Shown here: piece after piece, positions 1 through 39,142 of the stretch
Layout: each line of letters begins with the position of its first letter
Position numbering within the stretch: position 1 is the first letter of the stretch
Virus record (IMG/VR): IMGVR_UViG_3300037234_000580
Span: 1-39,142 of that record
DNA: 39,142 nucleotides
Source of the DNA: a virus
Reading direction: 5' to 3' (one strand)
Translations under genes and position numbers: made by a program
The notes under the pieces: model-generated
Seen by the model: the letters and a program-made list of their open reading frames with translations, nothing else
Database searches by the model: none
Told to the model about the DNA's origin: nothing

Positions 1-375
1 ATGCTCGAAAGTTGTACATTCATCCACTGACTCGTTACTAAAATTATATACAGGTATTTTACTAACTAAACACTTTACAGCATCCCTTCTTCCTGTAGTA
101 GTGCCTCGTCTTGGAATTTCCTCTGGAATTTTGACAGAAGTTTCCCACTCTGTTAAAAGTTCGTCGGCTTGATCTATATCTCTATTTCTAGCAAGTGTTA
201 ATAAATCCCCAACTGCTATCTTAATAAAAGTAGATATAGACAATATCAATTTATATATAATTGACGAGTTAGTGAATTTCTTACCGAACATTTTACCCTT
301 TGGCCAATGTGCAGCAACATAGTTTTGAGATTCTTTATCATTGAAAGTTTGAAATGAATTAATTCCCTTAGACAA
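1..375 (-). CDS. Tail protein, gp48/YmfQ (DUF2313) family, partial
   Basis: This gene runs off the left edge; about 125 N-terminal residues are visible. The order after gp46- and gp47-like genes and the pattern DELLTEWE ... IP ... TTGRRDAV match the DUF2313/YmfQ family (Mu gp48, P2 gpI position), which sits where tail fibres join the baseplate. The only start that fits is TTG at 375-373, eight bases downstream of GAGGGAG and overlapping the end of the gp47-like gene. Translational coupling is therefore likely. The family call rests on motif resemblance and synteny. Confidence 0.75.
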   Translation of the reverse strand, partial: MSKGINSFQTFNDKESQNYVAAHWPKGKMFGKKFTNSSIIYKLILSISTFIKIAVGDLLTLARNRDIDQADELLTEWETSVKIPEEIPRRGTTTGRRDAVKCLVSKIPVYNFSNESVDECTTFEH

Positions 376-1708
376 AAGTTACACTCCCTCTAACAGCTAT
401 CTCTCCAGAAACAGTTGTTATATCCCCAGGTGGTAAAGTATATGTAAAACTTGATAATAATTGTCCTGTAGATGGATCTTGTACTGTTCTTAAAAAAGGA
501 TCTAGTGTTTCAATTAAAGAAATAGTCCCTTCAATATCTGCATTATCCTCGAAAAATGCGACAAGTTGGTCTCTAATAGCATTCTGCATTGTAACAGTAT
601 TTGGAGATATCGCTGTAAAATTAAAATCTATAGCCTTTAAAATTGGAGCTATTAGATATAAAAATTCATCAGAGATAAATGTAGGCCAGTGACCATCTGA
701 GATTATTTTATCTTTAGTTTGTGTTAATTTTTCTGTCGTTGGAATAATTGACGGGTCATTGTCTCGTAATATATAAATAACAGTTTCGCCCGGTTGCGGA
801 TAATATCCAGCCTCTCCAGGGGTTCCACCAGTTACACCTCCAACAGGCCTTATAATAAAAACCCTAGTATTTCCGTCAATTTCCTTTGCGCTAGATTTTA
901 TTGCAGGAGGAGAAGCGATTCCAGGTGTTATACTATAATTTTCTTCGACTCTATCTCTATAATCTTCTATATCCTCAGTACCTCGCCCATCAACAATCCC
1001 ACCGGCTCCAACATATGCCGTGTCGTTAATATTAGTAACATTTATAGATAAGGCACCACCTGGGGCTATGTTTTGAATCTCACCTTTTTCAGAGGATTGT
1101 ATAGCCAATATCGCATACGTTGATGAATAAGTCCCGGTATCTGTACCAAGTGAACCTGCTGTTAACTCATAAATAAATGTAGTATCGTTTAAGACTGTTA
1201 TTTCAAAGGTTCCATTATAATCAGTTTGAACCGCTCCAGCTATAATAACATTTAACCCAGAGGCTAAAGTATGCGGAAGCTCAGTTTCTACAGTTACAAT
1301 TCCAGCAGAAAAAGAAAGATCAATATCACCAGAGTATTCTTGGACACTACTAGCTATTAAAGTTAAATATTCATTTCCCGCATAAATTAACGATGTTCCT
1401 TGTGGTACAGGTTCGCTTAATACTCCCGCAACGGAAGCCGAGCCCGTAGATGCTTGTGGGTCAAATCTAGTTGTCTTGTTTGGTTCTCCAATTAATTCTA
1501 AGAATTCATCATCGGCAGTCTGTAAAAAAGATTGCTTTACAACATCAATCGCACCCTCTTGCAAAGAAACAGCAGCAGCTGCAGAAGAAACTGTTGATGC
1601 TCTTGATAAAGAAGCCTCTATTGTTGGATCTATTCCTGGAATCTCTTTTTTAAATTTTCCAGCGATAAGATTAGCGAAGTCTGTAAAAGTTTTAATACTA
1701 AGTGGCAT
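368..1708 (-). CDS. Baseplate J-like protein (Mu gp47 type)
   Basis: A 446-residue baseplate wedge protein that in Mu/P2-type phages forms the periphery of the hexagonal baseplate. The N-terminus (FTDFANLIAGKF ... DPTIEASLSRAS) and the C-terminal half with repeated GxPGEAGYYP and ITPGIASPPA-like stretches are typical of the J family. An insertion at about residues 125-195 (PHTLASGLNVIIAG ... NGTFEITVLNDTTF) resembles a small beta-sandwich repeat and recurs in the tail-terminator-like protein at 14795-15889. The start is supported by GGAGGGC upstream of ATG; it overlaps the gp46-like gene by 11 bases. Confidence 0.88.
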   Translation of the reverse strand: MPLSIKTFTDFANLIAGKFKKEIPGIDPTIEASLSRASTVSSAAAAVSLQEGAIDVVKQSFLQTADDEFLELIGEPNKTTRFDPQASTGSASVAGVLSEPVPQGTSLIYAGNEYLTLIASSVQEYSGDIDLSFSAGIVTVETELPHTLASGLNVIIAGAVQTDYNGTFEITVLNDTTFIYELTAGSLGTDTGTYSSTYAILAIQSSEKGEIQNIAPGGALSINVTNINDTAYVGAGGIVDGRGTEDIEDYRDRVEENYSITPGIASPPAIKSSAKEIDGNTRVFIIRPVGGVTGGTPGEAGYYPQPGETVIYILRDNDPSIIPTTEKLTQTKDKIISDGHWPTFISDEFLYLIAPILKAIDFNFTAISPNTVTMQNAIRDQLVAFFEDNADIEGTISLIETLDPFLRTVQDPSTGQLLSSFTYTLPPGDITTVSGEIAVRGSVTFV

Positions 1709-2141
1709 TAGTTGCCCTCCATAATCTATTGTATCTGCTTATTTCGTTATCGTCATTAACTATGGTTCCCTCGATATTTTTACCAATCACACGAGCAGTA
1801 ACCTCTTTAGAAGCTCCAATTGAAACTAAATATTCAAGGGAATTTTTAGAATGTGCAGCGATCTCATTTCTATCTAAAAATGTATCTCTAGATTGCTCTT
1901 TTAGAAATAATATAGATCCTACTTGATAACCTTTATTACGAGTTAGCATATCGCCAACCCAGCCCTTACGATCTTGTTTTCTAGCAACTTCTGATTTGGA
2001 TACTCTTTGATCAGTGAACAACTGGAAATCTATAGCAGTCTCCAATCCTTCTACAGATCCGAAGTCTGCATTATCATAATCTATAGTCATATCAAATTCA
2101 GCGCCGTTATCTTGTACTGCTTCAAAATCTTGTATACTCAT
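1698..2141 (-). CDS. Baseplate wedge protein, Mu gp46 / gpW-like
   Basis: This protein of about 147 residues joins the baseplate hub to the J-like wedge. The core FQLFTDQRVSKSEV ... DRKGWVGD ... GSILFLKEQ is the signature of the gp46 family (sheath-end 'LFTDrR ... GWWGD'). An in-frame TTG lies 12 bases upstream, but GAGGAACG sits just before the ATG at 2141, which I take as the start. The gene lies between the gp45-like/unknown pair and gp47-like, as in Mu. Confidence 0.85.
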   Translation of the reverse strand: MSIQDFEAVQDNGAEFDMTIDYDNADFGSVEGLETAIDFQLFTDQRVSKSEVARKQDRKGWVGDMLTRNKGYQVGSILFLKEQSRDTFLDRNEIAAHSKNSLEYLVSIGASKEVTARVIGKNIEGTIVNDDNEISRYNRLWRATNAT

Positions 2142-2204
2142 ATCGTTCCTCAAAGTTCGACCCCCGATTACCTTATATTAAACCCAAAACTTAAATTTAT
2201 CAAT

Positions 2205-2591
2205 CTATACAGATTTAGCTTTTAATTGTCCTGCTACTGATATTTTTACTTTATAATTAACTGGTGAAGGTGTTGGAGGTAATCCAGGAATTAATGGATT
2301 GGACGTTATAGTACTTGTTTCATCACCTTCCAATAAGACTAGTGTTCCGTCTTGTTTAGTTTTTATTGCAGAACTATTGATATTACCTACAGCTGGAACA
2401 GGGTCGGGAATAGTAGCACCAGCAGAGGGATTTGTCACACCCGAAATAGATACACTCAATCCATCTAAATATACTTTACTTCCGTCCTGTTTGGCCTTAT
2501 TCGTTGGTAACCCTGTTATAGCGATAGTCCCTAAAACTGTGGGAGGATCAATTGTTAGAGTCATTCCTTCTACTGCCAATAGTTTACTCAT
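2205..2591 (-). CDS. Small baseplate-region protein, unknown
   Basis: 128 residues, start overlapping the stop of the gp45-like gene (ATGA), so translationally coupled. Two internal copies of a beta-strand unit are visible: KAKQDGSKVYLDGLSVSI and KTKQDGTLVLLEGDETSTI, separated by a Pro/Gly-rich linker. It occupies a place with no counterpart in Mu, between spike and gp46. The repeats resemble the 'tip protein' style of PAAR proteins, but no PAAR motif is present. It could be a spike tip or a second spike component; function not recognised. Confidence 0.7.
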   Translation of the reverse strand: MSKLLAVEGMTLTIDPPTVLGTIAITGLPTNKAKQDGSKVYLDGLSVSISGVTNPSAGATIPDPVPAVGNINSSAIKTKQDGTLVLLEGDETSTITSNPLIPGLPPTPSPVNYKVKISVAGQLKAKSV

Positions 2592-2965
2592 GGATCTACC
2601 GTGAACCCATTTGCTTGGAATTGACCATTAGGTTTTAAACTAAAAGATCCGTTTTCATTTTCAACAGTAATTGTTCCATCTTTTTTTAAATATATTTTAC
2701 TTTTTAATCCAGGAATTCCAAAAGACACCTCTCCATCCTCTAACACTTCTCTGTTTTCAATATCAGTCGCCATTGCAAATAAAGAAGATTCGTTTCCTTG
2801 GTCTGCTAAAATTCCCACAAGACTATTTTCTTTAGGATTAAAATTCATCCCGTAAGGCATAAATAAAAGCGCAGGCTGTTCTTTACCTTGAAATTTAACA
2901 GATACTAATTTAGGAGAGAGGGTTTTTTTCTTAACACCAAATTTAAACATGTTTTTAAAATTCAT
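2588..2965 (-). CDS. Baseplate spike protein, Mu gp45 / gpV-like
   Basis: 125 residues. After a short N-terminal part the sequence reads PALLFMPYGMNFNPKENS, then a beta-rich C-terminus (GEVSFGIPGLKSKIYLKKDGTITVENENG) like the OB-fold and beta-helix of Mu gp45, the central spike that pierces the outer layer of the cell. It is shorter than Mu gp45 (about 200 residues), so the N-terminal domain is reduced. Start ATG overlaps the stop of the gp44-like gene (TAATG). Order gp44-gp45-gp46-gp47 is conserved. Confidence 0.75.
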   Translation of the reverse strand: MNFKNMFKFGVKKKTLSPKLVSVKFQGKEQPALLFMPYGMNFNPKENSLVGILADQGNESSLFAMATDIENREVLEDGEVSFGIPGLKSKIYLKKDGTITVENENGSFSLKPNGQFQANGFTVDP

Positions 2966-4185
2966 TATAGATCTCCTGTAGGAATTTTAATTTGTTGGTC
3001 TGGGAATATCAGATTCGGATTTGTTATTTGTGGATTAGCTGATACTAGTTGAGATGTCGTAATATTATTATCAATAGCTATTTGACTTAAGGTGTCTCCT
3101 GCTTGAACTCCATATGTCGATGATCCTTGAGTTGTTCTGTCTGTAATGGCTGTAGGATTAGCTTGAACCTCTGTTTTGTCTGGATATGTTAATGAAATTA
3201 CACTAAGCTCTCCCGCATCGGATGACGACCATTTAACAGTATTTATTAAAAATAATCCGTTGAGTCCTTTACCAGAATCTATTGCAGATACTAATCTGTT
3301 TGGCTCCCATAATTCTGTATTAGCAGAGAATCCAACTACTTCACAACTATAATTAAAAGATCGAGCACGTCTAATATTGGCCTCTTCTTCTGCAGCTTTC
3401 TTGCATTGGTCTGAGGACATAGGATTATCAGCAATCTTTTCATATAGCCGGGTGTCTCTAATCTCGTTATCAAAAGCCTCACCCTCGTTATCCAAATCGT
3501 TAACAGTGGCGCTTTCAGTAGATAAAGAAGAGTTAGAATATATCCTGTAAGTATGGAATCGCTCTCTATTATTTATCTTCATCGTTGATTTTTTAATATT
3601 ATTATTTGTTGCATTTAAGACATTTTGAAGGAGGGTTTTTAATTTAGTCCCTGTTTTTTGAATTAATACATTTCCTTTCCCATCAGTATTTAAAAATACT
3701 TGTAATACTCTAGCATTTTCCTGTAGATACGCACCAACTTTTTGACCAGTTTCTCCGGCTATTATTTTGTTAGTATTTGTAAATGTTGCATCTGTATTAT
3801 CGATTACTCCTATTTTACCATTTAAATTTAATCCAGAGATGCATAATTGAACTAACTCTTTAAAAGTGCTAATACCTTCAAGACTCTTAACACTTGCTGG
3901 AACAAACGAGTCTATTAGATCGCAAACTGTATCTCTAGCCGTTAGAGATATATCATGTGAACCTGCATCTAAAGTATCGCCTATGTCTTCTATATAGCCC
4001 GTAAACCTTTGAAATCCATCAAGAAATACTTCTATTAAATCCCCCATTTTAATAGGTGAATTGTTATTTACAGCTTCGGTTACTATTATCCGAACCTCGC
4101 CTGCAAAAGTATCTTTAGAATTTACCCCGTCTAATTGCTTGAATAAACTATATGTTTTACCGTTAACTCTTAACTCAGTCGCCAA
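2965..4185 (-). CDS. Tail hub protein (gp44/gpD-like) with C-terminal LysM
   Basis: 406 residues. The body corresponds to the late-control D/Mu gp44 family, a baseplate hub protein under the spike: RVNGKTYSLFKQ ... GDLIEVFLDGFQRFTGYIEDI at the N-terminus and REWF/RYR-like strands in the middle. A LysM domain fills about residues 358-402 (YGVQAGDTLSQIAIDNNI ... NPNLIFPDQQIKIP), which should bind peptidoglycan or glycan. Such fusions are common in myovirus hubs. Start overlaps the upstream gene by 11 bases. Confidence 0.85.
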   Translation of the reverse strand: MATELRVNGKTYSLFKQLDGVNSKDTFAGEVRIIVTEAVNNNSPIKMGDLIEVFLDGFQRFTGYIEDIGDTLDAGSHDISLTARDTVCDLIDSFVPASVKSLEGISTFKELVQLCISGLNLNGKIGVIDNTDATFTNTNKIIAGETGQKVGAYLQENARVLQVFLNTDGKGNVLIQKTGTKLKTLLQNVLNATNNNIKKSTMKINNRERFHTYRIYSNSSLSTESATVNDLDNEGEAFDNEIRDTRLYEKIADNPMSSDQCKKAAEEEANIRRARSFNYSCEVVGFSANTELWEPNRLVSAIDSGKGLNGLFLINTVKWSSSDAGELSVISLTYPDKTEVQANPTAITDRTTQGSSTYGVQAGDTLSQIAIDNNITTSQLVSANPQITNPNLIFPDQQIKIPTGDL

Positions 4186-5521
4186 TTTCTACCACCTGCA
4201 CATCCCCAACGAGTCTATAGCTTGCCTGTGATCTATTTAACCCGGTTATTAAATTTGACATATAAGTATGCTGTTCTTCGGTTTGTAAATATTCTCCATA
4301 AAGTTCATATGTTAATAACCATGCGGACATAGGCCTAACAACCTGTATTGTTATAACAGTGTAAGATTGTTGTTTTTTTTGTTCTAAAACACTATCTGTT
4401 AAATTTCGCAATATATCTAAGTCTGGTTTTATTTGTGCAATAACAGGGCTGGTCTCGTTATTCTCAACTATATTTTGATAATACTCTTCTATTTTTTTTG
4501 TATCATTATCTATTTCTTGAGTAGTAGTATAATTCTTATTAGATGCACTTTCCATCATTCCAATAAGCCCTGTAACCCTAAAAATATCAACAAAAGCGAG
4601 TCTGTTAATATTTCGATCTTTACGCTCTGCTGTAATGCTGTTCCATAATGCGATAGAGAAATTTACATCAAAGTCTGCAGGTGTTGTTTTTGAAAATATA
4701 GATTTTTTAGGTATGATCCCCGAAATAATATCGTTCATACTTGCACTTAGATCGTTTCCGATTGTTGCAAGATTAGATAATACTGTAAATCCTTTTAAGC
4801 TATTATCCACAAGAGTTCCAACATCTGAGACAACAGCACTATAAGTTAAAGCCAATTCTTGAAGATATCCAACCGGATCTGTAGAACTCAATAATAAACT
4901 AGCTAAAGCTACAGGATTCGCTACTAAGTTCTGCGCCCTAGCAACAAAAATAGAAGCCTCTCGTGCTTTATTTGTAAATTCTGCAACACTATCTGCAAGT
5001 TTTCTAATATCAGATCTAACAGTAGATAAATTATTTCCTGTCTTAGGTGCAGTATATGTATTAGCGAATACGGCCTGTAAGTTCTCCCTTGTTGATTGAG
5101 CAGCTTCTCCAACATCAAATCTTGTTGATTCAGTAACTATTGGCGCAGGTCTTTCTACTGTTACAGAAAAAATTATAGTTGCTGTAATTTCTCCTAGAGT
5201 TTTTTGATCAGATGTAAAAGAAGATAACTCTGCAACTATAGAATCAAATACTCCAAAAGTAGGAGAGTACAATCTTCCCGGGGCTGGATTAGAAATAGCC
5301 TTTTCGAATTTTATAAAATCATCTCTGAAATTCTCACCAGAGAAAAACAGATCAATAGATTCTGAGAACGGACTTACTCCCATCGGCTCTTGATATCTTA
5401 TAGAAGTTTTAGGATATTCATGTTTAACTCTTTTCTGTCCAACGTCAAGTTTGACTTCTTTTCGAACTCCAAAAGGTATGCCTTTAAATTTTCCTTGAAG
5501 TTGACCTTCTGTATATGACAC
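4175..5521 (-). CDS. DNA-circularisation N-terminal family tail protein (Mu gp43-like)
   Basis: 448 residues. The N-terminus (FKGIPFGVRKEVKLDVGQKR ... HEYPKTSIRYQEPMG ... NPAPGRLYSPTFG) matches the family named 'DNA circulation N-terminal', found next to tape measure genes of Mu-like tails. Despite the name, the family is a tail/baseplate protein. The rest is largely helical with no domain I recognise. It follows the tape measure gene by nine bases and precedes the gp44-like hub, as in Mu. Confidence 0.85.
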   Translation of the reverse strand: MSYTEGQLQGKFKGIPFGVRKEVKLDVGQKRVKHEYPKTSIRYQEPMGVSPFSESIDLFFSGENFRDDFIKFEKAISNPAPGRLYSPTFGVFDSIVAELSSFTSDQKTLGEITATIIFSVTVERPAPIVTESTRFDVGEAAQSTRENLQAVFANTYTAPKTGNNLSTVRSDIRKLADSVAEFTNKAREASIFVARAQNLVANPVALASLLLSSTDPVGYLQELALTYSAVVSDVGTLVDNSLKGFTVLSNLATIGNDLSASMNDIISGIIPKKSIFSKTTPADFDVNFSIALWNSITAERKDRNINRLAFVDIFRVTGLIGMMESASNKNYTTTQEIDNDTKKIEEYYQNIVENNETSPVIAQIKPDLDILRNLTDSVLEQKKQQSYTVITIQVVRPMSAWLLTYELYGEYLQTEEQHTYMSNLITGLNRSQASYRLVGDVQVVEIGD

Positions 5522-5530
5522 TATTCTCTC

Positions 5531-7438
5531 CTATTGTATGTAGTTATTTTCCATTTGATATCCAAGATCACCAGTCGCTTTAAACGGAACGACACCCATC
5601 CCTTTCTCTGTATATACACTAACAGAAGCAGAAGCATTAGCATTCGCCCCCCTGCCAGACCCAGGAATAGGAGCCTCTTCCGACTTTGATAAATATGGGG
5701 ATAGCATAGAAGATCCCCCGACTAAAGATTTATCCCTTATAGATTCTTGCAGGTCTGACATTTTAGTAATCATCCCGTCAAGTTTAGAGGTATCTAATCC
5801 AAAAGCTCCACCAACTTTAGAAGCTAAACCAATTATGATTTTAAAAATATTACCATAGGTCGTTAATATATAATCTGCAAATGTATAAAATACTGCCTTA
5901 ACAAAGTTTATATAAAGAGTAAAAGCTGTTTTTAATCCTTCCCACACAGCAGCACCCGCCATTTTAATTTTATCCCATATTTTAATCATAAATGCAGAGA
6001 CAACATCCCAATTCTTATATAGAGCTACTCCTGCAGCTATTAAGGCCACTATTCCTAGAACTATCAATGCGACAGGATTTAAGGCCATTACAGCATTAAA
6101 AGCAGCTTGAATTACAGCACCTATTTTTGTCACAGCTGTCCATACTTTAGTTAATCCTATAACCATTTTTACCCCTGCAATTATAGAGGATATTGCGCTC
6201 ATGAATAAACCTAGAGGAATAATTATTGCACCGATAGCTGTTACGGCCATTAAGAAATATGTTCCTAATTTTAATACCCAGGGGGCACTGGTTTGAAGAA
6301 ATCCCATAAGCTTATTAAATCTACCCAGTAATGGATTGATCGCCTCAGTGACAAACGTCCCAACTATTACTTTTAAATTCTGCATAATAGATTGGAACTC
6401 TATCATTGGAGTTAAACCTTTTTTGAGAGTATCAGCCATTTCTTTAGATGCTCCCGTTGAATTGGTAACTTGATCTCTATAGCCCATAAGATCAGCAGTA
6501 TTTGTTTCGACTAGAATAGCCATTGCTTTCATAGATCTTACATCGAACATCTTACCTAACTGAGCACCGGTTGCTCCTGCATCTTTCATTGCGCCAATTA
6601 AACCGAAGAAATCTGTCATTTGTCCAGTAGTAGCATCTCTAAAGTTATCGATATCGATACCCATGCCCTCGAAACCTTTTCTAACTTTATCCGGCATAAC
6701 TTGAAGTTGTTTTAATGCATTCATCATCATAGTACCAGCTTCGGCACCTTCCATATTTTTAGAAGCCATGGACATTAAAGCAGCGGTTGTATCTTCTATA
6801 GATAATCCGGCCATTGAAGCCTGTAGACCTGTATTATTCATTGCAGCAGCTAAACCAGAAACGGAAGTCGCAGCACCAGAGGCACCCTTTGCCAAAATAT
6901 CAGCAACACGAGTTGATTGATCTAATGCCATTCCGAATTGATTTAAAATACCCATTGAAAAATTAGCAGCTTCGGCCATAGATATCTCACCTGCAGCAGC
7001 AAGTGCCATTGTTCCAGGCATTAAAGATATTATCTCGTTAGTTTTATTTCCCATCTTCCCGAGTTCGGCCATAGCGCCTGCAACTTGAGTTGAACTGAAT
7101 TGTGTTTGTGATCCCCACTCTAATGCTTTCTGTCGCAACATATCCATCTGCTGAGCCGTAGAACCCGTGACGGCCTCTGTCATATTAAGAGATTTTTGAA
7201 AGGCGGTTGATTCGTCAATGGCTCCTTTTAGGAACGCACCTGCACCAACAGCAGCAAGTCCTGTTTGGAGATTCGCAAGTTTAGAACCCGCGGATTTAAA
7301 TTTAGCCTCCATTTTACCGAGACCCTTTTGAATCTTAGTTACCTGTTTGTCAAATTTATTCCCTGCAGCAGCCATTTTTTTAAGCGGTGCCGAGAACTTA
7401 TCTGCGATCTGATAAATATATTGAATACTAAAGCTCAA
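5531..7438 (-). CDS. Tail tape measure protein (TP901 family)
   Basis: 635 residues. It sets tail length and occupies the tail tube. The N-terminal part (residues 1-110) is helical; residues about 75-330 carry the TP901 core (FQKSLNMTEAVTGSTAQQM, ALEWGSQTQFSSTQVAGAM, MNNTGLQASMAGLSIEDT). Hydrophobic segments follow at about 390-425 and 455-475, then a Gly/Ala-rich end. At about 0.15 nm per residue it would predict a tail near 95 nm (family rule of thumb). Preceded by a terminator hairpin and an AAGGAG-like site. Confidence 0.92.
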   Translation of the reverse strand: MSFSIQYIYQIADKFSAPLKKMAAAGNKFDKQVTKIQKGLGKMEAKFKSAGSKLANLQTGLAAVGAGAFLKGAIDESTAFQKSLNMTEAVTGSTAQQMDMLRQKALEWGSQTQFSSTQVAGAMAELGKMGNKTNEIISLMPGTMALAAAGEISMAEAANFSMGILNQFGMALDQSTRVADILAKGASGAATSVSGLAAAMNNTGLQASMAGLSIEDTTAALMSMASKNMEGAEAGTMMMNALKQLQVMPDKVRKGFEGMGIDIDNFRDATTGQMTDFFGLIGAMKDAGATGAQLGKMFDVRSMKAMAILVETNTADLMGYRDQVTNSTGASKEMADTLKKGLTPMIEFQSIMQNLKVIVGTFVTEAINPLLGRFNKLMGFLQTSAPWVLKLGTYFLMAVTAIGAIIIPLGLFMSAISSIIAGVKMVIGLTKVWTAVTKIGAVIQAAFNAVMALNPVALIVLGIVALIAAGVALYKNWDVVSAFMIKIWDKIKMAGAAVWEGLKTAFTLYINFVKAVFYTFADYILTTYGNIFKIIIGLASKVGGAFGLDTSKLDGMITKMSDLQESIRDKSLVGGSSMLSPYLSKSEEAPIPGSGRGANANASASVSVYTEKGMGVVPFKATGDLGYQMENNYIQ

Positions 7439-7478
7439 GATAAAACTCCTTTGTTAAATTATTATATCACGGAAACCC

Positions 7479-7507
7479 CAAAAATAAAGCCCTCGATTAG
7501 AGGGCTT
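7479..7507 (-). terminator. Intrinsic terminator between tail chaperone and tape measure
   Basis: On the minus strand the stem AAGCCCTC / GAGGGCTT (loop TAATC) is followed by TATTTTT. It overlaps the stop codon of the chaperone extension gene and precedes the tape measure gene. No promoter is evident after it, so it probably trims rather than ends transcription. Confidence 0.75.
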
Positions 7508-7742
7508 AGTGCTTGTTCATTTCTTTATTCATACTAATTAATTCGGCTATTATAATCTGACGTTCGAACAACGGGAGATCTTTTGCTACTTGGAAAGATA
7601 TTCCTCCCTTGGATGCTGTTGAAATTCTAAGCGCATCTGTTATTCTTTGGTTGCTTTTAATTACCCCTGGTTTGCCGTCAACCGTCGCATATTTTAAAGT
7701 CGTTCCAAGGGATTGGCGAAAAAAGCGCAGTACATAAAACAA
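7506..7742 (-). CDS. Tail assembly chaperone, frameshift extension (gpT-like part)
   Basis: This reading frame is -1 relative to the preceding chaperone gene and overlaps its 3' end. It lacks a convincing own start (only TTG without a ribosome site), so its useful part is residues 9-78, reached by ribosomal slippage at 7718-7724. The fused protein would be about 228 residues. In lambda (gpG-GT) and many long-tailed phages this longer form, made in small amounts, binds the tape measure protein during tail assembly. The position just before the tape measure gene fits. Confidence 0.7.
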   Translation of the reverse strand: MFYVLRFFRQSLGTTLKYATVDGKPGVIKSNQRITDALRISTASKGGISFQVAKDLPLFERQIIIAELISMNKEMNKH

Positions 7743-8191
7743 ATATAAGATTTATCTTTTATATTAATTTTATCCCAGACAGATGCGGTCATAAGGATAT
7801 CTCCTGTTGTTGAGATTACTCCTGCTAAAATCATTTCTTTAAATGCTTTTATAATCACTGAAATTTTAACCTCAGTATTCATCATAAATGAAAACTCTAG
7901 ACCTTTGGCCTGTTCTTCAACATCTTTATGCGCTGGAGATTCATTATTAAAAAATACCTCGCCCTCTTTTTGATTCTTTTCAACTGCCTCTGGATCGGGA
8001 TTTGAATTCCCCTTTAAACTAGACATAGCTGATATTAACAACTGTTCTATATCTAAAGCTGCACCCTCACATTTAGAATTCACATCATGACAGATAACGG
8101 AATTTCGCTCTTCGAATCCACCATCGATGCTTACTTTAAAAGTTTTTTTTGTTTCAAAATACAAAAGACCTTCTCTTCTACTGTTTTTCAT
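7694..8191 (-). CDS. Tail assembly chaperone (gpG-like, Mu gp41-like position)
   Basis: 165 residues, the main product of the chaperone locus. I see no catalytic motif; identity comes from position (between lysis genes and tape measure), size, and the slippery heptamer near its 3' end that allows fusion to the following frame. The N-terminal half carries a Tyr/Phe-rich strand region, and a Pro/Glu-rich linker lies in the middle. The normal stop comes seven codons after the slippery site, giving the short form. Confidence 0.7.
   Translation of the reverse strand: MKNSRREGLLYFETKKTFKVSIDGGFEERNSVICHDVNSKCEGAALDIEQLLISAMSSLKGNSNPDPEAVEKNQKEGEVFFNNESPAHKDVEEQAKGLEFSFMMNTEVKISVIIKAFKEMILAGVISTTGDILMTASVWDKINIKDKSYICFMYCAFFANPLERL
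7718..7724 (-). promoter_or_regulatory. Programmed -1 frameshift site, T TTT TTC
   Basis: In the zero frame the mRNA reads GCT TTT TTC GCC, which gives the canonical X XXY YYZ heptamer T TTT TTC. Slipping back one base joins the 165-residue chaperone frame to the 78-residue frame (…FF|RQSLGTT). Overlap of the two frames and their place before the tape measure gene are the usual context for such a site. Confidence 0.75.
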
Positions 8192-8237
8192 AGTTCCATC
8201 CTCACTTAAATTTTAATATGTAATAATATAGTATTTA

Positions 8238-8822
8238 TCAAGCTTTGGCTATTAAATGCGCCCACTTGTAATCTTCTGAACCTTTAAATATTGTAAAGAA
8301 TTCATCATTAGTTATAAAAATATCATTCCCGTGTCGGTCTGCATAGTTAGTTCTAAAATTTCCATAGGGATCATCTATTAAATAACCATCGTCACCATAC
8401 CCAGCCAAAGAGACAATATGATTTAATATTTTACCATTTGGGAGAGTAAATTTTCCAGATAACACAATACCGCCACCATTATCTAAATGCTCTTTTATTT
8501 TAGAGACTGCAACCTCTGTTGAGAACACATCAATATCTTTACCAAAAAGCTCATTAGTTGCAGAGCATAAACAAGCATGTATTTCATTTGGCCTATATCC
8601 ATCCTTTTTATAATTAGGATTAATATTATCCATCATCAACCAATATTTTTTAGATAGGCATAATGTTGTTAATACATCCTCTGGTTGACCTTCCCCAAAA
8701 TTACATTCGTGTCCAGCTTGTTTTGACCCCATTATAATAGATGTTGTATTACAAGCCTCATGAGGAATAACTAAATTATTAACTTGGGAATGATAAGGTA
8801 TCCCTTTTGAATAATTTGTCAT
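8238..8822 (-). CDS. C39-like cysteine peptidase, candidate endolysin
   Basis: 194 residues with the papain-like C39_2 layout: Gln13 (oxyanion hole), Cys24 in IPHEACNTT, His135 in ILNHIVSLAGYG and Asp151 in the DDPYGN motif. It follows a holin-like gene by a four-base overlap, so it is the most likely cell-wall-degrading enzyme (cutting peptide bridges) of the lysis cassette. No signal peptide is seen, so release would depend on the holin. No cell-wall-binding domain is visible. A role as virion peptidase is the alternative. Confidence 0.75.
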   Translation of the reverse strand: MTNYSKGIPYHSQVNNLVIPHEACNTTSIIMGSKQAGHECNFGEGQPEDVLTTLCLSKKYWLMMDNINPNYKKDGYRPNEIHACLCSATNELFGKDIDVFSTEVAVSKIKEHLDNGGGIVLSGKFTLPNGKILNHIVSLAGYGDDGYLIDDPYGNFRTNYADRHGNDIFITNDEFFTIFKGSEDYKWAHLIAKA

Positions 8823-9310
8823 TTTTTTTTAGACTCCATTGAGCTTTTAAAACTATCGGCAATTTTAGCTCCTTGATCATCTCCACCTTTTGAAGCTCCA
8901 AAATAGTATGCTAAAATCATCCCTACAAATGTATTAAATGAACCAAAAATAGAAGAGATAAAAGCTACTGTAAAATTATCCATAACCTTTTCTTCTTTTA
9001 TCATTCCTTTCATCATTAAAAACATAAAGATAGTTACACCAAAATAACCCAATACAAACAATATTGTTAGAATCCTTGGAGTCCATGGATCAGTTTTACC
9101 TAATTCACGAGCCGAAGCCCTATCTTTAAAATAAGATTGTTCAGCTTTAAATGCTTGTTCTCTGGCAACCGATTCAGCATCTAGCATCATTTTTTTTGCT
9201 TTTAATTTATTTTCTGGTGATTCTACAAATTTATCAATTATATCACTTGCTCCAGATAGTATCCCATCTGCTCCACTTTTAAAAAAGTCGCTTAAAAATC
9301 CCATGTTCAA
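8819..9310 (-). CDS. 3-TM-type holin
   Basis: 163 residues. The N-terminal half is helical and charged (SPENKLKAKKMMLDAES, EQSYFKDRASARELGKTD); then come hydrophobic segments at about 80-102 and 114-138 (PRILTILFVLGYFGVTIF; AFISSIFGSFNTFVGMILAY). This matches the 'holin of 3TMs' family described for gene transfer agents and related phages. The ATG overlaps the peptidase gene downstream. It probably forms membrane lesions timing lysis. Confidence 0.75.
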   Translation of the reverse strand: MNMGFLSDFFKSGADGILSGASDIIDKFVESPENKLKAKKMMLDAESVAREQAFKAEQSYFKDRASARELGKTDPWTPRILTILFVLGYFGVTIFMFLMMKGMIKEEKVMDNFTVAFISSIFGSFNTFVGMILAYYFGASKGGDDQGAKIADSFKSSMESKKK

Positions 9311-9321
9311 TCCTCCATATG

Positions 9322-9732
9322 TTATATTATAAACCCTACTACAACACCTAATACCATAAAAATAGTACAGAGCATTACAATAAAACCGTAATTAGTATTT
9401 TTCTTCCTATCAGTTTTTTCTTCTATTTTATCTTTGGTTTTTTCTTGAATTTGAATAGATGTACTTAAGTTATTTAAAAGCTTTTCGAGATCATCAATAT
9501 CTTTCCTGCGGTCTTTATCGTTCTCGAAATGTTCTCTATGATTATTTTGGAAATGGTTTAATTTCTCATTAATGTGTTCGATGTCTTTATTAAATACTTT
9601 TTCAACCGTTATAGTTAAATTGCTCGAAAGTTTAGCGATTAAATCTTGGAGAGTACTGTTTAACCTTATCTCTATTTGTAAAAGTTCGTTTTTAACCTCT
9701 GCATCCACGTTTGATCCTTTCTCTTTCGCCAT
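9322..9732 (-). CDS. Coiled-coil protein with C-terminal TM anchor, lysis cassette
   Basis: 136 residues: a long charged coiled coil (residues 10-105) followed by one membrane helix (GFIVMLCTIFMVLGVVVGFII). This layout recalls XhlA-type accessory lysis proteins, which sit in the membrane beside the holin. Twelve bases from the holin gene and after a terminator hairpin. An alternative is a virion or spanin-like protein. Function inferred only from topology and position. Confidence 0.65.
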   Translation of the reverse strand: MAKEKGSNVDAEVKNELLQIEIRLNSTLQDLIAKLSSNLTITVEKVFNKDIEHINEKLNHFQNNHREHFENDKDRRKDIDDLEKLLNNLSTSIQIQEKTKDKIEEKTDRKKNTNYGFIVMLCTIFMVLGVVVGFII

Positions 9733-9746
9733 TCGTTCAATCCCTT

Positions 9747-9790
9747 AAAATAAAAAAGCCGAGCTACAGTCAGTGACTAATAGCCCGACT
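9747..9790 (-). terminator. Intrinsic terminator after membrane-HTH gene
   Basis: Minus strand stem AGTCGGGCTA pairs with TAGCTCGGCT (two G-U pairs), followed by TTTTTATTTT. Its 14-nt loop holds a further AGTCA/TGACT mini-palindrome. It separates the HTH gene from the lysis cassette, and no promoter is evident between it and the next ATG at 9732. Confidence 0.75.
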
Positions 9791-9801
9791 GGATCGAACT
9801 A

Positions 9802-10524
9802 TTACAAAATATCATGACTTTTGTTTTTAATGTCCAAATCATACGAAATAGACTTAATTATACCCTTTTCTGTTAAAAAGAATATCATATGTTCACGATT
9901 CTTGAAACCTAATCGTTTAATCTCTTCATTGACCTTCCTTCGAACTCGGTCAGCAGTAATATTTAATTCTAGTTTATCATTGATTTCGTGATACTCACAA
10001 CCTTCTATTATTAAATGTACGATATCGACGACCTCTTTTTTCACTGGAGAGATCAAATAGTCCTTTTGTATAACTTTAGTTATGTCTTTTTTAGGATGTA
10101 TGTAGTGTTGATATATTATAAAAATAAAAGAGCACCCCGCAATATAAATAAAAGTTTGTAGTGAATCAAATCCTTCTTGAGCCAACCTAATCATTAGGGA
10201 GGTTGTTATAGTAGAGAAATAAGCACGGAATATAAGTTGCTTCTTGGGTGTCTCGATATACATTGCAAAACAAAAAAGCGTCGCACTTATTAAACTCGCA
10301 CTAGCCCCTACCCATGAAGATATTAAGGATAATATTAATAGTGCATTAGACATTGCTTTGTTAGAAATATCTTTTTTTGATAATAAAAGATAAATAGGAA
10401 AGATAAAAAATGGGGCTGAATATATAATAAAGTTAAAAAAAGTCCCATCTTTTATTATTATGTTAACTAAATTACCCATTGCTATTATAAACAACGGGAT
10501 ACTTATTTTTTGTTCGATCTTCAT
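9802..10524 (-). CDS. Membrane protein with C-terminal LuxR/GerE-type HTH
   Basis: 240 residues. The N-terminal 145 residues hold about five hydrophobic helices (9-24, 27-49, 61-90, 99-115, 121-141). The cytosolic C-terminus at about 160-225 matches a LuxR HTH: VDIVHLIIEGCEYHEINDKL ... ADRVRRKVNEEIKRLGFKNREH, parallel to 'LiaeGksnkEIAerLgiSekTVrnhl ... KLgvrnR'. It is thus a putative membrane-tethered transcription regulator without a recognisable sensor domain. It lies upstream of the lysis genes and is followed by a terminator. Its DNA target is unknown. I see no relation to phage repressors. Confidence 0.7.
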   Translation of the reverse strand: MKIEQKISIPLFIIAMGNLVNIIIKDGTFFNFIIYSAPFFIFPIYLLLSKKDISNKAMSNALLILSLISSWVGASASLISATLFCFAMYIETPKKQLIFRAYFSTITTSLMIRLAQEGFDSLQTFIYIAGCSFIFIIYQHYIHPKKDITKVIQKDYLISPVKKEVVDIVHLIIEGCEYHEINDKLELNITADRVRRKVNEEIKRLGFKNREHMIFFLTEKGIIKSISYDLDIKNKSHDIL

Positions 10525-10544
10525 AAAATCACCTCACTGATTTA

Positions 10545-10934
10545 TTAATCAAAAATCCACCACGCATAAGCAACAATTTCATGATTCTCTGTCTCCGTAG
10601 ACTCAAGAGCCAATGTTAATTCTGCTGCAGTATCGTCGTTATGGCTTTCTTTTCTGTGAGTTGCTATACAGCCTCCGAAGACTTTACAACTCTCACTTAC
10701 CCCATCTTGGACTCGTCTCTTTATTTCGTCAAGGATATATAAGAAAATATCTTTAGCTCTTTCTTCACAAGGATTATCAAATTGAGAATAGTTTTCCTGT
10801 GGGAAAAAATCTGGTTCAGCAATCTCTTTTTTTAATGTCTCTTCTAATACAATAGAAAATTCATTACCCATTATAGAACCGAGACCCTTCCCGAGTTCTT
10901 TTAATAACTTACTTTGTTTTTCTTTTTGCGACAA
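10545..10934 (-). CDS. Unknown phage protein (TTG start)
   Basis: 129 residues, N-terminal half helical and charged, C-terminus ending EIVAYAWWIFD. Start is TTG at 10934, seven bases after AGGAGAC; no nearby ATG is upstream. Four cysteines (54, 81, 87 and near) do not make a clear zinc motif. Located between the virion protein block and the membrane-HTH gene. Family not recognised. Confidence 0.6.
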   Translation of the reverse strand: MSQKEKQSKLLKELGKGLGSIMGNEFSIVLEETLKKEIAEPDFFPQENYSQFDNPCEERAKDIFLYILDEIKRRVQDGVSESCKVFGGCIATHRKESHNDDTAAELTLALESTETENHEIVAYAWWIFD

Positions 10935-10970
10935 TTTATGTCTCCTTAAAATATTTTATTATGAAATATA

Positions 10971-11525
10971 CTATATTATCTCAGCAAATACAAATCTTAA
11001 CTGTAGGTCAAAACCTCCAGCTGCTCCAACATGGGTAATTCTTAATAATCGAGGTACAGAGAGGTTTATTTCTGTTGGGAAATTACTATCTTCGCCCTGG
11101 GTAGTTCCACCTGCCAAATTATTACCCTGGATTTCTCCACCTGCAATATATTTAAACCCACCATTACCTAAAACCGTTACTGTCGGAGCTTGGGTTATTG
11201 TGGTCTTAGGGGTATTTATGGAATTTTCATTTCTATTTAATACTAATAAAGGAGTCCCTCCAGAATAGGTGCCCCCTGCATAAAATTGAGCAATCGCTTT
11301 CCCTTGAGTTACTGAATAACCGAAAGAGTAAAGGACACCATATTTTCCAGTAAATGCCGAGGGGTCAATAAGAATATCTGTTACTGCTGCTGTAGATAAA
11401 CCTTCAATTACAGTTTGCAAAGTATACATAAAGCCTTTCTTTACAAGTTCAACAGTTATATTTGATGTAACACTAGAGCCTGGAACTACAGAAGGAACAC
11501 CCGAATAATTTTTTTCTATACTCAT
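10971..11525 (-). CDS. Unknown virion-like beta-rich protein
   Basis: 184 residues, glycine- and threonine-rich and almost free of charge in the middle (YAGGTYSGGTPLLVLNR), ending LQLRFVFAEII. Start overlaps the upstream 252-residue gene by four bases, so the two are probably co-translated and their products may act together. The beta-rich, Gly-repeat character suits a capsid or tail surface protein (decoration or fibre). No family recognised. Confidence 0.6.
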   Translation of the reverse strand: MSIEKNYSGVPSVVPGSSVTSNITVELVKKGFMYTLQTVIEGLSTAAVTDILIDPSAFTGKYGVLYSFGYSVTQGKAIAQFYAGGTYSGGTPLLVLNRNENSINTPKTTITQAPTVTVLGNGGFKYIAGGEIQGNNLAGGTTQGEDSNFPTEINLSVPRLLRITHVGAAGGFDLQLRFVFAEII

Positions 11526-12280
11526 AATACCTCCAATTCAATATCAAAAGATCCACGAAGAGGAGTGTCATTTGCGCCAACATCAGTGCATTCCCAATAT
11601 ACAAATTCTCCAGGTTGAACAGTTATCCCACCTATAAAATAATTTTTAATATCTTCGGCTTTTAAAGAAATAAGACCAACAGGCCATTTAACTACCTCTG
11701 TCCCGTCTGCTCGTTTTATTTTTAGATCAACCAAAGCATCATTATTACCGGAGGTTTTAGCATAACTTACTCTATGAGATTTGATAGTCCCTATCCTATT
11801 CCCTGGTATTCGTTGAACAGCTATTCTAGTCTGACCTTCTCCTGCATTAATTTGTGCGTAAATAGTTCCACCGTTTTCTATTGTTATATCTCCAACATTT
11901 GTATTATTAGACCCAGATGTTAAAACTTTAACTCTAAAAGTTCCCACATTATCCTCTGGAAGATCTACGGGTGCGGTGCCCGTTACAGCTAATATAACCT
12001 TTTTCTCTTCTGCTAATGTTTGATATGTGACCTCAACAGTATCAGCCCCAGACGATCCATTTACATCTAAAGCACTACTTGACTGCAAAGTCATAGGTAT
12101 AGGTGCGAACAGAAAGGGGTAGGCTTGAACCGTGGCTTTTAAAGGCCATAAGACTTGACCTATAGCTGCATCTGCAGTATCTGTATCAATTTGCTCTCCC
12201 CATTTATTAATTGTTTCAATAACAACTGATCCATGAGTCCCTATTTTTATATCACTTCCGCCATCTTTAGTAATTGGCAT
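11522..12280 (-). CDS. Unknown virion-like protein
   Basis: 252 residues, beta-rich (GAVEVTYQTL, VGTFRVKVLTSG, GEFVYWECTDVGANDTPLRG) with no transmembrane segment. It ends FDIELEVL, echoing the sandwich-type ends of structural proteins. Overlaps the next gene by four bases. The set 12536-10971 is placed between the tail tube and lysis cassette, where accessory virion proteins sit in many phages. Function not recognised. Confidence 0.6.
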   Translation of the reverse strand: MPITKDGGSDIKIGTHGSVVIETINKWGEQIDTDTADAAIGQVLWPLKATVQAYPFLFAPIPMTLQSSSALDVNGSSGADTVEVTYQTLAEEKKVILAVTGTAPVDLPEDNVGTFRVKVLTSGSNNTNVGDITIENGGTIYAQINAGEGQTRIAVQRIPGNRIGTIKSHRVSYAKTSGNNDALVDLKIKRADGTEVVKWPVGLISLKAEDIKNYFIGGITVQPGEFVYWECTDVGANDTPLRGSFDIELEVL

Positions 12281-12290
12281 AATTTTCTCC

Positions 12291-12536
12291 TTAAGATATT
12301 GGATTTAAAGTAACTATAGAATCAATATCTTTACTATACATATATAAATTTCCATCGAGTTTCGTAAAAGTATACATTTCTCCTGGATTTATTCTGTTTC
12401 TGATATTCGTATCGGTAGGAGGAGAAGATGCTTCAACAGCCCATGCAGTTACTTGGTCTGGAAGCTGAAATTTTATTGACACTGTAGATACTAATGTCCA
12501 TGTGTTTTTAGGTAACTCAACTGGACTTGTAGACAT
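12291..12536 (-). CDS. Small protein, unknown, tail region
   Basis: 81 residues, possible Ig-like or carbohydrate-binding mini-domain (WTLVSTVSIKFQLPDQVTAW ... GEMYTFTKLDGNLYMYSK). Preceded by AAAAGGAG and separated from the tail tube gene by a terminator. It heads the three-gene block of unknown, probably virion-associated, proteins. No family recognised. Confidence 0.6.
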   Translation of the reverse strand: MSTSPVELPKNTWTLVSTVSIKFQLPDQVTAWAVEASSPPTDTNIRNRINPGEMYTFTKLDGNLYMYSKDIDSIVTLNPIS

Positions 12537-12565
12537 ATATTACTCCTTTTTTTGGTTCGACCCTT

Positions 12566-12589
12566 AAAAAGAAAAAGCCCCGCAGGGCT
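12566..12589 (-). terminator. Intrinsic terminator after tail tube
   Basis: Minus strand stem AGCCC / GGGCT with tetraloop TGCG, then TTTTTCTTTTT. Located ten bases after the tail tube stop codon, before AAGGG and the next gene. Likely a late-operon attenuator. Confidence 0.85.
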
Positions 12590-12598
12590 CATTAAAAA

Positions 12599-12991
12599 TT
12601 ATGCATCAGATAACGGATCACCTTCAAACTCAAAAGTAACAACACCGTCCGCAGAACCTTCCCAATCTGGGTCGTTCTTTAAAGACATATGTTGACCGAC
12701 TTCTGGTTTCATTCCCGGTTGTGAAGCCTCGATTGCATTAGCACCGATTCGAGCTTTCCATTGCGTAAAGAAAGCCTTGTTATCATCTGTGTTATACATA
12801 TCGAATTTCATTTTTCCGACTTTTGTTTCAGCATCTTCTGTGTGGATAGTTTGAGATGATCCCCCACCAGCAGATTCAGATCTAACTGTTATTTCTCCCT
12901 TACCTCTTACCGAAGTATAAGAGTTTGGAACTATTCCAATAGGGACATCGTTTACAACTATCCCTGGTACTGATAAAGCTCTATTAGACAT
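12599..12991 (-). CDS. Tail tube protein (Mu gpM / gp40 type)
   Basis: 130 residues. The protein forms hexameric rings of the inner tail tube. Gene order directly after the sheath, length, and the pattern of N-terminal strands followed by TKVGKMKFDMYNTDD and a charged acidic C-terminus (GVVTFEFEGDPLSDA) agree with the Mu/P2 tail-tube family. The gene starts five bases after the sheath stop and ends ten bases before a terminator. Identification is by synteny plus general resemblance. Confidence 0.82.
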   Translation of the reverse strand: MSNRALSVPGIVVNDVPIGIVPNSYTSVRGKGEITVRSESAGGGSSQTIHTEDAETKVGKMKFDMYNTDDNKAFFTQWKARIGANAIEASQPGMKPEVGQHMSLKNDPDWEGSADGVVTFEFEGDPLSDA

Positions 12992-12996
12992 CTATA

Positions 12997-14568
12997 TCAT
13001 CCTCCAATTTCAAAAGCTAATTGGAACGATATATTAAAGTCTCTAATCTGTGTAACAATTGGTAATTGTCCACTAGAGGTAATTAATCCCGTTGCAATAT
13101 CAGCTGTAATATTTAATTGTTCAAAGAAATACTTCTCAGCATCCGAACCCGCCTGTGTTAATACATACTCTGCACCACTTAACAGTTTATAGATAGATAA
13201 ATACTTTGCTTTAATAGAAGATTCATTTGCAATAGCTCTTCCTGCAATTAAAGTCCCACCAGTTAATCTTGACTGAGAATAAGCAGATTTTAAAAGTCTA
13301 AAATAAACCTCTAATGCTAAATAACCAGTTCTAATATAGTTAAGGAATTTGAAACTAATATCTGGATCACCCAAAGTATTAAGCTTGTAAGTTGAAACAA
13401 CATCTCCCATGACAACAGCCGTTGCAGTATTATTAACACCAACTATTGAGAATCCATCCGCTGTCAAATTACTCTGTTCTGGGTTATCAAATACCAAACT
13501 AGGATCAACAGGTTTTGTATCTGCAAGTGGAGTCATGTGGTAAGCTAGTGAAGATGTTCCAGCACCACCAACAACATCTAATGGCGCTGTGGTTGTTACG
13601 AACTCTGCAATAGGAGTCCCGTCTGTTAATCTTAAACCTTCAATAGAACAAAATTCCGAAACTCTCCAGTCTGCAGGTTCAACAAATGCATCAGCACCGT
13701 CTACCTTTCTGTTACCCATAAAAAATAGATTCTGAGAATTCAGTGGAGTTCCACCGTTAACTTTAGCTTTAATGTTTGCCTCAGTATCATCTAAACCAAT
13801 AAAAGCAACACCCTGTAAGAATGCATTATTAATTACATTTCTTGGAGCTAAGAAGTTATCAACCTCGTCGAAGTCGTTCTCCCATGGCCATAAAATAGAA
13901 TGGAATCTAATAGATTCTACATTATCAAAAATTCCTGTAACTGCTGGATCTGTCGCTCCACTAGAAAATTGATCTCTCGAAGAACTTTCATTAGTGTTAA
14001 CAGTAATACCGGCTGGAATATTTTCATGAACTACAGAATACTTATTAGGAATAGACCCGCTATCATTAGCAGTAAGAGTAATAGTATCTGTTAAAATTGC
14101 GTTAGCTGCTGGAAACCTAGTCAATAAAGCATCTAGTCCAGCCTTAACCGCTACTGCTACATCATTCGCAGTATCGTCTTTAGAAACCGCAATGTTAAAA
14201 GAAAATAACTCGCTAGATATTGGCCTAACAGTCATTAATCTATCTTCCGTTGCTGTTCCAGAATAAGCTAATTCAACCTCGGCTTCTGTTCCCGCAACTG
14301 GATCTAACCCAATCGCCCAAATAGAAAAACGACCCTTAGATTTATCTCTGGCCTTTAATACTCTATTTAGCATATCCCCTTTTGTTCCAACTAATGATTT
14401 TACTTCTGCATCAGTTAGAGATTCGACATTCTGGATAACTTGCCCGTCTGTAGCTGTAGCATCTGTACCTAATTGCCCGACTATTAACTCTCTAAATGGA
14501 TCGGGTGGCACGGAACCTTGTGCTGCTAATAACTGAGCGATAATTCCAGGTCTTGACGTTGAACCCAT
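12997..14568 (-). CDS. Tail sheath protein (Mu gpL type)
   Basis: 523 residues, near the usual size (Mu gpL about 495). It contracts around the tail tube during injection. N-terminus MGSTSRPGIIAQLL and the C-terminal beta-rich end (GLITSSGQLPIVTQIRDFNISFQLAFEIGG) fit sheath proteins, as does the pairing with the tube gene. A long extra region with repeated Thr/Asn strands lies at about 130-210. The presence of a sheath shows that the phage is a contractile myovirus. Confidence 0.88.
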   Translation of the reverse strand: MGSTSRPGIIAQLLAAQGSVPPDPFRELIVGQLGTDATATDGQVIQNVESLTDAEVKSLVGTKGDMLNRVLKARDKSKGRFSIWAIGLDPVAGTEAEVELAYSGTATEDRLMTVRPISSELFSFNIAVSKDDTANDVAVAVKAGLDALLTRFPAANAILTDTITLTANDSGSIPNKYSVVHENIPAGITVNTNESSSRDQFSSGATDPAVTGIFDNVESIRFHSILWPWENDFDEVDNFLAPRNVINNAFLQGVAFIGLDDTEANIKAKVNGGTPLNSQNLFFMGNRKVDGADAFVEPADWRVSEFCSIEGLRLTDGTPIAEFVTTTAPLDVVGGAGTSSLAYHMTPLADTKPVDPSLVFDNPEQSNLTADGFSIVGVNNTATAVVMGDVVSTYKLNTLGDPDISFKFLNYIRTGYLALEVYFRLLKSAYSQSRLTGGTLIAGRAIANESSIKAKYLSIYKLLSGAEYVLTQAGSDAEKYFFEQLNITADIATGLITSSGQLPIVTQIRDFNISFQLAFEIGG

Positions 14569-14744
14569 TACTTATCTCCTTTATTTTTTGCAGTTTCTTC
14601 CTGCATTTTATTTTTTACATTAGGAGCCATTTTTTCAAGACATCCTCCCTCTCGCATCTTCCTACGGGTTTCTTTAGATTCGAGGACTATTTCTCCCACC
14701 CTTCTATTCCCGTAAGCTTTTGTTACTTTGAATTTATTCACCAT
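14568..14744 (-). CDS. Small tail protein (Mu gp38 / DUF2635-like)
   Basis: 58 residues using ATG at 14744, seven bases after GAAGGAGC; a longer in-frame ATG at 14798 lacks a ribosome site and overlaps the terminator-like gene. In Mu-like phages a small DUF2635 protein sits exactly here, between gp37 and the sheath. Sequence (MVNKFKVTKAYGNRRVGE ... basic C-terminus) is compatible with the family but not diagnostic. Confidence 0.65.
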   Translation of the reverse strand: MVNKFKVTKAYGNRRVGEIVLESKETRRKMREGGCLEKMAPNVKNKMQEETAKNKGDK

Positions 14745-14794
14745 AAAATAAGCTCCTTCAATATAAAATATTATACACCCTAAAAAACGACTTA

Positions 14795-15889
14795 TCAAGT
14801 TGGTTCATTATCTAGGTCTATATCGGAATCCTCAGACGACTCTGTTAAAGAAATACTATCATTCCTAAAAGCCCGTGACTCGATAAATTTAGTAAGAAAA
14901 GTCTCCTCTTGAGTATATTGATAGTTGTATTCAAAAGTATAAGAGTGTGCATAAAAAGCGTTATTATATAGACTTGACCCGTGATCTATTAAAGTCGATA
15001 AACTGCTATACTCTTCAAAATCGTCAAACTGAACCCCAGCCATTACAGCGATCATATACTGGAGAATAGTCTCCCATGCCATTTGAACAGCAGCACCTCC
15101 AAGAGTTTGATTCTCTGTTGGGAATATAACCATAATAGAGAAAGTATTGATCATTAAAATCCTTGAAGTATTTTGAGAGGTTAAATTTTGAGTCGCATCG
15201 GTTTTTGTATTTCGATCTTTCGATGCTGTAGAATCCCCCATAATAACATAAAGCCATAATTTATCGGCTGGACTTTTAGTATAAGAAGCCCTAACTCTCT
15301 CTGCATCAATAGCAACTGACATTCTCAACTCACCAACTCTTTCTAAAGAAGGGAGAACACCTAACGGGAATGTTGGGCTATTATCTAAATCTATTTCGTA
15401 GGTACTAGGATTTATTACTCTCGCCACCTTAAATATCCCATTAATTCCTACCTCCCAAAATTCCCTTAAAACCTCGCCACCTGTTAAAGTAGGAAGAGTA
15501 TCATAAGCGATCTCGAAAGTAGTTCTATTGGGTACATCTATAAGATTAAAAGTATTATTAAGTCCCGTGTCAGTGAATCCCGATAATTGAATAGGAGCAG
15601 AATAATTTAAAGTTAGATCGTGTCCATTCTCAGTTGTGAATCTTAAAACTTTCTCGTCTCCATCTATAAATTGTTGAACCGCGGTTATTTTATTGTCGAT
15701 TCTAGCGTTAATTAAACTAACATCGGTTCCAACACTCAATCCGTGAGTAGCTTCGGTTATACGTAGAATTTGCGGGGTTCCTGTAACGATTTCACCCACG
15801 ATAGTTATATTGTTAGAAAATAGATCCGTTACTCTTGGGAAATATTTCTGTAAGTGGTTTAAAATAACTGTTGGAGAAAAGAAAGCCAT
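14795..15889 (-). CDS. Putative tail terminator with inserted beta-domains (gp37-like)
   Basis: 364 residues, about twice the usual size of the Mu gp37 family. Residues 35-175 hold two to three copies of a small beta-sandwich unit (e.g. GHDLTLNYSAPIQLSGFTD, NGIFKVARVINPSTYEIDLD) also present in the gp47-like protein; the C-terminal 190 residues then look like the terminator core (AVQMAWETILQYMIAVMAG). Position before the sheath matches Mu gp37. Function assigned by synteny. Confidence 0.6.
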   Translation of the reverse strand: MAFFSPTVILNHLQKYFPRVTDLFSNNITIVGEIVTGTPQILRITEATHGLSVGTDVSLINARIDNKITAVQQFIDGDEKVLRFTTENGHDLTLNYSAPIQLSGFTDTGLNNTFNLIDVPNRTTFEIAYDTLPTLTGGEVLREFWEVGINGIFKVARVINPSTYEIDLDNSPTFPLGVLPSLERVGELRMSVAIDAERVRASYTKSPADKLWLYVIMGDSTASKDRNTKTDATQNLTSQNTSRILMINTFSIMVIFPTENQTLGGAAVQMAWETILQYMIAVMAGVQFDDFEEYSSLSTLIDHGSSLYNNAFYAHSYTFEYNYQYTQEETFLTKFIESRAFRNDSISLTESSEDSDIDLDNEPT

Positions 15890-15906
15890 TATATTACTCC
15901 TCTATC
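15887..15906. repeat. 20-bp direct repeat, left copy
   Basis: Identical to 16137-16156. It spans the end of the 81-residue gene (coding IEE-stop), the AGAGGAG ribosome site and the next ATG. The two copies are 250 bp apart and bracket one gene. Confidence 0.95.
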
Positions 15907-16139
15907 TTTTTAGTTGAGAAATCTCGTTCTAAATATTCTCGATACATAGCCCTGTAATCTGTTAATGAGTTATTAATCTTTGAATATCTTTTATGAGCTT
16001 TTTGACAATCAATTAACTCTTTACTGCCTAGTTCCATAGAATCACCATGGTCGGCAATTATTACCATTTCCCAACCTGTATCATTTATCATCTTTGTAAG
16101 GGTTTTGATTATTCTTTTATATTTTAATTTTCTAAACAT
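15894..16139 (-). CDS. Unknown 81-residue protein flanked by repeats
   Basis: A small charged protein (KYKRIIKTLTKMINDTGWEM, YREYLERDFSTKKIEE). Translation starts at ATG behind GAGGAG. It ends in IEE-stop, just as GroES ends, because the gene is bracketed by two copies of a 20-bp repeat (15887-15906, 16137-16156). This suggests it was inserted or duplicated as a unit into the tail operon. No family recognised. Confidence 0.65.
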   Translation of the reverse strand: MFRKLKYKRIIKTLTKMINDTGWEMVIIADHGDSMELGSKELIDCQKAHKRYSKINNSLTDYRAMYREYLERDFSTKKIEE

Positions 16140-16156
16140 TATATTACTCCTCTATC
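16137..16156. repeat. 20-bp direct repeat, right copy
   Basis: Identical to 15887-15906. It comprises the end of the GroES gene (IEE-stop), the ribosome site and the ATG of the 81-residue gene. Confidence 0.95.
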
Positions 16157-16404
16157 ATTGCAATAATATCTTTTATATCAATAATTAAATGATTTTCATC
16201 ATCTATCTTAATAGGGGTTCCAGCGTATTTATCATAAATAACCTTATCCCCTGTTTCAATTGTTCTTATATCGCCTCGCTCTATTACAATTCCGTTATGG
16301 ACTTTCTCTTGAGCGGTTTGAGGTATAAACAAACCCGATGTTGTTCTCTGCTCTACAGCAGAAATTTTAACTAATACTCTTTCGCCTAATGGATTAATTT
16401 TCAT
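16144..16404 (-). CDS. groES: GroES-like co-chaperonin (Cpn10)
   Basis: 86 residues, slightly shorter than bacterial GroES (about 95). It starts MKINPLGERVLVKI, keeps the mobile loop that binds GroEL (TTSGLFIPQTAQEK) and the motifs VIERGD and GDKVIYDKYAGTPIKID, and ends in the C-terminal strand DIKDIIAMIEE. No GroEL is present, so it should act with host GroEL, like T4 gp31 does for capsid folding. It lies among structural genes and shares transcription with them. Confidence 0.93.
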   Translation of the reverse strand: MKINPLGERVLVKISAVEQRTTSGLFIPQTAQEKVHNGIVIERGDIRTIETGDKVIYDKYAGTPIKIDDENHLIIDIKDIIAMIEE

Positions 16405-16875
16405 TTAAACTACACCCCAGTCATCGGCTAACATATCCGTTTGACTTGCTAACCAACCAACAACAATTGAGTTATCAGTAGCTTTCATATCAATATGGGA
16501 ACAAATTCTTACTTTAGGCATAAGAATATCTTTTAAATTTTCTTTTGCTTCACCCCTTAATAAGGTTTTTTCTAACTCGCATCCATTCACGAGATATAAA
16601 AACATCCCTTTCCCATTCCATCCTTTACGTGCAACCCTGTTGCCTTTTTTCAAGGATTCAATAGCTAAACCAAAGGTCATGCCTGTAGTTTCCCTATAAG
16701 CCTCTTCGAATACATCTTTCGGACTCCATGACTCATAACCATCTTTATATATTACTTGATATCCCTCATCTTTTTCTTTCCCATTAATAACATTATGAAA
16801 TCCTTTCGATACACTGTGCTCTCCTCTAGTCATTGGTTTCGCTGTAATTTCTTTAACACCAATAAATCTTTTCAT
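16405..16875 (-). CDS. DUF2829/Tad2-like protein with N-terminal phage domain
   Basis: 156 residues with ATG at 16875 behind AGGAGA; an upstream GTG exists but lacks a good site. Residues 66-156 match DUF2829, the Thoeris anti-defence family Tad2: MTFGLAIESLKKGNRVARKG, W86, and the ending VVGWLASQTDMLADDW. Tad2 proteins sequester the gcADPR signal that activates the Thoeris effector. Residues 1-62 are a separate small domain (KPMTRGEHSVSKG ... DEGYQVIYKDGYESWSPKDV) often joined to Tad2 in phages. Binding residues and activity are not tested here. Confidence 0.85.
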   Translation of the reverse strand: MKRFIGVKEITAKPMTRGEHSVSKGFHNVINGKEKDEGYQVIYKDGYESWSPKDVFEEAYRETTGMTFGLAIESLKKGNRVARKGWNGKGMFLYLVNGCELEKTLLRGEAKENLKDILMPKVRICSHIDMKATDNSIVVGWLASQTDMLADDWGVV

Positions 16876-16922
16876 GATAGTTCTCCTCACTTTATATTTT
16901 TTAATAGTATAACACTATTATT

Positions 16923-17369
16923 TTAATTTGTTAAATCGTATAAGTCTTTCTCTAATCTATAATGTAGGGCAATCACTGTGCATTCAAAATATGGTCTCGC
17001 TTGCATCTTCTTAGTTCCCTCTTCAAGAAACGTTGGATATGGAGCGCCTTTATTATTAGCTGTATTAAATATTGTTAAAAATAACGGAGTGGTTTTATAG
17101 GAAAATAGTTTCTCTAAATCTCCAGATTGTGAGACAGGAGGACTCCCTGCAGAACTTGATCTATTGGGTAATCCAGAATAATGACGACCATTCCCGACCG
17201 ACGTTGATATAACTTTCCGAAGTTCTTTCTTGACCTCTTTACCGTGGGTTTGCAGAGCTCCTCTTATATTATCCTTATGCTTTCTCAATTGCTTAATAAG
17301 TACCTCTTTATGAAATGTTGTTGGTTTGTATTTACCTTGATATTTTACCTTAAGTCCTGTTTTAGCCAT
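16923..17369 (-). CDS. HK97 gp10-like tail completion / minor head protein
   Basis: 149 residues from the ATG at 17369; other in-frame starts (17384, or TTG 17402) exist and none has a proper ribosome site, so the start is uncertain. The middle (GSPPVSQSGDLEKLFSYKTT) and end (YPTFLEEGTKKMQARPYFE) are the classical HK97 gp10 pattern, a head-tail joining component. The gene is head-to-tail oriented between connectors and tail genes as expected. Confidence 0.78.
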   Translation of the reverse strand: MAKTGLKVKYQGKYKPTTFHKEVLIKQLRKHKDNIRGALQTHGKEVKKELRKVISTSVGNGRHYSGLPNRSSSAGSPPVSQSGDLEKLFSYKTTPLFLTIFNTANNKGAPYPTFLEEGTKKMQARPYFECTVIALHYRLEKDLYDLTN

Positions 17370-17420
17370 ATCTAAGTATATCATTTCTTCTAAAAAAAAC
17401 AACTTTCTTAGTTAACAGTG

Positions 17421-17447
17421 TTGCATGATGTACATTTTAGATATAGT
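17421..17447 (+). promoter_or_regulatory. Promoter for plus-strand RHH/PAPS pair
   Basis: TTGCAT at 17421-17426 and TATAGT at 17442-17447, spaced 15 bases, immediately before ATG 17451. The transcript would begin near or inside the first codons, and no ribosome site is present, suggesting a leaderless message. GTTAACAGT at 17411-17419 also occurs upstream of the other RHH gene (32133-32141, minus strand). Confidence 0.5.
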
Positions 17448-17450
17448 CTT

Positions 17451-17591
17451 ATGTATATGAAAGAGCGAATTGTTATTGATACGAAATCGGAAAACAAAAA
17501 AGAGCTAAAAAGACTAGCTGGGAAAGAGGGTTTAACATTATCGGCTTATATGGTGTTAAAGGGATTGAATAAATTGAAGGAATCAAAATGA
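17451..17591 (+). CDS. Ribbon-helix-helix mini-protein
   Basis: 46 residues (MYMKERIVIDTKSENKKELK ... GLTLSAYMVLKGLNKL), one beta strand and two helices of the Arc/CopG type; an alternative start is ATG 17457. Its stop overlaps the PAPS-reductase-like start (ATGA), so the two are coupled. RHH proteins bind DNA as dimers, and the GTTAACAGT element just upstream could be the operator. It is likely a repressor or antitoxin-like regulator of its own pair. Confidence 0.72.
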   Translation: MYMKERIVIDTKSENKKELKRLAGKEGLTLSAYMVLKGLNKLKESK

Positions 17592-18370
17592 AAAGGCATA
17601 TAGTTTGTGTTTCGGGTGGGGTCGCTTCTGCTGTAGTTGCTAAATGGGTTAAAGATAACATTGATGGAGAAATCATATACTATTTCAATGATGTTCTTTG
17701 GGAAGATTGGGATTTATACCGATTCTTGTATGAGTTAGAAACCGAGTTGGACATAAAGCTAACACGAGATAATGACGGCAGAAATCCAGAACAGGTTTTT
17801 TATGATAGCAAGATGTTAGGCAGTAATAGAACCCCTATATGTTCAAAGATACTTAAGGGACATAAGTTACAGAAGTTTGTCAAAGATGGTGACACGCTCT
17901 ATTTTGGGATAGACATACAGGAAATACGGAGATCTAAAGGTATTATTGATATTTACAAAACCCTTAATTGCAAGTGTGTATTTCCTTTGATTGATAATTA
18001 TATCTTTAGAGATCAACAGTTTGAAATAATAAAGAGACTAGGAATACAAATCCCTCGAATGTATTTAGACGGATTCAAACATAATAATTGTGCCGGTGGA
18101 TGTGTAAGGGCTGGGGCTAATCAATGGAAATCCCTTTTAAAAACATATCCAGAAGTATTTGAAGATCGTGAGAGAGTCGAGAGAGAGTTTACTATATGGA
18201 ACAATCAAAGGAGACTTGAAAAAGATCCTAGCTACAATCCTAGAGAATATCATTTTATGAAAGATATCTCTCTTAAACAATTAAGACTAGATTACGAAAA
18301 GGGAAATGATTTAATCTTTGATGATGATAAATGGGAAGGTGAGTGTATTGGGATTTGTGGGGAGGATTAA
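17588..18370 (+). CDS. PAPS-reductase-like PP-loop enzyme
   Basis: 260 residues. SGGVAS at 9-14 is the ATP-pyrophosphatase PP-loop; N34 to W43 (YFNDVLWEDWDLYRFLYELE) continue the Rossmann-like fold of phosphoadenosine phosphosulfate reductases and related adenine-nucleotide alpha hydrolases. A cysteine pair (NNCAGGCVRAG) and a C-terminal CIGICGED lie where metal-binding or redox cysteines occur. Phage members are of unproven function; sulphur transfer or DNA/RNA thiolation are possibilities. It is read against the head operon, as a moron would be. Confidence 0.75.
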   Translation: MKRHIVCVSGGVASAVVAKWVKDNIDGEIIYYFNDVLWEDWDLYRFLYELETELDIKLTRDNDGRNPEQVFYDSKMLGSNRTPICSKILKGHKLQKFVKDGDTLYFGIDIQEIRRSKGIIDIYKTLNCKCVFPLIDNYIFRDQQFEIIKRLGIQIPRMYLDGFKHNNCAGGCVRAGANQWKSLLKTYPEVFEDRERVEREFTIWNNQRRLEKDPSYNPREYHFMKDISLKQLRLDYEKGNDLIFDDDKWEGECIGICGED

Positions 18371-18792
18371 ACACTACTAGCCTCTAAATCAGTAAATCCT
18401 GTCTCTGCTAATTGCAGTTGCAGGTATTCGTCTTGTTCTCCAAAATTAATAATTCCTTTCAATTTAAAATATCTAGGTTTATCTCTAGTTATTCTTACAA
18501 AAAAAGTATTTATATCTAACTCATAAACATCTTGGTCAAATGGGATATATCCTACGTGCGTATAATTGGGCGCTGACTGATCTTCCATAGAAACACCATG
18601 AAATCTACGGGTTGCCTTAACTGCTTCGAGGTAGCCCGCAAAATCGGCCTCAGAAGTGAAATCTTGAGTCGCTTCGTTAGACCCTCCGATAGAAGTTCCT
18701 TTTTGAGCCCTAGACAACACTTCGATATAATCGTTCATAGTTCCAGCACATAATATTACTCTACTGAACTGAGTTTTTACACATCTAGACAT
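18367..18792 (-). CDS. Head-tail adaptor/stopper candidate
   Basis: 141 residues using ATG 18792, which overlaps the upstream stop (TAATG). Four bases of its 3' end overlap the convergent PAPS-like gene. The sequence is beta-rich (FFVRITRDKPRYFKLKGIIN) and its position between the connector and the gp10-like protein fits a head closure (stopper) protein. No specific motif seen. Confidence 0.6.
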   Translation of the reverse strand: MSRCVKTQFSRVILCAGTMNDYIEVLSRAQKGTSIGGSNEATQDFTSEADFAGYLEAVKATRRFHGVSMEDQSAPNYTHVGYIPFDQDVYELDINTFFVRITRDKPRYFKLKGIINFGEQDEYLQLQLAETGFTDLEASSV

Positions 18793-19541
18793 TAGTAACC
18801 CCATCCCAAATTGCGAGGTTGATTATCTACAGTCTCATAACTAGCCCCTAGAATTGTTCCAGCTATACTAAACTGATCTATCATAGATTTGGCAGGGCAC
18901 GGTATAGGATATCCATTTAAAGAGCATCCTTTATCTGAGCAATCACCTCTATTTGTATAATAAGAAGCGATAATCATAAGCATAGCAGTTTTTAAAGCTG
19001 CAGGAATATCTGTTACAGGGTCGTCATCAATAGTAAAACCCGCAACAAAAGTCACTTTTATTTTGTATGCATTAATTCTAGTACTATCAAACGGGATAGA
19101 TTCTTTCAAATAAATAGAAGCCCAATCTCGTTGTTCTTTTTTTTCTGTTACATTTTCATATAAACCTTCGGTAGTCATTGCCCCTTTATCGAATTCTACA
19201 TAAACACCGTTTTCATCCAGGTATTCTATTTTTGTAATATCGGCCAATGCTAAAATAGGCGCTCTTTCAAGGGATAGTTTTAAATCACCGTTCACAAATG
19301 AATAAAAATAATCAGATCCTAACTCAAAGAAAGCCTCGCAGGTCGTTCTTCTTAAGAATAACCAAGTGTATTTTTCAACAACTTCTGTCGTGGTTTTAAT
19401 GAGGTCATTTATTAAATCAGTATTTTTAGCAATAATCCCCGCAGAAAGATTCAACCAAGCTCCCACTTGAGCAGGTGTTAATATAGGTGTTTCTACTATT
19501 GATATTGGATTTGTTATATTTGGACTAATTTTAATCATCAC
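18792..19541 (-). CDS. Head-tail connector (HK97 gp6 / phiE125 gp8-like)
   Basis: 249 residues. The N-terminus (TPILTPAQVGAWLNLS) and the helix with VEKYTWLFLRRTTCEAFFEL, followed by LERAPILALADITKIEYLD and a C-terminal helix (DIPAALKTAMLMIIASYYTNRG), are typical of this connector family. It forms the ring under the portal. An extra Cys-rich loop (DCSDKGCSLNGYPIPCP) is unusual. It follows a terminator and has an AAAGGGG ribosome site. Confidence 0.8.
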   Translation of the reverse strand: MMIKISPNITNPISIVETPILTPAQVGAWLNLSAGIIAKNTDLINDLIKTTTEVVEKYTWLFLRRTTCEAFFELGSDYFYSFVNGDLKLSLERAPILALADITKIEYLDENGVYVEFDKGAMTTEGLYENVTEKKEQRDWASIYLKESIPFDSTRINAYKIKVTFVAGFTIDDDPVTDIPAALKTAMLMIIASYYTNRGDCSDKGCSLNGYPIPCPAKSMIDQFSIAGTILGASYETVDNQPRNLGWGY

Positions 19542-19550
19542 GACCCCTTT

Positions 19551-19580
19551 AAATAAAAAGCCTCTTCATTGAAGAGGCTT
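19551..19580 (-). terminator. Intrinsic terminator, head operon
   Basis: Near-perfect palindrome AAGCCTCTTCA-TTGAAGAGGCTT at 19558-19580; on the minus strand it is followed by TTTTTATTT then the next gene's AAAGGGG. It may also act weakly on the plus strand. It separates the capsid block from the connector block. Confidence 0.85.
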
Positions 19581-19597
19581 TAATAATTTTTTTAATA

Positions 19598-19915
19598 TTA
19601 CTTTTCTTCAAAAGTTTTTTCTATAACTGCAAAGATTTCATCCTTGACTTTGGCCTCACCAAGATCAATGGTCTTTTTCTCTGCATAAGCTTTTAACTCT
19701 GGAACTGTCATTTTTTTAACATCTTCCAGGGTTGCAGGCTCTTCTGGGATTATAGTCTCTTTCTTGAATTCAGCAGATCTTTTTGCTTCAATCAATTCTT
19801 TGGCTCTATCTTCCGATACAGTAAAGACTTTTTTATCCTCAATATCTTTAGGAGTAACTTCTAAAAGATTTCTCCCATCCCGATATTTACCAGCACTTAA
19901 AAATAATAATTCCAT
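19598..19915 (-). CDS. Head protein with SAP/HeH-like C-terminus
   Basis: 105 residues. C-terminal part (TLEDVKKMTVPELKAYAEKK ... DEIFAVIEKTF) is a helix-extended-helix, like the SAP or Rho N-terminal fold, and is common in small head proteins encoded after HK97 capsid genes. N-terminus (ELLFLSAGKYRDGRNLL) is short. Possibly a decoration, or a DNA-contacting, protein; function unproven. Confidence 0.65.
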   Translation of the reverse strand: MELLFLSAGKYRDGRNLLEVTPKDIEDKKVFTVSEDRAKELIEAKRSAEFKKETIIPEEPATLEDVKKMTVPELKAYAEKKTIDLGEAKVKDEIFAVIEKTFEEK

Positions 19916-19927
19916 AGATTACCCTCC

Positions 19928-20416
19928 TTAAGTTCTCTTAGGCGCAGTTGTTACAGCATCACCTGTTGGAGCAGGGTTTCTAACATCTATATCAGCTACA
20001 ACAGAAGCTTCTTTAACCTGTGGCTTAAACATTGAGTCTTGTAATTGAGCAAGAGCTTGACTTAGTGCGATATCTACCGTACCAGTACAAACAATATTAA
20101 CTCTTACATATCGCTCTTTAGCCACACAACCAACATTTACAAGTTTTGCACCTGCTCCTGTTAATGGAAATGATCCAGGGTAATAAAGATTTTCACCCTC
20201 TGGGATATCTGCCCAAGCATCTGCAGAATTGTTGTCAGATGATTCCTGGAATTTTATAGAGGCAACTTCACCGGTAGTGATAGTTGCAGCAATAGCCATT
20301 GTAAGGCTTCTATAATTAAATGTATCAATGCTTAAACCAAAGTTATCACCTAATGATAACGCTCCTGGTGTAAAAGCTAATACAGGTTTACTACATGAAA
20401 ACTGTTCTTTATCCAT
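19928..20416 (-). CDS. Putative capsid decoration/structural protein
   Basis: 162 residues directly after the capsid gene. It is beta-rich with many Ala/Thr residues (LTMAIAATITTGEVASIKFQ), ends in a Pro-rich tail, and lacks charged clusters. Neighbouring genes all encode head proteins, so a head structural role is likely. Family not recognised. Confidence 0.6.
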   Translation of the reverse strand: MDKEQFSCSKPVLAFTPGALSLGDNFGLSIDTFNYRSLTMAIAATITTGEVASIKFQESSDNNSADAWADIPEGENLYYPGSFPLTGAGAKLVNVGCVAKERYVRVNIVCTGTVDIALSQALAQLQDSMFKPQVKEASVVADIDVRNPAPTGDAVTTAPKRT

Positions 20417-20442
20417 AATAAAATTCTCCTTATTTATAGATT

Positions 20443-20465
20443 TAGCCCCGATAATCCCAGGGCTA
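20443..20465 (-). other. Hairpin after capsid gene
   Basis: TAGCCC (minus strand 20465-20460) pairs with GGGCTA (20448-20443) across a ten-base loop. There is no T tract, so it is not a terminator. It lies directly downstream of the capsid stop and may protect the 3' end of capsid mRNA. Confidence 0.5.
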
Positions 20466-20472
20466 CGATATA

Positions 20473-21798
20473 TTACGCTTTAACTTTCATTCTAATACCA
20501 GCTTCGTGTAATTTTGGTTTACCGAAACAGTACTTTTGAAATAAGAATTCAACGATACCTTCTGCTTTTCTAGTGTAATCATCTCTTAATATAGACATAT
20601 CAGTTCTATCTACAATTTGGTAGAATCTCTGCATATCAGCAAGTAAGATTGGGAAACCACCGTTTGTATCCATATCATCAAACTCTATAAAGTCAGCTGA
20701 GTATCTAATACCATTTATAGTTGCAGGAGCACCGGAAGCAGCATCACCGAACGCAGGGTTCCATAAATATCTACCGTAATCATCTTTTAAAAGTCTAAGA
20801 CCAGAAAGAGTTTTTCTACTGAACATAAATAAAGGATTGTATCCACGCTTTAATAGACCTGTTATTTTAATTAGGTCGTCAAAAGTTACTACACCAGAAG
20901 CTGCACTTATATATTCCGGTACATTGGGATCTACTGACCAACCAAGCCCTTCATTTGCACTTATACCTTGACCATCAAAAAATTCTTGTCCCTCTTTAAC
21001 TGCAAAAGCTTCTGCATTATCCTGCATTAACTCTTGAGCAAGATTAAAACCATTATATAATAATTCGTCTTGAGTTATAGGAGTAATATTAGACATTCTC
21101 TGAGGACTGAAATCTGTTTCAGTATAGATAGATGTTGACTTTCCTGTAGCTCGTGCTTCACCTGTTCTAAATGCTTTAGGGATACCGGCTCTGATAATCT
21201 CTTTATAAGTTTTAGCAGATACATTTTTAACTCTAGCAAATTGACGAACATTACCATATTCAACGATAAGTTTATTCATTTCAGTAGAGTACTCTGGCAT
21301 ACATAAGTAACCACCATATTCACCAATATCAGATCTTAAAAGATCGTTAGAAGCTTTCTCGTTATAGTTAGAAACTAATTTTGCCATTTGTTTAGCATCG
21401 GAATCTCTTAAATCAAAGTTCTTCATAGATGCAAAAGCTCTCTCTGCTTTCTGCATATTTAAAGGATCTTCAATAAACCCCTGCCAATTCTGAGTTATAA
21501 GAGCGTTCATTACATCGAATGAATCAGCTTTTAAATCTACTACAGCAGCTTTTGAACCGCCACCATTTGCAAGAATCTCTTCAAGAGTTTTAATTCTATC
21601 AAGATTTTCAGTCGCTGTTTTTTCAAGATCAGTTGTTTTTTTGAGATTAACCTCATTCTGAGTATCAAACTCTTTCATTTTTAGATCGGAAGCTTCAACA
21701 TAGCTTTTATATGCTGCTGAGTCCGTCCCTTGCTTTTCTGCAATTTCACGTTGTTTTTTAACGATCCCCTGCACTTCTTTCATTAACTCTTCGTCCAT
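20473..21798 (-). CDS. Major capsid protein (HK97 fold)
   Basis: 441 residues. The first 100 residues form a Lys/Glu-rich coiled coil (QGIVKKQREIAEKQG ... LDRIKTLEEIL), the delta domain acting as built-in scaffold, normally removed by the protease encoded next door. The rest follows the HK97 fold, with TPITQDELLYNGFNLAQELM, FDGQGISANEGLGW and GYNPLFMFSRKTLSGLRLL motifs. The order protease-capsid-connector confirms it. Cleavage site not determined. Confidence 0.93.
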   Translation of the reverse strand: MDEELMKEVQGIVKKQREIAEKQGTDSAAYKSYVEASDLKMKEFDTQNEVNLKKTTDLEKTATENLDRIKTLEEILANGGGSKAAVVDLKADSFDVMNALITQNWQGFIEDPLNMQKAERAFASMKNFDLRDSDAKQMAKLVSNYNEKASNDLLRSDIGEYGGYLCMPEYSTEMNKLIVEYGNVRQFARVKNVSAKTYKEIIRAGIPKAFRTGEARATGKSTSIYTETDFSPQRMSNITPITQDELLYNGFNLAQELMQDNAEAFAVKEGQEFFDGQGISANEGLGWSVDPNVPEYISAASGVVTFDDLIKITGLLKRGYNPLFMFSRKTLSGLRLLKDDYGRYLWNPAFGDAASGAPATINGIRYSADFIEFDDMDTNGGFPILLADMQRFYQIVDRTDMSILRDDYTRKAEGIVEFLFQKYCFGKPKLHEAGIRMKVKA

Positions 21799-21820
21799 GA
21801 AATATCCTCCTAAATGATTT

Positions 21821-22873
21821 TCATATGTTATTGGCTTGCTTCAATAAATCTAAAAGCTGGCTTCTTTCATCTGTAACCGAACCATCCACAACAGGAGAGC
21901 GAAGCGACTTGAAAACAAGTTCTTTTGCATTTTTTGAAAGCGTTACATGTTCGTTAAAAATAACGTCCAGATCCGATTTTTTTATATTATTTAAAGTTGC
22001 CGTATCAATGAAGAATGACTTCCCTTGAAACGGTTCCACTTTACCCATTTTTTTATACACCGAATTGATATGATTTTTCAAGTCACTTTTTAATTCAGAT
22101 GTAAGATCGATGCTATTAGCACCAATAATCCCAGCTATTTGATAGATCGCCTCTGGAACTGTTTTAAATTTACCATCGATGTAATTTACATAAGGTAACT
22201 GAAAAGATTTATACTCTTCTTTTTTATCAGTATCGCAAATCATAAAACCTACATCATAGTTTTTAGATGGTTTATCTGCAGAGCCTGTATTGGCTTTTAT
22301 TTGTTTAATAGCTTCTGCTTCATCCCATTTAGTCTTTTCGTCTGCTAAAGGGAACGATTTAAAAGTTATAGAATTAGATTGCTCTATTCCTAGGAATTGT
22401 TTACAGGCTGTTATTTGTGAGAGCTCATTAGCTGGAAAAGTAACCACGGAAGTTTCACGTAGCTTAAGCTCTTTTAATCTGTTAACTCTAGCTGTATCAT
22501 CCCACTCTTCTTTTACAGTCCAATACCCGATAGATAAACCTTTGACAGCTTTAATCCTAACCATTGGCATAACTTCTTTAGTTACAAAATCGGAATCTTT
22601 AGGCATTTTAATAGTTACCTGGAGTCCTTCATTCATATCTTCAAAAATACCGATTCCAATAGGTTTATCAGATCGATGTTGCCATAAAATAGGATGCTCA
22701 TTCCCATCTTCTAAAAGTGTTTTAGTAAAACAACCTTTTTCGCATATATCTCTATAAGAATCTAAGTTCCCATAGATAGAAGCCCACCCGATAATTATAA
22801 AGAAATTAGGGTCAGTATCTTCTTTAACAGATTTTATTTGAAACTCTCTAACCAAAAATGGTGACTTACTCAT
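21821..22873 (-). CDS. Prohead maturation protease (U35 type)
   Basis: 350 residues, longer than the HK97 protease (about 225). Residues 1-150 carry the protease fold: GWASIYGNLD, ILWQHRSDKPIG with His66, KGLSIGYWTV with Ser114 and ETSVVTFPANE with Glu140, the usual His-Ser-Glu set. The C-terminal 170 residues form an extra domain (YDVGFMICDTDKKEEYKSFQ ... NHINSVYKKMGK) that resembles the acidic/helical tail seen in other phage proteases. It cleaves the scaffold. Confidence 0.9.
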   Translation of the reverse strand: MSKSPFLVREFQIKSVKEDTDPNFFIIIGWASIYGNLDSYRDICEKGCFTKTLLEDGNEHPILWQHRSDKPIGIGIFEDMNEGLQVTIKMPKDSDFVTKEVMPMVRIKAVKGLSIGYWTVKEEWDDTARVNRLKELKLRETSVVTFPANELSQITACKQFLGIEQSNSITFKSFPLADEKTKWDEAEAIKQIKANTGSADKPSKNYDVGFMICDTDKKEEYKSFQLPYVNYIDGKFKTVPEAIYQIAGIIGANSIDLTSELKSDLKNHINSVYKKMGKVEPFQGKSFFIDTATLNNIKKSDLDVIFNEHVTLSKNAKELVFKSLRSPVVDGSVTDERSQLLDLLKQANNI

Positions 22874-22931
22874 TTATAACTCTCCTGTAATAATCTTTAT
22901 TTTAAATCTATACACCTAATCTGTCAACTTA

Positions 22932-23780
22932 TCACAAATAAGCTGCATGACATCTACATCCAGAGGTATTATCTAAGGAGGCACCCATAGAAGTATCGCC
23001 TGGATACATAAGGTTTTGACCCTTAACTAAAAAGGGTTCATTTGTCTTCACAGTTTGCCAATTAGCTTTTTGGTGTGCTTCTCTTACTTTAAGGTCTCCC
23101 ATAGTAACCCATGTTTTTTCCATAGTACCCATAATAGCGAATTGCTCACTCGCAGGGATATCTCCAAAATCCTCAACCATTCCTTCCATAGTTAAAGACT
23201 CAGATAACTCTGCAGCCCTTTTTGCCAACTCTTTATCGGAATTTACAAGAGCATCGGCCATCATATCAGAAGCGACATCCTGGTTTATATCGTGGATTTT
23301 CTCAGTTAAGGATTGAGTTTCAAAAGTAGCTATCCCTGGGACTCTTCCACCGTTGAGCGATCTAAATATTTTAGCGGATACTTTGTTTAATATTTTCTGG
23401 GAAGGGAATAGCACCCCATCCTCGGCAAGAGTTTGCCTTGCAAGTGCTATCGCTAGTATCAGTTTTTTATTAGTAGTTGAATCTATATACTGAGCCTGTT
23501 TAACAGCCCGGCCTAATAATAAGAATCCTAAAGCTGCCTCTAGACCGTAATCGTCGTCATCTTCCTGGTTTAATTTAATTCCAGTCATTTCTCTAACGAT
23601 TCTTTTATAATGTTTATCTAGTACAGGTGCGATTGATTCTATATCGTTAAGCCTTTTTGATTGTTGGTAAAAATACGACTTAAGCTCCCGTTTAAAAGGA
23701 ACCTCTACTTTCAGTTTAAAATTCAACCATTTATTAGCCTGTTTTCTTAGATGGCTTTTTTGCCTGTTCGATAGTGCCAT
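22932..23780 (-). CDS. Minor head protein, Mu gpF / SPP1 gp7-like
   Basis: 282 residues, head morphogenesis family. The C-terminal signature KVREAHQKANWQTVKTNEPF ... GDTSMGASLDNTSGCRCHA is that of Mu protein F: V-x-REAH, PGD and the closing CRC. The N-terminus is strongly helical and basic. It is probably injected with DNA or bound at the portal. Follows portal by five bases. Confidence 0.88.
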   Translation of the reverse strand: MALSNRQKSHLRKQANKWLNFKLKVEVPFKRELKSYFYQQSKRLNDIESIAPVLDKHYKRIVREMTGIKLNQEDDDDYGLEAALGFLLLGRAVKQAQYIDSTTNKKLILAIALARQTLAEDGVLFPSQKILNKVSAKIFRSLNGGRVPGIATFETQSLTEKIHDINQDVASDMMADALVNSDKELAKRAAELSESLTMEGMVEDFGDIPASEQFAIMGTMEKTWVTMGDLKVREAHQKANWQTVKTNEPFLVKGQNLMYPGDTSMGASLDNTSGCRCHAAYL

Positions 23781-23785
23781 AACTA

Positions 23786-25105
23786 TTAATCATTATCCGA
23801 TTTTCTATTATCGTCGGTATAATCATCGTCACCAGTAACAACAAGGTTTGCAGGTTTATAGATATCATCCCCTTCTGTTCCGATAGATTCATAACCTACA
23901 GTTGTTCGGATCTCATTATCAGAGAAAGCGCCCACTTCTCGCATTGTTTTTGCTTCTACAAACATTCTTCCTTTAAGAGCAGTTAAAGTCTTTTCGTCAA
24001 ATGTTAACTCGTATCTGTCACCATCTTTATATCTAGGAAGTAGGAATTCACCTAATTTTTTTAATAGGAATCTAGCTCTAGGTAATACTGCAAGATCTAA
24101 AAAGGCAGTCTGAGCTTCGGTATAATTACCCATCGTCATATTCCCTTTAATAACCATCGGAAGCGGAATTTGATACTGAGAATATATATCTTCTTTAGAT
24201 GCTTCTATAAGTTTAATAAAATCCATATCTTGAGATGTTAATAGAAAATTATTATATTTTATTGGTACAGGCGAGATTATATCTTTCCCTGCATTTATAG
24301 AACCAGACATTCCTCTTACTTCATTCTTAAACGCTTCGTAGTTTTTTTGACTCATAGGTTCTTTATTATCTGGAGCCCACATTCCACCAGGGCGAGAGCC
24401 GTTTTGAAGTAACCCTTCATTGTGTACAGTTCCGAAGTGCTTAGTCATAGCTTGATGGACTATTCTCTCTAAAGGAGATAAAGCTTGAACCCCTGTTTTT
24501 TTCTGTTTGATCATAATTTGTATTGTTTCAGACATTTTATTATCGGACTGATATACCATAGTTTTTCGCTTTGGAATCATCTGTCTACTGTAAATTCTAC
24601 TATCTTCATTGTTATTGAAATAGATTTGGAAAAGTTTATCCATGGAATCTGAAATAAGATTGGCCTTGTTTGCCGAAATAGTCTGGAGCCCGCCCGGTTC
24701 AAATTTTACATTACCGGAAGCTAAAGGAAAACAGTTTCCAGTCACGCAGAACGAAGCCATAAGCTCGAATAATAGTTGCTCTTTGTTTTGATAGAATCCT
24801 GGAGAATCCATTAAAGCTAAGAAGGAATGATCTGTCGGTTTATTTAAAAACTCTCCTGTTTTTTTATCCTTCAAAGCTGGTTGTATCTGAGAAAAAGCCC
24901 ATGCTATCCTATCAACCGCATCCCCAACCGTGTCTGAATTTTCATATAACCAGAACGCAAAAGTAGGGGACAACGAGCTGTAGCCACCACCCCCAAATAA
25001 TTGCTGTGAAACAAATGGACTAAACCCACTAGATTTAGTTTCTATCGGTATCCCTTGAACCTTTGCATTACTTTCTAATATTTCATCTAACCTAGTTCTT
25101 TTCAT
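23786..25105 (-). CDS. Portal protein (HK97 family)
   Basis: 439 residues, the usual size. Characteristic stretches include FWLYENSDTVGDAVDRIAWA, LFELMASFCVTGNCFPLA, VYQSDNKM ... ALSPLERI and the C-terminal GNYTEAQTAFLDLAVLPRAR. It forms the dodecameric ring at the packaging vertex. The ribosome site before ATG 25105 is weak; no better in-frame start is seen. The acidic C-terminus (GDDDYTDDNRKSDND) is typical. Confidence 0.92.
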   Translation of the reverse strand: MKRTRLDEILESNAKVQGIPIETKSSGFSPFVSQQLFGGGGYSSLSPTFAFWLYENSDTVGDAVDRIAWAFSQIQPALKDKKTGEFLNKPTDHSFLALMDSPGFYQNKEQLLFELMASFCVTGNCFPLASGNVKFEPGGLQTISANKANLISDSMDKLFQIYFNNNEDSRIYSRQMIPKRKTMVYQSDNKMSETIQIMIKQKKTGVQALSPLERIVHQAMTKHFGTVHNEGLLQNGSRPGGMWAPDNKEPMSQKNYEAFKNEVRGMSGSINAGKDIISPVPIKYNNFLLTSQDMDFIKLIEASKEDIYSQYQIPLPMVIKGNMTMGNYTEAQTAFLDLAVLPRARFLLKKLGEFLLPRYKDGDRYELTFDEKTLTALKGRMFVEAKTMREVGAFSDNEIRTTVGYESIGTEGDDIYKPANLVVTGDDDYTDDNRKSDND

Positions 25106-25155
25106 TTCTATAGTTTAAACTTGTTTTCTCAGATTTTCAAGGATGGATATTACAC

Positions 25156-25344
25156 TCAATCAAATCGATGTATTTCTTTAATGATACGGTCGAGAGCAGA
25201 GTTTGAATCTTCCAAAGCGCTCTCTAGTAATTGGATGTATTCAATAACAGCTTTTATATCTTTAAGATCTAAAGGAATAGTTAAACCCTCTTTACTAATC
25301 TTTTTCAACATTTCAACTTTTTCTTTTACCGTATCATTCATCAT
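25156..25344 (-). CDS. Small coiled-coil protein, unknown
   Basis: 62 residues, mostly helical (KEKVEMLKKISKEGLTI ... YIQLLESALEDSNSALDRI). AAAGGATCG precedes ATG. It heads the gap between portal and the accessory genes. No family seen. Confidence 0.6.
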   Translation of the reverse strand: MMNDTVKEKVEMLKKISKEGLTIPLDLKDIKAVIEYIQLLESALEDSNSALDRIIKEIHRFD

Positions 25345-25362
25345 AGTTCGATCCTTTTTGAA

Positions 25363-25599
25363 TTACAGATTTCCTCCCATAAAGAAATGATCTGCAGATA
25401 GTGTCCCATGCCCCGATGCTTCTATATCGTGTTTACATCCAGGGTAAGCCTCGTTAAGTTTATTCTTGACTTCACGTTGATTAAAAGCCATTAAGAATCC
25501 CTTCCGTTTAAAAATACGGCCTCTTTTTAGTTTAACATCTACGCAATATTTAAATTTACGTCTCTGTGGTTTAGACGGTCGCTTTCCGTAGTTAGACAT
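25363..25599 (-). CDS. Small basic protein, unknown
   Basis: 78 residues, N-terminal half very basic (RPSKPQRRKFKYCVDVKLKR), so nucleic-acid binding is possible. Starts behind AGGAGTAAATT. Phage early or accessory type; family unknown. Confidence 0.6.
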   Translation of the reverse strand: MSNYGKRPSKPQRRKFKYCVDVKLKRGRIFKRKGFLMAFNQREVKNKLNEAYPGCKHDIEASGHGTLSADHFFMGGNL

Positions 25600-25602
25600 A
25601 AT

Positions 25603-25920
25603 TTACTCCTTAACCTCTTGCTCTTTATTATATTTTTTAAGACCTCTTTCTGTTAATACTGCCATATGCTCAAGTTCATCGTCAGCAAACTCGGCGGGGT
25701 AGCTAACATAGTCAAAACCAATATCCGTAATATCTGTAAGAAGAGGATCATCACCATCTGAAAATTCCTTTCCGGTAATATTTCTAATATAATTTCCATT
25801 TAAAGGCATCATTGATCCAAGAACACAATAAAAGGTTATCTTTGCTGTTTCACATTTTTTAAAAGCCTTTTTAAATTCCTTAAAAGCCTCAATCTGTTTT
25901 TTATTTAACTCTATATTCAT
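25603..25920 (-). CDS. Hypothetical protein, unknown
   Basis: 105 residues; the N-terminus is a Lys/Glu helix (KKQIEAFKEFKKAFKKCETA), the rest acidic (FSDGDDPLLTDITDIGFDYV) ending in a helix. Sits directly beside an HTH gene with two bases between them. No recognised domain. Confidence 0.55.
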   Translation of the reverse strand: MNIELNKKQIEAFKEFKKAFKKCETAKITFYCVLGSMMPLNGNYIRNITGKEFSDGDDPLLTDITDIGFDYVSYPAEFADDELEHMAVLTERGLKKYNKEQEVKE

Positions 25921-26142
25921 CTACTCCTCCACCGTCTCAAACCAGTCATCGTAATCGATACCCAATTCATTTTTTAAAGATCGACATAACCCAATACTCA
26001 TATTCTCTGGGTGAGACTCCCCATTTTGGAATCGATACAAAGTGGCTCTTGTTACACCTAATCTACGAGATAGATCTGATACATTACCATCATCCATTGC
26101 CTTTTTTAACTTAACCTGTGCTATTGTTAATTTTTTACCCAT
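25921..26142 (-). CDS. HTH regulator (XRE/Cro-like)
   Basis: 73 residues. The helix-turn-helix VSDLSRRLGVTRATLYRFQNGE follows the XRE pattern of small phage DNA-binding proteins. GGAGTAAATC lies before ATG, and the start overlaps the deformylase end by eight bases, so they are co-expressed. Target unknown. Confidence 0.75.
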   Translation of the reverse strand: MGKKLTIAQVKLKKAMDDGNVSDLSRRLGVTRATLYRFQNGESHPENMSIGLCRSLKNELGIDYDDWFETVEE

Positions 26143-26584
26143 GATTTACTCCATTTCTGTTGAATATAGTTATTCCATTTAAATGATCTAACTCGTGTTG
26201 AAAACATTTTGACTCTAAACCTCTAAGCCTCCACTCTTTAATATTAGAATCTTTATCTAAAAACTTAACACCTATAGTACATGGTCGCATAATATTAACA
26301 GTTCCGTGAATTCCTTGCGGATAAGTTAAACACCCCTCTTTTAAAGCTTTTTTCTGTTTACTACTAAATATTATCTCTGGGTTGTAACAACTGATAATTT
26401 CACCTCGATATTTCATGATGAAAAACCTTTTATTAATTCCAACTTGTGGAGCAGCTAAACCGATACCTCTACCCATGATTTTAATCATATCTGGGATGAT
26501 ATTTTTCTCTACAGCTTGAATCTCAAAAATAGATAATTTATCACAAACACATCCCTCTACATATTTCTTATCTACTAATTCCAT
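26135..26584 (-). CDS. def: Peptide deformylase
   Basis: 149 residues. All three signature motifs are intact: GIGLAAPQVG (40-49), EGCLTYP (83-89, metal Cys85) and QHELDH (129-134, His130 and His134 with catalytic Glu131). The enzyme removes formyl groups from new proteins. Phage copies are shorter, as here, lacking the C-terminal extension. Strong GGAGGCGG site. Phage-encoded deformylase is known from some marine phages and may speed maturation of phage or host proteins. Confidence 0.95.
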   Translation of the reverse strand: MELVDKKYVEGCVCDKLSIFEIQAVEKNIIPDMIKIMGRGIGLAAPQVGINKRFFIMKYRGEIISCYNPEIIFSSKQKKALKEGCLTYPQGIHGTVNIMRPCTIGVKFLDKDSNIKEWRLRGLESKCFQHELDHLNGITIFNRNGVNHG

Positions 26585-26918
26585 GATTTACCGCCTCCAA
26601 ATATACTGTTGATCTATGATAAAATGTTGCTGCTGGTTTGTGATTAACGATTTTACCTTCCATTAATTCCTGCAGCAAGTCTTGATGATTAAGCCCTGTT
26701 ATATTAACAAGGTGTAGCCCCTGGGATACCGTTAAAGGACTGCCTAAACTTAATCGAATAGATACTGCTTTTTCATATTTACGGTACTGGTTGTTGGTTT
26801 TTGGTGGCCATTGCGCCAATACACATAAATAACATTGTTTCCCAATCATTAATTTTTTAGGAAAAGACATTGAGCATTTACACTCTACTGATTTAATTTT
26901 CTTCAATTGAAACCTCAC
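26568..26918 (-). CDS. Hypothetical protein with Cys pair, unknown
   Basis: 116 residues. CKCSMSF and CYLCVLAQWPP near the N-terminus suggest a zinc-binding site, but no full ribbon is visible. C-terminus (HHRSTVYLEAVNHGISR) overlaps the deformylase start. Family unknown; probably a phage accessory protein. Confidence 0.5.
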   Translation of the reverse strand: MRFQLKKIKSVECKCSMSFPKKLMIGKQCYLCVLAQWPPKTNNQYRKYEKAVSIRLSLGSPLTVSQGLHLVNITGLNHQDLLQELMEGKIVNHKPAATFYHRSTVYLEAVNHGISR

Positions 26919-27021
26919 TTTTATTAAAATTATTATCTAAAATTGTATCTACATGGCCTACAACTGCGAGACCAAATAGTACTACTAAAAAGAATAGGAT
27001 TATTTTAAGGGAATCTTTCAT
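26893..27021 (-). CDS. Small membrane protein (42 residues)
   Basis: One transmembrane helix near the N-terminus (SLKIILFFLVVLFGLAVVGH) and a charged tail. AGAGGAT precedes the ATG, and the start touches the stop of the upstream gene (TAA-ATG). Its end overlaps the 26568-26918 gene by 26 bases. Function unknown. Confidence 0.65.
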   Translation of the reverse strand: MKDSLKIILFFLVVLFGLAVVGHVDTILDNNFNKSEVSIEEN

Positions 27022-27210
27022 TTAATCCTCTTTAACAACAGGATATTGATCCATTCTTTTGGATGAACATTTACTAGAAGGATAATTCCCATCCATTAAA
27101 GTATATTTTTGCTCTATGCAGTTACAACCGTTTTTATCTTCACAAGCTTGACATACATCTCTTTGGTCACTTAATTCTTGAAATTCCCACACAACATTCC
27201 TTTTTTCCAT
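27022..27210 (-). CDS. Cys-rich small protein
   Basis: 62 residues with four or five cysteines (VCQACEDKNGCNCIEQ, and SSKCSS), likely zinc-binding. Immediately followed by the 42-residue membrane gene (stop TAA, then ATG). Family not recognised. Confidence 0.6.
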   Translation of the reverse strand: MEKRNVVWEFQELSDQRDVCQACEDKNGCNCIEQKYTLMDGNYPSSKCSSKRMDQYPVVKED

Positions 27211-27220
27211 CCCTAACCCC

Positions 27221-27439
27221 TTAAATTATGCTTTCTACTGGATAACTTAGACCATCTTGACCTAGACCTATAGTTCCATCTTCTGCAATTGGATAAGTAT
27301 TTTTGATAGGTCTCTCTGTCATTAAATGAAATTGTTTAATTGATTCTTGCTCTTCATTTGTCTTTAGAATTGCATCAGTAATACTCATGCCCATTAAAAC
27401 TAACATGTTAACTCTATCGCTTAATTTTCCCTTATCCAT
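27221..27439 (-). CDS. Hypothetical protein, unknown
   Basis: 72 residues from ATG 27439 behind GTGAGGGTCG; a GTG 12 bases upstream is part of the ribosome region. The sequence (DKGKLSDRVNMLVLMGMSIT) starts with a helix and ends with DGTIGLGQDGLSYPVES. The palindrome at 27483-27500 lies upstream. Function unknown. Confidence 0.55.
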   Translation of the reverse strand: MDKGKLSDRVNMLVLMGMSITDAILKTNEEQESIKQFHLMTERPIKNTYPIAEDGTIGLGQDGLSYPVESII

Positions 27440-27482
27440 ATCGACCCTCACTTATCTATATACTACCTCTAATACCTTATTA

Positions 27483-27500
27483 TGTATATACTGATATACA
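27483..27500. promoter_or_regulatory. Inverted repeat upstream of accessory operon
   Basis: TGTATAT-ACTG-ATATACA, an 18-base inverted repeat with perfect seven-base arms in the AT-rich gap between TerL and the 27439 gene. It looks like an operator for a dimeric repressor. I cannot place a good promoter beside it. Confidence 0.5.
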
Positions 27501-27537
27501 CTTTAATGAGAAATAAGTTATTTTTTATGGAATTTTA

Positions 27538-29085
27538 TTAAACAGCTGTCCATGATTGCCATTCGATCTCGGTTTCTGCTCTACACATAATGTATGCATC
27601 ACCTAAACCTGGAGATTTTGTACCTTTGGGTTTTTTATCAATTAGGGTTTTTCCCGATGCTGAGTTTTTAAATTGAGGCTGGGATATCTGTTCGATTAAT
27701 CTATTCATCATTACATCAGTGGTTTCTTCAACAAAAATTAAAGAAGTCATATCTATATTATCTTTTTTATTAATGTATCTATAAGTATTTAAGAACTCGT
27801 CTCTAACTTTCCACCATGCCTGGGATTTAGCATTTTCAAACATCTCTGCATTAGTTATCCCGTCTTGATATTCTTCACGAGGCCTCATTACTTTACCACC
27901 AGCGTTCCAGGGAGTAATTTTCATCTTAAGGGCTTTATGTTCCGGTTGATCTTCTTCTAATCGTTTCATAATCTCTTTTATCCGAACCTTTACACCAGCA
28001 CCAACACCAATAGGGTCATATCTAAATTCAGTGGCTCCAAGTTCTACAGCTTTCCAGAAATATATATCAGTTGCATCCCCTGGATCACCTTCTCCAGACT
28101 CTTTCGCAAAGATAGGGATATTACCATCTACACAGACAAAGCCGTGCAGGTCTCCACCTTCATTCGCAGGATCGAGAGCAGCAATAACTTTTCCTGTAAT
28201 TTTCTGGTCACATTTTTTAGCAGATGCAACCCACTCGGAAGGGACGACAACACTTTCTAAAGATGCTGCAGCATTCCGCTCGATCTCTCTTTTGAATATA
28301 TGAAGGATACCTTTATCGATTGCATCCTGTTTTTTAGCATCAAACCATTCTTGAGTGTTTCTGATGTCATCCCACCAGTTAAATATAAATTTAGGCATAG
28401 TGGATTGGCATTTTCTATAAAATAAAGCTGTGGTTCCAGAGTGAGTCGAAACAGAAATTCTACAGCTGGAAGTCTCAGAGAGAGCAGCTTCTATTAACTC
28501 GGCTCTTTGATAAAACGATTCTTCATCGGTCATAATCATAGTTCTACGACCACCACGACCTGGATTGTCTCCAGAAGATCCTGCTATATCGCAACCTATT
28601 CTGGGATTTTTTAAATACATATGAGAGGTCTTAACTCCCCGGATAAACATAGCAGGTAAATGGTCAATTATAAAAACAGCTTTTTGGAGTAGGGTAGAAA
28701 TATCCCCAAGCTTATGACACTCTTCTGCTTTATGAGTATAAACCTGCAGCGAGGAATTTTTCTGGAATAAAAATAGATAAACAAAAAAGGCCATAGTTAC
28801 CCAGGAAGCACCGGCTGTTCTACACTTATCCACTACCCCGGATGTATCTGTTGTGAATCGTTCCCATAACCACTTAATATATTCTTCTTGTTTTGGAAAG
28901 AGTTCTAATGGGAGGATCTTATCTTTTTTTCTTCGGGGATCGTATGTTAGGCAAAATGTATTAATAAAATTGATAGCCGATTCTGCACATGGGATATGAT
29001 AAGCTTCAAAGTATTTCTTTACTTCCTTGGGGGTATTAATAATCTCTGCTCGTTCAGTCCAGGGAATTTTTAGTTCTAGATCCAT
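27538..29085 (-). CDS. terL: Terminase large subunit
   Basis: 515 residues, ATPase plus nuclease of the packaging motor. Walker A-like KCRTAGAS (87-94), Walker B RTMIMTDEE (181-189) and the nuclease start ALDPANEGGD with Asp305 are visible; WWDD and the C-terminal GDAYIMC complete the pattern. The lysine of Walker A is replaced by the KxRTxGxS form common in phages. The small subunit is not adjacent but about 5 kb upstream. Confidence 0.92.
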   Translation of the reverse strand: MDLELKIPWTERAEIINTPKEVKKYFEAYHIPCAESAINFINTFCLTYDPRRKKDKILPLELFPKQEEYIKWLWERFTTDTSGVVDKCRTAGASWVTMAFFVYLFLFQKNSSLQVYTHKAEECHKLGDISTLLQKAVFIIDHLPAMFIRGVKTSHMYLKNPRIGCDIAGSSGDNPGRGGRRTMIMTDEESFYQRAELIEAALSETSSCRISVSTHSGTTALFYRKCQSTMPKFIFNWWDDIRNTQEWFDAKKQDAIDKGILHIFKREIERNAAASLESVVVPSEWVASAKKCDQKITGKVIAALDPANEGGDLHGFVCVDGNIPIFAKESGEGDPGDATDIYFWKAVELGATEFRYDPIGVGAGVKVRIKEIMKRLEEDQPEHKALKMKITPWNAGGKVMRPREEYQDGITNAEMFENAKSQAWWKVRDEFLNTYRYINKKDNIDMTSLIFVEETTDVMMNRLIEQISQPQFKNSASGKTLIDKKPKGTKSPGLGDAYIMCRAETEIEWQSWTAV

Positions 29086-29121
29086 AGTTATAATCTATAT
29101 GTGATATGGGAGAGTGTCAAA

Positions 29122-29385
29122 TTAGGAGTAATTCTCTATGTGGGATTTTGCTTTTATCAGTTTGCAATAACTTTGATGTCTCATATCAAATTCTTTTTCT
29201 ACTTTACAACTATAACAATAATCAACAGAAGAAGAACATAATAAAACCACTTCTTTACACATCTCTAGTAAATCAGCTTTCATTTTTTTAATAGCTTCTA
29301 ACATCTGAGGTGTTTCTTTAGGGTAAACGCAGGAAGTTCGACTTATGGCATCTTCCATATCTTTTATTACTTCGTTTATATTCAT
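29122..29385 (-). CDS. Cys-containing hypothetical protein
   Basis: 87 residues with helix-forming N-terminus and cysteines in LCSSSVDYCYSCKV. It may bind metal. GAGGAAT precedes the ATG. It closes the run of small genes after the RNA region. Unknown function. Confidence 0.55.
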   Translation of the reverse strand: MNINEVIKDMEDAISRTSCVYPKETPQMLEAIKKMKADLLEMCKEVVLLCSSSVDYCYSCKVEKEFDMRHQSYCKLIKAKSHIENYS

Positions 29386-29390
29386 ACTAT

Positions 29391-29681
29391 TTATTCCTCA
29401 CTTTTTAATATATCGAGTATGATTTTTGCCTTAAACCCTCTAATAGTATATCCTCCTAAAAATTGGACATAGCAATCTTTAACAATCCCATGGCCACAAC
29501 AGGCATTCATGATACCTTTTAACTCTCCTAAACAGACATCGTGACCATCTTCCCTATTATCTTTTTTACAGTGTCCACATTTCCTATGATTATCCTCCTC
29601 AGAAGGTTTTCTGTTATCTGAATAAATCCAGAGACCATTTATATATTCTATTTTGTGACCTCTTAGAGTGCTTTCTGTCAT
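29391..29681 (-). CDS. Conserved phage zinc-ribbon-like protein
   Basis: 96 residues. The pattern CGHCKKDNREDGHDVCLGEL ... MNACCGHG ... YVQFLGG is a recurrent phage family with a likely zinc site; function unproven. Start overlaps the upstream stop (ATGA), so translation is coupled. Confidence 0.7.
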   Translation of the reverse strand: MTESTLRGHKIEYINGLWIYSDNRKPSEEDNHRKCGHCKKDNREDGHDVCLGELKGIMNACCGHGIVKDCYVQFLGGYTIRGFKAKIILDILKSEE

Positions 29682-29962
29682 ATGTCTACCTCAATTTCTC
29701 CAGAACCATTACAGCACTGACAGACATTCCCAATCATTCCACCACAATCACATTTTATTAAACGGGTAGTTTCTTTGATTAGGCCTAAATCCGCGTAGGC
29801 TTGTTTGTATCCATGCCACAGCCTATTTACTACATCAGTATTATAATGCCCAGTTTCTTTATTGTATCCACCGACATTAGTAAAATTATGCGGGCTTTCA
29901 AACTTTGCTCTTATCTCTTCTATAGTAAATTGCTGAGGCTTTATTTCTTGTCCACATTTCAT
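29678..29962 (-). CDS. Zinc-ribbon-like protein with helical N-terminus
   Basis: 94 residues. C-terminal CDCGGMIGNVCQCCNGSGEI contains the CxC and CxxC pairs and a CCNGSG turn, like DnaJ-type ribbons. The first 60 residues are helical and end in WHGYKQAYADLGL. GGTGAATAA is the ribosome site. Unknown role. Confidence 0.65.
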   Translation of the reverse strand: MKCGQEIKPQQFTIEEIRAKFESPHNFTNVGGYNKETGHYNTDVVNRLWHGYKQAYADLGLIKETTRLIKCDCGGMIGNVCQCCNGSGEIEVDI

Positions 29963-29982
29963 TTATTCACCATTCCTTTATT

Positions 29983-30093
29983 TTAATGTTTTTTGCCACA
30001 CTTTGAGCATAGGTATACAAATATCCCACACACTAAATCTACAATCTCTCTATCCTCTATTGTTAATTCCGTTCCACAAGTACATCTTTTCAT
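29983..30093 (-). CDS. 36-residue zinc-finger mini-protein
   Basis: CTCGTEL ... VCGIFVYLCSKCGKKH gives two cysteine pairs, a compact zinc ribbon. A strong AGAGGAG site precedes the ATG, so it is a real gene in my view. Very short phage-type protein; function unknown. Confidence 0.65.
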   Translation of the reverse strand: MKRCTCGTELTIEDREIVDLVCGIFVYLCSKCGKKH

Positions 30094-30095
30094 AA

Positions 30096-30347
30096 TTAAC
30101 TCCTCTTTAATCTTCCTGCTAATATAAACAACTTATCAGATTCATATTTATTTTCGTAAAATTTATTTAACTCACCTTCTAGCTCTTTTATTCTATTCTC
30201 TAGAGATTGGATGTGATCCATGGAAACATTAACCATATGAAAACCAGTATATAGCGCCCCTGTTTCTATAGAGTTGTCCCAATCGTGAAGATCTACAAAA
30301 TTAGAAACTTCGTCTTTTAAGCTTTCTTCTATCTCTTCTCTATTCAT
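30096..30347 (-). CDS. Hypothetical coiled-coil protein
   Basis: 83 residues; the C-terminal half is a coiled coil (HIQSLENRIKELEGELNKF). Preceded by GGGAGAG and co-transcribed with its neighbours. No family. Confidence 0.6.
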   Translation of the reverse strand: MNREEIEESLKDEVSNFVDLHDWDNSIETGALYTGFHMVNVSMDHIQSLENRIKELEGELNKFYENKYESDKLFILAGRLKRS

Positions 30348-30351
30348 CTAA

Positions 30352-30597
30352 TCACTCTCCCATCGCTTTTTTAAAATCAATCCATTGGCCTAAACCAGTA
30401 TAATTAAATTGATCCTCAGTTAACTCTATTTTGCAATCATCAACGATCACATAATATTTAATAATTTTTTCTGAAACATAACCATTCACAGGCTGTTCAT
30501 AGGGAAAGGAAAGAACAAATATAAAAAGTAATAATGTAATATTTCCTAGTATTATCATAATTATCATAAAAGTTTTATCTTTTAACGGGGTTAACAC
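30352..30597 (-). CDS. Single-TM hypothetical protein (GTG start)
   Basis: 81 residues, one membrane segment at about 9-31 (FMIIMIILGNITLLLFIF) and a soluble C-terminal part (YYVIVDDCKIELTEDQFNYT). Starts with GTG behind GGTGGTGAG; an internal ATG exists. The mini-gene 30575-30688 overlaps its start. Unknown function. Confidence 0.55.
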   Translation of the reverse strand: MLTPLKDKTFMIIMIILGNITLLLFIFVLSFPYEQPVNGYVSEKIIKYYVIVDDCKIELTEDQFNYTGLGQWIDFKKAMGE

Positions 30598-30688
30598 AAC
30601 TCACCACCTTTTTAACCAGTTTTTTGATCTTATATAATACTGGATGTCTGTATTTAAAGCATCGATTACAATGCGGATAATTTCTCAT
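30575..30688 (-). CDS. 37-residue mini-protein after the RNA region
   Basis: MRNYPHCNRCFKYRHPVLYK..., with an HCNRC cysteine pair and a basic end, behind AAAGGACTAAAC. It starts just past the putative end of the structured RNA and overlaps the following gene's start by 23 bases. Possibly just a leader peptide; unknown. Confidence 0.5.
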   Translation of the reverse strand: MRNYPHCNRCFKYRHPVLYKIKKLVKKVVSCVNPVKR

Positions 30689-30699
30689 GTTTAGTCCTT

Positions 30700-30728
30700 T
30701 AGTATAAAATAACCGGGTTCCCACCGGC
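30700..30728 (-). terminator. Terminator-like stem at the RNA 3' end
   Basis: GCCGG / CCGGT with loop TGGGAAC, then TTATTTTATA. It would end the structured RNA just before the mini-gene at 30688. The T tract is imperfect, so termination may be partial. Confidence 0.5.
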
Positions 30729-30843
30729 TGCTCAGCGTGGACGATCCATCTGATCTATAATAGGAAGGTTGGTAGCGATATACCAACACACTTCCCGTTT
30801 TAGAGTCCGGCGACTTATAACCCGTCATAAGACTAAGGTGTAT

Positions 30844-30967
30844 AAAGGGATAACGGAGTTGAACCGCTGACCTTCTGGACTTTCATAGACACGCTACACT
30901 AATCATTCATGACTAATTAGAATATATCTACTAATAACCAAACGCTCTGCCACTGAGCTAATCCCCC
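30844..30967 (-). tRNA. tRNA-like segment with oversized anticodon loop
   Basis: The 5' part begins GGGGGATTAGCTCAGTGGCA: acceptor GGGGGAT, D arm GCTC/GAGC. TTTGG and CCAGA form the anticodon stem, AGGTC the variable loop, and AGCGG-TTCAACT-CCGTT a proper T arm, followed by ATCCCTT (two terminal G-U pairs). Between the anticodon stem halves lie 59 bases instead of 7, with its own hairpin (CTAAT/ATTAG). The anticodon cannot be assigned, and no CCA is encoded. It is either a tRNA carrying an insertion or a tRNA-like domain of the larger RNA. Confidence 0.5.
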
Positions 30968-31244
30968 AGGTTGAGAGTTTATCCGATACCCACAAACGAA
31001 ATTTAAAAAGAAACTCCTACGTCTTACTTGAATGCATAGAAAGTATTACACCTCTCAAATATTAGCCTTTTTATACTGTGCGACTTCTTCCAGTAGCCCT
31101 AAATTTTAAGTCTCTATCCGAGTAGACTAAAAATATTTACATCCGCTATTTTCAATACGTGTAGACCTTAACGCAGTCTTTATTATTTCACGAACTATGA
31201 TAACGGTCATAGCTAATCGTAGTGTCTAAGCCATCTAACAGCTT

Positions 31245-31354
31245 TAGCCAAGGCAGGGATTTAGCACCCTGCATAGTTTACTAGCTATGGGACTTATAGA
31301 ATCCGAAACTTTCAACCTTATCTTTTTAGTGTCTACCTATTCCACCACTTGACC
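31245..31354 (-). tRNA. Degenerate tRNA-Leu-like segment
   Basis: GGTCAAG and CTTGGCT form a complete acceptor stem with two G-U pairs. The D arm TGGTGGAATAGGTAGACAC is a classical tRNA-Leu type. CATAG/CTATG could be the long variable arm and CAGGG/CCCTG a T stem, but the T loop is TGCTAAAT (8 nt, not TTCRANN) and no standard anticodon arm fits the 39 bases between D and variable arms. The length is 110 nt against about 86. Probably a tRNA-derived domain rather than a working tRNA. Confidence 0.4.
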
Positions 31355-31412
31355 GAAGGTTTTTCTATTAGATACCTACAAACAGGGCATAATTAAGGCT
31401 ATGCCAGACCTT

Positions 31413-31973
31413 TTAATTATTTATTGCTACTCTTTTACTTCCACCACTCCATGATATAGGTTGATTCTGTAAAAAATCATTAACAATATTTTCTATTTCA
31501 TCAACAGAATATTTTGAATCTTTGGTTTCGTAATCTCTTATTTCTCTATCTTCTGGAAGATCACCCTCGCAGAAATCTTGCATATCAAAATAGGATGCTG
31601 AATTAGGTTCACATAAGACCAATTGGAGATCCTCTACTTTAACGTTGTAAATCTCGCAATGATGCCATAAATCATCTGGATTCCAAAAATAGGTATCACT
31701 ATTAAAAATAGTTAATGGTGTTTTATTATCCCAAACAACCAACTCAAAAGAGTTAAATTTATCGTTTTGTTTTTTCTCTCTACATGAATTACAAGAAGTC
31801 CATGATTTACCGTCAATGACATTCCCACATTCACAAATACTTCCAATAGCTATGTTATATTCTGCTAACCTTTCATCTTGATATGCAAAACCATCACCAG
31901 CCTTAAACATTTCAACATTGACTTTTTCTACTTTTACACCTTCTGGTAGGATGTAGTATTTACCTTTATTCAT
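31413..31973 (-). CDS. Hypothetical protein with zinc ribbon
   Basis: 186 residues. CECGNVIDGKSWTSCNSCRE at about 48-67 is a treble-clef-like Cys set. The C-terminus is acidic and ends LQNQPISWSGGSKRVAINN. Strong GGGGTGAGG ribosome site. The gene directly precedes the structured RNA; nothing links the two functionally. Confidence 0.6.
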   Translation of the reverse strand: MNKGKYYILPEGVKVEKVNVEMFKAGDGFAYQDERLAEYNIAIGSICECGNVIDGKSWTSCNSCREKKQNDKFNSFELVVWDNKTPLTIFNSDTYFWNPDDLWHHCEIYNVKVEDLQLVLCEPNSASYFDMQDFCEGDLPEDREIRDYETKDSKYSVDEIENIVNDFLQNQPISWSGGSKRVAINN

Positions 31974-31979
31974 AGAACC

Positions 31980-32114
31980 TCACCCCTTAATTTTATTTAA
32001 TTGATTTTTGATTGAATTAGATATAAACCACACAAGTTTAACACCGTTCTCTTTGCAGTACTTACGAGCTCTATCTAATATGCTTTTGTCTACTCTTGTT
32101 AATTCAGTATTCAT
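31980..32114 (-). CDS. Ribbon-helix-helix-like mini-protein
   Basis: 44 residues (MNTELTRVDKSILDRARKYC ... VKLVWFISNSIKNQL), strand then two helices, like small RHH repressors. It stands right behind a near-consensus promoter with no room for a ribosome site, so translation is probably leaderless. It may repress its own promoter via the GTTAAC repeat. Confidence 0.6.
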   Translation of the reverse strand: MNTELTRVDKSILDRARKYCKENGVKLVWFISNSIKNQLNKIKG

Positions 32115-32150
32115 GTTAACTAATATATAGCTACTGTTAACATTAGTCAA
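32113..32150 (-). promoter_or_regulatory. Promoter with overlapping inverted-repeat operator
   Basis: -35 TTGACT (32150-32145), spacer 17, -10 TATATT (32127-32122), then the ATG at 32114. ATGTTAAC (32143-32136) and GTTAACAT (32120-32113) are an exact inverted repeat spanning the -10 box. This is a good operator/promoter pair for the 44-residue gene and everything downstream, including the structured RNA. Confidence 0.75.
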
Positions 32151-32310
32151 CAACTTTTTTAATAATTATAGAATATTTAAACCCGTTGCTACATTTTTTA
32201 AGACCTAACTTACCCAGGAACCGCAAAAGGTTCTCTTTATTATCTCTGCAGTTGAACTCTAGAGTGCACTCCTCACAGGTTCCAGGGGTTAGTTGATAGG
32301 ATTTAGGCAA
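32143..32310 (-). CDS. Small Cys-pair protein (TTG start)
   Basis: 55 residues: TPGTCEECTLEFNCRDNKEN and a C-terminal KKCSNGFKYSIIIKK form a small zinc site. Start TTG 32310 lies in the end of the HNH gene with only a weak GAAGAA site, so the start is uncertain. The pattern resembles small phage proteins of unknown role. Confidence 0.5.
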   Translation of the reverse strand: MPKSYQLTPGTCEECTLEFNCRDNKENLLRFLGKLGLKKCSNGFKYSIIIKKVVD

Positions 32311-32680
32311 GGTTTAGTTCTTCAAAGTAGAAGATAACTGGATTATCTATTATTTTTATCAATCCAAATCTTTCTGCAGTTCTAAAATTTACAGATGATT
32401 TTCTTCCTCTCTCTATTTGTAAAGAAATCTCTCTTCTAAACTCTTCTACAGAAAATGTCTGTTTTCTAAGGTTGCAAGGTCTACAAGAGGGAACTAAATT
32501 ATCAATAGAGTTAAGCCTTTTAGTTTCAATTTCAGATAGCCCATGCCCTCTCATTAGTGGCTCTTTATGATCTATATGGCATTTATTGAGTGTGATATCA
32601 TTACCACAATAATAACAATATCCATTTGTTTTTTTAAAAGATTCTTCTCTGATTTTTTTATTCACAATACAATCCTCCAT
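32303..32680 (-). CDS. HNH endonuclease
   Basis: 125 residues. CYYCGNDI, CHIDHKEPLMRG, then NLVPSCRPCNLRK give the two CxxC zinc pairs and the HNH (H-I-D-H...N) metal finger. HNH proteins near terminase genes help cos cleavage or packaging in HK97-like phages; here it lies between the terminase subunits. A homing nuclease is the alternative but no intron is evident. Confidence 0.85.
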   Translation of the reverse strand: MEDCIVNKKIREESFKKTNGYCYYCGNDITLNKCHIDHKEPLMRGHGLSEIETKRLNSIDNLVPSCRPCNLRKQTFSVEEFRREISLQIERGRKSSVNFRTAERFGLIKIIDNPVIFYFEELNLA

Positions 32681-32694
32681 TAATTAATCTTATT

Positions 32695-32919
32695 TTAGGC
32701 ATTAGCTTTCTTTGTAAATCTTCCGAAAGATATTCCATGGTCAGTTATAACTTCAAGAGTTGTGTCTTGATAAGCTAAAACAGATCCCACCTCGTATTCT
32801 TGAGCTATATCTAAATATACCTCTATTTGTTTTTCAGTCTTCATATCTTCTACTAGAGCCTGCTTGCTTATTGTCTTAGCGTATTTTTTGCCTTTTTTTA
32901 TTTTTTTATGTATATACAT
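32695..32919 (-). CDS. Small basic hypothetical protein
   Basis: 74 residues: a basic start (YIHKKIKKGKKYAKTISKQA) and a mixed C-terminus with VGSVLAYQDTTLEVITDHG. Located between methylase and HNH gene. No family. Confidence 0.5.
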   Translation of the reverse strand: MYIHKKIKKGKKYAKTISKQALVEDMKTEKQIEVYLDIAQEYEVGSVLAYQDTTLEVITDHGISFGRFTKKANA

Positions 32920-32928
32920 TATTTCCTC

Positions 32929-33672
32929 TTAAAATAAATTTGGTTGTTTTGGTGGTAATTTAACTCTAGGATTTAGAGTGAATAATTTTTCTGTACTAGT
33001 CTTTTTAGATCCGCTTAATGAACTTTTTACAGTTCCTTCCCATACACAACTAAAATCTTCTGGTGCAGAATATTCTGAAATAAATACTTGATGTCCTTTT
33101 AATTCCATTTTACGAACCCATATATAAAATAAATTATGGTTAAACTCGTCTGCAGTTACTGTATATTTTGCCGTTCCAATATATGGGATATCACAATATA
33201 TTATAGAATTCTCTGGATAAATTAAAGTTTCATATGATCCTGAATACCAATCTATATTTTTTAAATACTCTTTTTGTTTTGATATATTTTTATGAGCTTC
33301 ATGACTATAATTTCTTAACCCCATTTTTGTTTGAACCTCTCCAGCATATCCAGTAAACCAGATGCCATTGTAAGAACAAGCTATTCCAACATAACCAATA
33401 TAAAACAAATCATATTTATCAAAATTATCTTTAACATCTTTATAATGTTCTCGTGTTACATCTCTAGGAGGAATCCAACCATTTTGTAATTCTTTATACA
33501 GAGAAATTAAATATTTATTAATATCACTTCCAATTCTTAAACCATCGACCTTATCAATCATATTAGCACCACCAACAAACGGCTCCACATAATATTGATT
33601 AGGTTTACGATCTTTTAATATTATTGGCAATAACTCATGGGCTATTCGTGCCTTACTTCCCATATATTTCAT
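32929..33672 (-). CDS. DNA adenine methylase (Dam/D12 class)
   Basis: 247 residues. It begins MKYMGSKARIAHELLPIIL (motif X), holds motif I as VEPFVGGANM and motif IV as CDIPYIGT in place of the usual DPPY, then EYSAPEDFSCVWEG. The DIPY variant is a recognised phage form. It methylates adenine, probably guarding DNA from host restriction. Next to terS. Confidence 0.88.
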   Translation of the reverse strand: MKYMGSKARIAHELLPIILKDRKPNQYYVEPFVGGANMIDKVDGLRIGSDINKYLISLYKELQNGWIPPRDVTREHYKDVKDNFDKYDLFYIGYVGIACSYNGIWFTGYAGEVQTKMGLRNYSHEAHKNISKQKEYLKNIDWYSGSYETLIYPENSIIYCDIPYIGTAKYTVTADEFNHNLFYIWVRKMELKGHQVFISEYSAPEDFSCVWEGTVKSSLSGSKKTSTEKLFTLNPRVKLPPKQPNLF

Positions 33673-33687
33673 ATAACCTCACTTATA

Positions 33688-33707
33688 TCTATTTATCTTT
33701 ATTTAAA
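33688..33707. repeat. 20-bp direct repeat, left copy
   Basis: Identical to 34028-34047. On the minus strand it is the end of the 107-residue gene coding LNKDK-stop. The repeats bracket that single gene. Confidence 0.95.
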
Positions 33708-34012
33708 AGATTTTGATAATCTTTAACATACTCAGTATTTTCATTTCTCCACTGTTCCCATGAGTCATGATTAAGAATATGTTTTAACCAATCTGGATGT
33801 TCTCTTAATCCCTCGTCTAGTTCTAAATTAACTAATGGTTCATCTATATGGTCATTGCAACAAAATACATTAGGAGTAGATCCCTCGTTATCTTCCTCAT
33901 GTTGATAACCCATACCCCGATCTATCTTATTTTCACAGCCCTTAACATCGCAATAAGCTGGAATATCATACCCCTGCCATCTATCATTAGCCCAATACAC
34001 ACTGTATCCCAT
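33689..34012 (-). CDS. Conserved phage protein with Cys cluster
   Basis: 107 residues from ATG 34012 (GTG 34021 overlaps the ribosome site). DIPAYCDVKGCENKIDRGMGYQ and NVFCCNDHIDEPL carry four cysteines and a histidine, likely zinc-binding. The family is frequent in phages, without a known role. It is bracketed by 20-bp repeats and ends LNKDK like TerS. Confidence 0.7.
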   Translation of the reverse strand: MGYSVYWANDRWQGYDIPAYCDVKGCENKIDRGMGYQHEEDNEGSTPNVFCCNDHIDEPLVNLELDEGLREHPDWLKHILNHDSWEQWRNENTEYVKDYQNLLNKDK

Positions 34013-34027
34013 TTTTTTCACCTCACC

Positions 34028-34047
34028 TCTATTTATCTTTATTTAAA
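34028..34047. repeat. 20-bp direct repeat, right copy
   Basis: Identical to 33688-33707. It is the 3' end of terS, coding LNKDK-stop. Confidence 0.95.
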
Positions 34048-34670
34048 GCATCCATAAACAACTGCTTATTTTCTTCTTCTGTTAAACTACTGTAATCAAT
34101 TATATTTGTAACAGAATTATCTGTTGAATTATCGACTATCACAGTTTGATCTTTATAAAGACCACCGTATTTCGCCAATTTATCCAGAGCAGAATCTTTA
34201 TCATAGTATTCTATTTTAATAACACCGTAACGATCTTGAGATATAGATTTAATCGCTTTAGTCTGATTAGAATTCTTAGTATCTATCATCTCGACAACTT
34301 GGTATTCCTTGGTTTCAGTCTCACCTGTAGGCTTCCCCATTTCGTCTTTAATAGGGACTTCTTCGGTTTTAGTCACAACATTGATATCATTAGAAGTATC
34401 AGCAAAAGCAATCGCTTCAAGCTCAGTTAACACCCTATGCCTAAGTTGGCCTCGTTGCATTCCGAGATCATCTTCTATCAATCCATTGAGGTATTTTTGC
34501 ACTCTAACATTTTTCAACAACCTATTTGCCTGGGAATAAGCGGTCTTTTTACTGTATCCCGAAAGAATAGCAGCTTCCTCTTTTTTCCACTTAGTTTCTA
34601 CATAGTATCGACAAAACTCTTTTTGCCTTTGGTTTATTTCAACCTCTTTTTTATCCTTATCTTTTCCCAT
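34029..34670 (-). CDS. terS: Terminase small subunit
   Basis: 213 residues, Terminase_2 type. The N-terminal HTH region QRQKEFCRYYVETKWKKEEA AILSGYSKKTAYSQANRLLK matches the DNA-recognition domain, followed by a helical oligomerisation part and an acidic C-terminus. It recognises pac or cos DNA and feeds TerL. It has its own promoter and is separated from TerL by about 5 kb. Confidence 0.87.
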   Translation of the reverse strand: MGKDKDKKEVEINQRQKEFCRYYVETKWKKEEAAILSGYSKKTAYSQANRLLKNVRVQKYLNGLIEDDLGMQRGQLRHRVLTELEAIAFADTSNDINVVTKTEEVPIKDEMGKPTGETETKEYQVVEMIDTKNSNQTKAIKSISQDRYGVIKIEYYDKDSALDKLAKYGGLYKDQTVIVDNSTDNSVTNIIDYSSLTEEENKQLFMDALNKDK

Positions 34671-34694
34671 AGTTCAATCCTCCCATGCACTATA

Positions 34695-34723
34695 ATTTTA
34701 CTCCAAATTCACGTATATTACAA
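34695..34723 (-). promoter_or_regulatory. Promoter of terS
   Basis: -35 TTGTAA (34723-34718), 17-base spacer, -10 TAAAAT (34700-34695), then GGGAGGATT ribosome site and ATG at 34670. The rest of the gap up to 34826 is noncoding (156 bases); a cos or pac site could lie here but none is recognised. Confidence 0.6.
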
Positions 34724-34826
34724 ATTATCTATAACGCTGATATATCACCATAGAACGATCGCTTTAACTTAAACGAGTACTTTATCAACTAGCGACCCCA
34801 TGAAGCCTGTGTGTTTATTTGTACTA

Positions 34827-35333
34827 CTACTCTGTTGATTTTGGTAATGGTTGCCATTTGTCATTAATGTCTAATACTTTATTATTATCAACATCTTCCC
34901 GACTCCAAAACTGGCAAATAGTCCAGTCGTTAATGTCGGATTCATCGTACATATAGATTTCTTCCTGGACTGTATCGTCTGTTAATAATAAAACTTTTTG
35001 TCCTATTTTTGGCAATTCATTCTTAGCGCTAATCCACTTATCACTCAAGTTTTCTACCTGTTTGTTTAGAAGGTTTATGCATTCCTCTTTTCTTAGATCT
35101 TCTAGTTTTAATTGTTCAATCTCACTAGTCAACTCAGTAACACAATCCATCGCTTTAGTTATTAAAAGCTGAGTAGAGTATTTATCTGAATGATATCCCG
35201 ATATAGTAGCCAAACACATTCTTAAATCCATTTCTGATTGTTTATTATCCACTTCTCCACTTCCTCCCTTTGGCGCTGTATACTCTTTATCATTTGAACC
35301 CTTTGGCTCATATCCGTTTTGCATCTCACCCAT
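34827..35333 (-). CDS. DUF551-containing protein
   Basis: 168 residues from ATG 35333 (GGGAGAG upstream). The C-terminal 60 residues hold DUF551: DKWISAKNELPKIGQKVLLL ... WQPLP. The first 100 residues are helical and acidic (SEIEQLKLEDLRKEECINLL). DUF551 is common in phages, function unknown. Confidence 0.75.
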   Translation of the reverse strand: MGEMQNGYEPKGSNDKEYTAPKGGSGEVDNKQSEMDLRMCLATISGYHSDKYSTQLLITKAMDCVTELTSEIEQLKLEDLRKEECINLLNKQVENLSDKWISAKNELPKIGQKVLLLTDDTVQEEIYMYDESDINDWTICQFWSREDVDNNKVLDINDKWQPLPKSTE

Positions 35334-35334
35334 A

Positions 35335-35559
35335 TTACTCTCCCATCTCACAAAATTCTTTAAAACTCATTTTAGTCTGCTGCTTAATACAAAATTTAAC
35401 AAATTCAGAAGTAGAAGAAAATCTTCCATCATATCTTCTTAGTGCAATCTTAAATTTCTTTTTATTCTCAGAGGTAACGTTGAATAAACTTTTCATAGAT
35501 CCAGATTCATAACTGTCCACTTTTTTCTGTAGCTCTTTTATTTTTCTATCTGGGTTCAT
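35335..35559 (-). CDS. Small hypothetical protein, early operon
   Basis: 74 residues, basic middle (NVTSENKKKFKIALRRYDGR). Its ATG overlaps the initiator gene stop (ATGA), coupling the two. No family. Confidence 0.55.
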   Translation of the reverse strand: MNPDRKIKELQKKVDSYESGSMKSLFNVTSENKKKFKIALRRYDGRFSSTSEFVKFCIKQQTKMSFKEFCEMGE

Positions 35560-36368
35560 TGGACAATCCTGTTTTCATTAGGGTTAAAAGGTTTGTATTT
35601 ACTATCAGTTTTTTTTACAGCATTACCTACAATCTTATTTAGCTTTGAAAAGTTATCCACAACCTGCTGATCAGTCAACTCCTGCGTTTCCTCTTCTATT
35701 TCTATTTCTATTTCTATTTCTTTTTTATATTCATATTCTATTTCTTCTTTATATTCCCCCAGTGTATCCCCCTGTTGAATTGGGATGGTTCCCCCAATGG
35801 TTCCCTCTAGAGACGGTTTAGAGGCACTAAAAAGTGATTTTAGAAGGTGTTGTATATTAAATACCCTATGAGATTTATCCAAAGGAAGATTTAAGGATTT
35901 TTTCTTAGCATAACTCATTGCGTTTCTGTTTTGGGAATCAATTGCTGAATTTATCCCCGATTCTACCTTCTGAGTAAAGGCTGTTACCCATGGTTCTATC
36001 CCTCCATTTGAGTCAGATAATATGAATACTATCTTATCTCTAGGAGCGACGGCCATTATGTCATAAGCCTTTTTACACATGTTAGGATTTAGCTCATTAT
36101 TCTTGATAAAATTCTTTAAAGCTAACCAGTTTCCAGAGAAGAGAATCTTCTTATCTTCGGTTAATTTTTGAATTCCGATCTTAACTTGATCCTCTGAAAG
36201 CTTGGTATAATTCATTAGTTTCCTAATAGATATCTCGTAAACTCCTGCCAAATTGTTATGAGGGTTTAATATCATAGTTAGGTATAATAACGTTGTACTG
36301 CTATCTAAGTCTTCAATATAAGGGTCTTCATAGAAGAACGTATTGAAGTATCTTTTGTTAGACTGAGC
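35556..36368 (-). CDS. Replication initiator-like protein (winged-helix)
   Basis: 270 residues from ATG 36368, with AAAAGG ten bases upstream. The N-terminal part (YIEDLDSSTTLLYLTMILNP, ISIRKLMNYTKLSEDQVKIG) resembles a winged-helix replisome-organiser domain. A Pro/Ser/Gly linker and a Glu/Ile-rich repeat (KKEIEIEIEIEEE at about 232-244) follow. The repeat is coded by a hexanucleotide tract and may mark an origin, as in lambda O. DNA-binding target unproven. Confidence 0.65.
   Translation of the reverse strand, partial: AQSNKRYFNTFFYEDPYIEDLDSSTTLLYLTMILNPHNNLAGVYEISIRKLMNYTKLSEDQVKIGIQKLTEDKKILFSGNWLALKNFIKNNELNPNMCKKAYDIMAVAPRDKIVFILSDSNGGIEPWVTAFTQKVESGINSAIDSQNRNAMSYAKKKSLNLPLDKSHRVFNIQHLLKSLFSASKPSLEGTIGGTIPIQQGDTLGEYKEEIEYEYKKEIEIEIEIEEETQELTDQQVVDNFSKLNKIVGNAVKKTDSKYKPFNPNENRIVQ
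35694..35721. repeat. Hexanucleotide microsatellite, (TTCTAT)4.5
   Basis: Four full copies and a partial one of TTCTAT, coding the Glu-Ile repeat in the initiator gene, with degenerate copies on its right. Short-tandem-repeat iterons can serve as an origin, or the tract may simply expand by slippage. Confidence 0.85.
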
Positions 36369-36975
36369 CATTAATAAAGTCCTTTTCATAAGATTTTTTA
36401 AAGTTATAAATGTTCTCCATAGTCATCACGGCTTGAGGGTAATTTTTACCACCTATAGTGTTAGTTCTTAAAGATATAAAATCCCTATTTAATGCATGTT
36501 GAGTTGGTAATTTTTCAGATGTTAATAGGTGTTTTTCTATCATTAAATTAAAGATAAAAGTTCTTTTTAATCCTAGCTGTTTACCTGCATTAGTTATTGA
36601 ATAATGTTTATCTTTATCCCTAATACACTCTTCTGCAAGTTTTACTTTTGGGGCTTGTAAAGTTAATTGCTTTTTAGCTTCTGTTAATTCTAATCGCAAA
36701 GACTCTTCTTGTTCTTTTAAGAATCCAAAAGCTTGTTGTATTAAAAGATTCTTTTCTAGTTGGGTTTTATTAGCTACAACTTTTGTTGTAGGTCGCAATT
36801 TTAACTTTATAATAGTTACTTCTTCTTCGGTCAATAATGTTTTTACACCGTTTTTCATTTTATCTGGAAACAATTCTCTTATCCACTTTTTAATTGCTTC
36901 GTGACTTAATTCAAATACAGAAGCCACTTCCTCCACTGTCATTTTTTTATCAAATATATCTAATTCATTCTTCAT
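36358..36975 (-). CDS. Antirepressor-like protein with KilAC domain
   Basis: 205 residues. N-terminal HTH (VEEVASVFELSHEAIKKWIRE), then a coiled coil (65-105) and a C-terminal KilAC-type domain (HYSITNAGKQLGLKRTFIFN ... HALNRDFISLRT). Such proteins inactivate repressors or control early genes. Start overlaps the excisionase-like gene by 11 bases. Confidence 0.75.
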   Translation of the reverse strand: MKNELDIFDKKMTVEEVASVFELSHEAIKKWIRELFPDKMKNGVKTLLTEEEVTIIKLKLRPTTKVVANKTQLEKNLLIQQAFGFLKEQEESLRLELTEAKKQLTLQAPKVKLAEECIRDKDKHYSITNAGKQLGLKRTFIFNLMIEKHLLTSEKLPTQHALNRDFISLRTNTIGGKNYPQAVMTMENIYNFKKSYEKDFINGSV

Positions 36976-37147
36976 CGACAGGCTCCTTTACACTCTCAGC
37001 GTATTCGTCTAATTCTTTTACACTTACCTTGGTACCATTCATAAAATACTTAGATAACTTTTTCTCTCTAAATAGCTTATATAGAGCATTTCTTTTAATA
37101 CCATATATTTCGCCGACCTCTATTACTGTTAAATATTTCTTTTCCAT
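36965..37147 (-). CDS. Excisionase/AlpA-like HTH protein
   Basis: 60 residues (KYLTVIEVGEIYGIKRNALY ... VSVKELDEYAESVKE), helix-turn-helix of the helix_17 type. It is the first leftward gene from the divergent control region, with AAGG before ATG. It likely binds the nearby palindrome and repeats. Confidence 0.75.
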   Translation of the reverse strand: MEKKYLTVIEVGEIYGIKRNALYKLFREKKLSKYFMNGTKVSVKELDEYAESVKEPVDEE

Positions 37148-37168
37148 AAAGTAACCTTAAACTAATAA

Positions 37169-37201
37169 TTACTTTAAGTAAACAAATAATTACAAATAAT
37201 T
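37169..37201. promoter_or_regulatory. Operator-like palindrome and direct repeats
   Basis: TTACTT-T-AAGTAA (37169-37181), a 13-base palindrome, and two direct copies of ACAAATAATT (37182-37191, 37192-37201) stand between the divergent early genes. They are natural targets for the HTH protein and control both directions. Confidence 0.6.
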
Positions 37202-37202
37202 A

Positions 37203-37231
37203 TTGATTTATATAATCTTTAATGCTATTCT
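37203..37231 (+). promoter_or_regulatory. Promoter of the plus-strand early operon
   Basis: -35 TTGATT (37203-37208), 17-base spacer, -10 TATTCT (37226-37231); GTGAGGTT ribosome site precedes ATG 37263. Confidence 0.7.
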
Positions 37232-37262
37232 TAACTCATATTAAATACAGTGAGGTTAAAAT

Positions 37263-37493
37263 ATGTACAAAGGTGATTTAACAAAAGAAGAAGCTTTAAA
37301 GGCTATGGAAAAAGGTGAAAAGGTTTGTAGGGAAGGGTTTTCACCTAAAGAATATGTGTGGATAGACGATGCTGGAAAAATCAGATCAGAAGAAGGTTAT
37401 TACTTTAATGATTGGTGGTATGAAATAGAACCAACTATGGACAAATTTAATACAGATGATAAGACTTTTTATTTATATAAGGGAAGTGAATAA
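37263..37493 (+). CDS. Small DUF2829/Tad2-like protein candidate
   Basis: 76 residues: KEEALKAMEKGEKVCREGFS ... YVWIDDAGKIRSEEGYYFND. The order 'EALkal.kGkkVrr.gw ... W' mirrors the N-terminal half of DUF2829 (Tad2), but the defining C-terminal motif LASQTDxLAxDW is absent. First gene of a plus-strand three-gene operon. May be an early anti-defence or an unrelated small domain. Confidence 0.6.
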   Translation: MYKGDLTKEEALKAMEKGEKVCREGFSPKEYVWIDDAGKIRSEEGYYFNDWWYEIEPTMDKFNTDDKTFYLYKGSE

Positions 37494-37834
37494 TGAAAAG
37501 TATTAAATATAGAGTATGGAATACTAGAGAGAAAAAATATCATCTTCCTTTTAAGAGTTGCAGCACTACTTATAATCTAAGTTACTATGAAAACACTAAA
37601 CATGTTAAATACCCAGAAGAGTTTATCGGCCTAATTATAGAAGATCAAATGGTGTTTGTTGGGGATATTGTATATATCGCTGGAGTAGGAAACTGCGAGG
37701 TTAAATTCTCAGACGAGACTCTAGGGGTTATATTTGTATCTCTAGGTACTGAAACAGAGTGGAACTACCAGGATGTAATAGAAGATATCGAGAGAGTTGT
37801 GGGTAATGTTAATGAGGGAGTAATTGATGGATAA
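37493..37834 (+). CDS. YopX-family protein
   Basis: 113 residues. KYRVWNTREKKYHLP and the second half MVFVGDIVYIAGVGNCEVKF ... RVVGNVNEG follow the phage YopX pattern (beta-barrel, GDIV, final GNiyE). ATG overlaps the previous stop (TAATG). Function unknown, common in early phage operons. Confidence 0.78.
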   Translation: MKSIKYRVWNTREKKYHLPFKSCSTTYNLSYYENTKHVKYPEEFIGLIIEDQMVFVGDIVYIAGVGNCEVKFSDETLGVIFVSLGTETEWNYQDVIEDIERVVGNVNEGVIDG

Positions 37835-38021
37835 AAAATGTCCTAAATGTAATGGCATGAAAATAATAATAGTTTGGTGTGGCTATATGGGAAGTGGTAA
37901 AACCTGTGATAAATGTAAAGGGAAAGGAGTTGTTGAAGATAATAATTATGATTACGGAGTAAATAATCCAGTAAATTTTCAATCAGAAGATAGTAGCAAA
38001 AGATTTTTTAAACCAAAATAA
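37827..38021 (+). CDS. DnaJ-type zinc-finger mini-protein
   Basis: 64 residues from ATG 37827 (GGGAG upstream; a TTG three bases earlier is not used). KKCPKCNGMKI and CDKCKGKGVVE are two CxxCxGxG modules of DnaJ type, one zinc site. The operon ends just after it at a terminator. Confidence 0.75.
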   Translation: MDKKCPKCNGMKIIIVWCGYMGSGKTCDKCKGKGVVEDNNYDYGVNNPVNFQSEDSSKRFFKPK

Positions 38022-38032
38022 ACAATAATACA

Positions 38033-38058
38033 AGGCTCCTTCGGGAGCTTTTTTTTAT
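38033..38058 (+). terminator. Intrinsic terminator, plus-strand operon
   Basis: GCTCC-TTCG-GGAGC stem with an exceptionally stable tetraloop, then TTTTTTTATTT. It lies 13 bases past the last gene of the plus operon and faces the minus terminator at 38061-38095. Confidence 0.88.
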
Positions 38059-38060
38059 TT

Positions 38061-38095
38061 ATAAATAAAAAGATCCAAGCGGTTAAACTTGGATC
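38061..38095 (-). terminator. Intrinsic terminator for leftward edge genes
   Basis: Minus strand GATCCAAG / CTTGGATC perfect 8-bp stem (38095-38072), followed by TTTTTATTTATAAAT. It ends the 39142-38188 genes, back to back with the plus-strand terminator. Confidence 0.82.
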
Positions 38096-38187
38096 AAGTG
38101 AGGTACTATAAAATTGAAAAGCCTGGAGGCAATTCTCATTACTAGATAAATTATTATTACATTAAATATCGCTGTTGTAAATAGTAG

Positions 38188-38661
38188 TTATTCATAAACC
38201 CTATCCTCTATCTTTATTAATTCCCACTTAAGTTTTGTTAAATATTTATTGCAGCTATCAACAACTTTCTGAGCTTTATTTTTAGTGTCATTAACTCGAA
38301 CCATTTCAGATACGGCTTTATCTTTAGTTAATATAGTTTTAACAGGTTGATCTTCAAATATTATTTCAAGGCCTAAAGTCACGGCTAAATCATACTCCAT
38401 ATTAGCACCTCTTGAGCCTTCCCAACCAGACAGCATATAAATACAATCACAATCGATTAAGGCTTTAAGATCAGCTTTAATATAAATTATATATCTTTTC
38501 TCACCCTGGATTGAATCTGGAATAGAGAGACCCCGTGCAATATCTGCAGGATTAACTACATCGTAACCCTGTTGTCTTAATTCCTCAGAGACATAATCGA
38601 ATTTAGGCCAATTGAGATCTGGAAGATCAGACATAGCACCGCTTACATATATTTTTTTCAT
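38188..38661 (-). CDS. DUF4406 / nucleoside deoxyribosyltransferase-like protein
   Basis: 157 residues. MKKIYVSGAMSDLPDLNWPK, DVVNPADIARG, DLKALIDCDCIYMLSGWEGS and GANMEYDLAVTLGLE are the DUF4406 signature, a Rossmann-like fold related to nucleoside 2-deoxyribosyltransferases. Phage members may salvage or alter nucleotides; activity unproven. The last 50 residues are a helical extension. Confidence 0.82.
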   Translation of the reverse strand: MKKIYVSGAMSDLPDLNWPKFDYVSEELRQQGYDVVNPADIARGLSIPDSIQGEKRYIIYIKADLKALIDCDCIYMLSGWEGSRGANMEYDLAVTLGLEIIFEDQPVKTILTKDKAVSEMVRVNDTKNKAQKVVDSCNKYLTKLKWELIKIEDRVYE

Positions 38662-39023
38662 AATTGCTCCAATATATATTTAATTGCTTTTGTTTTTGCT
38701 TGGTCGGGAGTAAATACTGACAAGTCAAATCCTTCTGGATGTTGAGTTTTAGTTTTTAAATTAAAATATATTGAAGATATATATCCACTTGTTTGATCTA
38801 TCATTATATTCGACTTTTTATTTATCCCTTCAATGACTCTAGTTAGAAAATGAGGATAATATCCCCACTGTTTTATATTAGCAATATACCAGTATGATTT
38901 ACTGAATTCCGTAATATAGATAATATCGTAATCACTGTCGCTATGTTGCTTTCTATATTCAAACCCTTCTACCTCAAAATTATCAAATATTTTTTTAATA
39001 TCTTCTACTGTTAATATATCCAT
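38658..39023 (-). CDS. Hypothetical early protein, unknown
   Basis: 121 residues from ATG 39023, which overlaps the stop of the upstream gene (TGATG). The ribosome site is AAAGGAAAAG. The sequence is aromatic-rich (FSKSYWYIANIKQWGYYPHF) with no domain I recognise. Stop overlaps the DUF4406 start by four bases. Confidence 0.6.
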   Translation of the reverse strand: MDILTVEDIKKIFDNFEVEGFEYRKQHSDSDYDIIYITEFSKSYWYIANIKQWGYYPHFLTRVIEGINKKSNIMIDQTSGYISSIYFNLKTKTQHPEGFDLSVFTPDQAKTKAIKYILEQL

Positions 39024-39142
39024 CACTTTTCCTTTAAATCTGATTTTTTAAGAACAAATTTCTGGTTATCAATCCATTCTATCATAGGTTTCCCTCGATA
39101 TCCCTTCTCCCAAACTAACCACGCATAAACTATTCCTGCAGT
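39023..39142 (-). CDS. C-terminus of a methyltransferase-like protein, partial
   Basis: 39 C-terminal residues run in from the right edge: AGIVYAWLVWEKGYRGKPMI ... DNQKFVLKKSDLKEK. The WLVWEKGYxGxPxIxWI pattern occurs at the end of phage SAM-dependent methyltransferases, which is the likeliest identity. The gene continues outside the window. Confidence 0.55.
   Translation of the reverse strand, partial: TAGIVYAWLVWEKGYRGKPMIEWIDNQKFVLKKSDLKEK

Follow-up and report, generated by a model that had tools for sequence, protein, structure and literature searches.

An anticodon-less, tRNA-Leu-like RNA in the terminase gap of a virus genome belongs to an apparently undescribed RNA family of phages

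In tmRNA, a long RNA takes the place of the anticodon arm in a tRNA-like body. Another non-coding RNA with a tRNA-like domain, YrlA, has been proposed to act as competitor to an anticodon nuclease (PMC7790460), and GOLLD and ROOL are phage-borne RNAs of hundreds of nucleotides that lie near or around tRNAs (PMC12286853). The locus described here comes from one virus record of 39142 bases, which was analysed over its whole length (the window), and holds two tRNA-like parts within a gap between genes. One of these, TLS1, is by its sequence a tRNA-Leu body minus the part that reads the code.

With ORFs of at least 60 aa considered, the gap (30598-31412, 815 nt) is the largest ORF-free stretch in the record and 2.5-fold the length of the runner-up (329 nt), which bears out the original prediction that had singled it out as the longest stretch without coding capacity. 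It lies inside a minus-strand operon, between the genes for the small and large terminase subunits, in the order TerS - DNA methyltransferase - HNH - gap - TerL. Both flanking genes (31413-31973 and 30352-30597) are on the minus strand and the gap transcript thus runs from 31412 to about 30700, where a 49-aa minus-strand frame (30575-30724; ATG at 30688, AAAGG nearby) suggests that the non-coding part probably stops. TerL and the flanking protein, used as queries, found no relatives among viral contigs, and the best identity reached by the portal protein was about 22-26%. Elsewhere in the window, a GroES-like co-chaperonin (16144-16404) and a peptide-deformylase-like protein (26135-26584) were recognised by eye.

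Read along the coding strand, the gap opens with 59 nt that contain a hairpin and a first copy (M1) of a short motif, followed by TLS1, 248 nt without assignment, a second motif copy (M2), the second tRNA-like part (TLS2) and, last, 144 nt in which hairpins and a terminator-like end are found. A consensus scan gave three terminator-like sites (0.8 expected), including a hairpin with a poor U run just past the upstream gene (GGCAUAGCCUUAAUUAUGCC; 31386..31405, minus strand) and the candidate 3' end, AGCCGG/CCGGUU followed by AUUUUAU (30704..30729, minus strand), whose 6-bp hairpin (30729..30711) and imperfect U run agree with the terminator-like end foreseen for the gap. A further hairpin, GUUGGUAUAUCGCUACCAAC, is found in the 3' part (30768..30787, minus strand). 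M1 (GUUUGURGGUAUC...AAAC...; 31355..31383, minus strand), a possible H-type pseudoknot, is directly upstream of TLS1, and M2 (GUUUGUGGGUAUCGGAUAAACUCUCA; 30972..30997, minus strand) directly upstream of TLS2. The motif is about 27 nt long (GUUUGURRGUAUC..AAAC.YCUCA) and recurs between genes of unrelated phages (viral loci L016, L134 and L201-L211); in BL3-type phages it also directly precedes TLS1, and elsewhere it stands alone. Its window copies have no match in Rfam, and it is suggestive that the interleaved helices GUUU/AAAC and URRG/CYYA could form in most of eight sequences.

TLS1 was first traced by a tRNA-Leu D-arm in the 5' part of the gap that runs on into non-tRNA sequence. It spans 31246..31354 on the minus strand, as supported by a covariance model from which the window was left out, a table of the family and covariation (see below). 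Its acceptor (GGUCAAG/CUUGGCU) pairs at all seven positions, the D-arm reads GUGGAAUAGGUAGACAC, and the T-arm (GCAGGG-UGCUAAAU-CCCUGC), which follows a variable domain, has one extra U in the loop. This variable arm, P3 (31275..31310, minus strand), replaces the anticodon arm and has a proposed closing helix of 5 bp (AGUUU/AAACU), which in the window copy alone is not significant (p 0.33) while for the family as a whole it is: the helix closing just before the T-arm averages 5.8 bp as opposed to 3.8 bp in shuffles, whose top mean was 4.5.

Across the family (46 distinct copies, each comprising acceptor, D-arm and T-arm), the acceptor has seven pairs of free sequence, the last always G-C. U8 and G9 precede the D-arm, GYG-GAAUAGGUAGA-CRC, which is followed by a linker of several nucleotides; between these fixed parts and the T-arm (six pairs, loop UGCAAAU) lies P3, 27-150 nt long, with a 3' strand that ends right before AU. 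Acceptor and T-arm stack to 13 bp, one more than in an ordinary tRNA. U8/A14, A15/U48 and G19/C56 are retained and G55 is present, yet the anticodon loop is absent, and no anticodon stem-loop was seen in any copy, including the shortest ones (84-92 nt). CCA is not encoded and the discriminator is unfixed (A in 23 of the 46 copies). The window copy has the 7-bp acceptor, U8 G9, the D-arm GYGGAAUAGGUAGACRC and the T-arm GCARGG-UGCAAAU-CCYUGC of its relatives, and it lacks the anticodon stem-loop with U33 that defines a canonical tRNA.

Among described RNAs, bacterial tRNA-Leu shares with TLS1 the D-arm (GUGGYGGAAU.GGUAGAC) and A15-U48, whereas TLS1 differs by its missing anticodon arm, a T-loop of UGCAAAU rather than UUCRANY, the 6-bp T-stem and the free acceptor. 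The tRNA-like domain of tmRNA (RF00023 and relatives) has its anticodon arm replaced, too, but TLS1 keeps a full D-stem, and variable arms as short as about 30 nt leave scant room for a tag-coding frame; tmRNA models found no match in the window. YrlA and other bacterial Y RNAs (RF02553) resemble TLS1 as non-coding RNAs with a tRNA-like domain; YrlA is further marked by a Ro-binding stem. However, a match in L016 reads as a permuted tRNA fold for YrlA, with both ends of the RNA on the side of the anticodon, while TLS1 keeps the normal order of tRNA arms, ends at the acceptor and has the variable arm where the anticodon would be; RF02553 gave no match on TLS1. The L016 match itself (8275-8340) is a weak YrlA-like, permuted RNA (37.7 bits) within an array of 30 phage tRNAs. 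In Listeria phage B025, three RNAs share the gap with TLS1, namely rliG (RF02415), reported as a Listeria RNA (PMC8079631), rli62 (RF01486) and mcrA RNA (RF03010); they are modules separate from TLS1 and none matches in the window. Phage A118 has rliG and no TLS1, and since its rliG has a terminator of its own, we dropped the idea that RNase P makes the rliG 3' end at TLS1. As a separate observation, the B025 gap contains an rli62/rliG-like domain (L132, 2314-2396), and many of the phage records that match this gap (251 from Staphylococcus, 50 from Listeria, 15 from Lactobacillus) share the domain, a range much wider than that of the Listeria RNAs held by Rfam.

Relatives of TLS1 were collected with sequence patterns. 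D-arm plus TAAARA matched three viral contigs and no genome in 257 Gb; one of these contigs, L123, carries two 90-nt copies with acceptor stems altered on both sides, and encodes proteins unrelated to those of the window. Phage records searched with one TLS1 copy yielded Listeria B025, Brochothrix BL3 and BtpYZU01, Enterococcus EG-TP1, phiFL2A and IME197, Paenibacillus Pd_22F, Weissella WC29P3 and others, and a T-arm pattern led to 50 viral loci. Conservation of the D-arm and T-arm is partly due to this way of selecting sequences; the acceptor stem was not in the search patterns, and copies needed at least five of its seven pairs only. In an alignment of 42 copies, 98.2% of stem cells are paired (79.1% in shuffles; 24-51% in controls slid out of register, against 98% in the true one), the covariation score is 0.554 compared with 0.153 in shuffles (0 of 500 reach it), six of the seven acceptor pairs show two-sided changes, and double-changed cells over the entire structure number 141 versus 38 in shuffles. 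The homologs of TLS1 do therefore carry conserved, covarying stems.

A covariance model built from 26 copies, the window excluded, recovered TLS1 in the window at 73.5 bits (E 4e-18) and matched nothing else there. Clear members outside the model, both prophage and phage copies, score 65-90 bits and ordinary tRNA-Leu genes 28-37 bits (at most about 37); for phiFL2A, PK3.5 and L124, at 30-48 bits, and for IME197, at 23.5, the model alone does not settle membership. One candidate relative, L122 (26.5 bits), is better taken for a tRNA-Leu with an intron and was set aside. Even at E 5, TLS1 in the window goes unreported by the Rfam tRNA model, ARAGORN did not call it in the loci examined, and no Rfam 15 entry for the family was found. 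The openly licensed literature searched contained no description of TLS1 or of anticodon-less or decoy tRNA-like phage RNAs. TLS1 thus apparently represents a widespread phage RNA family that has so far gone undescribed.

The family is phage-borne and found mainly in phages and prophages of Bacillota: its 50 matches in viral contigs compare with six among 84,980 species genomes, all of them Bacillota (three Paenibacillus, Sporolactobacillus, Enterococcus and a Clostridia bin). One Paenibacillus genome has three copies, and within a single Paenibacillus family 9 of 150 genomes carry one or more. Chromosomal copies examined are mostly near terminase, replication or late-regulator/late-activator genes, which places them mostly in prophages. 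The commonest phage site is the gap separating an ArpU- or RinA-type regulator from the terminase genes. Other copies sit beside primase, RecJ-like, DnaB/helicase, exonuclease, portal or endolysin genes, and given these neighbours (primase, helicase, portal, exonuclease, endolysin) a role as a fixed part of a late-operon leader was dropped. About a quarter of the copies are within some 200 nt of a real tRNA, for example a tRNA-Asn that follows after 87 nt in BL3 and BtpYZU01 or tRNA-Gly 84 and 112 nt downstream, and some abut it, with a tRNA 3' end 1-4 nt upstream of TLS1 in L144, L150, L165 and L177. Three BL3-like phages keep the flanks and cleanly lack TLS1; its absence from such close relatives at an otherwise conserved site marks it as a dispensable, accessory module. 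L201, L206 and L207 are natural relatives of BL3 that lack it. Two arrangements may be added. In L123 (600-1500), the two copies are 667 nt apart, each behind a short gene with a common N-terminus (MAKQIYIDSNGN), as if gene and TLS1 had been duplicated together; in L156, a second T-arm with the loop UGCGAAU about 15 nt before TLS1 suggests tandem TLS1-like modules.

What might such an RNA do? In one reading, which we consider about evenly balanced between right and wrong, the gap would yield two tRNA-like RNAs that are transcribed together as a small array, each behind motif M. Host RNase P and RNase Z would release TLS1 from the longer transcript in the fashion of a tRNA, and the RNA, presumably unable to decode, would occupy a factor of the host or of a defence system by which the tRNA elbow is recognised. 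Both the excision by host RNase P and the action on a putative elbow-binding factor are probable in our view. Tandem placement with tRNAs, together with the conserved acceptor, T-arm and elbow, points to RNase P and RNase Z as the processing enzymes; mimicry of an elbow ligand, which we hold with less confidence, is suggested by an elbow that alone is fixed while acceptor sequence and anticodon region are free. Known RNAs that act by tRNA shape, such as YrlA, make this mimicry reasonable, though the missing anticodon makes a decoy for anticodon nucleases in particular less likely. Leucyl-tRNA synthetase of E. coli, for its part, does not need the anticodon.

RNase P reads the acceptor helix, T-arm and elbow, i.e. 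the very parts that TLS1 conserves. TLS1 and TLS2 might hence be no more than processing signals in cis, at which RNase P cuts a polycistronic mRNA or leader and the excised RNA has no job. Such signals fit with the co-orientation of both modules and their neighbour genes and with L164, L167 and L123, where TLS1 by itself fills the space between two genes. They leave unexplained, however, a long folded variable arm and, RNase P accepting many tRNAs, the near-invariance of the D-arm and T-arm, and they sit uneasily with the diversity of gene contexts, so that to our minds a purely cis-acting role is possible yet doubtful. The variable arm invites a bolder proposal, a natural 'tRNA scaffold' with which phages of Bacillota would present interchangeable arms against different targets of the host or rival phages, on a tRNA-Leu elbow that is fixed and that, as in a tRNA, would be processed and protected; we regard it as rather unlikely. 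As antisense to its own phage the arm was rejected, only 1 of 31 loci reaching p <=0.05, which equals chance.

TLS2 (30844..30967, minus strand) differs from TLS1 in that Rfam recognises it (46 bits to RF00005). The anticodon loop of this tRNA body holds an insertion of 52 nt, folded as a single long hairpin and placed at 30884..30935 (minus strand; one of several equivalent placements), its acceptor ends in two G-U pairs and CCA is not encoded. Rfam and ARAGORN, the latter only when introns are allowed, both locate it at 30967..30844 with an insertion of 52-55 nt, and ARAGORN reads a tRNA-Phe with intron. Removal of the segment restores an anticodon stem (p <=0.005), but at several positions and with differing anticodons; TLS2 could still be a tRNA with an intron. 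In the viral loci we came across phage tRNA genes with a contiguous insert of 36-65 nt that interrupts the anticodon stem on its 5' strand, in most cases following position 28-30 (L004, L008, L047, L056, L071, L091, L093, L095, L107, L114 and about 20 more), which Rfam labels merely as tRNA. Taking out the insert rebuilds a perfect anticodon arm with U33 in 42 of 50 tested at p <=0.05. Type A inserts (40-57 nt) read UAAAA..hairpin..ACAGCAA and type B inserts (50-63 nt) consist of a long stem and GUUACUUC; these inserts resemble very small tRNA introns of a class not yet described, and the openly licensed literature yielded nothing on tRNA introns in phages. A third kind of insert, with GGUAAAGGACCGNAACGCUGG, is common to three tRNA-like genes (L076, L090, L111).

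Given such genes, and with TLS2 rejoinable at several equivalent points, both modules might be ordinary phage tRNA genes from which splicing would restore functional tRNAs. This we think unlikely: TLS1 shows no anticodon stem-loop to restore even in its 84-92 nt copies, and TLS2 has its insert in the loop, no unique anticodon and an acceptor that ends in two G-U pairs. The weak acceptor pairs of TLS2 and the missing CCA might indicate tRNA pseudogenes that decay in a gap of junk; this is very improbable and for TLS1 contradicted, since an acceptor that covaries across unrelated phages next to a near-fixed D-arm and T-arm speaks for purifying selection rather than decay.

The gap had also been put forward as one heavily structured 710-nt RNA, a possible relative of GOLLD or ROOL. 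Its full strand is no more stable when folded than dinucleotide shuffles (z -1.34 and -0.99 in two runs; coding background -0.4, sd 1.4), and by segment TLS2 is the sole one to stand out (z -2.5; TLS1 -1.3, 3' part -1.4), whereas the middle 277 nt (31244-30968) are less structured than shuffles (z +1.2). The reported 7-bp long-range stem may equal one of the two 7-bp acceptor stems. Rfam 15 at relaxed thresholds found only a tRNA above chance in the gap, the Rfam covariance models for GOLLD (its conserved 3' domain) and ROOL gave no match at E up to 5, and homologs for the remainder of the 710 nt outside the tRNA-like modules were not found. Nor did three or more cloverleaves tiling the gap hold up, as a generic cloverleaf scan, blind to TLS1 on account of a T-stem of 6 bp and a loop of 8 nt, put TLS2 alone above shuffles. 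With a whole-gap z of about -1 and only a tRNA above chance, the giant-RNA reading is unsupported beyond the modules. A divergent GOLLD- or ROOL-like cage RNA with embedded tRNAs thus seems the least probable of all, despite a similar length, a phage origin, nearby tRNA-like genes and the tRNAs sometimes found inside GOLLD linkers (PMC12286853), because no model matches, the gap structure is unremarkable and TLS1, a stand-alone module of about 85-200 nt that forms the conserved unit, occurs elsewhere without the rest of the gap. Of the original prediction there remains a non-coding phage stretch that matches no described RNA family and has two embedded tRNA-like parts, at 30967..30844 (Rfam, ARAGORN) and 31354..31246 (comparison with relatives), and the gap is a short run of separate tRNA-shaped RNAs, not a single giant one.

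TLS1 shows that tRNA-like phage genes can slip past Rfam and standard tRNA finders. With its 46 sequences and covariance model, the family is an alignable object on which tRNA mimicry against host enzymes or defence may be tested. The purpose of tRNA genes in phages is debated, and a tRNA-shaped family that does not decode separates the tRNA as adapter from the tRNA as shape.
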